Origin: Flavobacterium sp. ALD4
Lineage (GTDB): Bacteria; Bacteroidota; Bacteroidia; Flavobacteriales; Flavobacteriaceae
DNA length: 64,000 nucleotides
NCBI RefSeq assembly: GCF_002836475.1
Contig: NZ_PJBJ01000028.1
Coordinates: 186,001-250,000 of the forward strand
Reading direction: 5' to 3'
Part shown: one piece after another, positions 1-64,000 of the stretch
How positions within the stretch are numbered: position 1 is the first letter of the stretch
Layout: each line of letters starts with the position of its first letter
Made by a program: the position numbers and the translations under genes
The notes under the pieces: generated by a model
The model's input: only the letters and a program-made list of their open reading frames with translations
The model's database searches: none
Told to the model about the DNA's origin: nothing

Positions 1-769
1 CGTTTAACATTCTTCGAATGTCACCGTCTGTTATAATTCCGATGACTTTATCGTTTTCGACAACTGCAGTAACACCAAGACGTTTTTCTGAGATTTCAAA
101 AATCACTTTTTTTATTGCCGTATCCGGAGAAACTACAGGTTTTAAAGTATGTTCCAGCATGTCTTTAACTCTGAGCAATAATTTTTTGCCTAAAGCACCT
201 CCCGGATGGTATTTTGCAAAATCTTCTGCTTTGAAATTCTGCATTTCCATAAGGCAAACGGCAATGGCGTCACCCATTACTAATTGAGCGGTAGTGCTAT
301 TGGTAGGAGCGAGATTATTAGGGCAAGCTTCGGCGTCCACAGTGGTGTTCAATACATAATCGGACCCTTTTGCAAGAAACGAAGTCATGTTCCCGGTTAT
401 GGCAATCAGCGTATTTCCAAAACGTTTTAAAAAGGGAACAACAGCTTTTATTTCAGGACTGTTTCCGCTTTTTGAAATGCAGATAATAATATCGTCTTTT
501 TGTACCATACCCAAGTCTCCATGAATTGCTTCAGAGGCGTGAAGAAACATTGAAGGTGTTCCTGTGGAATTAAATGTAGCGACCATTTTTTGGGCAATGA
601 TTGCACTTTTTCCGATTCCGGTTACGATTAATCTTCCGTTCGAATTATAGATTGCTTGCGTTGCATCTGAAAAATTTTCGTCGAGGAAATCAGTTAGTTT
701 TGTAATTGACTCGCTCTCAGATAAAATGGTTTTTTTGGCTATCGCCAATATGTTTTCTTTCGATATCAA
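1..769 (-). CDS. kdsD: D-arabinose 5-phosphate isomerase (KpsF/GutQ family), 3' end cut by window
   Basis: Converts ribulose 5-phosphate to arabinose 5-phosphate, the first step of Kdo synthesis for lipopolysaccharide. The reading frame is open from the window edge to about 780. The N-terminal SIS domain shows TGIGKSAIIAQK, the HGDLGMVQ stretch and ISKSGNSPEI; the CBS region begins with KDMLEH and runs into VIGIITDGDIRRML at the edge. The C-terminus lies outside the window. There is no in-frame ATG near the expected start; the best start is TTG at 769, giving MISKENILAIAKKT. It is divergent from recQ, a pairing I recall from other Flavobacteriia. The family call is firm from motifs; the start is inferred. 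Confidence 0.93.
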   Translation of the reverse strand, partial: MISKENILAIAKKTILSESESITKLTDFLDENFSDATQAIYNSNGRLIVTGIGKSAIIAQKMVATFNSTGTPSMFLHASEAIHGDLGMVQKDDIIICISKSGNSPEIKAVVPFLKRFGNTLIAITGNMTSFLAKGSDYVLNTTVDAEACPNNLAPTNSTTAQLVMGDAIAVCLMEMQNFKAEDFAKYHPGGALGKKLLLRVKDMLEHTLKPVVSPDTAIKKVIFEISEKRLGVTAVVENDKVIGIITDGDIRRMLN

Positions 770-785
770 AACGGAATATTTAAAA

Positions 786-816
786 TTTGTGAGTGTAAAA
801 GAAAATTGTATCTTTA
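786..816 (+). promoter_or_regulatory. Putative promoter of recQ
   Basis: TTTG at 786-789 and TATCTTTA at 809-816, separated by 19 bases, match the Bacteroidota -33/-7 pattern (TTTG, 17-23 bases, TAnnTTTG) except for the last base. The recQ ATG lies 38 bases downstream. Confidence 0.4.
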
Positions 817-854
817 TCTGATGCAAATTTATACAAAATACCACATAATAAAGA

Positions 855-3050
855 ATGAATTCAAACGAAATTGACATACATAAAGAATTAAAGAAATATT
901 TTGGCTTTAGTCAATTTAAAGGCTTGCAGGAACAGGTTATTGAAAGCCTAATGAAGAGACAGAATACATTTGTAATTATGCCTACGGGCGGTGGTAAATC
1001 ATTGTGTTACCAGCTCCCGGCTTTAGTTCAAGAAGGCACAGCCATTGTTGTTTCTCCATTAATTGCCTTAATGAAAAACCAAGTCGACGCTATCAGAAGT
1101 TTATCTTCAGAAAGAGGTATTGCCCATGTTTTAAATTCATCACTCACAAAAACAGAGATTGCTCAAGTTAGAAAGGATATCACTTCCGGATTAACGAAGC
1201 TTTTGTATGTCGCTCCAGAATCTTTGACAAAAGAGGAAAATGTTAATTTTCTTAAAAATGTGACCATTTCTTTTGTGGCTATAGATGAAGCCCATTGCAT
1301 CTCCGAGTGGGGTCATGATTTCAGGCCGGAATACAGGAATCTGAAACATATTATAAAACAACTGGGGGATTTACCTATAATAGGTCTTACCGCTACGGCA
1401 ACTCCAAAAGTTCAGGAAGATATCCTGAAAAATTTAGATATGTGTGATGCTACGACTTTTAAAGCATCGTTTAACAGACCTAATTTGTATTATGAAGTAC
1501 GTACAAAAACAAAAAATGTAGAATCAGATATCATTCGTTTTATAAAACAGCACCAAGGGAAGTCTGGAATTATTTATTGCCTAAGCCGCAAAAAGGTGGA
1601 GGCAATTGCTCATGTACTGCAGGTAAACGGAATTAGTGCGGTGCCTTATCATGCAGGATTAGATGCGAAAACACGGGCTAGACATCAGGACATGTTTCTT
1701 ATGGAAGATGTGGATGTGGTGGTGGCTACAATCGCTTTCGGAATGGGAATCGACAAGCCAGATGTGCGATTTGTGATTCATCATGACATTCCAAAATCAC
1801 TAGAAAGTTATTATCAGGAAACGGGTCGTGCTGGTAGGGATGGTGGAGAAGGACATTGTCTTGCTTACTATTCTTATAAAGATGTAGAAAAACTGGAGAA
1901 ATTCATGTCCGGTAAACCAGTTGCCGAGCAGGAAATTGGGTTTGCTTTATTGCAGGAAGTGGTAGCCTATGCCGAAACTTCAATGTCAAGAAGAAAATTT
2001 TTACTCCATTATTTTGGTGAGGCATTTGACAGTGAAACGGGTGAAGGTGCGGATATGGATGACAATGTAAGAAATCCAAAGGTGAAGGTGGAAGCCAAAG
2101 ACCAAGTAGTGAAATTGCTGGAGGTGGTTAGAGACACGAGGCATTTATATAAATCGAAAGAAATAGTTTTTACGTTAATCGGTAGAGTCAATGCGATAAT
2201 TAAAGCCCATAGAACAGATTCTCAATCTTTTTTCGGGTGTGGTGTCGCCTTTGATGAAAAATATTGGATGGCCTTATTGAGACAAGTGCTCGTGGGAGGT
2301 TATTTATACAAAGATATTGAAACCTATGGTATCGTAAAAATTACGGATAAAGGCTTGGATTTTATTAAAAAACCAAGCTCTTTTATGATGTCTGAAGATC
2401 ATCAATACAATGAGGCTGGAGACCAAGCAATTGTAAGTGCGTCTAAATCTTCGGGGGCAATAGATGAGGTGTTGATGGGTATGTTACGTGATTTACGTAA
2501 AAAAGTATCCAAAAAACTTGGACTACCGCCATTTGTTGTTTTTCAAGACCCTTCATTGGAAGACATGGCCTTGAAATATCCTGTTTCTCTAAATGAACTG
2601 ATTCATATTCATGGAGTGGGAGAAGGAAAAGCTAAGAAATACGGTACTGAATTTGTTGAATTAATAAATCGGTATGTGGTAGATAATGAGATCTTACGTC
2701 CAGACGATTTGGTTGTGAAATCGACAGGAATCAAGTCGGCCATTAAATTGTATATTATTCAAAACGTCGATAGAAAATTGTCTTTAGATGATATCGCTAA
2801 GGCAAAAGGGTTGAGCATGGAAACCTTACTTAAGGAAATGGAACAAATTGTCTATTCAGGTACTAAATTGAATATCAAATACTGGGTAGATGAAATGCTT
2901 GATGACGAACAACAAGAAGAGATTCATGATTACTTTATGGAGTCAGAATCAGATAAGATAGAAGGCGCTTTAAAGGAATTTGAAGGTGATTACGACATTG
3001 ATGAATTACGCTTAATGCGAATAAAATTTATCAGCGAAGTAGCGAATTAG
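855..3050 (+). CDS. recQ: ATP-dependent DNA helicase RecQ
   Basis: 3'-5' DNA helicase acting in recombination and replication-fork repair. The 731-residue protein has the RecQ core: Walker A PTGGGKS at residues 43-49, the DEAH box at 144-147, the TATATPKVQEDI motif, and the helicase C motif ending in YQETGRAGRDG. A winged-helix RQC region follows, then an HRDC domain at roughly 530-612 (helix-hairpin-like HIHGVGEGKAKKYG), and a further C-terminal helical extension typical of the longer Bacteroidota RecQ proteins. The zinc-binding cysteines found in E. coli RecQ are not evident. The ATG at 855 is the first start after the putative promoter. A strong bidirectional terminator follows. Confidence 0.97.
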   Translation: MNSNEIDIHKELKKYFGFSQFKGLQEQVIESLMKRQNTFVIMPTGGGKSLCYQLPALVQEGTAIVVSPLIALMKNQVDAIRSLSSERGIAHVLNSSLTKTEIAQVRKDITSGLTKLLYVAPESLTKEENVNFLKNVTISFVAIDEAHCISEWGHDFRPEYRNLKHIIKQLGDLPIIGLTATATPKVQEDILKNLDMCDATTFKASFNRPNLYYEVRTKTKNVESDIIRFIKQHQGKSGIIYCLSRKKVEAIAHVLQVNGISAVPYHAGLDAKTRARHQDMFLMEDVDVVVATIAFGMGIDKPDVRFVIHHDIPKSLESYYQETGRAGRDGGEGHCLAYYSYKDVEKLEKFMSGKPVAEQEIGFALLQEVVAYAETSMSRRKFLLHYFGEAFDSETGEGADMDDNVRNPKVKVEAKDQVVKLLEVVRDTRHLYKSKEIVFTLIGRVNAIIKAHRTDSQSFFGCGVAFDEKYWMALLRQVLVGGYLYKDIETYGIVKITDKGLDFIKKPSSFMMSEDHQYNEAGDQAIVSASKSSGAIDEVLMGMLRDLRKKVSKKLGLPPFVVFQDPSLEDMALKYPVSLNELIHIHGVGEGKAKKYGTEFVELINRYVVDNEILRPDDLVVKSTGIKSAIKLYIIQNVDRKLSLDDIAKAKGLSMETLLKEMEQIVYSGTKLNIKYWVDEMLDDEQQEEIHDYFMESESDKIEGALKEFEGDYDIDELRLMRIKFISEVAN

Positions 3051-3071
3051 AAAAGAAATTCTAATAAAAAG

Positions 3072-3118
3072 AAATTCCAAATTCCAATTCGTAACATCAT
3101 TGGAATTTGGAATTTTTT
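3072..3118. terminator. Bidirectional terminator between recQ and the 3127 gene
   Basis: Perfect 17-bp inverted repeat (3072-3088 and 3099-3115) with a 10-base loop, T-rich on the right and A-rich on the left, so it can serve both convergent genes. Confidence 0.85.
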
Positions 3119-3126
3119 ATTGGGAG

Positions 3127-3366
3127 TTAGCCTTCGTAGACTTCACCACGATGTGGTTTCAGTGCATCACGTACTTGAATCATGTTTTCATCAGTAACTA
3201 CCATAAAAGCAATAGCTTGCATTTCACCTTGGATAGCAAAACCAGTAATGTTTAGTGGCAATTTTTCCATTGCGATATATTCTTTTAGGTGGATTTCATG
3301 ATGTTCAGCTGTTTTTGCGGAAGCAGGTCCACGGAAATCCCATATTAGTTTTATTTGTCTCGACAT
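3127..3366 (-). CDS. Small conserved protein of unknown function (79 aa)
   Basis: A 79-residue soluble protein beginning MSRQIKLIWDFRG, with a histidine-rich stretch AEHHEIHLKEY and a VVTDENMIQVRDALKPHR tail. No signal peptide or membrane segment. The predicted alternation of strands and helices would suit a small ferredoxin-like alpha/beta fold, but I do not recognise a family and infer no function. It has its own well-formed promoter and shares a bidirectional terminator with recQ, both supporting a real gene. Confidence 0.7.
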   Translation of the reverse strand: MSRQIKLIWDFRGPASAKTAEHHEIHLKEYIAMEKLPLNITGFAIQGEMQAIAFMVVTDENMIQVRDALKPHRGEVYEG

Positions 3367-3393
3367 GGTGTAATAGTGTAAGGTTTAAAGGGG

Positions 3394-3426
3394 CAAAGTT
3401 ACAAAGTTTTCAAGGCGAAAAACAAT
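3394..3426 (-). promoter_or_regulatory. Promoter of the 79-aa protein gene
   Basis: Read on the minus strand: TTG (3426-3424), 22 bases, then TAACTTTG (3401-3394), a full match to TAnnTTTG. It lies 28 bases upstream of the ATG. Confidence 0.6.
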
Positions 3427-3464
3427 TACCGCCAAAAGAACCAATTAATTCCACTTCAAAATAC

Positions 3465-3472
3465 TATTTTTG
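3465..3472 (+). promoter_or_regulatory. -7 element of the 3527 gene promoter
   Basis: TATTTTTG matches TAnnTTTG exactly, 54 bases before the ATG. No clear -33 TTG is seen at the right distance. Confidence 0.45.
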
Positions 3473-3526
3473 CACTTTGTTTTTCAATAATTATAAGGAA
3501 CAAATAAACGAATTATCACTAAAGAA

Positions 3527-5101
3527 ATGCCTCAAGAACATCTACTACAAGTATCTCCTGAAATTGCCGCAAACGAAATGTTGCTAAAAGACCACCTTGG
3601 AAAACTACTAAAGGTTTCTCCAAAAGAAATTCAGCATGTTTCCATTTTAAAGCGGTCTATTGATGCACGTCAAAAAGCAATTAAAATTAATCTGAAAGTG
3701 GCAGTCTATTTTAAAGGAGAACCTTTTAAAGAAGATACAATACGACTTCCAGAGTATGGAAATGTTGCGAACGCGCAAGAAGTAATTGTGGTTGGTGCTG
3801 GACCTGCCGGACTTTTTGCTGCCTTGCGGTTAATTGAATTGGGCCTAAAGCCAATAGTAATTGAAAGAGGGAAAGAGGTGCGTGGCCGACGTCGTGACTT
3901 GAAGGCAATCAATGTAGATCACCTTGTTAATGAAGATTCTAATTATTGTTTTGGAGAAGGCGGAGCAGGAACGTATTCTGATGGAAAATTATACACACGC
4001 TCTAAAAAAAGAGGGGATGTAACACGGATTCTGGAGTTATTAGTGGCTTACGGTGCTACTCCGGATATATTAGTGGAAGCACATCCGCACATCGGAACCA
4101 ATAAATTACCCCAAATTATTCAGGATATTCGAGAGAAAATTATCGAATGTGGCGGGCAGGTACTGTTCGAAACACGAGTGATAGATATTGTAGTAAAAAA
4201 TAATGAAGTTCAGGGAATCGTAACCCAAAAGGGAGATACGATTTTAGCTAATAAAATGATTTTGGCTACCGGACATTCGGCGAGAGATATTTTTGAATTA
4301 TTAGACAGAAAAAAAATATTTATAGAGGCTAAGGCTTTTGCTTTGGGCGTTAGAGCCGAGCATCCGCAATCCTTGATTGACAGCATTCAGTACAGTTGTG
4401 ATTATCGCGGCGAACTATTGCCACCGGCACCTTATAGTATTGTAAAGCAAGTGGGAGGCAGAGGAATGTATTCCTTTTGTATGTGTCCCGGTGGGGTGAT
4501 TGCGCCTTGTGCTACCAGTCCCGGTGAAGTAGTGACAAATGGTTGGTCTCCGTCGAAACGGGATCAGGCTACGGCTAATTCTGGTATTGTAGTCGAGCTA
4601 AAACTGGAGGATTTCGAGCCTTATGCTAAATATGGTGCTTTAGCCGGAATGGAATTCCAAAAGAGTATTGAGCAAAAAGCTTGGCATCTCGCTGGTGAAA
4701 CTCAAAAAGCACCAGCTCAACGCATGATCGATTTTACAAAAAGCGTAGTATCGTCGGAGATTCCTAAAACATCCTATGTTCCAGGTACCACCTCAGTAGA
4801 AATGGGGCAAGTTTTCCCTCGTTTTTTAACCGAGATTTTAAGAGAAGGTTTCACTGAATTTGGGAAATCTATGCGCGGGTATTTGACTAATGACGCTATA
4901 CTGCACGCACCGGAATCAAGAACGTCTTCGCCTGTACGAATTCCCAGAGACCCCTTTACCTATGAACACGTCCAAATAAAAGGACTGTATCCATGTGGAG
5001 AAGGGGCAGGCTATGCGGGCGGAATTATTTCAGCTGCCATTGACGGAGAGAAATGTGCTTTAATGATTGGGGAAAGTCTACATAAAAAAACCTTGATTTA
5101 A
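3527..5101 (+). CDS. FAD-dependent dehydrogenase/oxidoreductase (COG2509-like)
   Basis: A 524-residue flavoprotein of the uncharacterised COG2509-type family. After an about 85-residue N-terminal domain, the Rossmann FAD-binding motif VIVVGAGPAGLFAALR begins near residue 86 (GAGPAG 90-95) with the acidic residue in IVIERGKEVRGR at the end of the second strand. Other family marks are CFGEGGAGTYSDGKLYTR and, near the end, PCGEGAGYAGGIISAAIDG, which closes the FAD site. A cysteine-containing segment FCMCPGGVIAPC lies in the middle. The substrate is unknown. It is transcribed alone, divergent from the 79-aa protein gene. Family assignment is solid, function is not. Confidence 0.9.
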   Translation: MPQEHLLQVSPEIAANEMLLKDHLGKLLKVSPKEIQHVSILKRSIDARQKAIKINLKVAVYFKGEPFKEDTIRLPEYGNVANAQEVIVVGAGPAGLFAALRLIELGLKPIVIERGKEVRGRRRDLKAINVDHLVNEDSNYCFGEGGAGTYSDGKLYTRSKKRGDVTRILELLVAYGATPDILVEAHPHIGTNKLPQIIQDIREKIIECGGQVLFETRVIDIVVKNNEVQGIVTQKGDTILANKMILATGHSARDIFELLDRKKIFIEAKAFALGVRAEHPQSLIDSIQYSCDYRGELLPPAPYSIVKQVGGRGMYSFCMCPGGVIAPCATSPGEVVTNGWSPSKRDQATANSGIVVELKLEDFEPYAKYGALAGMEFQKSIEQKAWHLAGETQKAPAQRMIDFTKSVVSSEIPKTSYVPGTTSVEMGQVFPRFLTEILREGFTEFGKSMRGYLTNDAILHAPESRTSSPVRIPRDPFTYEHVQIKGLYPCGEGAGYAGGIISAAIDGEKCALMIGESLHKKTLI

Positions 5102-5144
5102 TTTTATATAAATCGAGGTGGGTATTTTTAGTTGTTCTTTCTAA

Positions 5145-6101
5145 TTAAGGAATAAGAATTATTTTACCAGTACTTTTTCTGCTTTCGAGATAATCATACG
5201 CTTTTTTTCCTTCTGAAAGTTTAAAAACTGTTGGCGCCGCAATGGTAATTTGATTGCCGCTAATCCAGTCAAACAATTTGTTAGCTCTTTTAATGCGTTG
5301 TTCTTTTGATGCTAAATAGCTCCATAAGTCACCGCCGGTTAATGTTTTAGATGTATCCATTAACATTCTTGGATTGATAAAATCAGGATCTCCGCCTGCC
5401 ATCCCAAAAAACACCACTTGTCCGCACGTTTTAGTTACCTCAAAACTGTCGCTTAAGGTACTGCCCACGCTGTCGTAAACAACATCTACTCCTTTGGGAC
5501 AGTAGTCTAATACCTTAGATTTCCAGTCTTCAGAATATAAAAATACTTTGTCGGCTCCGTTTTTCAAAGCTATTTCCGCTTTTGACTCTGATGAGGTTAG
5601 ACCAATAACTGTGGCACCCAATAGTTTGCTAATTTGAGTTAAAAATTGACCTACTCCTCCAGCAGATGCATGAATAAGCACTGTTTCTCCTTTTTTTGTT
5701 TTATGGCTGTCAGTCGCTAAATAATGAGCGGTCAATCCTTGAAGAAGAATGGTGGCGGCAGTTTCGAAAGTGATACTGTCGGGCAAAGGAATAACATGTG
5801 CAAGGGGAACGGCTACTAATTCTGCATTGGCGAAAGGGACATCAGCAAACGCAATTCGATCTCCGACTTGGAACTTGGTATTATTCGAGTCAACTACTAG
5901 GCCGGCACCCTCGTAACCCGCAATAAAAGGGGGGTCTCCTTGTAAATGATAATTCCCTTTTCGTCTGTACACGTCTGCAAAATTTAAGCCTATCGCACGC
6001 ATTTCGATTAGAATCTCCTCTTTTTTTAGTACTGGAGCTGGTATGTCTATATATTCAAGAACGTCTGAAGTACCAAATGCCGAAAAAGTAAGTGCTTTCA
6101 T
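5145..6101 (-). CDS. NADPH:quinone oxidoreductase, zinc-free MDR family
   Basis: A 318-residue medium-chain dehydrogenase/reductase of the quinone oxidoreductase type, expected to reduce quinones or other conjugated carbonyls with NADPH in the cytosol. Visible are the N-terminal GroES-like fold with NFADVYRRKGNY, the GYEGAG motif, and the nucleotide-binding HASAGGVGQFLTQISKLLG. The structural and catalytic zinc cysteines of alcohol dehydrogenases are absent, as expected for this subgroup. On the minus strand TTACTTTG (6135-6128) could serve as a near-consensus -7 element. It converges on the flavoprotein gene with no clear terminator between them. Confidence 0.9.
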   Translation of the reverse strand: MKALTFSAFGTSDVLEYIDIPAPVLKKEEILIEMRAIGLNFADVYRRKGNYHLQGDPPFIAGYEGAGLVVDSNNTKFQVGDRIAFADVPFANAELVAVPLAHVIPLPDSITFETAATILLQGLTAHYLATDSHKTKKGETVLIHASAGGVGQFLTQISKLLGATVIGLTSSESKAEIALKNGADKVFLYSEDWKSKVLDYCPKGVDVVYDSVGSTLSDSFEVTKTCGQVVFFGMAGGDPDFINPRMLMDTSKTLTGGDLWSYLASKEQRIKRANKLFDWISGNQITIAAPTVFKLSEGKKAYDYLESRKSTGKIILIP

Positions 6102-6200
6102 ATTTAAAATTATATTTCTTTACAAGGCAAAGTAAGGGAATTTAAATTTCTGCCGACTCTAATACAATCATAAAAAACTGATAAATAGATGGTGGTTAAC

Positions 6201-7290
6201 CTAAATTCTCACAAGATGTTTGGTAATTTTGGCGAACAATAATTTTTCATTAATTGGTTTTGATATGTATTCATTCCCAATTAGTTGCATTTTTCCACAT
6301 CGGAAGTCGTGACATCGGCAGTAAGGGCAATAATTGGAATTTTAGAATTCAGAACATTGCGGATGTATGATGTAGTCTCAAAACCATTCATTACTGGCAT
6401 TTGGCAGTCCATCAAAATTATGTCATATTCATTTTCGTTTTTTTGAAGTAAATTGATTGCAATCTTGCCATTTTCAGCTATCTCAATCTCAAATCCGAAA
6501 TCCAATAATATTATTTTTAGTAAAAGTTGATTTAGGACTACGTCTTCGACAACTAATACTTTGGTTGTTGATTCTTTGGAAATGTCAAGGTAAGATACTT
6601 CTGGTTCACCGTCGTTTGTGATTTCTTGTGATTTCGATTTTTTGAAATTCATAATAAAGCCAAACGAGGATCCTTTTCTTTCTTCACTAAGTGCTATTAT
6701 TGTTCCTCCTTGCAGTTCGACCAAATGTTTAACAATGGCGAGACCGAGGCCGGTTCTGCCATAGGATTTGGAGGTCCCCTTGGTAGCCTATTCGAAATTC
6801 TTAAATATTTGCTCGACGTTATCTTGGGCAATGCCAATCCCCGTGACAGTTATTAAGAATTCAATTGCGATAGATTTCCTGTCTTCACTGACCATCAATA
6901 TGTTTAAACTTATTTTGACTTTTGAAGTAAATTTAAGAGCGTTACTCCTTAAATTTAAAATAACTGGCCGCAAACGCATCGGATCTCCAACTAAAAGTTT
7001 AAGGATGGCGGGATCATAGATATAGGATAATTGTATGCTTTTTTTTTTTCAGCATCTTTTGTTCAAAAAGATGAAGCTTCGCAGAAATTGACTTTGATAG
7101 TTTAAAAAGGGATATTCTCAAAAGTGATCTTGCAGTATCTACCTTTGCGATGTCTAATATGTTATTTATTAAAATTATTAAAGCGTCTCCTGACTCGTTG
7201 ATCGCCCTAATATTTACTGTTTGGGATTGCTTAATTAGCTTTATGTAGTCATTACCATTTAGACTAATGTTGAATCAAAATGAGGTATTT
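6201..7290 (-). pseudogene. Decayed hybrid sensor histidine kinase/response regulator
   Basis: Read on the minus strand in shifting frames, this recovers the end of a HisKA region (INESGDALIILINNILDIAK), a HATPase domain (LLVGDPMRLR, SNALKFTSK, TGIGIAQDNVEQIF, GRTGLGLAIVKHLVELQGG), and a receiver (VLVVEDVVLNQ, IILMDCQMPVMNGFE, then YISKPINEKLLFAKI). Lesions: a frameshift at a run of 11 T (7039-7049), an in-frame TAG at 6788-6790 where the family has a polar residue after FKNFE, a TAA at 6281-6283, and a second frameshift near 6269-6275. The phospho-accepting histidine and everything upstream are missing. The family resembles the intact hybrid kinase at 51.6-53.8 kb. It cannot make a functional kinase as read. 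Confidence 0.9.
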
Positions 7291-7568
7291 TCGACCCTTT
7301 AAATCGTAATGATTCAGAGCTCATTTTTTTAATAAAAAATGAAGATAAGGTACATAAACAGCGATTTGATAATATTTAATTTTTTAGCTGAAATAGCAAG
7401 TCTGAAACTAAATTATATTTTCCAAGTTTGGATGCCATTAATTATGTTTTGAACTGATTTTTCCTTTTTTGTGAATGCCAATGGGACGTGAAATAGCGAT
7501 GTGGTATATTCTTTTTACAGATTATAGCGCTACCGGGAATAGGTTGAAAGCTAAGCTAGAAGTACGTA
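7281..7568. other. Gap with no supportable gene
   Basis: AT-rich sequence between the dead kinase and the amidohydrolase terminator. An open frame exists here on the plus strand but its translation looks like none of the families around it and it runs through the terminator. It may hold the unrecognisable 5' part of the dead kinase. Confidence 0.5.
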
Positions 7569-7570
7569 AA

Positions 7571-7596
7571 AAAAAACTGAAAATCACTTTTCGGTT
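7571..7596 (-). terminator. Terminator of the amidohydrolase gene
   Basis: Hairpin of 8 bp (7576-7583 with 7588-7595, loop TCAC) followed on the minus strand by a T-run. Its core is nearly identical to the msrB terminator at 9121-9146. Confidence 0.7.
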
Positions 7597-7681
7597 CCAT
7601 TGTTTATACTGTTTTTTTAAACCTTTCTATTTTGTGTTGGTTGCCATATTCCAAGTGGGTTGGCTGTTGTTATTTAGCATT

Positions 7682-8989
7682 TTATTTTTTCGATTGCATT
7701 TCCATATAATCTACTGTAAGGTTTGACATGGTTTTCATTCCTAAAACAAAACCACTTTCATCAATATAAAAATCCGGAGTATGATGTGGAGCTGTTTCAG
7801 AGATTGGTTTGCCTTTAGGAGCACCTCCTAAAAAGAAGTATAGCCCCGGAATTTTTTCTTGATAAAATGAAAAGTCCTCTGCGCCCATTACGGCAGGTGT
7901 AATAGAGACGTTATCTTTACCGGCCGTTGCTTCTAATGTTGGCAACAACTTTTCAGTTAATGATGGGTCGTTGTAGGTGATAAGAGTTTGCTTAGTTATA
8001 TTTATTTCGGCAGTGGCTCCAGCACTTTCAGCAATTGAAGTCGCTACTTGTTTTATTCTGGCATGCAACATGTCCTGCACTTTGCTGTCGAGAGAGCGAA
8101 TAGTTCCGGTCATTGTAAGTTCCTCTGGAATAACGTTACTTCTTACTCCCGCGTTTATTTGTCCTACACTAATAACAGCTGCTGATTCTGTAATGTTTAT
8201 ATTTCGGCTTACAATTGTTTGAAGTCCAAGTACTATCTGTGAAGCGGTAACAATAGGGTCGATTCCAAGCCATGGATAAGCTCCGTGTGTTTGTTTGCCC
8301 ATTATTTTTATTGTAAACCAGTCCGAGGCTGCCATGGTTCCTTTTGGGCGATATTTTATCTTACCAACTTCTGTCTGAGCATTAATATGTAATCCGAAAA
8401 TAACATCCACCTTTGGGTTATTTAAAACACCTTCTTCTACCATTAATTTTGCTCCTCCTTCTTCGCCTTCAGGAGCACCTTCTTCCGCTGGTTGGAAAAT
8501 AAATTTTACAGTTCCTTTTAACTCACTTTTAATGGAAGCTAAAATTTCCGCAGTCCCCATTAGCATAGCAATATGAGTATCATGTCCGCATGCATGCATG
8601 ACAGGTACTTCTCGGCCATTATACTCTCCCTCTGCTTTTGAAACGAAAGGAATGTCTACTCGCTCTTTAATCGGTAAAGCATCAATATCTGCTCTAAGAG
8701 CAACAACCGGTCCCGGTTTTCCTCCTCTTAAAATACCTACAACTCCTGTTTTGGCGACACCTGTCTGTACCTCAATTCCAAGAGAACGCAGATGTGCTGC
8801 AATTTTTTCGGCAGTTTTGAATTCTCTGTTTCCTAACTCAGGATTTTGATGAAAATTTCTCCTCCATGTGATAACTTTTGACTCTAAGGACTCAGCCTTC
8901 CTGTCAATCTTGATTTTTAGGGCAGCATTTTGAGCATAGGCAAGGCATACAAATGAAAATAGAGCTGCAGAAAAGATTATTTTTTTCAT
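7682..8989 (-). CDS. Secreted M20 family metallo-amidohydrolase (hippurate hydrolase-like)
   Basis: A 435-residue M20D-type amidohydrolase, the family that cleaves N-acyl or peptide bonds in N-acyl amino acids. A clear signal peptide (residues 1-20, ending LAYAQ) sends it across the inner membrane. Metal-binding marks are MHACGHDTH at 131-139, the FQPAEEGAPEGEEGG segment carrying the catalytic glutamate, the lid dimerisation domain, and a late GAEDFSFY motif. Length is slightly above the usual about 390 because of the leader. It is transcribed alone with its own terminator. The precise substrate cannot be read from sequence. Confidence 0.93.
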   Translation of the reverse strand: MKKIIFSAALFSFVCLAYAQNAALKIKIDRKAESLESKVITWRRNFHQNPELGNREFKTAEKIAAHLRSLGIEVQTGVAKTGVVGILRGGKPGPVVALRADIDALPIKERVDIPFVSKAEGEYNGREVPVMHACGHDTHIAMLMGTAEILASIKSELKGTVKFIFQPAEEGAPEGEEGGAKLMVEEGVLNNPKVDVIFGLHINAQTEVGKIKYRPKGTMAASDWFTIKIMGKQTHGAYPWLGIDPIVTASQIVLGLQTIVSRNINITESAAVISVGQINAGVRSNVIPEELTMTGTIRSLDSKVQDMLHARIKQVATSIAESAGATAEINITKQTLITYNDPSLTEKLLPTLEATAGKDNVSITPAVMGAEDFSFYQEKIPGLYFFLGGAPKGKPISETAPHHTPDFYIDESGFVLGMKTMSNLTVDYMEMQSKK

Positions 8990-9120
8990 AGTTGTTTAGG
9001 ACAAAGGTTCTGGTTAGTGTCTTAAAAACACTACGTTATAAGCAAATATATTAAAAATTAAACCTCTGCAATGCTATTCTAAAAAGAAAAAACATCTTGT
9101 TTGAAAAGCAAATCAAATAA

Positions 9121-9146
9121 AAAAAACCGAAAATCACTTTTCGGTT
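9121..9146 (-). terminator. Terminator of msrB
   Basis: Stem 9125-9133 with 9138-9146 around a TCAC loop, followed on the minus strand by a long T-run. Confidence 0.75.
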
Positions 9147-9207
9147 TCATTATTTTACCCACTATGCTTAACGCAGTCATAAAGGTTATTAAAATATTTT
9201 GTTCATC

Positions 9208-9657
9208 TTATTTTGTGTCCGGTATAAAATCGAGGGCTATAGAATTCATACAGTATCTTTTGCCGGTCGGGGCAGGTCCATCATCAAATAAATGACCTAA
9301 ATGGCCGGCGCATCTTCCGCAAAGAGCTTCAATTCGTTCCATGCCCAGCGAATTGTCTTTTTTATAAATAACACTGTTTTTATTGTCTTGTTCGAAAAAA
9401 CTCGGCCAGCCGCAGCTACTAGAAAACTTGGCGCCGGAACGAAATAATTGGTTGCCGCAGGCAGCACAGTAATACGCTCCTTTTTCATCTGTATTCCAGT
9501 ATTTTCCGGTAAAAGGTCTTTCGGTGTCGGCATTTCGTGTTACCTCATATACGTCTTCTGGCAATACCTTTTTCCAGTCGGCATCTGTCAGGTGTAGTTT
9601 TGTACTGTCTGTATTGGAATAATATGGGTTTTCCGGTTTGTTGATCTTATTTTCCAT
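9208..9657 (-). CDS. msrB: Peptide-methionine (R)-S-oxide reductase MsrB
   Basis: Reduces the R epimer of methionine sulfoxide in oxidised proteins. From the chosen start the protein has 149 residues. It shows both zinc CxxC pairs (CAAC 64-67 and CGRC 113-116), the SCGWPSF motif at 81-87, and the catalytic cysteine in RYCMNS near 136. The frame stays open upstream to an ATG at 9810, but the extra 51 residues are not MsrB-like and are neither a clean signal peptide nor a domain. I therefore prefer the ATG at 9657. A TATCTTTG on the minus strand at 9858-9851 would sit well for the longer form, so the start is not settled. Confidence 0.93.
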   Translation of the reverse strand: MENKINKPENPYYSNTDSTKLHLTDADWKKVLPEDVYEVTRNADTERPFTGKYWNTDEKGAYYCAACGNQLFRSGAKFSSSCGWPSFFEQDNKNSVIYKKDNSLGMERIEALCGRCAGHLGHLFDDGPAPTGKRYCMNSIALDFIPDTK

Positions 9658-9975
9658 AATTGTTGATTTTTTTGTTTTGATCTTTTGCTGTTTGTCCACT
9701 AGCGGTATACATGAACAAGGGGTATAAGCAAAATGATGATAAATGCTATTTTTGCATGTGTAAATACCATTTTTTTTAGAAGGAATACCGGTTTTATCTG
9801 GCTGTAGCATTCCGTTTTAATGCCCAAAGGACTTTCCGCCGTCTTGATAACAAAGATAAGCCGCTATTCGACTTTATGATGCCTTGTACCTGTTGTATTA
9901 ACAGCTATTTATGTAAGTTTTAACTATTGTTATTTACATAGAAAAGAGGCTTTTGATGTTGTGGCTGATTAACTG

Positions 9976-10437
9976 TCAAAGTTCAACTCTCATATTCAAT
10001 AAGTGTTTTTTGAATCCCACTTTTTCATAGGCTCTAATTGCGGAAGGATTATCGTGATAAACATCTAAACGGAGTTCCGTTATTTTTTGGGAAAGACACC
10101 ATTCTTTTAAGGCCTCGATAATTATTGCGTTGACTCCCTTTCCTCTGTGTTGAGGATCCGTATACATAAATCCCAGATAGGCATAGTTGTCGTGATTCAA
10201 ATAGGGCTTTGCAGTTTCTATTCGAGCATAACCGGAACCTACAATTTTAGCCCCGATTTCAGCAACGACAACCTCAATATGCGCTGCAGTAATCATTTTT
10301 TCAATATCGTAATAATTGATTTTCTCTTCCTTTAAGGTTGGGTCATAAGGGCGTTCGGCAGTAATGATTCCTTGTTCAAATTCGAGAAGGATATTCAAGT
10401 CTTCCAGTCTGGCTTTTCGGATATTTATTTTACTCAT
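9976..10437 (-). CDS. GNAT family N-acetyltransferase
   Basis: A 153-residue acetyl-CoA-dependent N-acetyltransferase. The acetyl-CoA binding motif is YTDPQHRGKGVNAIIIEAL, preceded by the YLGFMY strand and followed by LRLDVYHDNPSAIRAYEKVGF, which is characteristic of GNAT motif B. I use the ATG at 10437; a TTG two codons upstream is also in frame. Acceptor substrate unknown; it stands alone on this strand. Confidence 0.9.
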   Translation of the reverse strand: MSKINIRKARLEDLNILLEFEQGIITAERPYDPTLKEEKINYYDIEKMITAAHIEVVVAEIGAKIVGSGYARIETAKPYLNHDNYAYLGFMYTDPQHRGKGVNAIIIEALKEWCLSQKITELRLDVYHDNPSAIRAYEKVGFKKHLLNMRVEL

Positions 10438-10581
10438 TGTCAAATAGTATTTAGGATATCAAAAGTAAGAAAGAATCAATTAATGATTTTTATAGATTGT
10501 TAGTGTAATTCCGATGTATTTTTTTAACTTCAACAATTCGAAACAGAAAGTTAAAGGACCCGCTATTCTTTAGGTTTTTTG

Positions 10582-10589
10582 TATTTTTG
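10582..10589 (+). promoter_or_regulatory. -7 element of the idi promoter
   Basis: TATTTTTG, an exact TAnnTTTG match. It puts transcription start at or just after the ATG at 10592, so the next ATG at 10607 is the usable start of idi. Confidence 0.55.
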
Positions 10590-10606
10590 CAATGCTAAAA
10601 TTAATT

Positions 10607-11134
10607 ATGATAGAAGAAAATGTAATATTAGTTGATAAGGACGATCAGCAAATTGGATTGATGCCAAAGTTAGAGGCACATGAAAAAGCGCTTTTGCATC
10701 GTGCCTTTTCTGTTTTTGTTTTGAACAACAAAAATGAAGTCATGCTGCAGCAACGTGCTCATCAGAAATACCATTCTCCGCTTCTTTGGACTAATACCTG
10801 TTGCAGCCATCAAAGAGAAGGGGAGAGTAATACGGGTGCTGGTAGTAGAAGATTGTTTGAAGAAATGGGGTTCAAAACAGAGCTCAAAGAGCTTTTTCAT
10901 TTTATATACAAAGCCCCGTTTGATAATGGTTTGACAGAGCATGAGCTAGATCATGTAATGATTGGTTATTATGATGAAAATCCCATTATAAATCCAGAAG
11001 AAGTCGAAGCTTGGAAATGGATGGCTATTGATGACGTGAAAGACGACATGCAAGCGCATCCGGAAATTTACACCGTATGGTTTAAAATAATTTTCGATGA
11101 ATTTTATCATTTTTTAGAAGATCACAAAATTTAA
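10607..11134 (+). CDS. idi: Isopentenyl-diphosphate delta-isomerase, type 1
   Basis: Interconverts isopentenyl and dimethylallyl diphosphate for isoprenoid synthesis in the cytosol. The Nudix-fold protein has 175 residues from the start chosen here, within the family range. Active-site features are WTNTCCSH near residues 61-68 (catalytic cysteine), the SRRLFEEMGF segment of the modified Nudix box, and HELDHVMIG containing the catalytic/metal-binding glutamate region. An upstream ATG at 10592 would add MLKLI, but the promoter -7 element ends at 10589. It is followed by queD after 79 bases, with a separate promoter-like element before queD. Confidence 0.95.
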   Translation: MIEENVILVDKDDQQIGLMPKLEAHEKALLHRAFSVFVLNNKNEVMLQQRAHQKYHSPLLWTNTCCSHQREGESNTGAGSRRLFEEMGFKTELKELFHFIYKAPFDNGLTEHELDHVMIGYYDENPIINPEEVEAWKWMAIDDVKDDMQAHPEIYTVWFKIIFDEFYHFLEDHKI

Positions 11135-11174
11135 TAGTATCCTAAACCTTAATTTTTTATCTAAAATCCATTTG

Positions 11175-11182
11175 TGACTTTG
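11175..11182 (+). promoter_or_regulatory. Putative -7 element before queD
   Basis: TGACTTTG differs from TAnnTTTG in one base. It lies 31 bases before the ATG at 11214 and favours that start over the one at 11193. Confidence 0.35.
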
Positions 11183-11213
11183 AACGGAAGCAATGGTCAA
11201 AATTATAAACAAT

Positions 11214-11624
11214 ATGAAAGTAACTATAAGTAGAAAAGCACATTTTAATTCAGCTCATCGATTGTATCGCAAGGACTGGACATTCGAGAAAAACGATGCT
11301 GTTTTTGGAAAGTGCAATAACCCGAATTATCACGGTCACAATTATGAATTGATTGTAGGTGTTACTGGTCATATCGATCCAGAGACAGGCTATGTTATGG
11401 ATGTAAAGATTTTGTCTGATCTCATTAAAGAAGAGGTAGAAAATCGCTTTGATCATAAAAATCTAAATCTAGATGTCCCTGAATTTCAAGATCTTAATCC
11501 TACAGCCGAAAATATAGTGGTGGTGATTTGGAATAAGTTGCGAAAAAAGATTCAAGCAGACTTTGATATAGAAGTTATTCTTTATGAGACTCCGCGTAAT
11601 TTTGTAACTTACAGAGGAGAGTAA
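11214..11624 (+). CDS. queD: 6-carboxytetrahydropterin synthase / 6-pyruvoyl-tetrahydropterin synthase family
   Basis: A 136-residue T-fold protein. Zinc ligands are visible as the SAHRL histidine (about 15) and the NYHGHNY histidines (40 and 42), with the catalytic cysteine in FGKCNNPN at 34. Other marks are GYVMDVKILS, FDHKNLN, and the C-terminal YETPRNFVTY substrate-binding strand. In bacteria this family usually makes 6-carboxytetrahydropterin for queuosine, so QueD is the likely role, but no other queuosine gene is visible here. An upstream ATG at 11193 adds seven residues and is disfavoured by the promoter position. The stop codon overlaps the start of bcp by one base, so the two are translationally coupled. 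Confidence 0.88.
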   Translation: MKVTISRKAHFNSAHRLYRKDWTFEKNDAVFGKCNNPNYHGHNYELIVGVTGHIDPETGYVMDVKILSDLIKEEVENRFDHKNLNLDVPEFQDLNPTAENIVVVIWNKLRKKIQADFDIEVILYETPRNFVTYRGE

Positions 11625-12082
11625 TGGAATTAAAAAAAGGGGACAGCATCCCGAATTTTAAAGCGAAAGACAGCAATGGGAATGATTTTGACAGTCAAAA
11701 GCTGGTAGGTCAGAAGCCATTGGTTATTTATTTTTACCCCAAAGACAATACTCCGGGCTGTACCGCGCAGGCATGCAGCTTCCGGGATCAATACGAAGAT
11801 TTCAAAGATTTGGGTGCGGAAGTTATCGGAATCAGTAGTGATACAGTAGAGTCTCATCAGAAATTTACGAAACAATATAAATTACCTTTTATTTTATTAT
11901 CGGATCATGATAAAAAAATAAGGAGGCTTTTTGGAGTTCCATCAGGAATGTTTGGGATGCTTCCAGGAAGAGTAACTTATGTGACAGATAGAGCTGGGGA
12001 AATAATAATGATTTTTGATAGCATGATGGCTACTAAGCATATTCCAAAAGCGCTGGAAGCGGTAAAAAAATTGATATCTTAG
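11624..12082 (+). CDS. bcp: Thiol peroxidase, Bcp/PrxQ family peroxiredoxin
   Basis: Reduces hydrogen peroxide and organic hydroperoxides using thioredoxin-type electron donors. In the 152-residue protein the motif FYPKDNTPGCTAQACSFRD gives the peroxidatic cysteine at 46 and the resolving cysteine five residues on at 51, the hallmark of the Bcp/PrxQ atypical two-cysteine class. The thioredoxin fold continues through VIGISSDTVESHQKF and PFILLSDHDKKI. It begins on the last base of the queD stop codon. No signal peptide, so cytosolic. Confidence 0.95.
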   Translation: MELKKGDSIPNFKAKDSNGNDFDSQKLVGQKPLVIYFYPKDNTPGCTAQACSFRDQYEDFKDLGAEVIGISSDTVESHQKFTKQYKLPFILLSDHDKKIRRLFGVPSGMFGMLPGRVTYVTDRAGEIIMIFDSMMATKHIPKALEAVKKLIS

Positions 12083-12147
12083 AGTAACAAACAATAGTTG
12101 ACATTAATTACAGAACATATAATTTTGTTTTCTGAAAAGACATTGAA

Positions 12148-13116
12148 ATGAGTATAAATATATACCCTTTACAGTTTGATCCTATACTAAAGGAACGAAT
12201 TTGGGGTGGCGAAAAACTAAAAACGGTCCTTAATAAATCAATTACTTCAAAAATAACGGGAGAGAGTTGGGAGTTGTCGACTGTTGAAGGTGATGTTAGT
12301 ATAATTGCTAATGGAGATTTGAAAGGGAAGTTATTGACAGAAGTCATAGATGAAGCTCCAAATGAAATATTAGGAACAGAAGTGCATGAACGTTTTGGGA
12401 AGGAGTTTCCATTACTTTTCAAATATTTAGATGCTCGAGAAGACTTATCGGTTCAAGTGCACCCCAATGATGCTTTGGCAAAGAAAAGACATAATTCTTT
12501 CGGAAAAACAGAAATGTGGTACATCATGCAAGCTGATGAAGGTTCGGAAATAATTGTTGGCTTCAAAAAAGATTCTAATTCAAAAGAATTTTTAGAAAAG
12601 CTAAAAAGCAAGACTTTACTTTCTATTCTGGATAGTGTAGAAGTAAAAGAAGGAGATGTATTCTTTCTTGAAACAGGAACGGTGCATGCGATAGGTGCCG
12701 GGTTACTGGTTGCAGAAATTCAGCAAACATCAGACATTACATATCGTATTTATGACTTTGATAGGGTAGATGCACAGGGTAATACTAGAGAACTGCATGT
12801 GGATTTAGCTCTGGAAGCTATAAATTATAAAGAGCTTGATACTCGCAAAGAGTATTTAGAGGACGAAAACCAGTCAGATACAATTGTAAACTGTCCTTAT
12901 TTCACTACTAATTTTATTCCGTTAACAGATACGATAACCATTTCGAAGACGGGAAATAGTTTTACGGTATATATGTGTATTGATGGAGCATTTGAAATTG
13001 AGTACAATATGAATCTCTATCAGTATCAAAAAGGAGATACGGTGCTAATTCCTGCCGCAATGGATTATTACGTGATAAGCGGAAAAGCTTCTATTTTAGA
13101 AATTTACATTTCATAG
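12148..13116 (+). CDS. manA: Mannose-6-phosphate isomerase, class I
   Basis: Interconverts mannose 6-phosphate and fructose 6-phosphate, feeding GDP-sugar and polysaccharide synthesis. The 322-residue cupin protein is of the short class I type. It shows the N-terminal LKERIWGG, the metal-binding SVQVHPND and KTEMWYIM segments, and the catalytic stretch ETGTVHAIGAGLLVAEIQQ followed by DITYRIYDFDR. The C-terminal cupin half is present. It lies 65 bases after bcp on the same strand with no terminator between, so read-through from queD-bcp is possible. Confidence 0.95.
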   Translation: MSINIYPLQFDPILKERIWGGEKLKTVLNKSITSKITGESWELSTVEGDVSIIANGDLKGKLLTEVIDEAPNEILGTEVHERFGKEFPLLFKYLDAREDLSVQVHPNDALAKKRHNSFGKTEMWYIMQADEGSEIIVGFKKDSNSKEFLEKLKSKTLLSILDSVEVKEGDVFFLETGTVHAIGAGLLVAEIQQTSDITYRIYDFDRVDAQGNTRELHVDLALEAINYKELDTRKEYLEDENQSDTIVNCPYFTTNFIPLTDTITISKTGNSFTVYMCIDGAFEIEYNMNLYQYQKGDTVLIPAAMDYYVISGKASILEIYIS

Positions 13117-13138
13117 TCGGTAATAGAAAGATTATATG

Positions 13139-13146
13139 TACTTTTG
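13139..13146 (+). promoter_or_regulatory. -7 element of the 13173 gene promoter
   Basis: TACTTTTG, an exact TAnnTTTG match, 26 bases before the ATG. No convincing -33 element. Confidence 0.5.
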
Positions 13147-13172
13147 CAAACGCAAATTAAAATTAAAAAGAA

Positions 13173-13439
13173 ATGGCAAATATTAAGAATTTAAAAAAAG
13201 ACATCAACTACGTTTTAGGAGATATTATTGAAGCAGTTTACTTGTATGAAATTTCAACTACTGGAAAACCAACAACAGAAACTAATAATTTAATTGATGA
13301 AGCTATCGCTGCTTTTGATACTTTGATCACAAAAGTGAACGCTAAGAAGGTAGAAGATAAAAAAGCCCACTTCAAACAAATCAATGTTGAATTGGAACAA
13401 ACTGCAAATCAATTGATTGCTAAAATCAACGAATTGTAG
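13173..13439 (+). CDS. Small conserved helical protein of unknown function (88 aa)
   Basis: An 88-residue protein starting MANIKNLKKDINYVLGDIIE, rich in lysine and glutamate and predicted almost entirely alpha-helical (two long amphipathic helices). I recall similar short proteins in Flavobacteriia, annotated only as hypothetical. It has its own -7 element and codon use like its neighbours, supporting a real gene. No cysteine, membrane segment or signal peptide. Function unknown. Confidence 0.75.
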   Translation: MANIKNLKKDINYVLGDIIEAVYLYEISTTGKPTTETNNLIDEAIAAFDTLITKVNAKKVEDKKAHFKQINVELEQTANQLIAKINEL

Positions 13440-13471
13440 TCAAAAAAAGCGATAAAAAAGTGCAGATTTAT

Positions 13472-13502
13472 TTTGTAAAAGACGAATTCATCTGTATATT
13501 TG
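13472..13502 (+). promoter_or_regulatory. Promoter of the first tRNA-Thr gene
   Basis: TTTG (13472-13475), 19 bases, then TATATTTG (13495-13502): full Bacteroidota consensus, ending 15 bases before the tRNA. The best-formed promoter in the window. Confidence 0.75.
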
Positions 13503-13517
13503 CACCCGTAATGAGAC

Positions 13518-13591
13518 GCCAGCGTAGCTCAGTCGGCTAGAGCAGCTGATTTGTAATCAGCAGGTCGTGGGTTCGAGTCCCTCCGCCGGCT
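13518..13591 (+). tRNA. tRNA-Thr (anticodon TGT)
   Basis: 74 bases foldable as a cloverleaf. The anticodon arm has stem CTGAT/ATCAG around loop TTTGTAA, giving anticodon TGT, which reads ACA. The T-arm carries GGGTTCGAGTCCC. The acceptor stem GCCAGCG/CGCCGGC has one A-C mismatch at position 4-69. CCA is not encoded in full. Confidence 0.95.
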
Positions 13592-13600
13592 CATTGTAAA

Positions 13601-13630
13601 ACCATCTAACTTTTGTTAGGTGGTTTTTTT
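13601..13630 (+). terminator. Terminator of the first tRNA-Thr
   Basis: A 10-bp stem with TTTT loop followed by eight T. It contains one G-T wobble compared with the copy after the second tRNA. Confidence 0.8.
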
Positions 13631-13743
13631 TCTAAAATAGAGACAAAGAGCTGAATAGTTTGAAATCATCGAATAAAATTCATAGATAATCAATGGTTTT
13701 TTATGTAATAAAAATTCAGAACTTGATTTGTAGCCATAATATT

Positions 13744-13817
13744 GCCAGCGTAGCTCAGTTGGCTAGAGCAGCTGATTTGTAATCAGCAGGTCGTGGGTTC
13801 GAGTCCCTCCGCCGGCT
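13744..13817 (+). tRNA. tRNA-Thr (anticodon TGT), second copy
   Basis: Identical to the first copy except one base in the D-loop (AGTTGG instead of AGTCGG). It begins 226 bases after the first copy and carries the same anticodon TGT. The upstream TTGATTTG (13723-13730) is only a near match to a -7 element, so its own promoter is weaker than that of the first copy. Confidence 0.95.
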
Positions 13818-13826
13818 CATTGTAAA

Positions 13827-13855
13827 ACCATCTAACTTTTGTTAGATGGTTTTTT
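13827..13855 (+). terminator. Terminator of the second tRNA-Thr
   Basis: Perfect 10-bp stem (13827-13836 with 13841-13850) with TTTT loop, then a T-run. Duplicate of the element after the first tRNA. Confidence 0.8.
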
Positions 13856-13893
13856 GTTTTAATATAGGAAATAAAAAATGTTCCCTATAAACC

Positions 13894-13930
13894 CAAAAAA
13901 AACGCCTCAATACAATTGGGGCGTTTTTTT
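13894..13930. terminator. Bidirectional terminator, mainly for the DUF4369 gene
   Basis: Stem 13896-13910 with 13916-13930, including a GC-rich AACGCCTCAA/TTGGGGCGTT core, flanked by A- and T-runs. Confidence 0.8.
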
Positions 13931-13961
13931 GGGCGTTTTAAGAATATGTAGAAACGACTCT

Positions 13962-14681
13962 CTAATCGTTTTGTTCTTGAGTTTTAACCTTGGCTACATA
14001 TTCGGTCAGTTTCTTTCCGTAAAGAGACTGTGCTACTTTTGGAGTCATTGATTTTTGAATCGTATCCAGGTATTTAAGATTGATATCATATATATCGGAT
14101 AAAGTGATATATGGAGCTACTTCGTAATCCTTATTGTTAATGGCAAAGTTGGTAGCATATAAATACCTTCTTTTTGTATTAGAATCTTGTTTTACACTCA
14201 GGCTGTCGATTGCTTTTGTGTTCTGGCTTTTTATAGCATTGAATTTTTGTTCCAGTAAGGTTAAGTTGTCATCTCTAAAACGGGAGCTGACTTTTTTGTA
14301 ATCCTCATATAATTCTTGATTTTTAGATCCTGTTATTTTAGCTGCTGAAAGGTAAGCGTCCAAGTTTGTTTCTATGTTGATATTTCCGGGCTCAGCAAAA
14401 AACAATAAATTATTGTCTAATGAATTGCTTACTCCTCTGTCTAGGAACAGATAAAGCATTTCAGGTGATTTTAAGTCGATATCACTTTCAAAAGCAGAGC
14501 TGCCATCAATTGTAATAGTGTCTATGGCAACAAGAGTACTGTCAACTACTCTTTGAATATATAAGGTGCCTTTCTTTAGCCCTTTAATATTTCCGGTAAT
14601 GTGCAAGTTTGTTTTTGAGTCGTTTTTAGCACATGATGCCAAAAGCAACAGAGAAACGAATGCAAGAAGTGATTTTTTCAT
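13962..14681 (-). CDS. DUF4369-type lipoprotein
   Basis: A 239-residue lipoprotein. The leader MKKSLLAFVSLLLLASC has a lipobox with the lipidated cysteine at 17. The segment LHITGNIKGLKKGTLYIQR begins a DUF4369-like beta-rich domain, which in Bacteroidota is often fused to a C-terminal thioredoxin (TlpA/ResA) domain. Here no CxxC thioredoxin motif is present and the C-terminal half is helical and lysine-rich, so this is a stand-alone version. Likely anchored on the periplasmic side. Function unknown. Confidence 0.8.
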   Translation of the reverse strand: MKKSLLAFVSLLLLASCAKNDSKTNLHITGNIKGLKKGTLYIQRVVDSTLVAIDTITIDGSSAFESDIDLKSPEMLYLFLDRGVSNSLDNNLLFFAEPGNINIETNLDAYLSAAKITGSKNQELYEDYKKVSSRFRDDNLTLLEQKFNAIKSQNTKAIDSLSVKQDSNTKRRYLYATNFAINNKDYEVAPYITLSDIYDINLKYLDTIQKSMTPKVAQSLYGKKLTEYVAKVKTQEQND

Positions 14682-14756
14682 TGTTTAAATATTTTGCTGC
14701 AAAATAAAGAAAATTGTTGGAAAGATGAGTCGCTATATTAGGTGAATTTCATAAAA

Positions 14757-14790
14757 AAATCCCAATCTATTTCTAAATTGGGATTTCTTG
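14757..14790 (-). terminator. Terminator of the M61 peptidase gene
   Basis: Stem AAATCCCAAT/ATTGGGATTT (14757-14766 with 14777-14786), with a T-run on the minus strand. Confidence 0.75.
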
Positions 14791-14804
14791 TCTGATTTTT
14801 AGTT

Positions 14805-16667
14805 TTAACCTCTCAACCAAGCTTCTCTGAAAGTCTTTTTTGTTGCATCGGTTGCTTTAAGGGCTTCTTTTTCTTCATAAGGAAGTTTGACCTTTCCTTT
14901 GAGTATCTGTTCAGCTCCATCTCGCTTTATTTTAACGGTAATCCCGTCGTTTTCTTTCCAAGCCTGACTTTCACCAATCATATCATAGATGTTGTCCAGA
15001 GAATAGGGTTTGTTATTTATAGCCATTATAATATCACCTCCTTTAAGGTCTAAAGCAGTATAAAAGTCATTTAATTCAATATTCGGAATAACAACGATTT
15101 CTTTTGTCTGTGGATTTACGGTAATGTAGGGTACTTGCCCTTGCAGGAATACATTCCCGGGAGATTTTACGGTAGATTGTGTGACACCCACTTTTGCAAA
15201 GTAGGTTGCATAAGGAATTGGGGTGGTCCCAGCTACATAAGTTGCTAAAAAAGCACCCACTTCTGGGTAGGTCAAAGCCGTGATTTTAGCAAAAAGTTCG
15301 TTGTCGTTAAATGGTTTTGAAACACCGTATTCATTAGAAAGTTTTTGCATCAAATCAAGAATGCCTCTTTCTCCGTTGCTTTTTTCTCTTATAATGATAT
15401 CCAAGCACATTGCTATCAATGATCCTTTTTGATATACGTTGATGTATTGGTCTTTGTAGGGTTGTTTCAAGACATTGGCGCTCATTGTGGTAAAAGACAT
15501 GGTGTCGTTCATCACGCCCGCACGCTCCATTTGGTCTGATAGACGGCTGTAAAAATCTTCTTCAGTTATTAAACCTTGGTTGATTTGGAAAAGATTAGCG
15601 AAATATTCGGTAACGCCTTCGTACATCCATAAATGTTCTGACATTTTTGGGTTATTATAATCAAAATATTGGATTTCTTTAGAATGAATGCTAAGCGGAG
15701 TTACAATATGAAAAAATTCATGGGAAACTACATCCATCATCGATTTTACCAATTCCTCTTTTGGCATCACTTCGGGTAAAACAACTGTGGTAGCAGTAGG
15801 GTGCTCCAGTGCTCCAAAACCTTTTGCATCGTTTTGCTCCATGGTCGATAAATACAACAAGACTGTGTATTTTTTAGTGGCATTTATTTTTCCTAAAAAG
15901 GTTTTTTGTGCTGTCATCATAGTTTTCATCTCCGGTGTTATGCTTTCAGCAGTAACTTTTCCAGTAGGAGAATAAACACTAATTTGGATTTCCATCCCGT
16001 CAACTGTAAACGTAGTGTAATCCGGTTTTGAATACATAATTGGGTTTTCTACCAATTCTGCATAACGAGCGGTTATAAAAGTATCGGCCGTAGTGCTTTT
16101 GTCTAGGTCGGTCATTGAAGTGCTTCCCCAAAGTGTTGCAGGATGGGTAATGGTAACGTTATAAGGTATCGACATGAAGTTGGTGAAGTAACCCACAAAA
16201 CAATGCGTGTTTAACATTATGTTTTTACCGGCATCAATGTTTGATCCTGCAGGTGAAAAGATATCTTCATCGCCAAATTTTGTGCCTTTCTCCGTATCAA
16301 ATGAGTCATTTACTAAATAAGTGATTCTGTTCAGGGTTTTTGCTTTTGAAATAGACCAAGAATTAACATCAAGTTTTTTTACAGCCAATAAAGTCCCTTT
16401 TGCATCATAAGCTTTCAAATCTTCGATGTATCTACCGTAATTATCTTCGGAATACGTTCCTGGTACTGTTTTAGGGATGTGGTACGTAATTTCATCTGTT
16501 GTGATGGAAGGAGCTTTTATCGTTACCAGTACTTGGTCATTCGTTATTTCGTTTAGATTTATGGTTACTTGAACCTGTTCTTTTTTTGTTGCAGTTGTCA
16601 CCGAACTGACAGTTTTACAACTCCAAAGGATCGATGTTAATGCAAATGCAAAAATTATTTTTTTCAT
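14805..16667 (-). CDS. M61 family metallopeptidase with PDZ domain, lipoprotein
   Basis: A 620-residue peptidase of the M61 (glycyl aminopeptidase-like) family. The leader MKKIIFAFALTSILWSC ends in a lipobox cysteine. An N-terminal beta domain precedes the catalytic zinc motif HEFFH at about 313-317 in VVSHEFFHIVTPLS, with the downstream ligand glutamate in WMYEGVTEYFANL. A PDZ domain occupies roughly the last 120 residues (DLKGGDIIMAINNKPY). Probably anchored in the periplasm and degrading peptides or misfolded proteins; the substrate is not known from sequence. Transcribed alone. Confidence 0.92.
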   Translation of the reverse strand: MKKIIFAFALTSILWSCKTVSSVTTATKKEQVQVTINLNEITNDQVLVTIKAPSITTDEITYHIPKTVPGTYSEDNYGRYIEDLKAYDAKGTLLAVKKLDVNSWSISKAKTLNRITYLVNDSFDTEKGTKFGDEDIFSPAGSNIDAGKNIMLNTHCFVGYFTNFMSIPYNVTITHPATLWGSTSMTDLDKSTTADTFITARYAELVENPIMYSKPDYTTFTVDGMEIQISVYSPTGKVTAESITPEMKTMMTAQKTFLGKINATKKYTVLLYLSTMEQNDAKGFGALEHPTATTVVLPEVMPKEELVKSMMDVVSHEFFHIVTPLSIHSKEIQYFDYNNPKMSEHLWMYEGVTEYFANLFQINQGLITEEDFYSRLSDQMERAGVMNDTMSFTTMSANVLKQPYKDQYINVYQKGSLIAMCLDIIIREKSNGERGILDLMQKLSNEYGVSKPFNDNELFAKITALTYPEVGAFLATYVAGTTPIPYATYFAKVGVTQSTVKSPGNVFLQGQVPYITVNPQTKEIVVIPNIELNDFYTALDLKGGDIIMAINNKPYSLDNIYDMIGESQAWKENDGITVKIKRDGAEQILKGKVKLPYEEKEALKATDATKKTFREAWLRG

Positions 16668-16760
16668 TTTTTATTGTTTTCTTATTAGACTGCCAAAATG
16701 TAAAAACGTTACAAGGTACGAGCAGGGAATAAGTTTTAAAATAGGGTTAAAAATTCACGT

Positions 16761-16792
16761 AAAAAAAAACACCCTAAATAAGAGTGTTTTTT
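16761..16792 (-). terminator. Terminator of the DUF2805 gene
   Basis: Stem AAAACAC/GTGTTTT (16766-16772 with 16784-16790), with a nine-base T-run on the minus strand. Confidence 0.65.
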
Positions 16793-16798
16793 AATTGG

Positions 16799-17077
16799 TT
16801 AATCCAATTTGTTTTTGATATAATATTTACCATCCAAGTCTTCATCAAAATGATCAATTTTAATGGGTTTTGGCTTTGGTTTATTTGCAGTAGCTTTCTT
16901 TTTCCACATCTCAAATTTCTCTGCCGGCATCTTCTTTTTCATAATTTCCAAAACTTCTTTTTCGACCAGGCCAAATTCCTTTTTAATAATTTCAAAAGGA
17001 TTTTTTTCCTCTAAGGCCAATGTAACAAGTTTTTCTGTTTGTTCCCAGTTTAATTCTTTGCGGTTACTCTTTTTCAT
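16799..17077 (-). CDS. DUF2805/TIGR03643 family protein
   Basis: A 92-residue protein of the DUF2805 family: LNWEQTEKLVTLALEEKNPFEIIKKEFGL, then EVLEIMKKKMPAEKFEMWKKK, the conserved helical core that resembles a small helix-turn-helix. The C-terminal tail is lysine/proline-rich and specific to this protein. In other Flavobacteriia I recall it near photolyase/cryptochrome genes; none is present here. GTG one codon upstream is also in frame; the ATG at 17077 is used. Function unknown; a nucleic-acid-binding role is only suggested by the basic composition. Confidence 0.8.
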   Translation of the reverse strand: MKKSNRKELNWEQTEKLVTLALEEKNPFEIIKKEFGLVEKEVLEIMKKKMPAEKFEMWKKKATANKPKPKPIKIDHFDEDLDGKYYIKNKLD

Positions 17078-17187
17078 CACGTGAAAATTAATTCAATTTG
17101 TTTTTAATGATTAATAATTGATTCTAAATTAGATAGAACAATATTAAGACAAATATAATTACTTCTGACCATAAAATCAATTTTTTT

Positions 17188-18024
17188 TTATGGAGTGTAA
17201 TTCTTTTCCGAGGAACGTTGTTTTTGGAAAGGAATTTTCAACAAATTCTTCAATTCATTGTGTTCTTCATTTTTCATATGGGTGTCAATTCCATATACAA
17301 TTTCTTTTTTGGAAAGTGTTCTGAACGTTCCGAAAAGACGGTCCCAAACTGAAAATATATTTCCGTAATTACTGTCGGTATAGGGTAACTTATAGTGGTG
17401 GTGGACTTTATGCATGTCTGGGGATACGATTAAATAGCTCATGATAGTGTCCCACTTTTTTGGTAATGCAATGTTGGCATGGTTAAATTGGGTTGCAATC
17501 ACGGATAGCGTTTGGTAGAGGAATACCATCCACATAGGACTTCCGACAATTAAAACGCCCAAAGTCGTGAATGTAAATCGAATAATGCTTTCGCCGGGAT
17601 GATGTCTGTTTGCAGATGTGGTATCTACCCAAGTATCTGTATGATGTATTAAGTGAAATCGCCACAGGAATTTAGTTTTGTGTTCGACAAAGTGTACAAG
17701 ATATGCTCCAATTAAATCTAATAATAACAAACCGACTAATACATACAGCCATAATGGTATTTCAGGAAGCCATTGAAGAATTCCGAAATTATTCGCAACC
17801 GTCCAATCAGCAGTTTTTAATAAAACGAAAGCCAGTAAGAAATTAATGACAATAGTGGTTAATGTGAGGAATATATTAATACCGGCATGACGCCATTTCT
17901 TGTAATTAAAGTTAAAAAGAGGGTATGCATTTTCGATCAACCAAAAAATAGTGATTCCACTTACCAGAATTAAGCTCCTGTGCGAGGAGGGTATGGTCGA
18001 AAAATAATTAATTATTTCATTCAT
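17188..18024 (-). CDS. Sterol desaturase/fatty acid hydroxylase family membrane protein
   Basis: A 278-residue integral membrane di-iron enzyme. Four or more membrane helices precede the histidine clusters: HFVEHKTKFLWRFHLIHH, a following ANRHHPGE, and HKVHHHYKLPYTDSNYGN near the C-terminus. Together these form the eight-histidine iron site of the fatty acid hydroxylase superfamily. Expected to hydroxylate or desaturate a lipid at the inner membrane; the substrate is not known. It may share a transcript with the DoxX and EamA genes upstream (gaps of 87 and 61 bases). Confidence 0.9.
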   Translation of the reverse strand: MNEIINYFSTIPSSHRSLILVSGITIFWLIENAYPLFNFNYKKWRHAGINIFLTLTTIVINFLLAFVLLKTADWTVANNFGILQWLPEIPLWLYVLVGLLLLDLIGAYLVHFVEHKTKFLWRFHLIHHTDTWVDTTSANRHHPGESIIRFTFTTLGVLIVGSPMWMVFLYQTLSVIATQFNHANIALPKKWDTIMSYLIVSPDMHKVHHHYKLPYTDSNYGNIFSVWDRLFGTFRTLSKKEIVYGIDTHMKNEEHNELKNLLKIPFQKQRSSEKNYTP

Positions 18025-18111
18025 GACGTAATTGTTTACTCCAAAAATACTGATTTTTTAGATACAATGCCCTAGCGATGAGTTAATTGTTAGTCAGCTT
18101 GACTCAAAGTT

Positions 18112-18465
18112 TTATGTGTATTGATACCCCCAATAAATTAAAGCCAGTTGTAACGGCATGCGTAATAATAACACCCATTTAGGAAGGCCCATTCTTGCCT
18201 TTTTATCTTGATACATGTAGATATGGGTTGGGAAAACGGCGATTAAAAGTGCGATAATTCCCCAAGCAGCATATGTGGATAATACCGGTATAACTAATGC
18301 TATGCCGAAGATAATTTCAGCAATTCCGCTAAGGATATTCAATAATTTTGGATTAGGAAAATATGGGGGGATGATTTTTTGATACATTCTAGGACTTCTA
18401 AAATGATTTATTCCAGCTATTGTATAAATAAAAGCCATTAAGTATAAATGCCAAGGAAAATTCAT
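18112..18465 (-). CDS. DoxX family membrane protein
   Basis: A 117-residue four-helix membrane protein. FIYTIAGINHFRSPRMYQKIIPPYFPNP and the following GIAEIIFGIALVIP are typical of the DoxX-like family, often annotated MauE/DoxX. Function in Flavobacteriia is unknown. It sits between the EamA transporter and the sterol desaturase gene on the same strand. Confidence 0.88.
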   Translation of the reverse strand: MNFPWHLYLMAFIYTIAGINHFRSPRMYQKIIPPYFPNPKLLNILSGIAEIIFGIALVIPVLSTYAAWGIIALLIAVFPTHIYMYQDKKARMGLPKWVLLLRMPLQLALIYWGYQYT

Positions 18466-18526
18466 AATGAGAAAGTTAAAGGTGAGGTTTACGAATGTAC
18501 TGTATTTTTATAATCAAAGCTTACCG

Positions 18527-19426
18527 TTATACTAGTTTACGTTTAAAATTAACATTCATAATTACTATTGCGATAATAATAAGAACAATTCCAAACCACT
18601 GAAATGGTTTTACATCTTCGTTTAATAATACAAAAGCCATCATTACAGAAACGGGAAGTTCTAGGGCAGAGACAATACTTCCTAGGCCAATTCCTGTCAG
18701 TGGGAAACCTGCATTCATCAGCATTGGTGGAATAATAGTTCCAAACAAAGCAAGAATGATTCCCCATTTCAGAAAAATTTCAAAGTTAAATGGAGTGACT
18801 TGAGTTGCTATCGAAAATGAAAACACGATTATTGCACCACCCAGAAGCATATACAAACTACGCTGTGCAGAAGAAATATTGGTTGCTACGCGATTTGCAG
18901 TAAACATAGTGCTGGTAAAAGACGCTGCTGCCAGCATCCCCCACATGATACCGTGCCAATCGAGTTGAATTTCATTTTGAATTAAATTTGTTGCTAAAAC
19001 GGTTCCAAAAAGTACGAAAATCACTGAAACCACTTTTTGAGTAGAAGGAAGCTTCTTTTCTAAAATCATTTCGAGTAGAACGCCCATCCAAACGGTTTGC
19101 ATTAATAATACAATTCCAATAGAAACGGGAATGTACTTTACTGCTAAATAATAGAAAACACTGGTCATTCCCAATGATGTTCCAGCCAGCATCAGTTGAA
19201 ATATGTTTTGTTTTGACGCCTTTAACGCCGTGTTTTTGTTTTTTGTTTTTTGGAACAAATTAATAAGCAATATTCCTATTATTCCCAACACAAATTGAGA
19301 AGTGGTGACTTCTGCCGTGGTGTATCCTTCATTATAGGCCATTTTTACAAAAGTGGCTAGCATACCGTAACTGGTAGCGCCAAATGCAACTAAAAATACT
19401 CCTTTCAGAACGCTGTTTTCAATCAT
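18527..19426 (-). CDS. EamA/DMT family transporter
   Basis: A 299-residue inner-membrane protein with ten predicted helices arranged as two EamA repeats, the first starting GVFLVAFGATSYGMLATFVK, the second around residue 155. A short basic C-terminus follows. The drug/metabolite transporter superfamily exports amino acids, purines or other small metabolites; the substrate cannot be assigned. First gene of a possible three-gene membrane-protein transcript with the DoxX and sterol desaturase genes. Confidence 0.9.
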   Translation of the reverse strand: MIENSVLKGVFLVAFGATSYGMLATFVKMAYNEGYTTAEVTTSQFVLGIIGILLINLFQKTKNKNTALKASKQNIFQLMLAGTSLGMTSVFYYLAVKYIPVSIGIVLLMQTVWMGVLLEMILEKKLPSTQKVVSVIFVLFGTVLATNLIQNEIQLDWHGIMWGMLAAASFTSTMFTANRVATNISSAQRSLYMLLGGAIIVFSFSIATQVTPFNFEIFLKWGIILALFGTIIPPMLMNAGFPLTGIGLGSIVSALELPVSVMMAFVLLNEDVKPFQWFGIVLIIIAIVIMNVNFKRKLV

Positions 19427-19671
19427 TTTTTAAAAATTTAAAAGCCGGCAAATATAGGCTTTTAGTTGAAAAGACCCTGTTTTATCTTGTTTTTTGAAAT
19501 TTTAATTTAATTCATTTAAGAGATTCACTTGTTTTATAAATAATGGGTTTTACTATTGATTTAAATATTTTAAACCGAAAGAGGGTTGGTTTTTATTAGT
19601 TAAACTTTTTTTGATAAAGCTGTAACATCTAATCAATAAAGCTGACTTATGACTATCTGACACAAAAAAAC

Positions 19672-21789
19672 ATGAAAAATATATATTTGATTGCTTTGAT
19701 GACTATAGGAAGTTTTTGTACGCTTTCTGCTCAAATTACTCCTGAAAAAGCACCTGAAAAAACAACAGAGTTAAATGAAGTTGCTATCATCAAAACCAAA
19801 AAAGCTGTAGAGCAAAAAGGAGACCGAACCATTTTTAATTTTGCGGACCAACCTAGTTTAAATACGGGTTCTGTGTTAGAAGGGATAAAAAAATTACCGG
19901 GTTTAATTGCCTCAGACATTGCAGGAATGATGTATCAAGGAAAACAATTAGACGTTTTTATGGATGGCAGACCATTGAATATTTCTACTACTGAATTGAA
20001 TGCCTTTTTAGAAGGGATGCCTGCCAATGCTATCGAAAAAATCGAAATTATTACACAACCTGGTGCCGAATTTCCAGCTACTTCCGGTGGTGCTATTTTG
20101 AATATAATTACAAACAAAAATGCCAAGAATTACTTAAGCGCCACCTACACTAATAGTACCAGTTTTACGAGTTATGATGACGTACGATGGAGAATGAACA
20201 ACAGTCTTTTATTGAGTGCTAAAAATAAATACTTTGGATGGCAATTGAATTTAGGTCAGAATTATAGAGAAAGTGCTATTTGGACTTCTCTTGAGAAAGA
20301 AGAAAATGGTATGACTTCATTACTTTCAAGCACAGATGCGGATCGTATAGGGAGAAATAACTTCATAAAATCAGCAGTGACAATTGATATAGGTAAAGAC
20401 CGTTTGTTATTGAATTATGATTTAACTCAAAATAATAATGATAGCTATACCTTGGGTAATGGACCCGGTTTTAGTACTAATGACGCCTCAGTTAGTACGG
20501 GATTGCGACAAGATGCCGTAGTTACCTATCAGAAAAAGTTTGAAAACACAGCTAAAAAACTTGAGTTTAAATTTAATTATAATAATAATACCAATGATTT
20601 TAAATTAAGTCCAATTGGTATTGCGTCTTCGACTTTAGATAATTCATCAAACCAAAATTTGTATAATTTCAAGTTTGATTATTCGCAACCGATTAAATTT
20701 TCTGATGAAGGGAAATTAAGTTTTGGTAGTTTGTATGAAGAGTTACTTTTTGAAGCAGCAAGCAAAGGAACTATAAATTTAGATTATAAGCGTAGAACAG
20801 CGGCATCTTATATAGAACTGCAATCTAAGTTTGATAAAGTGAATCTTATTGTTGGTGGTCGAGGCGAAGATTATAATATTACGGGTAAAACAGATACGGC
20901 TGAATTAACTGCATTCAAGCAATTTCGCTTTTTTCCAAATGCAAGCGCGCAGTATAATTTTACTAATTCAATCAATTTTAATGTCAATTATAATAAAAAG
21001 ATAACGCTGCCAAGTACATCAGCATTGAATCCAAACAACACCAATTATCAAAATCCAAACATTGATTACTCTGGTAATCCAAACCTACAACCTACTATTT
21101 TTGATAATTATGAGGTGAAGTTAAGTGCTTTTGATTATGCTTTTGTTAGTTATAGTATCAGTTCGGCTAAGAACCAAGTAATCAATAGAGTGACGCTTAC
21201 GAATGATTTGGTAATCAATACTAACGAGAATATTCCAGAAATTAAAATCCATAATTTTAGTGTTGGTATGCCAATACCCTATATGTTGTTTACTAAAGGA
21301 CTGAAAGAAACGGTGAAAATGAATGTGAATCCGGACACGATGAACTTTTTATATGTGTATGCGGGCTATCAATACCATCAAATTCCCAATGTAGATACTA
21401 ATGGCTTCTGGATGTTTAATTTTATGTCACAAATCGTCCTTCCAAAACAAATAAAATTTGTAGCTAATTATAATTATATTATTCCAAAAGGGAATTATTT
21501 TTATTTCATAGCGGTTAAGCCTTTTAGAAATGCATTGGACTTAAGTTTTTCAAAAAAGTTCTTAAAAGACCAATTAACACTTTCAATCTATGCTGATGAT
21601 GTGTTGAATTCGAATGAAAATGCTTTTAATTCGTACCAAACACCATTGCTGATAAGTAATAAATTGGACACGAGAAAATTTGGCTTTAGCCTGAATTATA
21701 AGATTCCAACTAAAAACAAGTTGGCTAAAGAAAACCCAAATTTATTGAATAAAGAGAAAAAAGAGGACAACGGAATTTTAAACCAATAA
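19672..21789 (+). CDS. Outer membrane beta-barrel protein, TonB-receptor-like
   Basis: A 705-residue outer membrane protein. The signal peptide ends around LSAQ (residue 20). A plug-like domain follows without the usual carboxypeptidase-like N-terminal domain: VEQKGDRTIFNFAD, LEGIKKLPGL, VFMDGRPLNISTTELNAFLEGMPANAIEKIEI, then GAEFPATSGGAILNIITN. The rest is a beta-barrel of the OMP_b-brl_3 type (Bacteroidota outer membrane beta-barrel family). No obvious TonB box. Likely an outer-membrane channel or receptor; ligand unknown. Transcribed alone; a pair of 9-bp direct repeats lies just upstream. Confidence 0.88.
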   Translation: MKNIYLIALMTIGSFCTLSAQITPEKAPEKTTELNEVAIIKTKKAVEQKGDRTIFNFADQPSLNTGSVLEGIKKLPGLIASDIAGMMYQGKQLDVFMDGRPLNISTTELNAFLEGMPANAIEKIEIITQPGAEFPATSGGAILNIITNKNAKNYLSATYTNSTSFTSYDDVRWRMNNSLLLSAKNKYFGWQLNLGQNYRESAIWTSLEKEENGMTSLLSSTDADRIGRNNFIKSAVTIDIGKDRLLLNYDLTQNNNDSYTLGNGPGFSTNDASVSTGLRQDAVVTYQKKFENTAKKLEFKFNYNNNTNDFKLSPIGIASSTLDNSSNQNLYNFKFDYSQPIKFSDEGKLSFGSLYEELLFEAASKGTINLDYKRRTAASYIELQSKFDKVNLIVGGRGEDYNITGKTDTAELTAFKQFRFFPNASAQYNFTNSINFNVNYNKKITLPSTSALNPNNTNYQNPNIDYSGNPNLQPTIFDNYEVKLSAFDYAFVSYSISSAKNQVINRVTLTNDLVINTNENIPEIKIHNFSVGMPIPYMLFTKGLKETVKMNVNPDTMNFLYVYAGYQYHQIPNVDTNGFWMFNFMSQIVLPKQIKFVANYNYIIPKGNYFYFIAVKPFRNALDLSFSKKFLKDQLTLSIYADDVLNSNENAFNSYQTPLLISNKLDTRKFGFSLNYKIPTKNKLAKENPNLLNKEKKEDNGILNQ

Positions 21790-21901
21790 GCTATTGTAGT
21801 TATCCTATTTGATATCAGATAGTAACAGAGTCGTATTTGTTTACTATTTACACTTGATCCATAATTTCATAAATAAAAAGGAAGAATACAAGATTCTTAA
21901 T

Positions 21902-22300
21902 TTAAAGATTATCGTCCATTAAGCCACTTAGGTGAAGTCGTAAAGCATTTACAGAAATGCTAATTTCCCAAAAAGATAATCCTAAAGAAGTCAGTAAACT
22001 AAGTAAACTCAATCCAAAAAAATAGAGACTAATTACTTGTAAATCAATAAAAAGCAGCAACATCGCAAAAACCGAAAGGAACAAACAACACACACCAAAA
22101 AGTTGCATGTAACGGATAAGGGTTAATCGTAAGTTGAGGTTTTTGATTTCGAGTAATATGGTTTTATTTTCTTTTTCATCATACGTTTTTTTCAATCCCC
22201 TAACTATGGAGGCGATAGTCAAAAACCGATTCGTATAAGCCAATAAAATTAGTGAAGTAGCAGAGAATAGTAAGGCAGGGGTTTCTATGTGTAGAGTCAT
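21902..22300 (-). CDS. DUF2721 family membrane protein
   Basis: A 132-residue membrane protein with three predicted helices. The first covers TPALLFSATSLILLAYTNRFL; after a basic linker come RYMQLFGVCCLFLSVFAML and a third helix ending in SFWEISISVNALRLHL, matching the DUF2721 family. Function unknown. It converges on the OMP gene. Confidence 0.8.
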   Translation of the reverse strand: MTLHIETPALLFSATSLILLAYTNRFLTIASIVRGLKKTYDEKENKTILLEIKNLNLRLTLIRYMQLFGVCCLFLSVFAMLLLFIDLQVISLYFFGLSLLSLLTSLGLSFWEISISVNALRLHLSGLMDDNL

Positions 22301-22521
22301 TTTGTTAATTTATTGGTGGGATTCAAGTAGCAAATTTCGATAAACTTTTCCGTATAACGACTTTTTTGTGTAAAAAAATAACTTAGTAGAAGTAGAAGAC
22401 TTGCTGGAAATATATATTTTATTCTTTATGTTAAAAATCTATTATAGGGATAATAATTACCTTGATTCGTAGTGTTAAATTTAAAAATCTGTATTTGTCT
22501 GCGGGGTAATTATATCCACTA

Positions 22522-23979
22522 TTATTCCTCTTTTCTCGTTAGGCAGCGCCCCCTAGGCTCGTCACCCTCATGGAGCACAATTTCGGAATGTAGGAACTGT
22601 GCAGCTTCTGCTGAATGTTTTACTTTCGTAGCACTGCGTTCTAACATTGCTGATTCAAATTCTGTTAACACACTTTTCCGCACTCCGGATTCTCTCCATT
22701 GCGATAACGGTCTGCATTCTCTTGTGATCCCTCTAGCCAGCGCCAGCGCATCAAGTAGCGCTTGATTTGCTCCCTGTCCTTTAAATGGGCTCATAGGGTG
22801 AGCTGCATCACCAATCAGAGTTATTGGTCCGCCTTTCGCCAACAATTCTGAATCGAGTAATTTTCGGTCATAGACAGGATATCCAGAAACCTGAGCTTCT
22901 AGGGTTGCCGCTAAAATTTGCGGAATGGGGTCGTGCCATTGCGTTCTACGACAGGCTTCTTCTTTGAGTGCTTTAGCGCCTTGAGCACTTAATGCCTTAG
23001 CTTCTTCTTCGGGCATTGGGAAGCTAAGCTGCCACATCACCGATTCTGAATCATAAGGCATGATGTAGATTCGCTCATGACCATTAGCGGTTTGAAATAC
23101 TGTGGCCGAGTCCAGCAAAGAACTATCAACACCTTCGAGAGCGTTCAAAGGGCAAATGCCCAAGATCACAATACAATCGAGGTAACGCAAAGGGCTAATG
23201 TCGTCACCAATCAGTATCTTCCGCACTGAACTGCGAATACCATCGGCCCCAACTACTAGATCTGCCTTGGCACTCTTGACCTCACTATTTACTTCAAAGC
23301 TCAGTTCAATACCTTCACCCTCTGTTTCCTTAAAATCGACCAATTGGTGTCCCCACTGCACCGCATCATGTCCGCCGAGTTTTTCCAGCAGCGCTAAGCG
23401 CAAAGACTGCCGTGCGATATGCACATTGGTGCGCTTTGGAGACTTTTTTGCCTCGGTCTGCATCCACTTTCTCATTCCCCATTCCCCAATCACTTTTCCA
23501 TCTGTAGTATGAACCAAATGTCTGGTGGAAATCACTCCTTCTTCTAATGAGAAAAGACCCAATCCTTCGATTGCTTTACTCGCTTGTTGTAAAGTGAGCC
23601 CATAGCCCTGAGATCGAGCCTCGAAGCCGCTATCTCGCTCATATAGGGTGAAAGGGATTCCACGGTGTAAACAGGCTACAGCCAGAGCAACTCCGCCTAT
23701 ACCGCCACCAATAATAGCAATGTGTGGATAGTTTTCTGTATCTGCAGTTGGAGGAATCGCAGCAGGAACCAAGCCAGATCCGGAACAGTTTGTGCAAGAA
23801 TCTAGGTGTGCCTTAGGACGAACAGGTGCTATCCCTTCGCCATTTGATTTTTCAAATTGCTCAACTGCCATCTGATACTGGAGTCTTACTTTTTTACTGA
23901 TTCGGCGGCTTTTTTTACCTTGGCCCTTACATTCCGGACAAAAAGTCCAAGTATCAGATGTGTTTTCTATCTTGTTCAC
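22522..23979 (-). CDS. FAD-dependent monooxygenase with N-terminal zinc-ribbon-like segment
   Basis: A 485-residue flavoprotein hydroxylase of the PHBH/UbiH/TetX-type group. The FAD-binding motif HIAIIGGGIGGVALAVACLHRG begins near residue 86, the middle motif DLVVGADGIRSSVRK gives the DG loop, and GDAAHPMSPFKGQGANQALLDA is the second FAD motif. Uniquely, the first 85 residues carry CPECKGQGKK and CTNCSGSG, two CxxCxGxG repeats like those of the DnaJ zinc domain. The start is GTG at 23979 (a stop codon lies just upstream). The base composition is visibly more GC-rich than all neighbours, suggesting transfer. A native-looking -7 element precedes it. Substrate unknown. Confidence 0.88.
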   Translation of the reverse strand: MNKIENTSDTWTFCPECKGQGKKSRRISKKVRLQYQMAVEQFEKSNGEGIAPVRPKAHLDSCTNCSGSGLVPAAIPPTADTENYPHIAIIGGGIGGVALAVACLHRGIPFTLYERDSGFEARSQGYGLTLQQASKAIEGLGLFSLEEGVISTRHLVHTTDGKVIGEWGMRKWMQTEAKKSPKRTNVHIARQSLRLALLEKLGGHDAVQWGHQLVDFKETEGEGIELSFEVNSEVKSAKADLVVGADGIRSSVRKILIGDDISPLRYLDCIVILGICPLNALEGVDSSLLDSATVFQTANGHERIYIMPYDSESVMWQLSFPMPEEEAKALSAQGAKALKEEACRRTQWHDPIPQILAATLEAQVSGYPVYDRKLLDSELLAKGGPITLIGDAAHPMSPFKGQGANQALLDALALARGITRECRPLSQWRESGVRKSVLTEFESAMLERSATKVKHSAEAAQFLHSEIVLHEGDEPRGRCLTRKEE

Positions 23980-24293
23980 TTCTTTTTATTTAAATAATAG
24001 CTAGGAAGTTCTGGAGTCATTAGATTAGTTTTTAGTAATCAAGTGAAACAAAGATAATATGGATTTATTAAGAATGTGATCGTAAACACCTTTTTGTTCT
24101 AAAGAGATGATTAAAGGTAATGTAGTTTTTTTCGAAAGTACAGCGCTTATGGGTTTTGTTTCGCAAAGACTTGCGGAGTAAACTTCGAGCTTTTTTACGA
24201 TATAAGTCATATCTGTTTTGACTTGCGGGCATACTATACGTTTGTTTATTTATAAAAGCGCATCTGATTTTTGTTTTGAAGGGATTCGGAAAC
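23980..24293. other. Gap without a supportable gene
   Basis: Holds the monooxygenase promoter. Two short overlapping open frames on the minus strand cover it, but neither gives a recognisable protein and both cross the promoter. Confidence 0.5.
24049..24056 (-). promoter_or_regulatory. -7 element of the monooxygenase promoter
   Basis: TATCTTTG on the minus strand, an exact TAnnTTTG match, 69 bases before the GTG start. No clear -33 element. Confidence 0.45.
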
Positions 24294-24821
24294 TTATTCA
24301 ATTACAATTTTTTCTGTTATAGGTTTACCGGAGTTATAGTCTTTACCAAAAAACAGTATGTATTCAGTTTTTGCTTTGAAACGTAAAACCCCAACTTTAA
24401 GCTGCACAAACATTTTGTCTAAATACATCTTGTGTTTATTTACCGTAACATAGATTTTAGCTCCTTCACTTTCATTATAGTTAAGGTAGAAATCTATTTT
24501 TTCTGAAGCAGCAAGGTGTAATTTGAATAAATTAGGTTGCGATTCTTGTACAATCATCCCATAAGCTAATTTTTTTTGTAATAGAGATAAGGGTTTTTTG
24601 ACGCCTTTTTTAGTATAAACGATTTTATACTCGTTAATAGGTTGAGACGAATCAATAATCCCTCCTTTTATATTAGCGTCATACACATATGTATTGTGGC
24701 TATTGCTGTGCTGAATATAAAACAACCGTGTCGCTGTTTTTGTGGGTTCTGGATAATTGCTTTGTGAAAAGCAGCTGTAGGAGCAAAAAAACAGATAAAA
24801 AAAGGAAAGGATGATTTTCAT
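24294..24821 (-). CDS. Secreted DUF4833 family protein
   Basis: A 175-residue protein with a signal peptide (MKIILSFFYLFFCSYSCFSQ). The segment RLFYIQHSNSHNTYVYDANI followed by the polar core INEYKIVYTKKGVKKPLS matches DUF4833 as I remember it. The domain is beta-rich, with a late LKVGVLRFKAKTEYILFFGKD strand pair. Predicted periplasmic or secreted; function unknown. No promoter element could be fixed with confidence. Confidence 0.75.
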   Translation of the reverse strand: MKIILSFFYLFFCSYSCFSQSNYPEPTKTATRLFYIQHSNSHNTYVYDANIKGGIIDSSQPINEYKIVYTKKGVKKPLSLLQKKLAYGMIVQESQPNLFKLHLAASEKIDFYLNYNESEGAKIYVTVNKHKMYLDKMFVQLKVGVLRFKAKTEYILFFGKDYNSGKPITEKIVIE

Positions 24822-24949
24822 TATTATAAGCAGTTTATTTTTAGTACTTTTTTTTAAGCATTGCTGGATTTAAAATAAACGCAGATTATTGTCATTTAGT
24901 GAGTTAATATATTTTAAAAATACGCATTTTCTGGTATATGGAAACAAAA

Positions 24950-25045
24950 CCTCCTAACTAGCCCCGATAACAGTGAAAATCCTTTGCTGTGGCGGAAGCC
25001 AAAAGCAACGATTGTAACGAATAGCGGGAGGGAAGTTCTGCTGGA
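24950..25045. other. Structured intergenic element with nested inverted repeats
   Basis: Contains AGCCCCGAT near 24960 and ATAGCGGGAGG at 25021-25031, which can pair through CCCCG/CGGG or CCTCC/GGAGG. Inside lie AATC/GATT arms and a hairpin TTGCT..GGC, loop GGAA, GCC..AGCAA (about 24984-25007). It is much more GC-rich than the surrounding spacer. No coding frame. From memory, similar AGCCCCGAT...GCGGGA blocks recur between genes in Flavobacterium genomes. Confidence 0.5.
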
Positions 25046-25068
25046 AATCAGTCATTCTGCTCCAAAAA

Positions 25069-25096
25069 AAAAGCTGCCCAATGTTGGACAGCTTTT
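25069..25096 (-). terminator. Terminator of htpG
   Basis: Stem AAAAGCTG/CAGCTTTT extended by CCAA/TTGG across one mismatch, with a T-run on the minus strand. Confidence 0.8.
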
Positions 25097-25116
25097 AGTG
25101 TAGTATGATGCTAATA

Positions 25117-27033
25117 TTACTTGATCATTTCGAAACTTCTCTTTACAAAAGCAGTTAGTGCTTCTCCTTTTAATAAGTTTTGGGATAGTTTAGCTAAGTC
25201 GAGCGCTTGTTTTACTAAGTGTTCTTGGCTGGCTTTATCTTCAGTATTTAATATGGTAGTGGCTAGTGGTGAATTTGTATTTACTACTAGATTGTACATG
25301 TCAGGCATGTTTCCCATCCCAAACATTCCGCCACCACCGCCAGACTGGTTCATTTCTTTCATTCTACGCATGAATTCAGGCTGTGTGATGATAAATGGTG
25401 CTGCTAAGCTGTCCATAGCTTCCAGTTGTACGGTATAAGTTTGCTTTGGTACAATAGTTTCCAAAACTGTTTTTAATCCTTCTTGCTCTTCATCAGATAA
25501 TTTAGAAATGGTATTTTCCTCTTTCTTGATTAAATTATCAATATGATCTGAATCGACACGTACAAAAGTCAATTCCTTGTTGTCTCCTTCAATTTTTTGA
25601 ATCAAGTGAGAAATAATTGGAGAGTCTAATAACAACACTTCATATCCTTTTTCTTGCGCAATTTCGATATAAGAGTGCTGTGCATCTTTGTTACCAGCGT
25701 ATAAAACAACTAGTTTTCCGTCTTTATCAGTTTGCTTGTCTTTTAGGTTTTCCTTTAATTCCTCAAGTGTGTAATACTTATCGTCAACTGTTGGATATAA
25801 AACGAAAGCACTTGATTTTTCATAGAACTTGTCTTCAGAAAGCATTCCGTATTCTAAAACTATTTTGATATCGTTCCATTTTTTTTCAAAATCTTCACGG
25901 TTCTCTGTGAATAATGATTTCAATTTATCAGCCACTTTACGAGTGATATAGTTCGAGATCTTCTTAACTGCAGCATCTGCCTGTAATCCAGAACGAGATA
26001 CATTCAATGGAATATCTGGAGAATCGATAACTCCCTTTAGCATCGTTAAAAACTCAGGAACAATTCCTTCAACGTTATCAGTTACATAAACCTGATTTTG
26101 GTACAATTGAATTTTGTCTTTTTGAATTTGTAAGTCAGAACCTAATTTTGGGAAGTATAAAATTCCAGTTAGGTTAAATGGATAATCAACATTCAGGTGA
26201 ATATGAAATAAAGGCTCCTCAAATTGCATTGGATACAATTCATGATAGAAGTTTTTATAGTCTTCATCTGATAATTCAGTTGGTAATTTTGTCCAAGCTG
26301 GATTTGGATTGTTGATAATATTGTCTACCTCAACAGTTTTATATGTTTCTTCTTTATCTGCTTCATCAACAGATTCTCCCTTCTTTTGTTCAATTTTCTC
26401 CGTTTTCGTTCCAAATTTAATTGCAACCGGCATGAACTTATTATATTTATTTAGAAGTTCCTTGATTTTAGCTTCTTCTAAGAATTCTAGTGAATCTTCG
26501 GCAATATGCAGAATGATTTCAGTTCCTCGAGTCGTTTTGTCAGCAGGCTCTAATGTGAACTCAGGACTTCCGTCGCATGTCCAATGGGCTGCTGGCTCGT
26601 CTTTGTATGATTTAGTGATGATCTCCACTTTTGAAGCGACCATAAAGGCAGAATAAAAACCAAGACCAAAATGACCAATAATACCAGAATCTTTAGCAGA
26701 GTCTTTTTCTGAATCCTTGTATTTTTCCAAAAATTCTTCAGCACCGGAAAAAGCAAGTTGGTTGATGTATTTCTCCACTTCAGCAGCGGTCATACCAATC
26801 CCCTGATCGATAAAGTGAAGTTTTTTTCCTTCCTTGTCGATTTTCACTTCTATTATTGGGTTGCCATATTCTACTTTGGCTTCGCCAATATTTGTTAGGT
26901 GCTTTAATTTTAACGTTGCATCTGTTCCATTAGAAATCAATTCACGTAAAAAAATCTCGTGATCACTGTATAGGAACTTCTTTATTAAAGGGAATATGTT
27001 TTCTACCGAAACATTAATTTTTCCTGTTGTCAT
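25117..27033 (-). CDS. htpG: Molecular chaperone HtpG (bacterial Hsp90)
   Basis: An ATP-dependent chaperone that folds and remodels client proteins in the cytosol. The 638-residue length is normal for bacterial Hsp90. N-terminal ATPase marks: FLRELISNGTDATLK, IDQGIGMTAAEV, and the lid GIIGHFGLGFYSAFMVA. The middle domain contains GVIDSPDIPLNVSRSGLQAD with the catalytic arginine. A glycine-rich loop QSGGGGGMFGMGNMPDMYNL lies in the C-terminal dimerisation domain. An inverted repeat CCAATT/AATTGG (27089-27094 and 27110-27115) lies in the upstream spacer. No heat-shock element such as CIRCE is seen. Confidence 0.98.
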   Translation of the reverse strand: MTTGKINVSVENIFPLIKKFLYSDHEIFLRELISNGTDATLKLKHLTNIGEAKVEYGNPIIEVKIDKEGKKLHFIDQGIGMTAAEVEKYINQLAFSGAEEFLEKYKDSEKDSAKDSGIIGHFGLGFYSAFMVASKVEIITKSYKDEPAAHWTCDGSPEFTLEPADKTTRGTEIILHIAEDSLEFLEEAKIKELLNKYNKFMPVAIKFGTKTEKIEQKKGESVDEADKEETYKTVEVDNIINNPNPAWTKLPTELSDEDYKNFYHELYPMQFEEPLFHIHLNVDYPFNLTGILYFPKLGSDLQIQKDKIQLYQNQVYVTDNVEGIVPEFLTMLKGVIDSPDIPLNVSRSGLQADAAVKKISNYITRKVADKLKSLFTENREDFEKKWNDIKIVLEYGMLSEDKFYEKSSAFVLYPTVDDKYYTLEELKENLKDKQTDKDGKLVVLYAGNKDAQHSYIEIAQEKGYEVLLLDSPIISHLIQKIEGDNKELTFVRVDSDHIDNLIKKEENTISKLSDEEQEGLKTVLETIVPKQTYTVQLEAMDSLAAPFIITQPEFMRRMKEMNQSGGGGGMFGMGNMPDMYNLVVNTNSPLATTILNTEDKASQEHLVKQALDLAKLSQNLLKGEALTAFVKRSFEMIK

Positions 27034-27123
27034 ATTTAAAATTTTTAAAGAGTTTTACAATCTTCCCCCAATCAGTTCAAATAGAATACCAATTCAGACG
27101 AAAGTGACAAATTGGCGTAACTG

Positions 27124-27157
27124 TTAATTTTGAAACAAAATAACTTAATTTTGAAAC
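27124..27157. promoter_or_regulatory. Two 13-bp direct repeats, offset 21 bp, in the lipocalin/OmpA promoter
   Basis: TTAATTTTGAAAC occurs at 27124-27136 and 27145-27157, exactly identical and offset by 21 bases (two helical turns). The second copy ends 21 bases before the -7 element, so it covers the -33 position. Confidence 0.6.
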
Positions 27158-27178
27158 TGTTAAAATTAGTTACCGTCG

Positions 27179-27186
27179 TATCTTTG
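27179..27186 (+). promoter_or_regulatory. -7 element of the lipocalin/OmpA operon
   Basis: TATCTTTG, exact TAnnTTTG match, 28 bases before the ATG at 27215. Confidence 0.6.
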
Positions 27187-27214
27187 TGTAAGTTTAATAG
27201 TAAAACCAAATAAA

Positions 27215-27691
27215 ATGAGAAAAATATTATTTTTAACAGCAATAGCCTTAGTGTTATTTTCGTGCAAATCGACTTCATTCACTAATTCAAAATTAGATAA
27301 AGGAGCTCAAGTAGCGATGAAAGGGAACTGGGTAATTAGTTCTGTTTCTTATCCTGGATCAGAATATATTAAAGTGAGCTCTTTTCAAATCGAAGACTCA
27401 CAGTGTTTTGTGGGGAGTACTTGGAAGTTTGTTTCTAATAATAACAAAGGTAACATGGCTTTGAAAAAGAGTGGTTGTGCCCCATTTAGCTCACCAATTA
27501 CTTGGTTTGTAAATAGAGATGGAGAGTTTGTTTTGAAAGTTTTAGATGCTGATATTAAAGCAAAAAAAGTAAGAGAGGGTTACGTTTTGAACGTTGCAAA
27601 TCAAACTGAAACTTCATTTCAATTGATTGATAAAATTACTGTTGGAGGAAAATTAACAGATGTTATTTACCAATTTCAAAAAGCAAATTAA
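27215..27691 (+). CDS. Lipocalin-like lipoprotein
   Basis: A 158-residue lipoprotein. The leader MRKILFLTAIALVLFSC ends in a lipobox cysteine at 17. The mature part contains MKGNWVISSVSYPGS, reminiscent of the lipocalin GxW signature, then alternating strands with two further cysteines (SQCFVGSTWKF and KSGCAPFSSP) that could form a disulfide. Its upstream region carries two 21-bp-offset direct repeats. Only 19 bases separate it from the OmpA-family lipoprotein gene, so the two form an operon. Lipid or hydrophobic ligand binding at the envelope is inferred from the fold only. Confidence 0.82.
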   Translation: MRKILFLTAIALVLFSCKSTSFTNSKLDKGAQVAMKGNWVISSVSYPGSEYIKVSSFQIEDSQCFVGSTWKFVSNNNKGNMALKKSGCAPFSSPITWFVNRDGEFVLKVLDADIKAKKVREGYVLNVANQTETSFQLIDKITVGGKLTDVIYQFQKAN

Positions 27692-27710
27692 TAAAATTAA
27701 AAATATAATT

Positions 27711-28406
27711 ATGAAAAAGATTTCTATAGTAACATTGGCTTTATTTATGGCAATGGGAACGTTCTTCACAAGTTGTGAAGCGATAAAAAACACAAATAAA
27801 ACACAAAGAGGTGCGGCAATTGGAGCAGCCAGTGGCGCGATAATTGGTGGTATCTTAGGAAACAATGTAGGAACAGGTGGTAAGGGAGCGATTGGCGCTG
27901 TTCTTGGTGGTGTTGTTGGTGGAGTTGCCGGTGGAGTGATCGGTAACAAAATGGACAAACAAGCCAGACAAATTGATGAAGCGCTTCCAGGAGCTGAAGT
28001 GAAAAGAGTGGGTGAGGGCATTCAATTGGTATTAAATGAAAATGCGGTACGTTTTGATACTAATAAATCTACACTGACAGCATCTGCAAAAGAAAATTTA
28101 GAGAAATTGGTTCCTGTTTTTTCGGAATATCCTGATACAGACATTACTATCTTCGGATATACTGATATTACAGGTCCTGCAGATTATAATTTAAAACTTT
28201 CTAAAGAGAGAGCGGCATCAGTTAGAAATTATTTAGTTGGTAAAGGTGTAGCGTCAGTTAGGTTTAATGTTACTGGTTTAGGTATTGCTGATCCGATTGC
28301 AACAAATGATACTGCAGAAGGAAGAAGTCAAAATCGTCGCGTTGAGTTCGCGATTACAGCAAATGATAAAATGCGCGCAGATGCTAAGGTAGAAGCCGGA
28401 AACTAA
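27711..28406 (+). CDS. OmpA family lipoprotein with glycine-zipper segment
   Basis: A 231-residue protein. The leader ends at a lipobox FFTSC. Residues about 33-80 form a glycine-zipper region (GAAIGAASGAIIGGILG and GAVLGGVVGGVAGGVIG), expected to insert into or associate with membrane. The C-terminal OmpA domain (about 110-225) has VRFDTNKSTLTASAKENL, IFGYTDITGPADYNLKLSKERAASV in two parts, and NRRVEFAI, the peptidoglycan-binding signature. I use the ATG at 27711, 19 bases after the lipocalin-like gene; the frame upstream of that lies inside the lipocalin gene. It likely tethers the outer membrane to the cell wall. A strong terminator follows. Confidence 0.92.
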   Translation: MKKISIVTLALFMAMGTFFTSCEAIKNTNKTQRGAAIGAASGAIIGGILGNNVGTGGKGAIGAVLGGVVGGVAGGVIGNKMDKQARQIDEALPGAEVKRVGEGIQLVLNENAVRFDTNKSTLTASAKENLEKLVPVFSEYPDTDITIFGYTDITGPADYNLKLSKERAASVRNYLVGKGVASVRFNVTGLGIADPIATNDTAEGRSQNRRVEFAITANDKMRADAKVEAGN

Positions 28407-28434
28407 AACATTTTAGTTTTAAAATATATAGAAG

Positions 28435-28470
28435 GCCGTTTCGTTTTTAAAACGAAACGGCTTTTTTTTA
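28435..28470 (+). terminator. Terminator of the lipocalin/OmpA operon
   Basis: Perfect 13-bp inverted repeat (28435-28447 with 28449-28461) with GCCGTTTCG core, followed by eight T. Confidence 0.9.
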
Positions 28471-28512
28471 CATAAATTTCACTTTCATTTAATTCTTTCT
28501 CTCAAAGAAATC

Positions 28513-28520
28513 TATCTTTG
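28513..28520 (+). promoter_or_regulatory. -7 element of the ABC ATPase gene
   Basis: TATCTTTG, exact match to TAnnTTTG, 26 bases before the ATG at 28547. Confidence 0.5.
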
Positions 28521-28546
28521 TAGTCTCAAAATTCCATTCCATAAAT

Positions 28547-29497
28547 ATGCTTCAAGTTCAAAACATCACATTCGGTTATACTGAAAAAACCGTACTACAA
28601 AATATTAATTTCACCATAGAAAAAGGGCAGAATATTGCTATAATTGGCGAGAGCGGTTGCGGTAAAAGTACGCTACTGAAACTAATTTATGGCGTTCATG
28701 ATTTACGGGAAGGTCATATTTTCTGGAATGAAACAGAAGTGTTAGGACCAAAATACAATTTAGTGCCGGGAATGTCTTTTATCAAATATTTATCACAGGA
28801 TTTTGACCTGATGCCCTATACTACGGTTGCTGAGAATGTGGGTAAGTTTCTTTCCAATGTTTTTCCAGAAAGGAAAAAAGAACGCATCAATGAGTTATTA
28901 GAAATCGTTGAGATGACTGAATTTGCGGATGTGAAAACAAAATATTTAAGCGGAGGACAACAACAGCGTGTGGCTTTGGCTCGGGTTTTGGCTTTAGAGC
29001 CTGAAATATTATTATTGGATGAACCTTTTAGTCATATTGATAATTTTAGAAAAAATGCTCTGCGCAGAAATTTGTTTGCTTATTTGAAATCAAATGGAGT
29101 TACCTGTATTGTTGCGACACATGACAGTACGGATGCGCTTTCCTTTGCCGACGAGACCATAGTACTGCAAGACGGAGAATTGGTTGATAAAGCAGCTTCC
29201 TATGGTTTATACCAAAATCCTATTAATAAATATGTAGCTTCTCTATTTGGAGAAGTGAATGAGTTAAAAGCTTCCAATTTAATTTCCTTAGAAGAAGGAG
29301 AAGAGGATGAAATGCTTTTATTATATCCGCATCAGTTAATAGTAGTGGACAACGGAATGTTATTGGCGGTAGTGAAACAGTCTTATTTTAAAGGAAGTCA
29401 TTATTTAATTAAAGCTGTTTTTGACAGAAAGGTAATTTTCTTTGAACATGATGTTCCATTAGAATTGAATGAAGAGGTGACCTTGATGATAGCATAA
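28547..29497 (+). CDS. ABC transporter ATP-binding protein
   Basis: A 316-residue ATPase subunit. Walker A GESGCGKST at 34-42, Q-loop around SQDFDLMPYTTVAENV, signature LSGGQQQRVALARVLA, Walker B ILLLDEPFSHID, and the H-loop ATHDSTDALSFAD. The last about 85 residues look like a regulatory TOBE-type extension, as in FbpC/PotA-like importers of ions or polyamines. No permease or binding-protein gene lies near, so it either serves a distant transporter or has another role. Its stop codon lies in the first arm of the terminator. Confidence 0.92.
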   Translation: MLQVQNITFGYTEKTVLQNINFTIEKGQNIAIIGESGCGKSTLLKLIYGVHDLREGHIFWNETEVLGPKYNLVPGMSFIKYLSQDFDLMPYTTVAENVGKFLSNVFPERKKERINELLEIVEMTEFADVKTKYLSGGQQQRVALARVLALEPEILLLDEPFSHIDNFRKNALRRNLFAYLKSNGVTCIVATHDSTDALSFADETIVLQDGELVDKAASYGLYQNPINKYVASLFGEVNELKASNLISLEEGEEDEMLLLYPHQLIVVDNGMLLAVVKQSYFKGSHYLIKAVFDRKVIFFEHDVPLELNEEVTLMIA

Positions 29498-29540
29498 AAA
29501 ACAAAGTCCCGAAATTTAGTATTTCGGGACTTTGTTTTTT
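29496..29540. terminator. Bidirectional terminator between ABC ATPase and S9 peptidase
   Basis: Perfect 20-bp inverted repeat (29496-29515 with 29521-29540) with five-base loop, A-run on one side and T-run on the other. Confidence 0.95.
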
Positions 29541-29544
29541 ATGA

Positions 29545-31956
29545 TTAGTTTTTCAGGTATTTTTCTAAGAATTGATCTTGTTCCCAAAGAAGGTGTAAGA
29601 TATTTTCTTTAGCTGCATAGCCATGAGCTTCCTTAGGTAGGATAACCATTCTTACTGGTGCTCCTGAGCCTTTTAATGCTTGGAAATAGCGCTCCGTTTG
29701 TAAAGTGAATGTTCCTGGATTGTTATCGGCTTCCCCATGCACTAGTAATAAAGGAGTTTTCATTTTGTTCGCATTCATAAAAGGCGACATGGTATTGTAT
29801 ACATCAGGTGCTTCCCAGTAATTGCGTTGCTCTGATTGAAAGCCAAAAGGGGTAAGCGTTCTGTTATAGGCCCCACTACGGGCAATTCCACATGCAAAAA
29901 GATTTGAGTGCGTCAATAGGTTTGCCACCATAAAGGCACCATAGGAATGTCCTCCCACAGCCACTTTATTTCTGTTGATATATCCTAAGGCATCAATAGC
30001 ATTAATTGCAGCGTCAGCATTATCTACTAACTGTGTGATAAAATTGTCATTTGGCTCCGTGGTTCCTTCACCAATAATAGGGAAAGAAGCATCGTCTAGC
30101 ACCGCATATCCTTTAGTAGCCCAATAGACGAATGATCCATAGTAGGGGAAAGTAAATTCATTAGGGTTTTGATTGTTTTGTCCCGCAGAATTTTTGTCTT
30201 TGTATTCTGTTGGGTAAGCCCAAATTAATAAAGGCAATTTTTCTTTTTTTACTTTATCATAACCCGCAGGCAAGTACAATGTCCCTGAAAGCCCCACGCC
30301 GTCTTTTCTTTTATATTGAATTACTTCTTTACTTACATTTTTAATGCTTTCAAAAGGATTTTTGAAGTTCGTAATTGCCGTCAGTTGGTCTTTTTTATTG
30401 ATATTTCTAAAGTAATAATTAGGATACTCATTTTTAGATTGAATTTGTACTAAAACCTCTCCTTTTTTGAAATCCTCAATGGACAGTAACTCTTCTTTTT
30501 TATCTTTATATGTTGAGGTATACAGTCTTTTTGTTTGTTGGTTGTTTAAACTAAACTCATCTATGAAAGGAAATTGTCCGTTTTTAGTAAACCCATCTCC
30601 TAGCAAAAAAAGGGTGTTGTTTTCAATAGCAAGAACTTGTTTGCCAAACGCATTTTTAATAGTTTCAAAACTTCCTGGATCAGAGTAAATATCTTGAGAA
30701 TTCCTGTCACTAATCACTGTTGGATTTTGAGTGGCATCTGATGGATTGAAGAGATACGTTTTAGTATTTCGAGTATCGTACCATTGATCAAAAGCAATTG
30801 CCGTAGTTTCATTTCCCCAAATAATGCCACCAAAACGTTGTTTAGTTCTTAGTATTTGAGAAGGGCTTTTGTCGAAAGGCGCCTTCCATAGGCTTATTTG
30901 ATCTCTAAATTCAACTTTATTCTCTGGATTTCCTTCATCAAGTGCTTCAACATAGTACAATGTAGCTGCTTCGTCATTTCTCCAATTCATATTTCTTTTA
31001 CCGGTACGGGTAGCCATAAAACCTTTTGGCATAATTTCGTTTAAAGCAACTTCGTTTACCACCTTAACTTCATTGCCCTCTAAGTCATAAACAACTGTTT
31101 TTGATGGGAAATGATTGAGCGGAACGATATACGAAAATGGTTTTTGAATCGTGCTTATCATCAGGTAATTGCCATCAGGAGAAAAGTTTTCTCCAGCATA
31201 CATGTCAGCCGATTTAAATAAGGTTTTGCTTCCGTTAAGATTTACTTTGTACAACTCGGCAGTCAAAATATTTTGAAAATCCGCTTCGTCAGTTTTATTT
31301 TTCAATAAATCCTGATAGGTTCTGTTTTGAGAAACCGATCCACTTGCATTTGAAACAATTGGACCTGTTGGTAGATTTTTCTTTTCGTTTAGTAAAGCAG
31401 CTCTGTTTTTTGGCAGCATTCTTACTAAAATATTTTCATTATCGCTGTATCAGCTAAAAGGGTTTCCAAGGTTAGCGTTGACATTATCTTCGGTAAGTTG
31501 AGTCGCTTTTGCGGAAGCGACATCAACAACCCATAAGGCTACAACTGAATTTGTAGTATGTGAAAAAGCAATTTTTTTCTCATTTTTTGACCATGAGATA
31601 TTGCTGATGCGAGGGTTAGCAGGTAATCCGCTAACTTGAATTTCATTTTTATCTTTGATCTTGCGAAGCTTGATGTTATTCGTATTGGTCACCGTACTAG
31701 AAATATTGGTGGTTGGGTTAATCCTTAATCCTCCCAAACGCATTTCATCTTGATTTAAATCGTCTAAAGTTTTGTAGGTGTCTCTGTAAGTTAGCAATAT
31801 GTATTCCTTTTCTGTATCCATGCTAACTGATGGCGGTCTCTCATAGTCCACTAAATTAAGAATTGATTTGGAGGGTTTTTGATAGCTAAGGTTCTCTTGC
31901 GCAAAAGTATGTATGCTTAATCCAAGAAATAAAAGTAGGATAAAATTTGATTTCAT
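29545..31956 (-). pseudogene. S9 family prolyl oligopeptidase-type peptidase interrupted by one TGA codon
   Basis: Signal peptide (MKSNFILLLFLGLSIHTFAQ) followed by a beta-propeller domain and a C-terminal alpha/beta hydrolase with GGHSYGAFMVANLL (serine), HGEADNNPG (aspartate) and EAHGYA (histidine). The full frame would give 803 residues, normal for these dipeptidyl/oligopeptidases. An in-frame TGA at 31450-31452, codon 169, replaces what reads as tryptophan in PFS-W-YSDNEN. The frame is otherwise intact through about 1.9 kb downstream, so the break is recent, or a sequencing error, or read through. As written, only a 168-residue fragment would be exported. Confidence 0.9.
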
Positions 31957-32132
31957 ACATAGTGTTTGTTTTAGTTAATTAATTGGGGATAGTGTTTAAA
32001 CTTCTTTTATAATTGTTATTACGTGTAGATTTTACTTGTAAATATACTTTAATTTCATATTCCAGTGTAATTTTTTAGAGTGAATGAAATAAGGTCCTTC
32101 ACTTTATAAGACGTTAATTGCTAAAAAAGCAG

Positions 32133-32140
32133 TAATTTTG
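32133..32140 (+). promoter_or_regulatory. -7 element of the fabH promoter
   Basis: TAATTTTG, exact TAnnTTTG match, 59 bases before the ATG. Confidence 0.45.
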
Positions 32141-32199
32141 TACCTCATATTTAACAATATAGCAACAGTACAATATTATTTTATCAAAATAACAATTAT

Positions 32200-33207
32200 A
32201 TGTATCATTCAAAAATTGCGGGATTGGGGTTTTATGTTCCTTCCAATGTGGTCACTAATGACGATTTGTCAAAAATCATTGACACCAACGACGAGTGGAT
32301 TCAGGAAAGAACAGGGATTCAAGAAAGAAGACACATAATAAGAGGAGAAGACACTACGACTTCCATGGGAGTAAAAGCAGCTGAAGTAGCAATAGAACGT
32401 TCAGGCGTTGCAAAAGAAGATATCGATTTTGTCGTTTTTGCTACATTGAGCCCTGATTATTATTTCCCTGGACCAGGAGTTTTGGTACAACGTGATTTAG
32501 GTTTGAGAACGGTTGGAGCATTAGATGTTAGAAATCAATGTTCGGGATTTATCTATGCCTTGTCTGTTGCGGATCAATATATTAAAACAGGAATGTATAA
32601 GAACGTTTTAGTAATAGGATCAGAAGTACATTCAACGGGATTAGACATGACATCTCGTGGCCGTGGCGTATCGGTGATTTTTGGAGATGGAGCAGGGGCT
32701 GCAGTTTTAAGTAGAGAAGAAGATTTGACTAAAGGAATCCTTTCTACACATTTGCATTCAGAAGGGCAACACGCTGAGGAATTAGCGCTTATCGCACCAG
32801 GTATGGGAGCTAGATGGGTTACTGATATTCTTGCTGATAATGATCCTAATGATGAAAGTTATTATCCATATATGAATGGACAATTCGTTTTTAAAAATGC
32901 AGTAGTTCGTTTCAGTGAAGTTATAAATGAAGCACTGGAAGCAAATAACTTGTCTGTTTCAAATATAGATATGTTGATACCGCATCAAGCAAATCTTAGA
33001 ATCTCCCAATTTATACAAAAGAAATTCGGGTTGACTGATGATCAAGTTTATAATAACATTCAAAAATACGGTAATACGACCGCCGCTTCCATTCCAATTG
33101 CTTTGACCGAAGCTTGGGAGAACGGAAAAATTAAATCTGGCGATACTGTCGTTTTAGCTGCTTTTGGAAGTGGTTTTACTTGGGGAAGTGCCATCATTAA
33201 ATGGTAA
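32200..33207 (+). CDS. fabH: 3-oxoacyl-ACP synthase III (FabH)
   Basis: A 335-residue KAS III enzyme that condenses acetyl-CoA or branched acyl-CoA with malonyl-ACP to start fatty acid synthesis. The catalytic cysteine lies in RNQCSGF (residue 114), the histidine in PHQANLR, and the asparagine in YGNTTAAS. It carries an extra loop APGMGARWVTDILADNDPND compared with E. coli FabH. It is not in a fab operon here, and Flavobacteriia often have more than one KAS III, so a specialised role (for example branched-chain priming) is possible. Confidence 0.92.
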   Translation: MYHSKIAGLGFYVPSNVVTNDDLSKIIDTNDEWIQERTGIQERRHIIRGEDTTTSMGVKAAEVAIERSGVAKEDIDFVVFATLSPDYYFPGPGVLVQRDLGLRTVGALDVRNQCSGFIYALSVADQYIKTGMYKNVLVIGSEVHSTGLDMTSRGRGVSVIFGDGAGAAVLSREEDLTKGILSTHLHSEGQHAEELALIAPGMGARWVTDILADNDPNDESYYPYMNGQFVFKNAVVRFSEVINEALEANNLSVSNIDMLIPHQANLRISQFIQKKFGLTDDQVYNNIQKYGNTTAASIPIALTEAWENGKIKSGDTVVLAAFGSGFTWGSAIIKW

Positions 33208-33244
33208 ACATTAGTCTTAGTTAAAGTATAGTTTTCAAATATCA

Positions 33245-33276
33245 AAAAACCCGGAGTTGGCATACTCCGGGTTTTT
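33245..33276 (+). terminator. Terminator of fabH
   Basis: Perfect 13-bp stem AAAAACCCGGAGT/ACTCCGGGTTTTT with a six-base loop; can act in both directions. Confidence 0.9.
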
Positions 33277-33299
33277 CTTTGGCAACAAAATTTAAAACT

Positions 33300-34897
33300 A
33301 ATTCATATAAAAGTCGACCACGACCTTGGGTTTCGTTCTTGTCTCTTTATTTTCGTTGGCTGGCTTTGTTTTTACCACTGCCAAATCTATAATTGAATCC
33401 CATATAAACAGATTGACTTTCCCAGGTAAACTGTCCGTTTGCCGAAGATGCTCGTTTGAATACTGCTTCAACATTGTACTGTTCTAGACGTGCTCCAGCT
33501 TGAAAGCTCCATTTTTCCCGTTGTTTACCGAGAGTGACGTATGCTGAATAGATTTTTCGATCATAAGTAAAGTTAGAACTGTACGTCTTATCTTTATATA
33601 AATTATTGGCTGTAGACTCAGCTCTTGCCTCTAAACCCAATTCTAATTTGGTAGTCTCAGTCAACGGATTTACATAATCAAGATTGATGATGGTATTTTT
33701 TTTTACCAAGAGTCGCAACATCATTAGTAAAAGAGTTGATTAGGGATTTACTGTCTCTGTTAAAATTAGTATCGACTGCATTTTCTGGATTGTCATTTTC
33801 ATTGTAATTCGCTTCTAGTTCAAGGCTGTGCAATTGTTTTGTGAATTTAACTTTATAATCGAAATTGTAGGTTTGAGAATGATTGTTACCATCACTTGTA
33901 AAAAGTTGTAGCAAGTCGGTAGCAGCATTATTCATATAATCCACATCAATGCTTCCAAGTCCTTTTCCGTTAAAGAAGCTTTGATTGGTATAAAAAGAAA
34001 CCGTATTGTTGTCATCGATGTAGTAATCTATTCCAATTTTGGCTAAATGAGAGGTGTTTAGATTGTTGAATTGAAAGAGTTGTGTGTTTTGTTTGTTTTC
34101 TTGTTCGCTTTTTATAAAACTATAATTATTATTTTTACCATGATTTCCATAAAAATTAAATTTTCCGTTTCGGTAATTTAAGTCGAAAGCCGAATTAATT
34201 TTTGGTGTTTTCCAAAAATTACTCCGTTCTTGAGGCTTCCGTTAAGACCTATTTTACTGTTTTTGTACAATACAATATTGATAATACCGCTCATTTCTTC
34301 CGGATTGTACTTTCCGGATGGGTTTGTGATTAACTCAATTTGCTTGATAGAAGCCGAAGGGATTTGTTGCAATAACTGAGAAGCGTCAATATTAGATGGC
34401 TTTCCGTCAATTAGAACACGTACGTTAGCGTTTCCTCTTAAACTGATTGCATTTGTTTGCGGATCAACACAAACAGAGGGAATGTTATTCATTATTTCGC
34501 TCGCTGTGGCTCCCGCCGAAATTAAATCTTTCCCGCCGTTGATGATTTTCCGATCGATTTTTTGTTCAGTAGTTGATTTCTCACTGATAATATTAACCCC
34601 TTTTAGTTCTATTGGGTCTTCTTTTAGTGCAATTGTTCCTATATCGACATTATAATTTTTCAGATTCAGGTTTTTGATTTGAAAAACACCCTTTTCAGAT
34701 GTAATTCCGCCGGTAACAAATTTGTCGCCTTCTTTTAAAATGATATTGACATAGGGAAGGACTTCACTACTTGTTTTATCGAAAACTTTTCCTGTGATGC
34801 TTCTTGGGTTTTCAAGAAGGGATGTTTTGACTGAAGTTTGTGCTTGCATCGAAACTAGGGTTCCGAATAGCCATACTAATAATAGTATGATTTGCAT
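33300..34897 (-). pseudogene. Decayed outer-membrane beta-barrel protein (TonB-receptor-like)
   Basis: The N-terminal part from ATG 34897 has a signal peptide (MQIILLLVWLFGTLVSMQAQ), a carboxypeptidase-like domain (ITGKVFDKTSSEVLPYVNI) and a plug (GATASEIMNNIPSV, LIDGKPSNIDASQLLQQIP, GKYNPEEMSGIINIVL). The frame then shifts near 34190-34215, continues through barrel strands to a run of nine T (33696-33704), shifts again, and ends in YMGFNYRFGSGKNKASQRK before a TAA that interrupts the usual RDKNETQG tail. The total barrel is only about 280 codons instead of the usual 450 or more, so internal deletions have also occurred. Not functional as read. Confidence 0.88.
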
Positions 34898-34985
34898 GAT
34901 TGATGATGCAAAAGTATAGTATGTATTTAAATGTATGCAATGCACAGTGCTGTTTTGTACATAAAATAAATAGAGGGAAGAAAAA

Positions 34986-35008
34986 ACACTTAATAGACCA
35001 TTAAGTGT
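34986..35008. repeat. Perfect inverted repeat between the dead OMP gene and argS
   Basis: ACACTTAAT (34986-34994), loop AGACC, ATTAAGTGT (35000-35008). Flanked by an A-run on the left. Either a terminator read leftward or an operator; there is no gene upstream on the minus strand for it to terminate. Confidence 0.6.
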
Positions 35009-35124
35009 CGATTTTGTTACAGCGTTTTTTAAAAATCATAAATTTTAAGTTTTTAGGAAAAAGATTTTCATTTATAAATGGGAAATTATCTTGCTTTCCA
35101 ATTTACAAATTGTCACATTATAAC

Positions 35125-35132
35125 TATATTTG
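35125..35132 (+). promoter_or_regulatory. -7 element of the argS promoter
   Basis: TATATTTG, exact TAnnTTTG match, 23 bases before the ATG. Confidence 0.55.
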
Positions 35133-35155
35133 CAACCTTAAAATAAACACGCAAA

Positions 35156-36934
35156 ATGACATTATCACAAATTCTTACCCCTTCAATTGAAAAGGCTGTC
35201 CAAGCCTTATTTGATATCGCTATTGACAAAGTAGAGTTTCAAACTACACGGAAGGAGTTTGAGGGAGATATCACGATGGTAATTTTTCCATTATTGAAAG
35301 TTATCAAAAGTAATCCTGTAGAATTGGGAAATAAAATTGGAAACTATTTAGTTGAAAATGTAGCTGAAGTGAGCCGTTTTAATGTAGTTTCCGGTTTTTT
35401 GAATATTGTTATTTCGGATGAATATTATTTGAATTCATTTAATTTAATAAAGGACGATGCTAAATTTGGCTTCGTAACACCAAATCCTGAGGATAAAGCG
35501 GTAATGGTGGAGTATTCTTCGCCAAACACAAACAAACCCCTCCACTTAGGTCACGTCCGTAATAATTTATTAGGTTATTCTGTCGCTGAAATTATTAAAG
35601 CTTCTGGTAAAAGAGTATATAAAACCCAAATCATAAACGATAGAGGGATTCATATTTGCAAATCGATGCTGGCATGGCAGAAATTTGGAAACGGAGTAAC
35701 TCCTGAAAGTACTGGTTTAAAAGGAGATAAATTAGTAGGTAATTATTATGTCGCTTTTGACAAGGCATATAAAGTAGAAATAGCTCAGTTAATGAGCGAA
35801 GGAAAAACAGAAGAAGAGGCTAAAAAACAAGCGCCAATCATTCTAGAAGCCCAAGAAATGTTGTTGAAATGGGAAGCCGGCGATAAAGAAGTAATCGCTT
35901 TATGGACAAAAATGAACCAATGGGTTTATGACGGTTTTGCAATTACCTATAAAAATTTGGGAGTCGATTTTGATTGCTTCTACTATGAAAGCAATACCTA
36001 TTTATTGGGGAAAAATGTAGTTCAGGTCGGTTTAGAAAAAGGGGTTTTCGAAAAAGACCCTGATGGTTCCGTTTGGATTGATCTAACTGATGAAGGGTTA
36101 GACCGTAAAATCGTCTTGCGTTCTGATGGAACTGCGGTTTATATGACACAAGATATCGGTACGGCCATTCAACGTGTGAAGGATTATCCAGAGATTGGCG
36201 GAATGGTGTACACTGTTGGTAACGAACAAGATTACCATTTTAAAGTATTGTTTCTGATATTGAAAAAATTAGGTTTTGATTGGTCTGAAAACCTATATCA
36301 TTTATCGTACGGAATGGTAGATTTACCTTCCGGAAAAATGAAAAGCCGTGAAGGAACTGTTGTGGATGCCGATGATTTGATGCAAGAAATGACAGATACT
36401 GCCCAGAAAATTGCTGAAGATTTAGGGAAATTAGACAGTTATTCGGCTGAAGAAAAGACGAAATTATACAATACTATTGGCCTTGGTGCTTTGAAATATT
36501 ATATCCTTAAAGTAGATCCGAAAAAACGAATCCTTTTTAATCCGGAAGAATCAGTTGATTTTGCAGGTAACACAGGACCGTTTATACAATATACTTATGC
36601 GAGAATTCAATCGATTATTCGTAAAGCTAATTTTGATTTTTCAAATGAATCAGGAATGGTTGAGCTTCACGCAAAAGAGAAAGAACTGTTGAAACAACTT
36701 GAATTGTTTCCTGAAGTGATTCAAAATGCAGCCCAGAATCATAGTCCTGCCTTATTGGCAAATTTTGTTTATGATTTAGTACGTGAGTACAACTCTTTTT
36801 ATCAAGCGGTACCTATTCTGGGGTCAGAAGTAGAAGTGGAAAAAATATTCAGAGTGCAGTTATCAAAAAAAGTAGCAGATACCATTGCGGCTTCTTTTAG
36901 TTTGTTGGGAATAAGTGTTCCGGAGCGAATGTAA
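35156..36934 (+). CDS. argS: Arginyl-tRNA synthetase
   Basis: Class I aminoacyl-tRNA synthetase charging tRNA-Arg. The 592-residue protein has the N-terminal Add1 domain, the HIGH-type motif PLHLGHVRNN (HLGH 130-133), and, in place of canonical KMSKS, KMKSREGTVV near 393, which is normal for many ArgRS. The C-terminal anticodon-binding DALR domain contains FIQYTYARIQSI and ends GISVPERM. Length and all motifs are standard. Followed by its own terminator. Confidence 0.98.
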   Translation: MTLSQILTPSIEKAVQALFDIAIDKVEFQTTRKEFEGDITMVIFPLLKVIKSNPVELGNKIGNYLVENVAEVSRFNVVSGFLNIVISDEYYLNSFNLIKDDAKFGFVTPNPEDKAVMVEYSSPNTNKPLHLGHVRNNLLGYSVAEIIKASGKRVYKTQIINDRGIHICKSMLAWQKFGNGVTPESTGLKGDKLVGNYYVAFDKAYKVEIAQLMSEGKTEEEAKKQAPIILEAQEMLLKWEAGDKEVIALWTKMNQWVYDGFAITYKNLGVDFDCFYYESNTYLLGKNVVQVGLEKGVFEKDPDGSVWIDLTDEGLDRKIVLRSDGTAVYMTQDIGTAIQRVKDYPEIGGMVYTVGNEQDYHFKVLFLILKKLGFDWSENLYHLSYGMVDLPSGKMKSREGTVVDADDLMQEMTDTAQKIAEDLGKLDSYSAEEKTKLYNTIGLGALKYYILKVDPKKRILFNPEESVDFAGNTGPFIQYTYARIQSIIRKANFDFSNESGMVELHAKEKELLKQLELFPEVIQNAAQNHSPALLANFVYDLVREYNSFYQAVPILGSEVEVEKIFRVQLSKKVADTIAASFSLLGISVPERM

Positions 36935-36955
36935 TAAAACCAAAATAATCGAAAA

Positions 36956-36986
36956 ATAGCGGACTCAATTTGGGGCCGCTTTTTTG
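36956..36986 (+). terminator. Terminator of argS
   Basis: Stem AGCGG/CCGCT plus inner CTC/GGG pairs, followed by six T. Confidence 0.75.
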
Positions 36987-37011
36987 TTTAAAATATTATG
37001 ACGAAGACTGA

Positions 37012-37048
37012 CCAATTATCTAATAATCTAATTGCCTAATAATCTAAC
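37012..37048. repeat. Octamer-period AATTAG/ATTATTAG intergenic repeat upstream of ffh
   Basis: On the minus strand TTAG recurs every 8 bases. CTAATAATCTAA occurs at 37020-37031 and 37036-37047. A related array lies at 46859-46904. Confidence 0.65.
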
Positions 37049-37062
37049 TTAGTTTATCTTTG
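37032..37062 (+). promoter_or_regulatory. Promoter of ffh
   Basis: TTG (37032-37034), 20 bases, TATCTTTG (37055-37062); full consensus. The -33 element lies inside the octamer repeat. Confidence 0.6.
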
Positions 37063-37084
37063 CATTTCAATAAAATTAAAAATT

Positions 37085-38440
37085 ATGTTCGATAATTTAA
37101 GCGATAAGTTAGATAAAGCCTTCCATATATTAAAAGGTCACGGAAAAATCACGGATGTAAACGTAGCTGAAACTTTGAAAGAAGTTAGAAGAGCCTTATT
37201 AGATGCCGATGTGAATTTTAAAATTGCAAAGGATTTTACCAATAGAGTAAAGGAAAAAGCTTTAGGACAAGACGTATTAACGACGCTTCAGCCAGGACAA
37301 TTATTAGTGAAGTTAGTTAAAGACGAGCTTACTGAGTTGATGGGTGGCGATGTAGCCGGAATAAATCTTTCTGGAAATCCTACAGTTATCTTGATGTCCG
37401 GTTTACAAGGTTCAGGTAAAACTACCTTTTCCGGAAAATTGGCTAATTATCTTTTGAATAAAAAGAATAAAAAACCGCTTTTAGTAGCTTGTGATATTTA
37501 TCGTCCTGCAGCAATTCAACAATTATACGTTGTTGGAGATTCTATTGGAGTTGAGGTTTATTCAGAACCGGAGAATAAGAATCCTGTTGAAATTGCGCAA
37601 AATGCAATTAAGTATGCTAAAGAAAAAGGTTTCGATACCGTTATTGTGGATACAGCCGGGCGTCTGGCAGTTGATACTGAAATGATGAATGAAATTTCAC
37701 GTGTTCATAAAGCAATTCAGCCGCATGAAACTTTGTTTGTTGTTGATGCAATGACAGGTCAAGATGCGGTAAATACAGCAAAAGCTTTCAATGATATATT
37801 AAATTTTGACGGTGTTATATTAACCAAATTAGATGGTGATACCCGCGGTGGAGCTGCTATTTCGATAAAATCTGTAGTTAACAAGCCTATTAAGTTTGTG
37901 GGTACAGGGGAGAAAATGGAAGCAATTGATGTATTCTATCCTGTTCGTATGGCAGAACGTATCCTTGGAATGGGAGATGTTGTGTCTTTAGTGGAAAGAG
38001 CGCAAGAACAGTTTGATGAAGAAGAAGCAAGAAGAATTCAAAAGAAAATCGCTAAAAACGAATTCGGTTTTGATGATTTCCTTACTCAAATTCAACAAGT
38101 AAAGAAAATGGGTAATATGAAAGATTTGGTTGGGATGATACCAGGTGCTTCAAAAGCCATGAAAGACGTGGAGATAGAAGATGATGCTTTCAAGCACATT
38201 GAGGCTATTATTCACTCTATGACTCCGGCAGAGCGAAGCAAACCTTCTCTAATTGATGTTAAAAGAAAAGCTAGAATATCAAAAGGTTCAGGAACAAAAA
38301 TCGAGCAAGTCAATCAATTGATGAAACAGTTTGAGCAAATGAGCAAAATGATGAAAATGATGCAAGGGCCAGGAGGGAAAAACCTCATGAAGATGATGGG
38401 CGGAATGAAAGGAATGCCGGGCGGCGGAGCGATGCGCTAA
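37085..38440 (+). CDS. ffh: Signal recognition particle protein Ffh
   Basis: GTPase that binds signal sequences and 4.5S RNA and targets ribosomes to FtsY/SecYEG. The 451-residue protein has the N domain, the G domain with GLQGSGKTT near residue 106, DTAGR, TKLDGDTRGGAA, and a C-terminal methionine-rich M domain (QMSKMMKMMQ, then MKMMGGMKGMPGG) carrying the RNA- and signal-binding site. All expected features are present. Confidence 0.98.
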   Translation: MFDNLSDKLDKAFHILKGHGKITDVNVAETLKEVRRALLDADVNFKIAKDFTNRVKEKALGQDVLTTLQPGQLLVKLVKDELTELMGGDVAGINLSGNPTVILMSGLQGSGKTTFSGKLANYLLNKKNKKPLLVACDIYRPAAIQQLYVVGDSIGVEVYSEPENKNPVEIAQNAIKYAKEKGFDTVIVDTAGRLAVDTEMMNEISRVHKAIQPHETLFVVDAMTGQDAVNTAKAFNDILNFDGVILTKLDGDTRGGAAISIKSVVNKPIKFVGTGEKMEAIDVFYPVRMAERILGMGDVVSLVERAQEQFDEEEARRIQKKIAKNEFGFDDFLTQIQQVKKMGNMKDLVGMIPGASKAMKDVEIEDDAFKHIEAIIHSMTPAERSKPSLIDVKRKARISKGSGTKIEQVNQLMKQFEQMSKMMKMMQGPGGKNLMKMMGGMKGMPGGGAMR

Positions 38441-38450
38441 AATATTTGTT

Positions 38451-38497
38451 TAAGGTTTAAAGTTTCATACATGTGAAATTTTAAACCTTAATTTTTT
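38451..38497 (+). terminator. Terminator of ffh
   Basis: Sixteen-bp stem with one G-T pair (AAGGTTTAAAGTTTCA against TGAAATTTTAAACCTT), loop TACATG, then six T. Confidence 0.85.
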
Positions 38498-38576
38498 ATA
38501 TGAATATTGGTATTACTGAGATGTCCGTTTTTGTAATACTGAAAATTGGAAACTAAAACTTGAAACTAAAAATAAA

Positions 38577-39467
38577 ATGCAACTACTAGACGGAAAAAAA
38601 ACAGCGGAAGACATTAAAAGCGAAATCGCAGTCGAAGTACAAAAGATGAAAAAAAATGGGGAGAAAGTTCCTCATTTAGCCGCAGTAATTGTGGGCAACG
38701 ATGGAGCAAGTTTAACTTATGTAGGAAGTAAGGTAAGAGCATGTGAAAGAGTTGGTTTTGAATCTACTTTGGTGAAATTACCAAGTACTACTTCTGAAAC
38801 AGAATTGCTTAAAAAGATAAAGGAGTTAAATGAAGACGATAATATTGATGGATTTATAGTTCAATTGCCGCTTCCGGAACAAATTGATGAGCAAAAAGTA
38901 TTGATGGCCGTTAGCCCAAGTAAAGATGTTGACGGATTTCATCCTGAAAATTTCGGAAAAATGGCTTTGGACATGAGTACTTTTATTCCTGCGACGCCTT
39001 ATGGAATTTTAGAATTACTGGAACGTTATGGGGTAGAGACTAAAGGAAAACATACAGTCGTAATTGGTCGTAGTCATATCGTGGGAAGACCGATGAGTAT
39101 ATTGATGGGAAGAAAAGGGTTTCCTGGTAATTCAACTGTTACTTTGACACACAGCTATACTAAAAACATTGAAGAGATAACCATTCAAGCGGATATCATT
39201 ATCACAGCCTTAGGGGTGCCTAATTATCTTAAAGCGAATATGGTTAAAGACGGCGTTGTTGTCATCGATGTTGGAATTACTCGTGTGCCAGACGAAACAA
39301 AGGAGAAAGGCTATGTCATTACTGGTGATGTAGATTTTGAAAATGTAAGTAAAAAAGCAAGTTTTATTACTCCAGTTCCCGGTGGGGTGGGACCTATGAC
39401 TATAGCGATGTTGTTAAAAAACACGCTGTTGGCAAGAGAAATGAAATTATTGAAATTAGAAAAGTAA
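38577..39467 (+). CDS. folD: Bifunctional methylenetetrahydrofolate dehydrogenase/cyclohydrolase FolD
   Basis: Interconverts 5,10-methylene-, methenyl- and 10-formyl-tetrahydrofolate using NADP. The 296-residue protein shows TYVGSKVRACERVG with the catalytic lysine, FIVQLPLPEQID, FIPATPYGILELLERY, the Rossmann motif VIGRSHIVGRPMS, and the closing PVPGGVGPMTIAMLL. Length is standard. Its own terminator follows directly. Confidence 0.98.
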   Translation: MQLLDGKKTAEDIKSEIAVEVQKMKKNGEKVPHLAAVIVGNDGASLTYVGSKVRACERVGFESTLVKLPSTTSETELLKKIKELNEDDNIDGFIVQLPLPEQIDEQKVLMAVSPSKDVDGFHPENFGKMALDMSTFIPATPYGILELLERYGVETKGKHTVVIGRSHIVGRPMSILMGRKGFPGNSTVTLTHSYTKNIEEITIQADIIITALGVPNYLKANMVKDGVVVIDVGITRVPDETKEKGYVITGDVDFENVSKKASFITPVPGGVGPMTIAMLLKNTLLAREMKLLKLEK

Positions 39468-39475
39468 ATAAATAC

Positions 39476-39505
39476 AAAGCCTATTCATCAGAATAGGCTT
39501 TTTTT
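39476..39505 (+). terminator. Terminator of folD
   Basis: Stem AAGCCTATTC/GAATAGGCTT with loop ATCA, then a T-run that ends five bases before the next gene's ATG at 39510. Confidence 0.85.
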
Positions 39506-39509
39506 AATT

Positions 39510-39917
39510 ATGGAAAATCCACAAAAAATAGAATTCAAATCTGTAGATGCCTTCTTGGATTTTTTGCCGGAAAAGGAATTGGAAATTGTTCTTTTTCTTC
39601 GCAAGATAGTGCTAGAATGTATGCCAGACTGTAAAGAGAAATTAGCATACAATGTTCCTTTTTATTACCGCCATTCGAGGATTTGTTATATTTGGCCAGC
39701 TTCCATTACTTGGGAGAAAGTGACTAGCGGTGTTGGGATAGGTTTCTGTAAAGGCAATTCGTTTTTAGACGAAACTTTTGAGACAACTGACTTTAGTTCT
39801 AAATCACTATTTTCTTCGATTAAAGAGATTGATGTTGTTTCTTTAAAGCAACAGATTTATGAAGCGATTTTAATTGACGAACAGATTGTCAAAGCTAGAA
39901 GAAGAAAGATACAGTAA
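39510..39917 (+). CDS. DUF1801 (YdhG-like) family protein
   Basis: A 135-residue protein of the DUF1801 type: FLDFLPEKELEIVLFLRKIVLECMP, then KEKLAYNVPFYYRHSRICYIWPA, which carries the conserved substrate-pocket residues of this alpha+beta fold. Function unknown. The ATG sits immediately after the folD terminator T-run, so it depends on read-through or a promoter inside folD. A lysine/arginine-rich C-terminus (KARRRKIQ) is present. Confidence 0.8.
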   Translation: MENPQKIEFKSVDAFLDFLPEKELEIVLFLRKIVLECMPDCKEKLAYNVPFYYRHSRICYIWPASITWEKVTSGVGIGFCKGNSFLDETFETTDFSSKSLFSSIKEIDVVSLKQQIYEAILIDEQIVKARRRKIQ

Positions 39918-39989
39918 GGTTGTTAGCAGTTTATAAAGGGAAATGCTTTTAAGACAAGATTTTGTTTTTTGGCGACATAATTTTTCTTC

Positions 39990-40136
39990 AAAAACATACA
40001 AATAGCTAAGGAGCATGAAATAAATAATGCTTTTGCAGGACTAAAAAATAGTACTTTATAACGACGATTATTATTCGGAAATATTGAACTAATTGAGGCG
40101 CTTGAAAAATTTCAAGAGACTATGATCAACCTATAG
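39990..40136 (+). pseudogene. Possible short gene remnant
   Basis: One frame reads AKEHEINNAFAGLKNSTL, stop, then RRLLFGNIELIEALEKFQ and a second stop. It looks like protein sequence with an internal nonsense codon, but I do not recognise the family. It lies just before the dead corA gene in a decaying region. Confidence 0.3.
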
Positions 40137-40145
40137 AATTTTGAA

Positions 40146-41062
40146 ATGAGAACTTTTTACAAAAACAATAACGGACTAATTTCGGTTCAATTAAGGTTTC
40201 CTAATTGCTGGATTAATGTTATATGTCGAACAGAAGCCGAAAAACAATACGTACTTAAAAAGCTTCAAATTCCAGAAGCATTTTAAAGTGACATTTAAGA
40301 TATTGACAAAGCTCCCGTATCGAGTTAGAAAACGAATGGACATTAATTATCATGCGTATTCCTTTGAAGAGCAACGATGTGAAACTCCCTGTTCATACTA
40401 TTCCGCTAGGAATTGTTTTCAAAGGAGAAGTGTGTGTTACGTTGAGCTTTCATAAAATCGAAATGTTAACAGACTTTGTTACCTATACGAAACGAAAAGG
40501 CATCGATATTAAAGCTAATTTTGATTTAGTACTAAGGTAGCTATTGTCATCTAGTGTTTGGTATTTGAAGTACTTAAAACAAGTCAATCAAAAAATTAGA
40601 TTGGCCGAGGATAATTTGGAGAAATCCATAAAAAATTAAGAATTGCAGGCTTTATTGCAAATAGAGAAATGTTTGTTTTTCTTCATGACTTCTTTGAAAG
40701 GGAATGATATTCTATTGCACCAAATTAAAAATATAAAGGCACAGCGTGTTAATTATGGTCTGGACTTGCTGGAAGATGTGGGAATTGAATTGCGTCAAGC
40801 TCAAGAAATAACCAATATTTATAGTGATATCTTGACAGGAACAATTGATGCCTATGCCTCAGTAATTTCTAATAATATCATGAAACAGATGACCTCTATC
40901 TCTATTATTTTAATGATTCCGACGTTGATAGCCAGTTTCTATGGGATGAACGTACCGAATGGGTCGCAGGACAATCCGGTGGTTTTGTGGGTGCTGGTCT
41001 TAGTTTCCTTTATTCTCTCCGCTTTTGGTGTATCCTTGTTTAAGAGAAGAAGATGGTTTTAA
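40146..41062 (+). pseudogene. corA: Decayed magnesium/cobalt transporter CorA
   Basis: From ATG 40146 the frame reads MRTFYKNNNG and NCWINV, then has TAA at 40284-40286, another TAA four codons later, and a frameshift near 40316. It continues in a second frame through MRIPLKSNDVKLPVHTIPLG and KIEMLTDFVTYTKRKGIDI to a TAG near 40540, through YLKYLKQVNQKIRLAEDNLEKS to a TAA near 40637, and ends with an intact C-terminal 139 codons. These hold the CorA membrane helices and the YGMNVPN signature, though three codons appear missing before IMKQMTSIS. Not functional as read. Confidence 0.92.
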
Positions 41063-41110
41063 AAATAAAAAAATAGTATAAATAAGTGTACAACATTTTT
41101 TCATTGATTA

Positions 41111-41232
41111 GTCTCCTTTTTTCTTGAATCTTAGGTCGTCTCGTTTTGTGAATTCTGTTCTTGAGGTAGGAGTTTTTGACTCTGGTAAAGTCACTTATTT
41201 AGTTTTACTGGAAGGTTTGATAAGTTCAATTC
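41111..41232 (-). pseudogene. Decayed copy of the 3' end of rluF
   Basis: On the minus strand it reads SKT, K, stop, then VTLPESKTPTSRTEFTKRD and DLRFKKKGD followed by a stop. The intact rluF C-terminus at 46023-46160 reads SKTEEASLPRTETPKRRTEF then IKKDDPRFKKKGEY. DNA similarity is obvious over about 120 bases and stops abruptly near 41232. It is in the same orientation as rluF, 4.8 kb away. Confidence 0.85.
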
Positions 41233-41599
41233 CAATAAAATAAAGAAGGGGTGCTACATTTAGTATCTTTTGTTATTTAATAGTGTCTATGTTGGCATTG
41301 ACTGTATTGATAGTAAAAAAATATTTCATCACAAAACGAAAAAAAACATAAACAACTGAATTCAAGTACCTTATGTATTGTAGATAAACTACTACGAGAT
41401 CCCTCTTATTTAAGGTTTTTTTTTCTCTATATTTGACCAATGCTTCTTTATTATCTTGTAATTTAGTTGAATACCATCACTTTTATTTTCAGTGCCATTG
41501 TTTCTTACTACTTAATTCAGCTTTAACATTAATTTAATTATACAATATAAAGAAGGTGTTTTAACCTGAAAATTAGTAACAATTAATCAATTTAAAAAA
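41233..41599. other. Spacer upstream of the TPR kinase locus
   Basis: AT-rich, no supportable gene. Contains an exact -7 element at 41428-41435. Confidence 0.5.
41428..41435 (+). promoter_or_regulatory. Putative -7 element of the 41600 operon
   Basis: TATATTTG, exact TAnnTTTG match, but 164 bases before the ATG, leaving a long untranslated leader. Confidence 0.35.
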
Positions 41600-41998
41600 A
41601 TGAATGTAACATTTAACATCGTCCAAAACACAAAAATCAATACTGACGTATTTACTTTTAAAAACCCAGAAACGGTTACGTATCCAGTAGCTCCGTTAAT
41701 TTCCGCAAAATTATTCACACCGGTCGGAGGTGTTTTAACCCTTAAGATTAGAGCCACATTGTACATCAACTCAGATGATGCTGCTCCTCCCACTATAAAT
41801 ATCCCTACAGAATACGGAACGATTTTAACATTGATTTACAGTTATGATTTCTCCGAGGTAACCCCAGAAAGCTGTGATGTATGGTACGTAGAGGTAGACT
41901 ACAGTTCAGAAACTGTGGGTAAGATAAATAAAATCGAATCTTTCATGAAAGACGTAGATCCTGAGACATCTAGGGGTACATCAACAGTACTTCCATAA
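41600..41998 (+). CDS. 132-residue protein of unknown function, first gene of a kinase/LytTR operon
   Basis: I do not recognise this protein. It starts [20 protein letters not shown], has no signal peptide, no membrane segment and a single cysteine ([13 protein letters not shown]). Composition is beta-strand-rich with many Thr, Val and Asp, and the tail [10 protein letters not shown] looks disordered. It ends eight bases before a TPR sensor kinase gene, which in turn overlaps a LytTR regulator gene, so the three are almost certainly one operon. A cytosolic partner or modulator of the signalling pair is an inference from position only. Confidence 0.78.
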
Positions 41999-42006
41999 AC
42001 CATAAT

Positions 42007-43749
42007 ATGAAATTAAAAATATTTTTTTTTCTTTTTTCCTTTTTTCTATTAAATAAACAACTGGTTTTCTCACAACAGGTGAGCAAAATTGGGCTTGAAG
42101 AAAAAATTATAAAACAAAAAGCTATTGATTTTAAAGTAGAAGCTGATTTTATAAAATCGCAATCTTTTTATTTAAAAAAAGATTGGGATTCTACGTTGGT
42201 CTATTCGATGAAACAACTGAGTAAAAAAAACAGTAAAGCCCTCTTAGATTATTGTCATTATTTTAGAGGAGTTAGCTTTTACAATAAGAAACTATACAAA
42301 GAGGCTATAAAAGAATTGTTTTTTGTGTCAGACTCATTTGAGTTGATAGCACTAAAAAATTATTATCTAGGAGCTTTATTTTTAGAACTTAAAGAATATC
42401 AAAAAGCATTATATTATTTCAAAATATCCGAAAAGATATTTATTGATTTAGGAGAGTCAAATAATTTGGAAAATGTGTATACGGGAATTGGTTCAGTGTA
42501 CATTTATTTAAAGCAATTAGATAAAGCAGAAGTTTATTTGCTTAAAAATTTAAACCTAAGCAAAAAAACACAGAATAATGATAAAATTTGTTCCTCTTAT
42601 ACTAATCTAGCTAATTTGTATTATGAACAATACAAAGACGATTTAGCTTTTTTTTATTTCAAAAAAGCCTATGAATTATCTAAATCAATCAAAAACAATA
42701 ATAAGAGAGAAATCGTTTCTCGTAATATGGCTGTATTCGAAGAAAACAGAGGTGACTTTAAAAAAGCTTTAGGGTATAGAAAAGAATCCGAGCAATGGAA
42801 AGATTCACTAAATGACCAAAATAAAGTTTGGGCAATTGCTGAAGTTGAGAAGAAATTTGCCGTAAAGCAAAAGCAAAAGGAAGTAAATGTACTGCAAACG
42901 GAGAATAAACTAAAAGAAGCACAAAGGAACAGTTTGTTGTACTCCTCGGTTTTGTTGTTATTGTTACTGGGAGCAAGTGTTTATTTTTACATGCAAAAAA
43001 CAAAACAAAATAAAATTATACTAGCCCAAAAAGAGGAATTAGATGAACTGAATGCCACCAAAGATAAATTATTCTCCATTGTTAGTCATGATTTGCGTTC
43101 GTCGGTAAATGCCTTAAAAACCAGTAATGCTAAATTACAGGAAAGTCTTGTGACTAAAGATTTTTCGGCTTTAGATCAGCTGCTCCATAATAATAGTGAG
43201 ATAGCAAATGGTACCTATAATTTATTAGACAATCTATTAAATTGGGCTTTATTGCAAACCAAACAAGCTTATTTTTATATTGATTCCTTACATTTGTTAT
43301 CAATCATCAATCAGGTAGCGTATAATTATAAACCATTATTATTAAACAAAAATATCAGTTTTGAGAATAGGGTAGCTGCGTCGGTTTTTGTGTCGGCAGA
43401 CCAAGATTCACTAAAAATAATTATTAGGAATGTTCTAGACAATGCGGTTAAATTTTCTAAAGAAAATGGCGCAATTGCTATTTATACCCGTGCTTCTGAG
43501 GACGGTTTTTGCCATTTAATTATAGAAGATACTGGATCCGGAATGAGCGAAGCAAAGCGACAAGAACTCCTTAAAGAAACGGTGTTGCTTTCTAAAAAAG
43601 GAAGTGATGAAAACATCGGAACCGGATTAGGAATGCAGTTGTGCAAAAGTTTGGTACATAAAAATGGGGGTACATTAAGTATTGAAAGTCAAGAAGGAAT
43701 TGGTACTAAAATAATTATTAGGGTGCTTAAAATTGAAAATAATGGATAA
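42007..43749 (+). CDS. TPR-containing sensor histidine kinase
   Basis: A 580-residue kinase. A signal peptide or first membrane segment ([19 protein letters not shown]) is followed by about five TPR-like repeats to near residue 270 in the periplasm (for example [20 protein letters not shown] and [21 protein letters not shown]). A membrane helix [21 protein letters not shown] leads to a coiled coil and HisKA with the phospho-accepting histidine near 360 in [13 protein letters not shown]. The HATPase domain has [22 protein letters not shown] and [12 protein letters not shown]. No receiver domain. It overlaps the LytTR regulator gene by eight bases. The stimulus is unknown; TPRs suggest a protein or peptide ligand. 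Confidence 0.93.
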
Positions 43750-44494
43750 TATAAACGTACTAATTATTGAAGATACGCCAGCGGAAAGTGACGCACTGTT
43801 AAAAGTTTTAAAGGCTAATAATTATACTGTAGTTGGTATAGCAACTACTTATACCCAAGCCTTAACGCTGTTTTACAATAGTGAAATTAAGATTGATATT
43901 GTGGTGATCGATATTTTTTTAGACGGGAAGCCTGATGGGATTACTTTTGCAGAGACCATTAATATTGTACCGAATAAATCAAAACCTTTTGTTTTTTTAT
44001 CTAGTTCTAAGGACAGACAAATTTTTGAAAGAGCCAAACTTACACAACCATTTAGTTTTTTATTAAAACCGTTTAATGAATTAGAGATTTTATACGCAAT
44101 AGAGATGGCAGTGGAGAAGTTTTACGCCCAAACTAATGTTTTTTTGAGTGAAGACAAAGACACCGTAATAAGTGCAGAATACCTCTTTGTTAAAAAAAAC
44201 AAATCTTTAAAGAAAGTGCTAATTGAGGACATTATTTATATTGAAGTAGAGGAGCGTTATTGTAATATTATAACCGAAAAGGAAAAATTTGTTATCATGA
44301 TGTCGCTAACTAAAATGCTGGAGCTTCTTGATCCATCGAAGTTCAGTCGAACGCATAGGAACTATGTGGTAAACTCGGGTAAGATAGAGGAAATAATATT
44401 TAATGATAATTTGATTATTCTAGAAGGGAATCATAAAGTCATGATCAGCGATACTTATAAAGATCTTGTAAATCAGTTTCGTATTATAAAGTAA
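43742..44494 (+). CDS. LytTR family response regulator
   Basis: A 250-residue transcription factor. The receiver starts [20 protein letters not shown], with the phospho-accepting aspartate about 57 in [13 protein letters not shown] and the conserved lysine in [10 protein letters not shown]. The LytTR DNA-binding domain covers roughly 145-245, with [30 protein letters not shown] and [18 protein letters not shown]. The ATG at 43742 lies inside the end of the kinase gene; a TTG three codons upstream is possible. It is the cognate partner of the TPR kinase by overlap. Two 21-bp-offset direct repeats at 45.6 kb are a candidate target. Confidence 0.94.
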
Positions 44495-44518
44495 CCATCT
44501 TCATTTATTTTATCACAA

Positions 44519-44552
44519 CAATCCTTCCTCTCAGTGAAGGATTTCTATTTTT
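44519..44552 (+). terminator. Terminator of the kinase/LytTR operon
   Basis: Stem AATCCTTC/GAAGGATT with an eight-base loop, followed by a T-rich stretch. Confidence 0.65.
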
Positions 44553-45158
44553 AGGATCTTTATATATTCTAACTCAACTTTGTCGTATATGCTATTTCTT
44601 AAATTATGGCAATCCTATTTATTATTTGAACCAATACATAATCTGTAGTATCATTTTTATTATTGTCTTAGCTGACGAAAAATTTTGCAGTACTTATTTA
44701 TTCTTCCAATTTTCCTGTTTAAATAATCTGTTAAATTGATCAAACGAATGACGTTGGGTTATCAAATACTTTAGATTGACTATCTGCAATTTCTCTTTAA
44801 GATATTTTTTTAAAAATAAGTTAATACCGTAAATAGCTTATCTCATGACTAAGAATCGGTCGCTTGTGTCATTATATATTTCATAGTTTTTATAATAAGT
44901 TAGTTTTGGGATATATTACAAATATAGATTTCCGTAAACTTTAATATGGGAGAATGAAATAGAGTTTTGAAAGATAAAAAGTATGATTGATTGAATGTTA
45001 CTAACTAGTTCAAATGTCGGTCTGTCTAATCTTTTCTACTAACATATTATCAGATATAAAGAGGACTCGACCCGAAGGCAATAAACGAAGTAGGGCTTTA
45101 ATTTTTTTTATTTAAATACTTATTGGAGTAACAGAAGTCTATAAAAATAACTAATAAT
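44553..45158. other. 600-base spacer without a supportable gene
   Basis: AT-rich, no frame of note. Near 45061-45080 the minus strand reads GGGTCGAGTCCTC, resembling a tRNA T-arm, but no cloverleaf can be built around it. Confidence 0.5.
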
Positions 45159-45431
45159 ATGAAAAATAATAGACTACCCTTAATTTTAGTCGCCATTTGC
45201 AGCATTTTTGTTTTTCTTTGCTTTTCATGTAAACAAGATAGGTATATTAATTCTGTACAAATCACTCCTCAGGCATTTCCAAGTCCAGCAACAACAGGAA
45301 GGCAATTTCGAAAACGCACCAAAGGAGTAAAGATCCCTATTCCTGTAGATTCTTCGATAGAGGAAGACACCACAATAATAAGTAATGGCATCGACAATCT
45401 TAGCGGGTTTACTGATTTTAAGGTTTACTGA
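45159..45431 (+). CDS. Small lipoprotein of unknown function (90 aa)
   Basis: A 90-residue protein. The leader PLILVAICSIFVFLCFSC ends in a lipobox with the cysteine at 24, so it should be lipidated. The mature part is short, proline/threonine-rich and basic (FRKRTKGVKIPIPVDS), then acidic, with no recognisable domain. It lies between the LytTR operon and a 47-residue membrane protein gene and may belong to the same accessory block. Function unknown. Confidence 0.7.
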   Translation: MKNNRLPLILVAICSIFVFLCFSCKQDRYINSVQITPQAFPSPATTGRQFRKRTKGVKIPIPVDSSIEEDTTIISNGIDNLSGFTDFKVY

Positions 45432-45624
45432 CTCTGCTATGGTTAATTATCTTAGTACATAGTAAGGGAGTGGTGTCGCCTAGTTGGTTGATACAGCTGT
45501 TTTTAAAAGGGTTATATTTGGTAGTGAAAGTGATGTGTTATTAAAGTTGTAAAAGCAGTTTGATAATTAAACATTGGCTCCGTTGTTTTGTTAAAAAAGA
45601 CTGTAAAAACAGAAAAAGTACTTT

Positions 45625-45659
45625 TATGACATGTTTTTAGCGTCCTATGACATGTTTTT
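45625..45659. promoter_or_regulatory. Two 14-bp direct repeats offset by 21 bp (candidate LytTR site)
   Basis: TATGACATGTTTTT at 45625-45638 and again, identical, at 45646-45659. The offset of 21 bases is that of known LytTR-family operators. The second copy ends 22 bases before the putative -7 element at 45682, overlapping the expected -33 position. Confidence 0.65.
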
Positions 45660-45681
45660 TATCAGAGTGATTATTCCAATG

Positions 45682-45689
45682 TAATTTTA
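45682..45689 (+). promoter_or_regulatory. Putative -7 element of the 47-residue ORF
   Basis: TAATTTTA differs from TAnnTTTG in the last base. It is 21 bases before the ATG at 45711 and 22 bases after the second direct repeat. Confidence 0.4.
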
Positions 45690-45710
45690 AAATATTAAAA
45701 TCACTTTGAA

Positions 45711-45854
45711 ATGAAAAAATTAACCATGAGTTGGAATATCATCTATAAATCATTAGGAGAAATTAGTGTTTTCAGAAAGTTTGGTGTTTTAAGTCTTGTT
45801 ATTTTACTTCTAACTTATTTTATTTTATCGATTCAGTTTATCTTTTTTTATTAA
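45711..45854 (+). CDS. Small single-helix membrane protein (47 aa)
   Basis: Starts MKKLTMSWNIIYKSLGEISV and ends in one hydrophobic segment (VLSLVILLLTYFILSIQFIFF) followed by Y and TAA. A cytosolic amphipathic head with a single membrane helix is predicted. No family recognised. Support comes from its position directly downstream of a pair of 14-bp direct repeats and a near-consensus -7 element; it is too short to be certain on coding evidence alone. Possibly the output of the nearby LytTR system, which is inference. Confidence 0.5.
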   Translation: MKKLTMSWNIIYKSLGEISVFRKFGVLSLVILLLTYFILSIQFIFFY

Positions 45855-46022
45855 AATTTAAATTCACTGTTTTTCAGTATAAAATATCCAAGACATAAGT
45901 CAGTTTAATGAAATTAAAAGATAAAATATTGTTGATTGATATAAAAAAAAACACTATATCTTATTGACTAAGAGGTTGTTGTTGGTTTTTTTTTAAAACC
46001 AAAGAAAGGAGAGTTTTGTGTT

Positions 46023-46835
46023 TTAATACTCCCCTTTTTTCTTAAATCGCGGATCATCTTTTTTGATGAATTCCGTTCTTCTTTTAGGAGTTTCTGTTCT
46101 TGGCAAGCTCGCTTCTTCCGTTTTACTGGAAGGCTCGATTAATTCGTTCAATTCTTTGATTTCGGCATCAGTCAAATCACGGTATCTTCCCATAGGGATA
46201 TCAAGTGAAATGTTGATAATTCGAATTCGTTTTAAAGCAATAACGTCGTACCCTAAATACTCGCACATTCTACGAATTTGACGATTCAAACCTTGTGTCA
46301 GGACAATTTTAAAGATGTCTTTACTTATTTGCTCTACTTTACATTTTCTAGTCACAGTATCCAAAATAGGAATTCCATTTCCCATTCTTTCAATGAAACG
46401 ATCTGTAATTGGTTTGTTGACCGTTACCGTATATTCTTTTTCGTGATTGTTTCTGGCGCGCAATATTTTATTGACGATGTCACCGTCATTAGTCATGAAT
46501 ATTAGGCCTTCGCTGGCTTTATCCAGTCTTCCAATTGGGAAAATACGTTTAGGGTAATTGATGTAATCTATGATGTTATTGCGAACATCTAAGTTAGTGG
46601 TACATTCAATTCCTACTGGCTTATAAAAAGCGAGGTAAACAGGCTTCTCATTTTTTTCACGGATCAATTGACCGTCAATACGCACTTCATCATCTGGCGA
46701 AACCTTTGTCCCTAACTCTGGAACCACTCCATTCAGTGTCACGCGTCCTTCATCGATTAGTTTATCAGCTTCTCGACGGGAGCAATACCCAGTTTCTCCT
46801 ATGAATTTATTGAGGCGTTTTAGATTTTCTTCCAT
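46023..46835 (-). CDS. rluF: 23S rRNA pseudouridine synthase, RluF/RluB type
   Basis: Makes pseudouridine in 23S rRNA. The 270-residue protein has an N-terminal S4 RNA-binding domain (RLNKFIGETGYCSRREADKL), then the RsuA-family catalytic core with the aspartate in IGRLDKASEGLIF and the QGLNRQIRRMCEYLGYDV motif. The 45-residue basic, lysine/arginine-rich C-terminal tail is typical of RluF-like members. RluB cannot be fully excluded. On the minus strand a TACTTTTG element (46847-46840) sits directly before the ATG, implying a leaderless or near-leaderless transcript. A decayed copy of its 3' end lies at 41.1-41.2 kb. Confidence 0.93.
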   Translation of the reverse strand: MEENLKRLNKFIGETGYCSRREADKLIDEGRVTLNGVVPELGTKVSPDDEVRIDGQLIREKNEKPVYLAFYKPVGIECTTNLDVRNNIIDYINYPKRIFPIGRLDKASEGLIFMTNDGDIVNKILRARNNHEKEYTVTVNKPITDRFIERMGNGIPILDTVTRKCKVEQISKDIFKIVLTQGLNRQIRRMCEYLGYDVIALKRIRIINISLDIPMGRYRDLTDAEIKELNELIEPSSKTEEASLPRTETPKRRTEFIKKDDPRFKKKGEY

Positions 46836-46858
46836 ACTGCAAAAGTAATCAATTTGGT

Positions 46859-46904
46859 AATTAGATTATGTGAAAATTAGATAATTTGGCAATTAGAAAA
46901 TTAG
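46859..46904. repeat. AATTAG repeat array upstream of rluF
   Basis: AATTAG at 46859, 46875, 46891 and 46899: spacing of 16, 16 and 8. It shares GGCAATTAGA with the array at 37.0 kb read on the opposite strand. Confidence 0.65.
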
Positions 46905-46960
46905 GACGTTATAAAATTTGAAAAGAAGTTAGTGAGGAGCTATTTAAAAATTGATATAAA

Positions 46961-47803
46961 TTAATCAAATAAAAATTGGAAGATTTTCTTGTATAGTTCG
47001 TCACTGTGCATGCTATGACCCAGGCCGCTAGTTTCTATGAAAATGGCGTCTTTCCAGGTACTTGCGATTTTTTTTCCTTCTTCAAATAAAACAATAGTGT
47101 CGTCTCTATCGTGAGCGATTAATCCTTTTGTCTGAATAGCTGCGGCAAATAGTTGCCCTGAAAAATTTTCTAATTTTATGTTAAAATTCTTTAGGTAGTG
47201 GGCTTCTAAACCTCCTGAAATTATTGAATTTAAACTAAGCATTTCAATATAATTATTAAGGATAATCTTGAAATCGCTCGGAGAGCCTAATACGACCGTT
47301 TTTTCAATGCTGTTATCCAGATAGGTAGATTGATAGTACAAACATGTTTTAGCTCCTAAAGAATGTCCTATAAGGTACTGCGGTTTGAATTTTTGAACGA
47401 TAACGTCAATAAATTCAGCATATTGTGGAATGTTGAATTCCTTGCCGCCCGAAAGGCCATGAGCAGGGGCGTCAATAGCTATAATGGTGCTTCCAGACTT
47501 TCTTAAATAAGGTAAGATGTTTTTCCAACGCGAGGCGTTACTCTCCCAACCATGTGCTAAAAGAATAATAGTATCATTTCCTTTCCAAGTGTACGTTTGA
47601 AAATGTGAGTCCTTGTGATGGTATGTTTCCTTCTCTGTTTCCTGTAGGACTGCAGGAAGCTTTTCTTTATATAGCTTGCCATCTCTGGGCTCACTAAATA
47701 AGGTGTACGCAAGTTGCGTGGCTTTTTCAGGGACTAAAAAACTCAGAAAATTTATGTATAATCCGACAGATTTGGTAAAGAGGAAATAAATTGTTTTTTT
47801 CAT
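46961..47803 (-). CDS. Alpha/beta hydrolase
   Basis: A 280-residue alpha/beta-fold hydrolase. An N-terminal hydrophobic stretch (MKKTIYFLFTKSVGLYINFL) may be a membrane anchor. ILLAHGWESNASRWKNIL forms the oxyanion loop, YLIGHSLGAKTCLYY carries the nucleophilic serine, and ETSGLGHSMHSDEL the catalytic histidine. I use the ATG at 47803; the frame stays open upstream into the previous gene. The start codon abuts the terminator T-run of the upstream gene, which is unusual. Substrate unknown. Confidence 0.87.
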   Translation of the reverse strand: MKKTIYFLFTKSVGLYINFLSFLVPEKATQLAYTLFSEPRDGKLYKEKLPAVLQETEKETYHHKDSHFQTYTWKGNDTIILLAHGWESNASRWKNILPYLRKSGSTIIAIDAPAHGLSGGKEFNIPQYAEFIDVIVQKFKPQYLIGHSLGAKTCLYYQSTYLDNSIEKTVVLGSPSDFKIILNNYIEMLSLNSIISGGLEAHYLKNFNIKLENFSGQLFAAAIQTKGLIAHDRDDTIVLFEEGKKIASTWKDAIFIETSGLGHSMHSDELYKKIFQFLFD

Positions 47804-47835
47804 AAAAAAAAAAGTCCCGATGTGTATCGGGACTT
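47802..47835 (-). terminator. Terminator of the zinc-ribbon-like protein gene
   Basis: Perfect 10-bp stem AAGTCCCGAT/ATCGGGACTT (47812-47821 with 47826-47835), then ten T on the minus strand leading straight into the ATG of the hydrolase gene. Confidence 0.85.
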
Positions 47836-47843
47836 CAATAGAT

Positions 47844-48623
47844 TTAAAATTTAGCAAATAATTTTTCCATTTTTTCTTTTTCTTCTTCAGCCAGAACGCT
47901 GTCAACTAATATTCTTCCTGAATGTTCGTCGATTATAATTTTCTTTCTGGAAGCAATCTCAACCTGCGTTTGAGGAGGAATTGTGAAGAATGATCCTGCT
48001 GAGGCACCTCTTTCGATAGAAACAACAGCTAAACCATTACGAACGCTTGTTCTGATTCTGGTATAAGCAGCCATTAACCTAGTGTCAATTTGAGTTTGGT
48101 ATTCAGCAGATTTTTCTGTTAAAAATTCCTCTTCCTTAGCAGTTTCAGACATAATTGCGTCCAATTCTGATTTTTTATGTTTCAAGTGATTCGATTTCAC
48201 TTCTAATCTTTCTTTTGATTGAGAAATGACATCTTTCTTATGCTCAATAGAAGCTTTCATTTCTTTCATTTGCTTCTCAGCTAATTGAATTTCAAGCTCT
48301 TGAAACTCAACTTCTTTAGTTAAAGAGTTGAATTCTCTATTGTTACGAACAGTTTCCTGTTGTTTTGTATACTTTTTGATAGCCTCTTTGTGCTCGTCAA
48401 TTGCATTCTTTTTTCCTTTGATAAGGTCTTCGATAACTTCGAGTTCACTTTTCAATTTCTCAGAACGTGTGCTTAGACCTGCAACTTCATCCTCTAGATC
48501 TTCCACTTCAAGAGGAAGTTCACCTCTTACATTTCTGATTTCGTCAATCCTAGAGTCAATAAGTTGTAAATCGTAAATCGCTCTTAACTTGTCCTCAACA
48601 CTTAATTCTTTCGTATTCGCCAT
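47844..48623 (-). CDS. Coiled-coil protein with degenerate C4 zinc-ribbon domain
   Basis: A 259-residue protein. About residues 10-195 are a long coiled coil (LEVIEDLIKGKKNAIDEHKE and ELEIQLAEKQMKEMKASIEH), followed by a domain that in relatives is a C4 zinc ribbon. Here the cysteine pairs are replaced: ERGASAGSFFTIPPQTQVEI and IIIDEHSGRILVD contain none of the four. The IPPQ and SGRILVD landmarks remain, so the fold is likely kept without zinc. The gene follows nif3 after three bases, a pairing I recall from Bacteroidota. Function unknown. Confidence 0.88.
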   Translation of the reverse strand: MANTKELSVEDKLRAIYDLQLIDSRIDEIRNVRGELPLEVEDLEDEVAGLSTRSEKLKSELEVIEDLIKGKKNAIDEHKEAIKKYTKQQETVRNNREFNSLTKEVEFQELEIQLAEKQMKEMKASIEHKKDVISQSKERLEVKSNHLKHKKSELDAIMSETAKEEEFLTEKSAEYQTQIDTRLMAAYTRIRTSVRNGLAVVSIERGASAGSFFTIPPQTQVEIASRKKIIIDEHSGRILVDSVLAEEEKEKMEKLFAKF

Positions 48624-48626
48624 ATT

Positions 48627-49721
48627 CTATAAGTACTTAACTGGATTTGTATTTTCTTCTGATAAAATGATTGCAAAATTAAGGATTTTTTTCCGAAGAT
48701 AATCAACAATATAATTTTTTGTATGGCGTTCGCTTTCAAAATGTCCGATATCGGCCAAAAGCAGCATATTTTCGGCCTCATAAAACTGATGATATTTCAA
48801 ATCAGCGGTTAAAAAGGCATCGGCTCCAGCCAAAAGCGCATTTTTTATGGCATAACTACCAGACCCACCCAAAACGGCCACCTTTTTTATCGGTTTTCCC
48901 AGAAATGCCGAATGGCGAATTCCATCAGATTGCATTTTTTCTTTTACAAGCAATAAAAAATCTTTTTCTTCCATAGGAGTTTTAAATTCTCCAATCATTC
49001 CTAATCCTATATTTTGATGCGTGTTTTGCAATTCATAAATTTCGTAGGCCACCTCTTCATAGGCGTGATGACTGAAAAGAGTTTTGAGTATATTAGATTC
49101 TAAATGCTTTTCGAATGTCACTTCGATTTTTATTTCAGTAGTTTCCACAAATTCAAATCGCTCGCCTAATTGTGGATCGCTGTTTTCGTTACCCATATAA
49201 GTACCAATACCCTTAGAGTTAAAACTGCAATCTTCATAATTACCGATATTTCCTGCCCCGGCGTCAAATAATGCGTTTCGCACTTTTTCGGCATTTTCGG
49301 GTATAGTATAGGTAACCAGTTTTCGAATGAAATTTTGTTTTGGTATTAAAATAGAAGTATTGACCAGGCCAAGTGAGTCACAAAATATTTTATTGACTCC
49401 GTCGCGATGGTTGTCCAGTGCCGTATGAACGGCGTAAATCGCAATATCATTTTTTATGGCTTTGATTAGGGAGCGTTCTACATAGTTTTTGCCTGTTATT
49501 TTCTTTATGCCTGAGAATAAAATGGGGTGGAAGCAAACGATTAGGTTGCATTTTTTTGTAATCGCCTCATCAATTACATTTTCTAATGCATCATGACATA
49601 CCAGAACGCCTGTAGCTTCCTTATTCTGGTCTCCAACCAGTAATCCTACATTATCAAAATCTTCCGCGTAAGCAAGCGGTGCCATTTCTTCTAGTACTGA
49701 AAGTATTTCTTTTATTTTCAT
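48627..49721 (-). CDS. Nif3-like dinuclear metal-centre protein
   Basis: A 364-residue NIF3/DUF34 protein, the long form with an inserted PII-like middle domain. Metal-binding marks: YAEDFDNVGLLVGD, LIVCFHPILFSGIKK, AVHTALDNHRDGVN, and at the end ADLKYHQFYEAE with LLADIGHFESE. The family may act as GTP cyclohydrolase or metal-dependent hydrolase, but a role is not established. Followed after three bases by the coiled-coil protein gene, forming an operon. Confidence 0.93.
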   Translation of the reverse strand: MKIKEILSVLEEMAPLAYAEDFDNVGLLVGDQNKEATGVLVCHDALENVIDEAITKKCNLIVCFHPILFSGIKKITGKNYVERSLIKAIKNDIAIYAVHTALDNHRDGVNKIFCDSLGLVNTSILIPKQNFIRKLVTYTIPENAEKVRNALFDAGAGNIGNYEDCSFNSKGIGTYMGNENSDPQLGERFEFVETTEIKIEVTFEKHLESNILKTLFSHHAYEEVAYEIYELQNTHQNIGLGMIGEFKTPMEEKDFLLLVKEKMQSDGIRHSAFLGKPIKKVAVLGGSGSYAIKNALLAGADAFLTADLKYHQFYEAENMLLLADIGHFESERHTKNYIVDYLRKKILNFAIILSEENTNPVKYL

Positions 49722-49825
49722 GATCTTGGATTATTTAGCGGCTTGATTTTAGAATTAAGGAATGTCCAAGCTAACAAATACACTTTTGATTTCAATTCAA
49801 AGATAATTTATTATACTTTCGTATA

Positions 49826-50860
49826 ATGATTTTACTGCGAAAAATACTCTTCCCGTTTGCTGTTTTATATGGTTTGATAACGGATATTCGGAATTTTCTG
49901 TTTGATCGCGGAATTTTAAAATCCTATACTTTTGAGTTGCCTATTATTGCTGTGGGGAACCTTAGTGTTGGCGGTACCGGTAAAACGCCACAAATTGAAT
50001 ATTTAATTCGGCTGCTGTCTGAGAACTATAATGTGGCTACATTAAGTCGGGGATATAAGCGGAAGTCTGAAGGTTTTCTATTGGCTGATGCTACTTCAAA
50101 TGCTGAAGTGCTGGGGGACGAACCGTTTCAATTTTATACGAAATTCAAGAACATTCAGGTGGCTGTTGACGCTAAGCGGAAGAACGGGATTGAAGAATTG
50201 CTTTCGCAAAAGCAAAAGCCGGAGGTTATCTTACTGGATGATGCGTACCAACATCGGAAAGTAAAAGCGGGTTTTTATGTTTTACTTACTTCATATGGAG
50301 AATTGTATTGTGATGATTTTATGCTGCCTAGAGGGAACTTAAGAGAAAGTAGAAGCGGCGCAAAAAGAGCCAATGTTGTTATCGTAACAAAATGCCCGTC
50401 AAACCTACCATTGGCGGAACAAAATAGTATAAAAAACAGATTGAGAATTGCTGGAAATCAAGAGTTGTATTTTACAAATATTGATTATGATGAATTTATT
50501 TATTCGGAAAAAGAAGCAAGGAAAGTAAAGGATATTGGAAGTACTGATAAATTACTTTTAGCGGGTATAGCAAAACCAGCATCTTTTTTCGCATATTTAC
50601 AGGCTGCAAATGATGTATGTATGGAGTTTCCGGACCATCATCATTTTAGTGAAAAAGATATTTTAGACATTAAAAATAAATCTCTAAACAAAATCATTAT
50701 TACCACTGAGAAGGATTATGTACGATTGTTGGGAAGAATACCTGCCGATCAGCTTTTTTATTTACCAATAAAAAGTCAGTTTCTCATAGGAGATGAGCAA
50801 TTTAGAAAAACAATTATCAATTATGTGGGAACAAGTACAAGAGACGGTAAATTACATTAA
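49826..50860 (+). CDS. lpxK: Tetraacyldisaccharide 4'-kinase LpxK
   Basis: Phosphorylates the 4' position of lipid A disaccharide at the inner membrane. The 344-residue protein has the N-terminal anchor (ILFPFAVLYGLITDIRNFLF), then P-loop VGNLSVGGTGKTPQ (about 41-54), LSRGYKR, DEPFQFY, and LLDDAYQHRKVK with catalytic aspartates. A near-consensus -7 element TACTTTCG (49814-49821) is so close to the ATG that the transcript may be leaderless. The C-terminus overlaps punA by 38 bases. Confidence 0.95.
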   Translation: MILLRKILFPFAVLYGLITDIRNFLFDRGILKSYTFELPIIAVGNLSVGGTGKTPQIEYLIRLLSENYNVATLSRGYKRKSEGFLLADATSNAEVLGDEPFQFYTKFKNIQVAVDAKRKNGIEELLSQKQKPEVILLDDAYQHRKVKAGFYVLLTSYGELYCDDFMLPRGNLRESRSGAKRANVVIVTKCPSNLPLAEQNSIKNRLRIAGNQELYFTNIDYDEFIYSEKEARKVKDIGSTDKLLLAGIAKPASFFAYLQAANDVCMEFPDHHHFSEKDILDIKNKSLNKIIITTEKDYVRLLGRIPADQLFYLPIKSQFLIGDEQFRKTIINYVGTSTRDGKLH

Positions 50861-51635
50861 TAAAGTAAATAATTTTAATCCTGAATATGGGGTGATTTTA
50901 GGTTCAGGACTGGGTAGTTTTACTGAAGATATTAAAATAGAATTGACGCTGCCGTATAACGAAATACCTAATTTTCCTGTTTCTACGGTTCAGGGTCATA
51001 AAGGGGCTTTGGTTTTTGGTACTATTGGTGATAAAAAGGTAGTGGCCATGCAAGGACGATTTCATTTCTATGAAGGGTATTCCATGAAAGAAGTGACTTT
51101 TCCGGTAAGGGTGATGAAGTATTTAGGAATTACTAAACTAATTGTTTCTAATGCTTCGGGAGGAGTGAACCCAAATTACAAAATAGGAGAGATTGTCATT
51201 ATAAAGGATCACATTAACTTCACGCCTGAGCATCCGTTGCGTGGTTTGAATGACGAGCGTTTTGGTCCGCGATTTGTAAATATGAGCGAGCCTTACTCTA
51301 GAAAAATGATTGCTAAAGCTAAATTATTAGCAACAGAGTTAAAAATTGAAGTGAAAGACGGAATATATTTAGGACTTCAAGGACCTAGTTTTGAAACTTT
51401 AGCAGAATATAAAATGGTAAAAATTCTAGGTGCTGATTGTGTAGGCATGTCTACTGTGCCGGAAGTTATTGTTGCGCGTCACATGGATTTAGAAACTTTT
51501 GGAATTTCTGTAATCACGGACATAGGAGACGAAGATAATATTGATACAATCTCTCATGATGAAGTCTTGGAAGCAGCCCAAAAAGCGGAGCCGAATGTTA
51601 GGAGTTTAATTAAAGAGTTGATTTTGAAGTATTAG
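50823..51635 (+). CDS. punA: Purine-nucleoside phosphorylase
   Basis: Cleaves purine nucleosides with phosphate for salvage. The 270-residue class I PNP shows GVILGSGLGSFTEDI, STVQGHKGALVFG, MQGRFHFYEGY, ASGGVNPNYKIG, and the substrate motif GADCVGMSTVPEVIVARH. I use the ATG at 50823 because MWEQVQETV is the usual family start; the ATG at 50793 adds ten residues deeper inside lpxK. Its 3' end overlaps the convergent hybrid kinase gene by 26 bases. Confidence 0.95.
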   Translation: MWEQVQETVNYINKVNNFNPEYGVILGSGLGSFTEDIKIELTLPYNEIPNFPVSTVQGHKGALVFGTIGDKKVVAMQGRFHFYEGYSMKEVTFPVRVMKYLGITKLIVSNASGGVNPNYKIGEIVIIKDHINFTPEHPLRGLNDERFGPRFVNMSEPYSRKMIAKAKLLATELKIEVKDGIYLGLQGPSFETLAEYKMVKILGADCVGMSTVPEVIVARHMDLETFGISVITDIGDEDNIDTISHDEVLEAAQKAEPNVRSLIKELILKY

Positions 51636-53805
51636 TGTTCTGGAGATTTTGGGCGATAATAGCATAAAAATCTTCAGGAGCAAACGGTTTTGTTATGACA
51701 TCATTCATCCCAAAGGATAGCAACAAGTCTCTGTTTTCATCTAATGAAATGGCTGTCAGTGCTATGATAGGAGTATTGATGTCAAACTCTCTTATTTGTT
51801 GTGTGGCAATTGTTCCGTTTATTCCGGGTAAATGAACATCCATTAGGATTAAGTCGAAACTTTGATTTTTAGCAATTTCAATTGCATCTTCACCGTTATC
51901 TATTACTTCACAGGATACTCCTTTATTCTCGAGCATTTTTTTAGTGATCATTTGGTTTATTTTATTATCCTCAACCAGTAATACCTTTTTGTCTTTTAAA
52001 ATAGATTTATTATAAATTTCAGTTTTTTTCTCAACTGGAATTTCATGTTCATTTACTTTAAATTCTAATTCGAATGAAAATTTAGAACCTTTCCCTACAG
52101 TACTTTCAAGTCTTATTTGCCCCCCTAGAATCTTAATTAATTTTTTTACAATAGTCAGGCCTAGTCCGGTTCCGCCGTATTTGCGGTTTATTTCCACGGA
52201 ACCTTGTGAAAAACTTTCAAAAACGGTTTCTAGTTTGTCTTTAGGAATACCTATGCCCGTGTCGATTATTTCAAAAGACAAGTTTGCATTCCCGTTTTTT
52301 AGTGATATTAATTTGGTGATTGTAGTGACATTCCCATTCTTGGTAAATTTTAATGCATTGTTAACCAAATTCATGAAAATTTGCGACAATTTTGTCGGAT
52401 CGCCCATCAAATTGTCAGGTATGTTTTGGTCAATTTCCAATACAAAACTATTGCTATTTTTTGTGGCTATTTCTTTCAAAGAGTTTTGAATGCTTTCTAA
52501 TAACTGTTTGAGATTGAAATTAATATTTTCGACTTCTACCTTGTTTGATTCTATTTTATTTATTTCTAGAATTTCATTAATAAAAGTGGTTAGATAATTT
52601 CCTGAAAATTTTAGTGAAGATAGATAATGCAGCTGTGATTTTTTCGGCTTTTCTTCCAGTAACAAATGGGTAATCCCATTAATGGCATTCAAAGGTGTTC
52701 TCAGTTCATGACTCACGGTTGATAAAAAGTCAGCTCTTGCCTGTGAAGCTTTTTCTGCTTTCTCTTTTGCGATAATCAACTCGTTGTTTTTCTCATGTAA
52801 TAATAAATTGGATTTATTTCTATTGATGTTGTTTTTATATAATGACAAACTCAATAGGGATAAAATTGAAATTAATGCAAGTGCCAGAATATTAATTAGC
52901 TTGGAGAATTTGTTGTTTTTCTCTTTCTCAATATTTTGTAAATTAGATTTTTCTATTTTTTTTAATCGTTGAGTTTCCTTGAAATTATCATAATCATCAA
53001 TACCAAGTTTTTCATTGTTAGCAATCTCAATACTTTGTTTTAGATTCAAATGCTGCTGTAAAAAGGAGTAAGCAGTGCTTTTATCTAAGATGCTATCGTA
53101 AACGGAACTCAGCGCCATCAAAATATTCGATTTTTGCTTTAGGTTTTTATTTTTAGCATTCAAGACCAAGGCCTTGTTGTAATAGTTTAATGCTAAATTA
53201 TTTCTTTTATTTATTTCTTCAATAAGTCCAATTTGATATAATGCCTCTGCTTTTGCATCGAGGTTAGTTGGGCTGTTCGGCTTCGATATAACCGAATTAA
53301 AACAGTATGATGCCGAATTATAATTTCCGTTAGCTTTGTAAATAATACCTTTTTGAAGATTGATTAAATCATCATCGGGAGCTATATTTAATTCGTTATA
53401 AGTGGATAATGCTTTGTTAAGAGAAACTTCAGCAGCTTTGTAATTCTTTTTGCCAATATTGGAAAGGCTTAGGTAATAATAGCTATTAGCAGATTGGGCT
53501 GTAGGTGTTAAACCTTCGAATAAAGAAATACTTTCGGTAAAACTCTCCCTTGCATCATTGTATTTATTGAGATCATAATAAATTTTACCTAAATTATAAT
53601 TTTGGATGGCTTGGTCTTCAGTTTTACCATTGTTGTCGCAATAGTTTATTGCTTTCTGGGTAAAATAAAGTGCGTTTTTATATTTGTTTTCTTTGATATT
53701 AGAGTTTGCAAGATTGGTATAATATATAATGCTATCTGCACTCTTTTTTGTTTGAGAGTAGAGAAATGAATTAATAAAAAACATAAAAACCAAAAGGTAT
53801 CTCAT
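51610..53805 (-). CDS. Hybrid sensor histidine kinase/response regulator with TPR domain
   Basis: A 731-residue protein: signal peptide (FMFFINSFLYSQ), periplasmic TPR repeats to about 270, one membrane helix (LINILALALISILSLLSLSLY), coiled coil, HisKA with the histidine in LSTVSHELRTPLNAI, HATPase (NLVNNALKFTKNG, DTGIGIPKDKL, YGGTGLGLTIVKKL), and a C-terminal receiver (VLLVEDNKINQMI, LILMDVHLPGING, ITKPFAPED). The output is presumably phosphotransfer, as no DNA-binding domain is present. It begins 25 bases after gap, so may be co-transcribed with it. Ligand unknown. Its relative at 6.2-7.3 kb is dead. Confidence 0.94.
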   Translation of the reverse strand: MRYLLVFMFFINSFLYSQTKKSADSIIYYTNLANSNIKENKYKNALYFTQKAINYCDNNGKTEDQAIQNYNLGKIYYDLNKYNDARESFTESISLFEGLTPTAQSANSYYYLSLSNIGKKNYKAAEVSLNKALSTYNELNIAPDDDLINLQKGIIYKANGNYNSASYCFNSVISKPNSPTNLDAKAEALYQIGLIEEINKRNNLALNYYNKALVLNAKNKNLKQKSNILMALSSVYDSILDKSTAYSFLQQHLNLKQSIEIANNEKLGIDDYDNFKETQRLKKIEKSNLQNIEKEKNNKFSKLINILALALISILSLLSLSLYKNNINRNKSNLLLHEKNNELIIAKEKAEKASQARADFLSTVSHELRTPLNAINGITHLLLEEKPKKSQLHYLSSLKFSGNYLTTFINEILEINKIESNKVEVENINFNLKQLLESIQNSLKEIATKNSNSFVLEIDQNIPDNLMGDPTKLSQIFMNLVNNALKFTKNGNVTTITKLISLKNGNANLSFEIIDTGIGIPKDKLETVFESFSQGSVEINRKYGGTGLGLTIVKKLIKILGGQIRLESTVGKGSKFSFELEFKVNEHEIPVEKKTEIYNKSILKDKKVLLVEDNKINQMITKKMLENKGVSCEVIDNGEDAIEIAKNQSFDLILMDVHLPGINGTIATQQIREFDINTPIIALTAISLDENRDLLLSFGMNDVITKPFAPEDFYAIIAQNLQNTNTSKSTL

Positions 53806-53830
53806 TTGTTGTTTATTTTCTAAGCAGTTT

Positions 53831-54826
53831 TTATTTTACTGTCAGTAGAATTAAATCTATTAGTCTTGACGAATATCCTATTTCATTGTCGTACCATCCC
53901 ACTACTTTTACCATTTTATCGATTACGGATGTCAATTGTGCATCAAATACACATGAATTTCTGTTTCCAATGATGTCTACTGAAACTATTGGGTCTTCGG
54001 TATAATCTAAAACACCTTTTAAATCATGCTCTGCAGCGTATCTAAAGGCTTCATTGATTTCGTTTATTGTAACGGCACGCTTTACGTTGAATGTAATGTC
54101 TGTTAACGATCCATCAGGAACGGGTACACGAATACCACAACCACCTATTTTGCCATCCAATGTTGGGAAAATTTTCGTCAATGCCTTAGCTGCCCCGGTA
54201 GTAGTTGGAACAATAGACTGACTAGCCCCTCGTGCCCTACGCAAATCTTTGTGCGGTTGATCGTGCAGGCTTTGATCTGTCGTGTACGAATGTATGGTAG
54301 TGATGTAGGCTTGTTGGATACCGCATAGCTCGTCAATCACCTTCATCATGGGTGCTGCATTATTCGTCGTGCAGCTGGCGTTGGAAATGATAGTTTCTGT
54401 ACCGTCCAGAATATGGTCGTTTACACCTATAACAACAGTCTTTATACTGTCCACTTCAGAAGGAGCTGATAGGATCACTTTCTTAGCTCCTGCGACTATA
54501 TGCGCATTTAGCTCTTCAAACGTTTTGTATTTCCCAGTAGCCTCGATTACATAATCAATGCTAAAGCTTTTCCAAGGTAAATTTGAAATGTCTTTCTCAT
54601 GAAAAAATAGAAAGTGGTCTTGTTCTACAAGAATTCCTTTCTCATCTGCGCTTACCTTGTAAGGTAAAACACCGTGAATACTATCGTATTTTAATAAATG
54701 GGCCATTGTTTTTGTATCGGCAACGTCATTTATGGCAACAACTTCAATAGTAGGGTGGTTTAAAAGCAATCGAAAGAGATTTCGACCAATTCTTCCAAAA
54801 CCATTTATGGCAATTTTTGTTTTCAA
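53831..54826 (-). CDS. gap: Glyceraldehyde-3-phosphate dehydrogenase
   Basis: Oxidises glyceraldehyde 3-phosphate with NAD(P) and phosphate in glycolysis or gluconeogenesis. The 331-residue protein has INGFGRIGRNLFRLL at the N-terminus, the catalytic cysteine in ISNASCTTNNAAPM, the histidine in ITTIHSYTTDQ, and RRARGASQSIVPTTTGAA. Length is standard. The start codon is TTG at 54826: a TAA lies seven codons upstream in frame and no ATG intervenes. Probably in an operon with the upstream lipA and the downstream kinase. Confidence 0.96.
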   Translation of the reverse strand: MKTKIAINGFGRIGRNLFRLLLNHPTIEVVAINDVADTKTMAHLLKYDSIHGVLPYKVSADEKGILVEQDHFLFFHEKDISNLPWKSFSIDYVIEATGKYKTFEELNAHIVAGAKKVILSAPSEVDSIKTVVIGVNDHILDGTETIISNASCTTNNAAPMMKVIDELCGIQQAYITTIHSYTTDQSLHDQPHKDLRRARGASQSIVPTTTGAAKALTKIFPTLDGKIGGCGIRVPVPDGSLTDITFNVKRAVTINEINEAFRYAAEHDLKGVLDYTEDPIVSVDIIGNRNSCVFDAQLTSVIDKMVKVVGWYDNEIGYSSRLIDLILLTVK

Positions 54827-54841
54827 TATTTTTGTTTGATC

Positions 54842-54863
54842 GTTTAGGTGTTTAATCGTTTAA
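54842..54863. repeat. Octamer-period GTTTA repeat upstream of gap
   Basis: GTTTA recurs at 54842, 54850 and 54858, period 8, in the lipA-gap spacer. Confidence 0.45.
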
Positions 54864-54894
54864 ACAAGTAAGCGATTAACTGAATTGACTTTTT

Positions 54895-55764
54895 TTATAA
54901 AATGTGCTTGGCTGCTTTATAGGAGGAACGTACTAATGGACCACTTTCTACATGACGGAATCCTAATTCCAATCCGTATTTTTCATAGATGGCAAATTGA
55001 TCTGGCGTGATGAATTCTTTAACCGGTAAATGTTTTTTACTGGGTTGTAGGTATTGACCTATTGTCACCACATCGACATTAACATCACGTAAGTCTCTCA
55101 TAGTTTGGAAAACTTCTTCTTCTTTTTCACCAAGACCTAACATAATTCCAGACTTTGTTCTGTTGATTCCTTTTTCTTTTAGATATCTTAAAACTTCTAA
55201 GCTGCGGTCATATTTTGCTTGAATACGCACTTCACGAGTTAGCCTGCGTACTGTTTCCATATTATGGGAAACTACTTCAGGGTTAGCCTCTATGATGCGG
55301 TCTATATTTCTTTCTATGCCTTGAAAGTCAGGGATCAAAGTCTCTAGGGTCGTGGTTGGATTCATTCTGCGAATGGCTTTTACGGTTTCTATCCAAATAA
55401 TAGAACCTCCATCTTTCAAATCATCTCTGTCTACACTGGTAATTACGGCATGTTTGATATTCATAATTTTTATGGAACGGCCTACTTTTTCAGGTTCATC
55501 CCAATCTACCGTTTCGGGTCTTCCAGTTTTTACACCGCAAAAACCACAAGAACGAGTACAGGTGTTTCCTAAAATCATAAAAGTAGCAGTACCTTCGCCC
55601 CAGCATTCACCCATATTTGGACAGCTTCCTGATGCGCAAATCGTATTCAAACTATATTTGTCAACTAAGGTACGAAGCTCAGTGTATTTTTTTCCTATCG
55701 GGAGTTTTACCTTCAGCCATTTCGGTTTTGCAACCGGTAAAGTATTTTCTAAAACAGTTTCCAT
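54895..55764 (-). CDS. lipA: Lipoyl synthase LipA
   Basis: Radical SAM enzyme inserting sulfur into octanoyl groups to make lipoate. The 289-residue protein has the auxiliary cluster motif [13 protein letters not shown] (three cysteines) near residue 43 and the SAM cluster motif [10 protein letters not shown] near 69. The C-terminal [10 protein letters not shown] carries the serine that binds the auxiliary cluster. All seven key residues are present. A TATCTTTG element (minus strand, 55790-55783) lies 19 bases before the ATG. Confidence 0.97.
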
Positions 55765-55782
55765 AAATCAATTTTTAGATTG

Positions 55783-55790
55783 CAAAGATA
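55783..55790 (-). promoter_or_regulatory. -7 element of the lipA promoter
   Basis: TATCTTTG on the minus strand, exact TAnnTTTG match. No clear -33 TTG. Confidence 0.5.
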
Positions 55791-56074
55791 AGGAATGTTG
55801 ATTTAAAATAGGGTGTTTCGGGCATGAAGCTTCAGGATGTATTTGTTAGAAAAATACAGCCGTGCTTTTATAGCGATCCTAAATACTATGAGGTAGCACT
55901 GTGCGGGGAGACCAAGTGTTTTGTCGATTTTGTTCTATGAAACCAATGGCGTTTTTTTAATCAATGAAAAATCCACTTTAACACTAAAGATCTTTTAACT
56001 CTATGGTGGGACATGGTTTTAGAATTATATTATTTTTATATTTTAAAATTCAGTTTTTATTTATAAAAATAAAG
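55791..56074. other. Spacer without a gene; contains one long imperfect hairpin
   Basis: No supportable frame. An inverted repeat pairs GTGCT..ATAG with CTAT..AGCAC (about 55863-55909). Confidence 0.4.
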
Positions 56075-56092
56075 CAGAATCGATAGATTCTG
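56075..56092 (-). terminator. Terminator of the TonB gene
   Basis: CAGAATC/GATTCTG stem with GATA loop and a T-rich stretch on the minus strand. Confidence 0.55.
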
Positions 56093-56107
56093 TTTTTCTG
56101 TTGAAGT

Positions 56108-56935
56108 TTAATTCACTTGGACGATAATAGGTAGGTTGTAAGAGGTTCGTACTGCTTTGGATCCGATCATTCCGGGAATCCATTTTGTTTTTAAAGATTT
56201 TAATACCCGAATTGCTTCGTTTCCCAGTCCGTAACCAGGATTGTTTTTTACTTGTATGTCTGTCATGCTTCCATCTTTTTCAACCACAAACGAAACGTAA
56301 ATTCGGATGTTTTTTTCTCCATTTATTTCTTGGCTTTCAAAATTCTTGCCAATGTAGCTGTAGAATTGAGCAATTCCCCCAGGAAATTCAGGAAGGTTGT
56401 CTAATAGCGCACCTGTGACAACGATGTTCCCGTAATCAGCGATTACCGGGGTTGTAATTCCTGTGGCTTGTGATGCCAATGGATTTTTGCCAATAGTTGC
56501 AGGCCCATCAGCACTATCGCTTATTGCAGTTGTAATTCCAATGTTTTTCGCAATATCCGGAGTAGCTTGTGACGCTTCTACTATTTTCGGATTTGTAAGT
56601 TGTTGTTTTTCAATAATGACAGCGGACTTTTGTTGGATTACCTTGGGTAAAACTGGTTTTTCAATTTTTTTGACTTCACTCGGGAAAATTTTAGTCACTT
56701 TAATAATTTGATCAATACTTTCAGGAATTAAAGCAGGCATTGCTTTTCCTGGATTAATCAGACTTACAATCCTTGGAATACTTAGGAGGGAAGTGCATAA
56801 TAGTAAACCCATAAAAAGTGCAAATAAAGAAGTTTTGGCACTTTCTTGGCGCAATTGATATGCCCCGTACTCTTTGTTTTTGTTCTCGGAAACTAGATTA
56901 ATCCAGTTTGCTTTGTAAAGACTTAGTTTTGACAT
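56108..56935 (-). CDS. Energy transducer TonB-like protein
   Basis: A 275-residue inner-membrane protein. The N-terminus carries the NKEYGAYQLRQES motif common in Bacteroidota TonB, followed by one membrane helix (LFALFMGLLLCTSLLSI), a periplasmic linker with KKIEKPVLPKVIQQ, and a C-terminal TonB domain (LPEFPGGIAQFYSYIGKNF, VSFVVEKDGSMTDIQV, NPGYGLGNEAIRVLKSL, WIPGMIGSKAVRT). Drives outer membrane receptors using ExbBD. No ExbBD genes are nearby. It lies between lipA and a sigma factor gene. Confidence 0.93.
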   Translation of the reverse strand: MSKLSLYKANWINLVSENKNKEYGAYQLRQESAKTSLFALFMGLLLCTSLLSIPRIVSLINPGKAMPALIPESIDQIIKVTKIFPSEVKKIEKPVLPKVIQQKSAVIIEKQQLTNPKIVEASQATPDIAKNIGITTAISDSADGPATIGKNPLASQATGITTPVIADYGNIVVTGALLDNLPEFPGGIAQFYSYIGKNFESQEINGEKNIRIYVSFVVEKDGSMTDIQVKNNPGYGLGNEAIRVLKSLKTKWIPGMIGSKAVRTSYNLPIIVQVN

Positions 56936-57119
56936 AATTCATGGCTTTAATGGTTATGTATCAGTTAAATCATAAGCATGCACTATTTTAAGTAACAACG
57001 TAAATAACAAGAAATTTAGTATGTGAATTGTAAATTGTTTTTGTGGGAAAATGGGACGAACAGAAAAAGGAGAGATTATGTTTTTTTTTTGGATAATTGA
57101 AAGCTAATGAGGAGGTGAA

Positions 57120-57671
57120 TTAGCGTTTATCTCGAATAATTTCGGCCAATAATTTTTTAGCACGAAGGAGTTTAATTTTAACATTGCTTAGAGGCTCGTC
57201 AATTTTATTAGCAATTTCCTGATAGCTCATTTCTTGAAAATAGCGCAATTGGATTACCTCTTGGTAATGGGGTTTCAGCTCTTTTATGAATCGCAAGAGC
57301 TGGGAAAGATTTTGTTCCGTTATCAGTTCATCTTCCTTAGATGGCGTGGTGTCGGCAATGTTATACGCTTTTTGGTCTTCTTTGTCCGTGACTTCTACAA
57401 AGAGACTGGTTTTTTTTTTGCGTAGCAAATCGATATGTACATTTTTGGCAATACTGATTAGCCAGGTGTTAAACTGGAATTCAGGGTTATATGATGCAAT
57501 CTTGTCAAAAGCCTTTGAAAAAGTTTCTATAGTAATATCTTCTGCGTTGGTTTCGTTTTCGGTACGTTTCAACATGAAGCCATATACTTCATTCCAATAA
57601 TAATTCAATAGAAAGGTGAAGGCCGCTTGATCGCCATGTTTTGCTTTTTCAATTTGACTATTTATTTCCAA
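57120..57671 (-). CDS. ECF-type RNA polymerase sigma factor
   Basis: A 183-residue sigma-70 family protein with regions 2 (FLLNYYWNEVYGFMLKRTEN, EDITIETFSKAFDKI, FNTWLISIAKNVHIDLLRKK) and 4 (LKPHYQEVIQLRYFQEMSYQEIANKI and NVKIKLLRAKKLL). The start is TTG at 57671, within the last codons of the glycosyltransferase gene, so translation is coupled; no upstream ATG is available without a stop. No anti-sigma gene follows: the next gene downstream is the TonB-like one, 184 bases on. Confidence 0.93.
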   Translation of the reverse strand: MEINSQIEKAKHGDQAAFTFLLNYYWNEVYGFMLKRTENETNAEDITIETFSKAFDKIASYNPEFQFNTWLISIAKNVHIDLLRKKKTSLFVEVTDKEDQKAYNIADTTPSKEDELITEQNLSQLLRFIKELKPHYQEVIQLRYFQEMSYQEIANKIDEPLSNVKIKLLRAKKLLAEIIRDKR

Positions 57672-58768
57672 TGTACTGGTTTTGAGAAAGTATTTGTTAT
57701 AAAGATATTGATTTGTGTGAATATAAGCACTAACTCAACAATAGGAAACCAATATTTTAAATCATTCTCCTTTAATTTACCTGCCGAAAAACCAACAACA
57801 ATCCAAACAACCAGATATCTGGCAACAATTAAACTCAATACCAAGATCCAACGAAATTGAAGGGATAGCAAGATAATAGGGAGTAAAATAAATAATAATT
57901 GGGAACAATAAAAAAGTCCTAATTGTAATTTGTCTAATTTAGTATAATAGTTTGCCGTGGCAATATGTCTTCTTTTTTGGGTAAGCCAATCTTTATATTT
58001 GGTTTTCGGTTTGGAATACGTGAAACTTTCCGTCGTGTAAGCAATAGTGGTGTTTTTTGCTGTAGCAGCTTCATTTATAAACAAATCATCATCTCCAGAT
58101 CGTATCTGAATGTGATTTATAAACCCGTTTACGTTAAAAAATTCTTCTTTCTTGTAGGCTAAATTTCTACCCACGCCCATGTAGGGGTGTCCTGCTTTTG
58201 CCCATGAAAAATATTGTATTGCAGTGAGTAAAGTCTCAAAACGAATTAATTTGTTAAGAAAAGATTTTGCGATTTTCTCGTACCCCCCATACCCTAATAC
58301 AATTGTTTTTTGCATCGTAAATTGGGAGCTCATCGCAGTTATCCATTCTTTTGAAGTAGGATAGCAATCCGCATCAGTAAATAATAAATAATCATTTTTG
58401 GCGGCTTTTATTCCTAAGGTAAGGGCGTATTTTTTATTTCCCCAAAAAGCTTCGTTATTTTGGACTTTTACCAAGCGAATATTTGAGTATTGTTTTTCAA
58501 ATCCCTCAAAAATATCCAAAGTAGCATCACTTGAGGCATCATCGATCAGGACAATTTCAAAATCAGGGTAGTTCTGCTCAGCAAGCAGCGGAATGAAATT
58601 AGCTACGTTTTCCTCTTCGTTTTTGGCACAGACAATAACTGATATTGAAAGCTTTTTGGGTGTTATTTTTTGTGGTTTAGCGAAAGCAAATTTTCTAAAA
58701 ACACCCAAATAATAAGAAAGCTGAATGGCAACGACAACAATAAAAAAGTAAAGAATTATTATAAGCAT
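57662..58768 (-). CDS. Glycosyltransferase family 2, membrane-bound
   Basis: A 368-residue enzyme with an N-terminal membrane helix, a GT-A domain, and two to three C-terminal helices. Motifs: ISVIVCAKNEEENVANFI, VLIDDASSDATLDIF, the DAD metal-binding motif in LLFTDADCYPTSKEW, and IRSGDDDLFINEA followed by TQKRRH, resembling processive or Q/RxxRW-type enzymes. Donor and acceptor are unknown. It overlaps the sigma factor gene by ten bases. Confidence 0.93.
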   Translation of the reverse strand: MLIIILYFFIVVVAIQLSYYLGVFRKFAFAKPQKITPKKLSISVIVCAKNEEENVANFIPLLAEQNYPDFEIVLIDDASSDATLDIFEGFEKQYSNIRLVKVQNNEAFWGNKKYALTLGIKAAKNDYLLFTDADCYPTSKEWITAMSSQFTMQKTIVLGYGGYEKIAKSFLNKLIRFETLLTAIQYFSWAKAGHPYMGVGRNLAYKKEEFFNVNGFINHIQIRSGDDDLFINEAATAKNTTIAYTTESFTYSKPKTKYKDWLTQKRRHIATANYYTKLDKLQLGLFYCSQLLFILLPIILLSLQFRWILVLSLIVARYLVVWIVVGFSAGKLKENDLKYWFPIVELVLIFTQINIFITNTFSKPVHWK

Positions 58769-58853
58769 CTGAGTTTTATGTGTTTTTAAATCGAGCGCAA
58801 AGGTATGATAGAATAAGTGATTATAAATTATAAATTATTGAATTTTTAAAAAA

Positions 58854-59467
58854 TTACTGAGGGCATTTTTTCATCTCACTTGCGAGTGTAACGGATTTAT
58901 TCCCTCCTCTTTTTTCTAATTCTGCAATGATATCTTTGTCTTTAAAGTCATCTCGATTTTGAGATGTTTTTTTTGTGGCTTGAACTTCGGTAATTTCAAT
59001 TTCAAAAGCTACAATTCCACGAGTTTGGATCATGGTTTTTTGGGATAGATCTTCCACTCGAATGGGGTTTTTAGATTTTCCCTCATACTTATCTAATGAC
59101 TACTTTAGAGACGCTATAACTACGTCCCTTTCGATAATTTTAATTTATCTATACACGTTAGTTTAATATAATTGCAGGTAGGTACATTTTCATGATCGCA
59201 CCAAGAGGAAGAAATATAGGAATGAGGACCAAAAAAAACAGCCAATATTTGATCGTTCTCGGAGAAATCCTTCCATTGTGGGTTTTCTCTTGAAAGAGGT
59301 CCCTTTAAAATAAGGGTTCCTTCATTGTTAGTGTTCAATTCTAGTGGGATGTGGGTTGCCGTTAACTTGCCTTCCATTTGATTAATAAGTAGACCAAAAC
59401 TATTTGCATACAAAAATGCATGAATGTCTTCTTGTTTTTCGCTTTCGTAAATATCAGGGATGAACAT
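58854..59467 (-). pseudogene. Decayed PaiB-type FMN-binding regulator
   Basis: The first frame begins MFIPDIYESEKQEDIHAFLY and includes GPLSRENPQWKDF, FFGPHSYISSSWCDHENVPT and CNYIKLTCIDKLK, all typical of the FMN-binding negative regulator PaiB family. Near 59130 the frame shifts. The continuation reads IIERDVVIASLK, an in-frame TAG (59100-59102), then SLDKYEGKSKNPIRVEDLSQK and the usual C-terminus RGIVAFEIEITEVQATK. One frameshift and one nonsense codon, otherwise about the full 200 codons, so decay is recent. Confidence 0.9.
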
Positions 59468-59518
59468 TTGATTTTTAAATTAACCTTTTTATACCAAACG
59501 AATTTATGTTTTAGTCCT

Positions 59519-59537
59519 CCGGATAGCTATCGGAGCG
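59519..59537. repeat. Near-perfect palindrome
   Basis: CTCCGGATAGCTATCGGAG: GATAGCTATC centre with CTCC/GGAG arms. A similar CCGATAGCTATCGG core is, from memory, common between Flavobacterium genes, perhaps as a terminator. Confidence 0.4.
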
Positions 59538-59671
59538 TTCTGGTATAATGCCCATATAATATGAATATAGTACAATGTAACTATATTTAAAAGATAATCG
59601 GTATTGGAATTTGGTCACTAAATCGCATTCCTCAGTATTGGAATTTGAAATGTTGGCATTGAAACTTTAGT

Positions 59672-60685
59672 TTAGATTACATTAACTTCAGCTTCAATGT
59701 GGATGCCAAATATTTTAAAAATCGTTTCTTGAATATTTTTTGAAACATTCAGAATTTCTTGTCCTGTTGCATTTCCATAGTTCACTAAAACCAAAGCTTG
59801 TTTTTTATGGATGCCCGCGTCTCCAAAGCGCTTTCCTTTAAAACCAGCCTCCTCTATCAGCCATCCTGCAGGTACTTTTACTTCGGTTTCGGATACATCA
59901 TAATATTTCATTTCAGGAAACTGATGATGTATTTTTTCGAAATCAGTTTTTAAAAGTATTGGGTTTTTAAAAAAACTACCGCTGTTTCCCAGCTCTTTTG
60001 GGTCCGGTAATTTACTTTGTCGAATGGTAATAACGGCATTACTTACGTCCTTCAAACTAGGATTTGTAATGTTGTTTTTCGCTAATTCGTTCGTGATGTC
60101 TCCGTAGGAAGTATTGATATTGTGGTTTCGTTTTGTTAGTTTGAATACCACTGACGTAATTATGTATTGGTCTTTTACTTCGTTTTTGAAAATGCTTTCC
60201 CGGTATCCGAAGTGGCATTCTTGTTTTGTGAATGTTTTTAATTCTTGATTTATAGTGGTTAAAGCTTCGCAGGAAATAAAAGTATCTTTAATTTCGGTTC
60301 CGTATGCCCCGATATTTTGTACGGGAGTAGTTCCAACATTACCTGGGATAAGGGACATATTTTCCAGTCCGCCAAAGTCCTGGTCGATAGTCCAAAGTAC
60401 GAATTCGTGCCAGTTTTCACCGGCTTGGCTTTCGACCCAAACATAATCTTCATTTTCAGCAGTAATTCTTTTTCCTTTCAGATCAATGTGAATTACTAAA
60501 GCGTCAACGTCTTTAGTTAAGAGCATGTTGCTACCACCACCAAGGATAAATTTATTCTCTGATTTGTTTTCTTCTAGAACGGTTTTCAATTCGGCGATAC
60601 TGTGCACAGCTGCAAATTGTTTTGCTTTGGCTTCAATGCCAAAAGTATTATATTTTTTGAGAGAAAAATTAGTTTTTATTTCCAT
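59672..60685 (-). CDS. murB: UDP-N-acetylmuramate dehydrogenase MurB
   Basis: Reduces UDP-GlcNAc-enolpyruvate to UDP-MurNAc in peptidoglycan synthesis. The 337-residue flavoprotein is the E. coli-like type I: NTFGIEAKAKQF, FILGGGSNMLLT, GLENMSLIPGNVGTTPVQNIGAYG, the catalytic serine in LGNSGSFFKNPI, and the C-terminal glutamate region. An exact -7 element TACTTTTG lies on the minus strand at 60728-60721, in the spacer after asnB. Confidence 0.97.
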   Translation of the reverse strand: MEIKTNFSLKKYNTFGIEAKAKQFAAVHSIAELKTVLEENKSENKFILGGGSNMLLTKDVDALVIHIDLKGKRITAENEDYVWVESQAGENWHEFVLWTIDQDFGGLENMSLIPGNVGTTPVQNIGAYGTEIKDTFISCEALTTINQELKTFTKQECHFGYRESIFKNEVKDQYIITSVVFKLTKRNHNINTSYGDITNELAKNNITNPSLKDVSNAVITIRQSKLPDPKELGNSGSFFKNPILLKTDFEKIHHQFPEMKYYDVSETEVKVPAGWLIEEAGFKGKRFGDAGIHKKQALVLVNYGNATGQEILNVSKNIQETIFKIFGIHIEAEVNVI

Positions 60686-60720
60686 GAAAGAAAGTGCTTT
60701 TTATGAATAGTTCGCGGATT

Positions 60721-60728
60721 CAAAAGTA
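60721..60728 (-). promoter_or_regulatory. -7 element of the murB promoter
   Basis: TACTTTTG on the minus strand, an exact TAnnTTTG match, 35 bases before the ATG and immediately after the asnB stop. Confidence 0.55.
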
Positions 60729-60732
60729 AGGA

Positions 60733-62580
60733 TTAAAATTTATTTGCATAGCTTTTCATCCAGATATGCATCATAAATAATGGCATAATATAAGGAACCA
60801 TTCTACTATCTCCTTTTTCTAAATTCTGAATAAGTTGCTTGATGTTTATATTTTCAAAATAGGGCATTTGAAAGAGGTCGCTTTTTGAAAAAGACTCTAA
60901 TTCATCTTTGAAAGCGGGACTTTTTGTTAAATAATCTCCCCATGGAGCACTTAGTCCAACTTTTTTAAATTTTAGAATTTCTTTGGGCAGTCGGTCTTCC
61001 ATAGCAGTTTTCAGTATAAATTTCCCTTTTTTTCCTGTAAACATCCATTTGTCATCCAGAGAGCCTAAGCCAATTATTAGTCTCTGGTCTAAAAAAGGTT
61101 CGCGGCATTCTATTGAAGCCCCCATTGTGACCCGGTCATTTCTGGACAAAAGTGAGCGTAAATATGTTTGTTGATCAAAATATAGCGCTTGTCTTCTTAA
61201 ATTATGCGGATACAAAGATTTTGCTTCTGTATATATTTTCTTTCTATATTCATTTTTGGGAGCAGAGTTAATTCCAAGGGTTTTTGAAATATCGCCCGGA
61301 TAAATATTGGAACCATTATAGAATACTAAATCAGATTTTTTACTGATATGCGAATATCGAATGAGCTTTTCATACCGTGGATTTTTTTCAAAAAGATCCA
61401 AATTCCCTATTGTTGAAATCGATTTTAATAAGGCAGGGAATTGCAATGTTTTATATCGAACATAGCCACCCATCAATTCATCTGCGCCTTCGCCAGAAAT
61501 CAATACTTTTACCAATGGTTTTGCTATTTTAGAAATAGCCAATAGGTGAGGCTCGCTTAAGTGCATTATCGGTTCATCTTGAAGATAGGTTGACTGAATC
61601 AGATTGTCATAAAGGTCCATGTCTTCTAATTGCATGGTATGAAAATCGTATCCGAATTTTTCAGCCATCATTTTTGCCAAATGGGACTCATTATGCTTTT
61701 GGTCTTTAAAACCAATATTGAAGGTTTGTATATTTTTGTAGTTTTGATGGTTCAAAGAAGCAAGTACTGATGAGGAGTCGAGTCCTCCACTCAATAATAC
61801 ACCAACCGGTACGTCACTAACCATTCTTAATCTGACCGAATCGTCAAAAGTCTCCCTAAACCATTCTATTGGGTTTTTAATTTTGTGTTGGTTTTGAATT
61901 TCCTTTTTTAAATTCCACCATTTTTCAACAGTGATTTTTCCTCCTTCATGCATGGTCATACTATGTCCGGGTAGGACTTTATTAACATTGTGAAATAAAG
62001 TATTTTGGCCTGCTACAAATCTGTTGAAAATATACTCTTCTATTCCGTCCTGGGCAATTTTAAGGGGGACTCCCGCAGTAAATAATGCTTTTTGTTCAGA
62101 TGCGAAATAAAATGTTTCGTTATAGAAAGAATAATATAATGGTTTTACGCCCATTCGATCACGAACTACAGCAAGTTTTTTTTCTAGTTTATCCCAAATA
62201 GCAAATGCAAACATTCCGTTTAGACGAGAAAGCATTTTTAAACCATAGAGCTCATATAGTTTTATTAAAACTTCCGTGTCAGAACTTGTTTTTATGTTAA
62301 ATCCGCTACTTTTTAATTCTGGGTAAAAGTCCTTGAAGTTGTAAATTTCTCCATTGTACACCATTACATATCTTCCGTTATCTGAAAGAAAGGGTTGATG
62401 TCCGGCAGCTGAAACATCAAGAATTGAAAGTCTTCGATGGCCTAAACCAATATTATTTTCAATAAATAAGCCAGCATCGTCAGGACCGCGATGTTCTAGT
62501 GAATCGCGCATCTTGGTCAGAATACGACTGTCCACTTTTTTTTGAGACTGCAAATGCAGGACTCCATTAATTCCGCACAT
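60733..62580 (-). CDS. asnB: Asparagine synthase (glutamine-hydrolysing)
   Basis: A 615-residue enzyme. The N-terminal glutaminase domain has the catalytic cysteine at 2 (MCGINGVLH), RRLSILDVSAAGHQPF and VMVYNGEIYNF. The synthetase domain has the P-loop VGVLLSGGLDSSSVLA and SGEGADELMGGYVRY. It follows the GT4 glycosyltransferase gene after two bases, and in polysaccharide clusters such AsnB homologues often amidate sugars rather than make asparagine; either role is possible here. Confidence 0.95.
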   Translation of the reverse strand: MCGINGVLHLQSQKKVDSRILTKMRDSLEHRGPDDAGLFIENNIGLGHRRLSILDVSAAGHQPFLSDNGRYVMVYNGEIYNFKDFYPELKSSGFNIKTSSDTEVLIKLYELYGLKMLSRLNGMFAFAIWDKLEKKLAVVRDRMGVKPLYYSFYNETFYFASEQKALFTAGVPLKIAQDGIEEYIFNRFVAGQNTLFHNVNKVLPGHSMTMHEGGKITVEKWWNLKKEIQNQHKIKNPIEWFRETFDDSVRLRMVSDVPVGVLLSGGLDSSSVLASLNHQNYKNIQTFNIGFKDQKHNESHLAKMMAEKFGYDFHTMQLEDMDLYDNLIQSTYLQDEPIMHLSEPHLLAISKIAKPLVKVLISGEGADELMGGYVRYKTLQFPALLKSISTIGNLDLFEKNPRYEKLIRYSHISKKSDLVFYNGSNIYPGDISKTLGINSAPKNEYRKKIYTEAKSLYPHNLRRQALYFDQQTYLRSLLSRNDRVTMGASIECREPFLDQRLIIGLGSLDDKWMFTGKKGKFILKTAMEDRLPKEILKFKKVGLSAPWGDYLTKSPAFKDELESFSKSDLFQMPYFENINIKQLIQNLEKGDSRMVPYIMPLFMMHIWMKSYANKF

Positions 62581-62582
62581 AG

Positions 62583-63650
62583 CTAGTTAGTTTTGATACT
62601 GTTAATTAATTCGTGGTATTTGTTGGCAATTATTTTCATGTTGATTTTGTAATCGGCATTATCCTCGATAAATTGTCGGTTATTCAAAATAGATTCCTTT
62701 CTATAGGTACTGTTCTCTAAAGCCCATAGTAGTTCTTCAGCAAGCATTTTAGGATCATCTACGGTGATTAATTGTCCATTATTGCGATGGGTAATCCAAC
62801 TTTGGTTTCCGGCTATGTTAGAAACAATAGGATAACAGTTGCAGGCCATCGCTTCAAATAATGATGCCGATACGCCTTCAGTTGTTGGCATACTGATATA
62901 AAAGTTAGACTGTTTTAATAACGTAGGTAATTCTGTATTTTGAATTCTTCCAGTGAAAAAAACCTTCTTTTCAATATTTAATTTTTTCGCTAAGTATTTC
63001 AAGTTAGGAAGTTGTTTTCCATCACCAATGATAGTAAGGGTGAAGTCAACGCCTTTTTTATTTAAAAGGCCAAATGATTTTAAAATGACATCATGACGGT
63101 ATTCAGGCAATAAAGAACGGGTGACAATCGCACATACTTTTTCAGGATTTGCGGTATTCTTGTTGTCAAATTTCACTAAGTCAATCCCTTTTGGTAGCAC
63201 CAAAACTTTGTTCATGTCCACGTCGGCTTCCCCCATAGAGATCGTCATTACTGGTCCCCAAGCATGAATCAGGGTTGCTTTTTTGAAGGCGTAATTTTGA
63301 ATTATTTTTTTGAACGGTAGTAAAATAGAATTTTCGGGCCATAAATCAGTTATGCCCTGTTGTGCAATAGCTACCGGTTTTACACCAGATAGAGCGGCAA
63401 GAAAACCATAGCTTGTCGTTCTTTCGGCAATGACCATATCAGGTTGGTACCGCTTTATAATTTTCTTAATTTTAAACAACGCAAATGCGAACTCCAAAAT
63501 TCGTAGGGTTCTATTGAAAAAAGTATCGCTTGGTGTTTTTAATTCCCAACTTATTATTTCAAAATCGCCAAATTCTTTTAGCCCATTCGTCCAAGTTAGG
63601 ACGTCAGCTCTGTAAGATTCACCGAGAAAAAGTATTTTTCTTTTTTTCAT
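62583..63650 (-). CDS. Glycosyltransferase family 4
   Basis: A 355-residue GT-B enzyme. The C-terminal donor-binding half has FTLTIIGDGKQLPNLKYLAK, KVFFTGRIQNTELPTLLKQS, FYISMPTTEGVSASLFEAMA with the conserved EGxxxxLFEAMA, and NCYPIVSNIAGNQSWI. The N-terminal half begins ILFLGESYRADVLTWTNGL. It sits in a tight operon, nine bases after the DUF2461 gene and two before asnB, suggesting surface polysaccharide or glycan synthesis. Specificity unknown. Confidence 0.93.
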   Translation of the reverse strand: MKKRKILFLGESYRADVLTWTNGLKEFGDFEIISWELKTPSDTFFNRTLRILEFAFALFKIKKIIKRYQPDMVIAERTTSYGFLAALSGVKPVAIAQQGITDLWPENSILLPFKKIIQNYAFKKATLIHAWGPVMTISMGEADVDMNKVLVLPKGIDLVKFDNKNTANPEKVCAIVTRSLLPEYRHDVILKSFGLLNKKGVDFTLTIIGDGKQLPNLKYLAKKLNIEKKVFFTGRIQNTELPTLLKQSNFYISMPTTEGVSASLFEAMACNCYPIVSNIAGNQSWITHRNNGQLITVDDPKMLAEELLWALENSTYRKESILNNRQFIEDNADYKINMKIIANKYHELINSIKTN

Positions 63651-63659
63651 CGAAATAAA

Positions 63660-64000
63660 TTAAAATTCGTCAGAGTTAAGTGCTCGGTTGATAAATTCAT
63701 TCAAAGGTTTTAAAAGGATGAGTTTTTTACTCATTTTTGGAACAAAATCTCTTTGCAGGATTTCTGAAATATCAAATTTTACACTAGCTTCAAAACTTTT
63801 TAGTTTTAATAGTTCAATTGCGGGGTGCTCTTTGTCATATCCTCGGGGCGGGTTTTTAAGGGTGCTTTTTTCATTTCGATCAAAATCCCCAAATTCTTTT
63901 TTGAAGTCTTTTTCATTTAGAATTACTTCTAAATCATTATGAAAAAAGGCGATTTCTTTGCGGACTTTTTTCAAATCATCTGCTAAGGGTCCATATAATC
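63660..64000 (-). CDS. DUF2461 family protein, 5' end outside the window
   Basis: Only the C-terminal about 113 codons are in view; the frame is open to the window edge. LADDLKKVRKEIAFFHNDLE, then GYDKEHPAIELLKLKSFEAS and the ILQRDFVPKMSKKLILLKPLNEF tail match DUF2461 (TIGR02453), whose function is unknown. It is the upstream member of an operon with GT4 and asnB. Confidence 0.85.
   Translation of the reverse strand, partial: LYGPLADDLKKVRKEIAFFHNDLEVILNEKDFKKEFGDFDRNEKSTLKNPPRGYDKEHPAIELLKLKSFEASVKFDISEILQRDFVPKMSKKLILLKPLNEFINRALNSDEF

What the first reader, a model, noticed from the sequence alone, without database searches (positions are those of the whole stretch)
45625..45854. 21-bp-offset direct repeats and a promoter in front of an unannotated 47-residue membrane protein, next to a LytTR system
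Seen: TATGACATGTTTTT twice, offset exactly 21 bases, the second copy ending 22 bases before TAATTTTA (near -7 consensus), then an ATG 21 bases later opening a single-helix ORF. Known: LytTR regulators (for example AgrA, BtsR, YpdB) bind pairs of direct repeats one every 21-22 bases next to the promoter. A LytTR regulator gene lies about 1.1 kb upstream with its kinase. Inference: the regulator activates this small membrane protein gene, making a compact TPR-kinase/LytTR/small-membrane-protein signalling unit.
Basis: partly seen in the sequence, partly recalled or inferred. Interest (0 to 1): 0.72.

Follow-up and report, generated by a model that had tools for sequence, protein, structure and literature searches.

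The report
LytTR-switched tiny membrane protein in Flavobacterium
In a Flavobacterium genome, a pair of DNA repeats in front of a gene for a 47-residue predicted membrane protein is likely the docking site of a neighbouring LytTR regulator, because the same repeat-plus-promoter layout recurs beside this regulator in dozens of relatives, most often in front of another small predicted membrane protein.

Summary
The regulator has orthologs (62% identity or more) in 106 of 398 genus genomes. Of 111 regulator loci, 65 carry two YATGNCAT half-sites at exactly 21 bp with a -7 box exactly 36 bp after the second, within 500 nt downstream; the other offset-spacing combinations tested give 0-1. Genome-wide, 57 of 106 regulator-positive genomes have the exact layout, against 6 of 292 others. 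In 46 of the 65 the first gene is an unrelated 2-TM small protein, found in 47 of 338 genomes, all regulator-positive. The 47-aa ORF lies downstream of the regulator in all four genomes with a clear match, and in a fifth accepted partly for its place; it resembles small membrane proteins beside a NarL-type system. Binding, activation and feedback on the kinase are predicted, not shown. New variant of a known kind.

The parts
42007..43749 (+). Sensor kinase, 580 aa: predicted signal sequence, TPRs, one TM segment near residues 308-330, HATPase_c
   Evidence: Pfam TPR and HATPase_c; hydropathy; signal sequence by eye; its end overlaps the regulator start
43742..44494 (+). LytTR response regulator, 250 aa
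   Evidence: Pfam Response_reg and LytTR; orthologs at 62% identity or more in 106 of 398 genus genomes
44844..44908 (+). Second, weaker operator-promoter: half-sites at 44844 and 44865 (11/14), -7 box TAGTTTTG at 44901
   Evidence: scan; same layout in G253/L245 at 13/14
45159..45431 (+). Decayed remnant of a lipoprotein gene (487 aa with a CxxCH motif in relative G253)
   Evidence: comparison with L015/L245 by eye
45625..45659 (+). Predicted LytTR operator: half-sites TATGACAT at 45625 and 45646, offset 21
   Evidence: conserved layout in relatives
45682..45689 (+). -7 promoter element TAATTTTA, exactly 36 bp after the start of the second half-site; predicted transcription start about 45694
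   Evidence: spacing conserved in 65 of 111 loci; consensus TANNTTTG with T at -12 in PMC6847099 (passages)
45711..45854 (+). 47-aa predicted single-span inner-membrane protein, basic N-terminus, hydrophobic segment residues 26-44
   Evidence: ORF; hydropathy; family in 5 genomes; dN 0.28 / dS 0.60 against G253; profile match from family B, E 4e-8

Best explanation
The repeats at 45625-45659 are likely the operator of the LytTR response regulator encoded 1.1 kb upstream, which is predicted to switch on the -7 promoter at 45682 and so make a 47-residue predicted inner-membrane protein that would act back on the neighbouring TPR sensor kinase. Shown: the repeats, the promoter spacing, the conservation of this layout beside the regulator, and its tracking of the regulator across genomes. 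Inferred: the kinase phosphorylates the regulator (overlapping genes); the regulator binds the half-sites, which on the -7 numbering start near -69 and -48, as a dimer on one face of the DNA; binding recruits RNA polymerase at a promoter without a clear -33 element (by eye); a transcript with a leader of about 17 nt is translated. Least certain is the protein's job: I commit to feedback on the kinase in the membrane, as MgrB does for PhoQ, because unrelated small membrane proteins fill the same slot in most relatives that have the operator beside the regulator.
For: Offset and spacing: of 111 regulator loci with more than 400 nt downstream, 65 have half-sites at offset 21 (11/14 or better) with TANNTTT exactly 36 bp after the second; all other combinations tested (offsets 20-22, spacings 30-42) give 0-1. 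The reverse strand gives 0 of 111, 20 shuffles give 0-1, and the stretch up to 3.2 kb upstream of the regulator gives 1 of 111. Tracking: the exact layout is in 57 of 106 genomes with the ortholog and 6 of 292 without (Fisher 2e-32, not corrected for relatedness); the reversed-pattern control gave 2 places against 78. Leaving out genomes whose only match lies inside a long open frame, it is 55 of 106 against 2 of 292; one of those 2, G336, is an operator beside the pseudouridine synthase gene with no kinase or regulator match in the 3.9-kb stretch. Slot: the first gene is a 69-83 aa 2-TM protein in 46 of 65; that family is in 47 of 338 genomes, all 47 regulator-positive. The 47-aa family: 4 of 4 clear matches, and G308 accepted partly for its place, lie downstream of the regulator; 4 of the 5 have the operator at 12/14 or better. 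In the window the lipoprotein gene has decayed while the ORF and its 14/14 operator are intact.
Against: 46 of 111 loci lack a strict site within 500 nt of the regulator. The 47-aa family is in only 5 genomes; G308 was accepted at E 4.6e-4 because of its place, and its operator is poor (9/14). In G024 the predicted leader is about 117 nt, and G253 has an imperfect -7 box. The regulon in relatives includes soluble proteins, so the small protein may be just one output. No evidence bears directly on feedback. Offsets 16 and 26 are also raised at a low threshold (34 and 54 of 111), because the half-site resembles itself shifted by 5. The aligned sites were selected by the half-sites and -7 box, so only the other positions are independent evidence. 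dN/dS of about 0.5 on 47 codons is weak evidence of coding.
Confidence: 0.72

Rival explanations
1. The operator and regulator are as proposed, but the 47-aa protein is an output of the response (an envelope or membrane-stress protein) and does not touch the kinase.
For: Other genes behind the same operator look like outputs: MVL lectin, Collar, DUF1842, DUF2589, trypsin-like (the DUF2589 and trypsin-like sites in L238 are weak, 10/14).
Against: Small membrane proteins are the commonest neighbour (46 of 65), and the 2-TM family was found only with this regulator (47 of 47 genomes among 338).
Confidence: 0.4
2. Another DNA-binding protein uses the repeats; their place near the LytTR gene is incidental.
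For: No binding was tested; about half of regulator-positive genomes lack the exact layout. Four regulator-positive genomes have an exact match in front of a TetR-like gene (TetR by eye), which that regulator itself might use.
Against: 57 of 106 against 6 of 292 genomes, fixed place behind the regulator in 65 of 111 loci, and the two-turn direct-repeat form described for LytTR domains (PMC11347149 passages).
Confidence: 0.1
3. The regulator represses this promoter.
For: CoxC, a LytTR-domain protein, represses when its repeats overlap the -35 box (PMC11347149 passages).
Against: [quoted passage not shown]
Confidence: 0.12
4. The promoter drives a non-coding RNA and the ORF is not translated.
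For: Short ORF, no known family, modest dN/dS.
Against: Length and C-terminal motif kept in five genomes at 26-60% pairwise identity and a profile match to another small-protein family.
Confidence: 0.06

Closest known systems
LytTR-domain two-component regulators (AgrA, BtsR/YpdB type; names recalled) and the LytTR-domain repressor CoxC
   Same: Receiver plus LytTR domains; direct repeats two helical turns apart near the promoter, as described in PMC11347149 (passages)
   Different: Half-site YATGNCAT and a -7 (TANNTTT) promoter; output includes small membrane proteins; below the cut-off of every NCBIfam model it matched
MgrB, feedback inhibitor of PhoQ
   Same: A 47-aa membrane protein in the regulon of a two-component system, acting on its kinase (start of the abstract of PMC8404706); here predicted
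   Different: No Pfam match for our ORF; partner kinase is a TPR kinase; feedback untested
LytTR Regulatory Systems (HdrRM, BrsRM)
   Same: LytTR protein associated with a membrane protein (PMC6193735 listing)
   Different: There the membrane protein is inhibitory and the LytTR protein is described as single-domain or so associated (passage of PMC11347149); here there is a receiver domain, a kinase and a separate promoter
FimS sensor kinase of Porphyromonas
   Same: Best NCBIfam match of the kinase over residues 123-568
   Different: 193 bits against a cut-off of 600

Membership tests
LytTR response regulator | Receiver and LytTR DNA-binding domains | tested here: met
   Pfam PF00072 47.0 bits and PF04397 72.8 bits, both over cut-off
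LytTR response regulator | Operator of direct repeats about 9 bp long spaced 10-13 bp | tested here: met
   Period 21 bp; majority core TTCATGACA in both repeats over 65 sites (YATGNCAT was the selection criterion, the leading TT was not); definition from PMC11347149 passage
LytTR response regulator | Binds that operator | not testable with these tools
   Needs a binding assay
LytTR Regulatory System (LRS) | LytTR protein without receiver, paired with a membrane inhibitor | tested here: not met
   Receiver domain and kinase present; definition partly recalled
MgrB | Sequence family | tested here: not met
   No Pfam family at E 0.1 for the 47-aa ORF; that Pfam holds an MgrB model is recalled
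MgrB-like mechanism | Small single-span protein in the regulon of its own two-component system | tested here: inconclusive
   Operator and adjacency fit; regulation unproven
MgrB-like mechanism | Binds and modulates the sensor kinase | not testable with these tools
   Needs two-hybrid or deletion tests
Bacteroidota sigma-A promoter | -7 box TANNTTTG | tested here: met
   TAATTTTA here, one base off the last position; last base A in 80% and G in 20% of the 65 aligned sites (TANNTTT was the selection criterion); consensus from PMC6847099 passages
FimS | NCBIfam equivalog cut-off | tested here: not met
   193.4 of 600 bits

The most novel reading that the evidence does not exclude
Flavobacteria keep an exchangeable small-membrane-protein slot on their two-component systems: one single-span family serves both a NarL-type and a LytTR-type system, and an unrelated 2-TM family takes the same operator-driven place, each acting back on its sensor kinase. 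This would be a widespread, unrecognised Bacteroidota counterpart of MgrB with swappable parts.
Probability: 0.3. Interest if true: 0.82.

Novelty: new variant of a known kind. Interest (0 to 1): 0.6.

Why it matters
It gives an operator code, with fixed spacing to the promoter, for an apparently uncharacterised LytTR regulator of a large genus, so its regulon can be read from sequence and tested. It also points to small membrane proteins tied to two-component systems in Bacteroidota (no Pfam, NCBIfam or PHROG family for the 47-aa and 2-TM proteins), where I found no described case. That last statement rests on searches of the open-licence library only.

Tried and rejected
Closed three-part unit: rejected, because the operator fronts many gene types. 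Autoregulation of the kinase-regulator operon: 1 of 111 loci has a site in the stretch up to 3.2 kb upstream of the regulator, so not supported. Phage origin of the small proteins: no PHROG for the 47-aa or 2-TM protein; the family B member had only weak hits (E 0.02-0.03, unknown function). Collar gene in the window's own genome: one exists but no site of the layout (9/14 or better) within 1.5 kb. The first ORF listing read minus-strand loci in the wrong orientation; it was redone and nothing rests. The similarity of the two single-span families could have been a generic membrane effect; the same comparison against the 2-TM family gave probability 5.7 against 98.2, so I keep it as likely homology. 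A published F. johnsoniae evolution experiment (PMC10197871, passages) reports mutations in a LytTR gene and in the adjacently numbered histidine-kinase gene; whether it is this pair could not be verified and I do not use it.

Full report
THE OBSERVATION. TATGACATGTTTTT at 45625 and 45646 is the only exact 14-mer repeated at distance 15-30 in the 64-kb window, leaving out 14-mers of two or fewer letters. In the whole genome (3,365,212 bases, 30 contigs) no other place matches the paired repeat with up to 3 mismatches. With half-sites, T-run and -7 box together, one site has 1 mismatch and three others have 3, against one reversed-pattern control match. The kinase has TPRs and HATPase_c, and the regulator has receiver and LytTR domains. 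The ORF has no Pfam, NCBIfam or PHROG match.

THE OPERATOR IN RELATIVES. The regulator has a match at E 1e-40 or better in 108 of 398 genomes of the genus; two of these (G224 at 37%, G258 at 44% identity) are not orthologs, which leaves 106 at 62% or more. I fetched 111 stretches around these matches; with the window, and two regulator copies in one stretch, that is 113 loci from 106 genomes, of which 111 have more than 400 nt downstream. Within 500 nt downstream, 65 of 111 have two YATGNCAT half-sites (11 of 14 positions or better) at offset 21 with TANNTTT exactly 36 bp after the second. The other combinations of offsets 20-22 and spacings 30-42 give 0 or 1. Without the -7 requirement and at the low threshold, offsets 16 and 26 are also raised (34 and 54 of 111), because the half-site resembles itself shifted by five; at 13 of 14 only offset 21 stands out (32, against 1 for offset 26 and 0 for the other offsets from 15 to 27). 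The reverse strand gives 0 of 111, 20 shuffles 0-1, and the stretch up to 3.2 kb upstream of the regulator, kinase gene included, 1 of 111. The aligned sites read TTCATGACA, an A-rich stretch, TTCATGACATTTT, then TACTTTTA. The half-sites and the -7 box were the selection criteria; the TT before each half-site, the A-rich stretch and the T-run after the second were not, and are conserved too. With the -7 numbering of PMC6847099 (T at -12; passages), the half-sites start near -69 and -48.

REGULATOR AND OPERATOR GO TOGETHER. The exact layout YATGNCA-N14-YATGNCA-N29-TANNTTTR was found at 78 places in 63 of 398 genomes; the reversed pattern was found at 2 places. By genome this is 57 of 106 with the ortholog and 6 of 292 without (Fisher 2e-32, which ignores relatedness). 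Some of these matches are chance: seven of the 14 that I checked last lie inside open frames of 150 codons or more (G121, G224, two in G328, G085, G239, G388). Leaving out genomes with no other match gives 55 of 106 against 2 of 292. Of the two, G370 has the match in front of a 116-aa ORF. G336 has it beside the pseudouridine synthase gene that borders the regulator locus in many of the fetched relatives, with no kinase or regulator match in its 3.9-kb stretch and no gene behind the operator and no regulator match at E 1e-40 in the genome. I read it as a relic. The window's own second site (44844, 11/14) fronts the remnant of a lipoprotein gene; in the nearest relative, G253 (a protein record of identical sequence is named Flavobacterium frigoris), that gene is 487 aa and its operator scores 13/14.

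WHAT STANDS BEHIND THE OPERATOR. In 46 of the 65 near sites the first gene is a 69-83 aa protein with two hydrophobic segments and a median leader of 24 nt (45 by pattern plus L207 by eye). That family occurs in 47 of 338 genomes searched; all 47 are regulator-positive, and 47 of its 48 matches lie on the regulator's contig (the other, in G267, is at a contig end). The other near sites: 6 cystatin-like (by eye, no Pfam match), 4 MVL lectin, 4 of an unnamed family, 2 lipoprotein (one is the window's remnant), 1 47-aa ORF, and 2 others. Away from the regulator, 30 of 44 exact matches were picked by eye as operator-like before I looked at the genes; the next gene is Collar-like at 12, LuxR-like at 5, DUF1842-like at 4, of the unnamed family at 2, other at 5, and none at 2 (blastp at E 1e-5 against one member of each class; that member checked against Pfam, where the LuxR-like match is below the cut-off and the unnamed family has none). 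The 14 left out at first: seven inside long frames, four in front of a TetR-like gene in regulator-positive genomes, three in front of other ORFs. 46 of 111 loci have no strict near site. Some of these have a weaker one, some have a distal one, and some have neither.

THE 47-AA ORF. A profile of three members finds four clear matches in 398 genomes (the window, G411, G024, G253; E 5e-13 or better) and, at E 4.6e-4, G308, which I accept because it also lies downstream of the regulator. All five lie 0.3-2.6 kb downstream of the regulator on the same strand. Operator scores are 14, 13, 12, 13 and 9 of 14 for the window, G253, G024, G411 and G308. G253 has TAATTTC in place of the -7 box, and G024 has a predicted leader of about 117 nt. 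Window against G253: 60% amino-acid identity, dN 0.28, dS 0.60; differences at codon positions 1/2/3 are 13/9/15, so support for coding is modest. Among 5.8 billion proteins the profile of five finds four clusters: the window's own, F. frigoris, Flavobacterium sp. NG2, and a metagenome protein with 85% identity. The N-terminus is basic and the last 22 residues are hydrophobic, so an N-in single span is predicted (and by eye).

A RELATED FAMILY BESIDE ANOTHER TWO-COMPONENT SYSTEM. Weaker matches of the same profile are 41-50 aa single-span ORFs. 31 of 33 of their loci (some seen in two searches) have both a NarL-type regulator gene and a gene for a protein of about 420 aa as neighbours; one such regulator checked against Pfam has receiver and GerE domains, and the 420-aa protein has no match. 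A profile of 11 of them, with no member of the first family, picks out only the window's ORF in the window's genome, E 4e-8. The two profiles align with probability 98.2; the 2-TM family as a control gives 5.7. So the window's ORF is likely a member of this wider family that has come under LytTR control. The wider family has 63 clusters in the protein search, mostly nameless or hypothetical.

HOW IT PROBABLY WORKS. The kinase gene overlaps the regulator gene, so they are likely partners. The operator lies upstream of where a -33 element would be and at a fixed distance from the -7 box, as expected for activation. Most LytTR-type regulators bind upstream of -35 and activate, whereas CoxC, overlapping -35, is a repressor (PMC11347149 passages). 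The product would be a small inner-membrane protein. I commit to feedback on the kinase because of the repeated use of unrelated small membrane proteins in this slot and because MgrB, also 47 aa, does this for PhoQ (start of the abstract of PMC8404706). The rival, that it is simply an output, is about as likely. My confidence of 0.72 is for the regulatory part; for feedback alone I would say about 0.4.

KNOWN AND NEW. LytTR operators of this form are known, and small proteins that tune kinases are known from enteric bacteria. I found no description of this regulator, its operator or these small proteins in the library searched, which holds open-licence papers only. Hence: a new variant of a known kind.

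Noticed in passing
L003-L009, L011, L127-L152 without L148 (31 of 33 loci): 41-50 aa single-span ORFs beside a NarL-type regulator gene and a gene for a protein of about 420 aa; ACGTA-type tandem repeats stand upstream of several of them (by eye). Related to the window's ORF.
   Followed up: partly
45159-45431: Lipoprotein gene remnant: resembles the start and a later part of the 487-aa protein of G253 (L245) but lacks what lies between and after; its operator at 44844 persists.
   Followed up: partly
L330 (G336), minus strand: Operator-promoter relic beside the pseudouridine synthase gene, with no kinase or regulator match in the 3.9-kb stretch.
   Followed up: partly
L286, L296, L304, L312-L317, L322, L323, L325 (Collar) and others: The same operator in front of Collar (PF07484), DUF1842 and LuxR-like genes elsewhere in relatives' genomes: a wider regulon, many of its proteins without an obvious signal peptide by eye.
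   Followed up: partly
L339, L340, L345, L348 (G418, G396, G367, G101): An exact match of the layout 43 nt before a TetR-like gene in four regulator-positive genomes; regulon member or that gene's own operator.
   Followed up: no
L190 (G254), second regulator copy: Downstream of a 65%-identical regulator copy there are two pairs of CACAACAT repeats at offset 21, each with a -7 box: possible change of operator specificity after duplication.
   Followed up: no
41600-41998: 132-aa ORF in front of the kinase gene with no Pfam or NCBIfam match.
   Followed up: no
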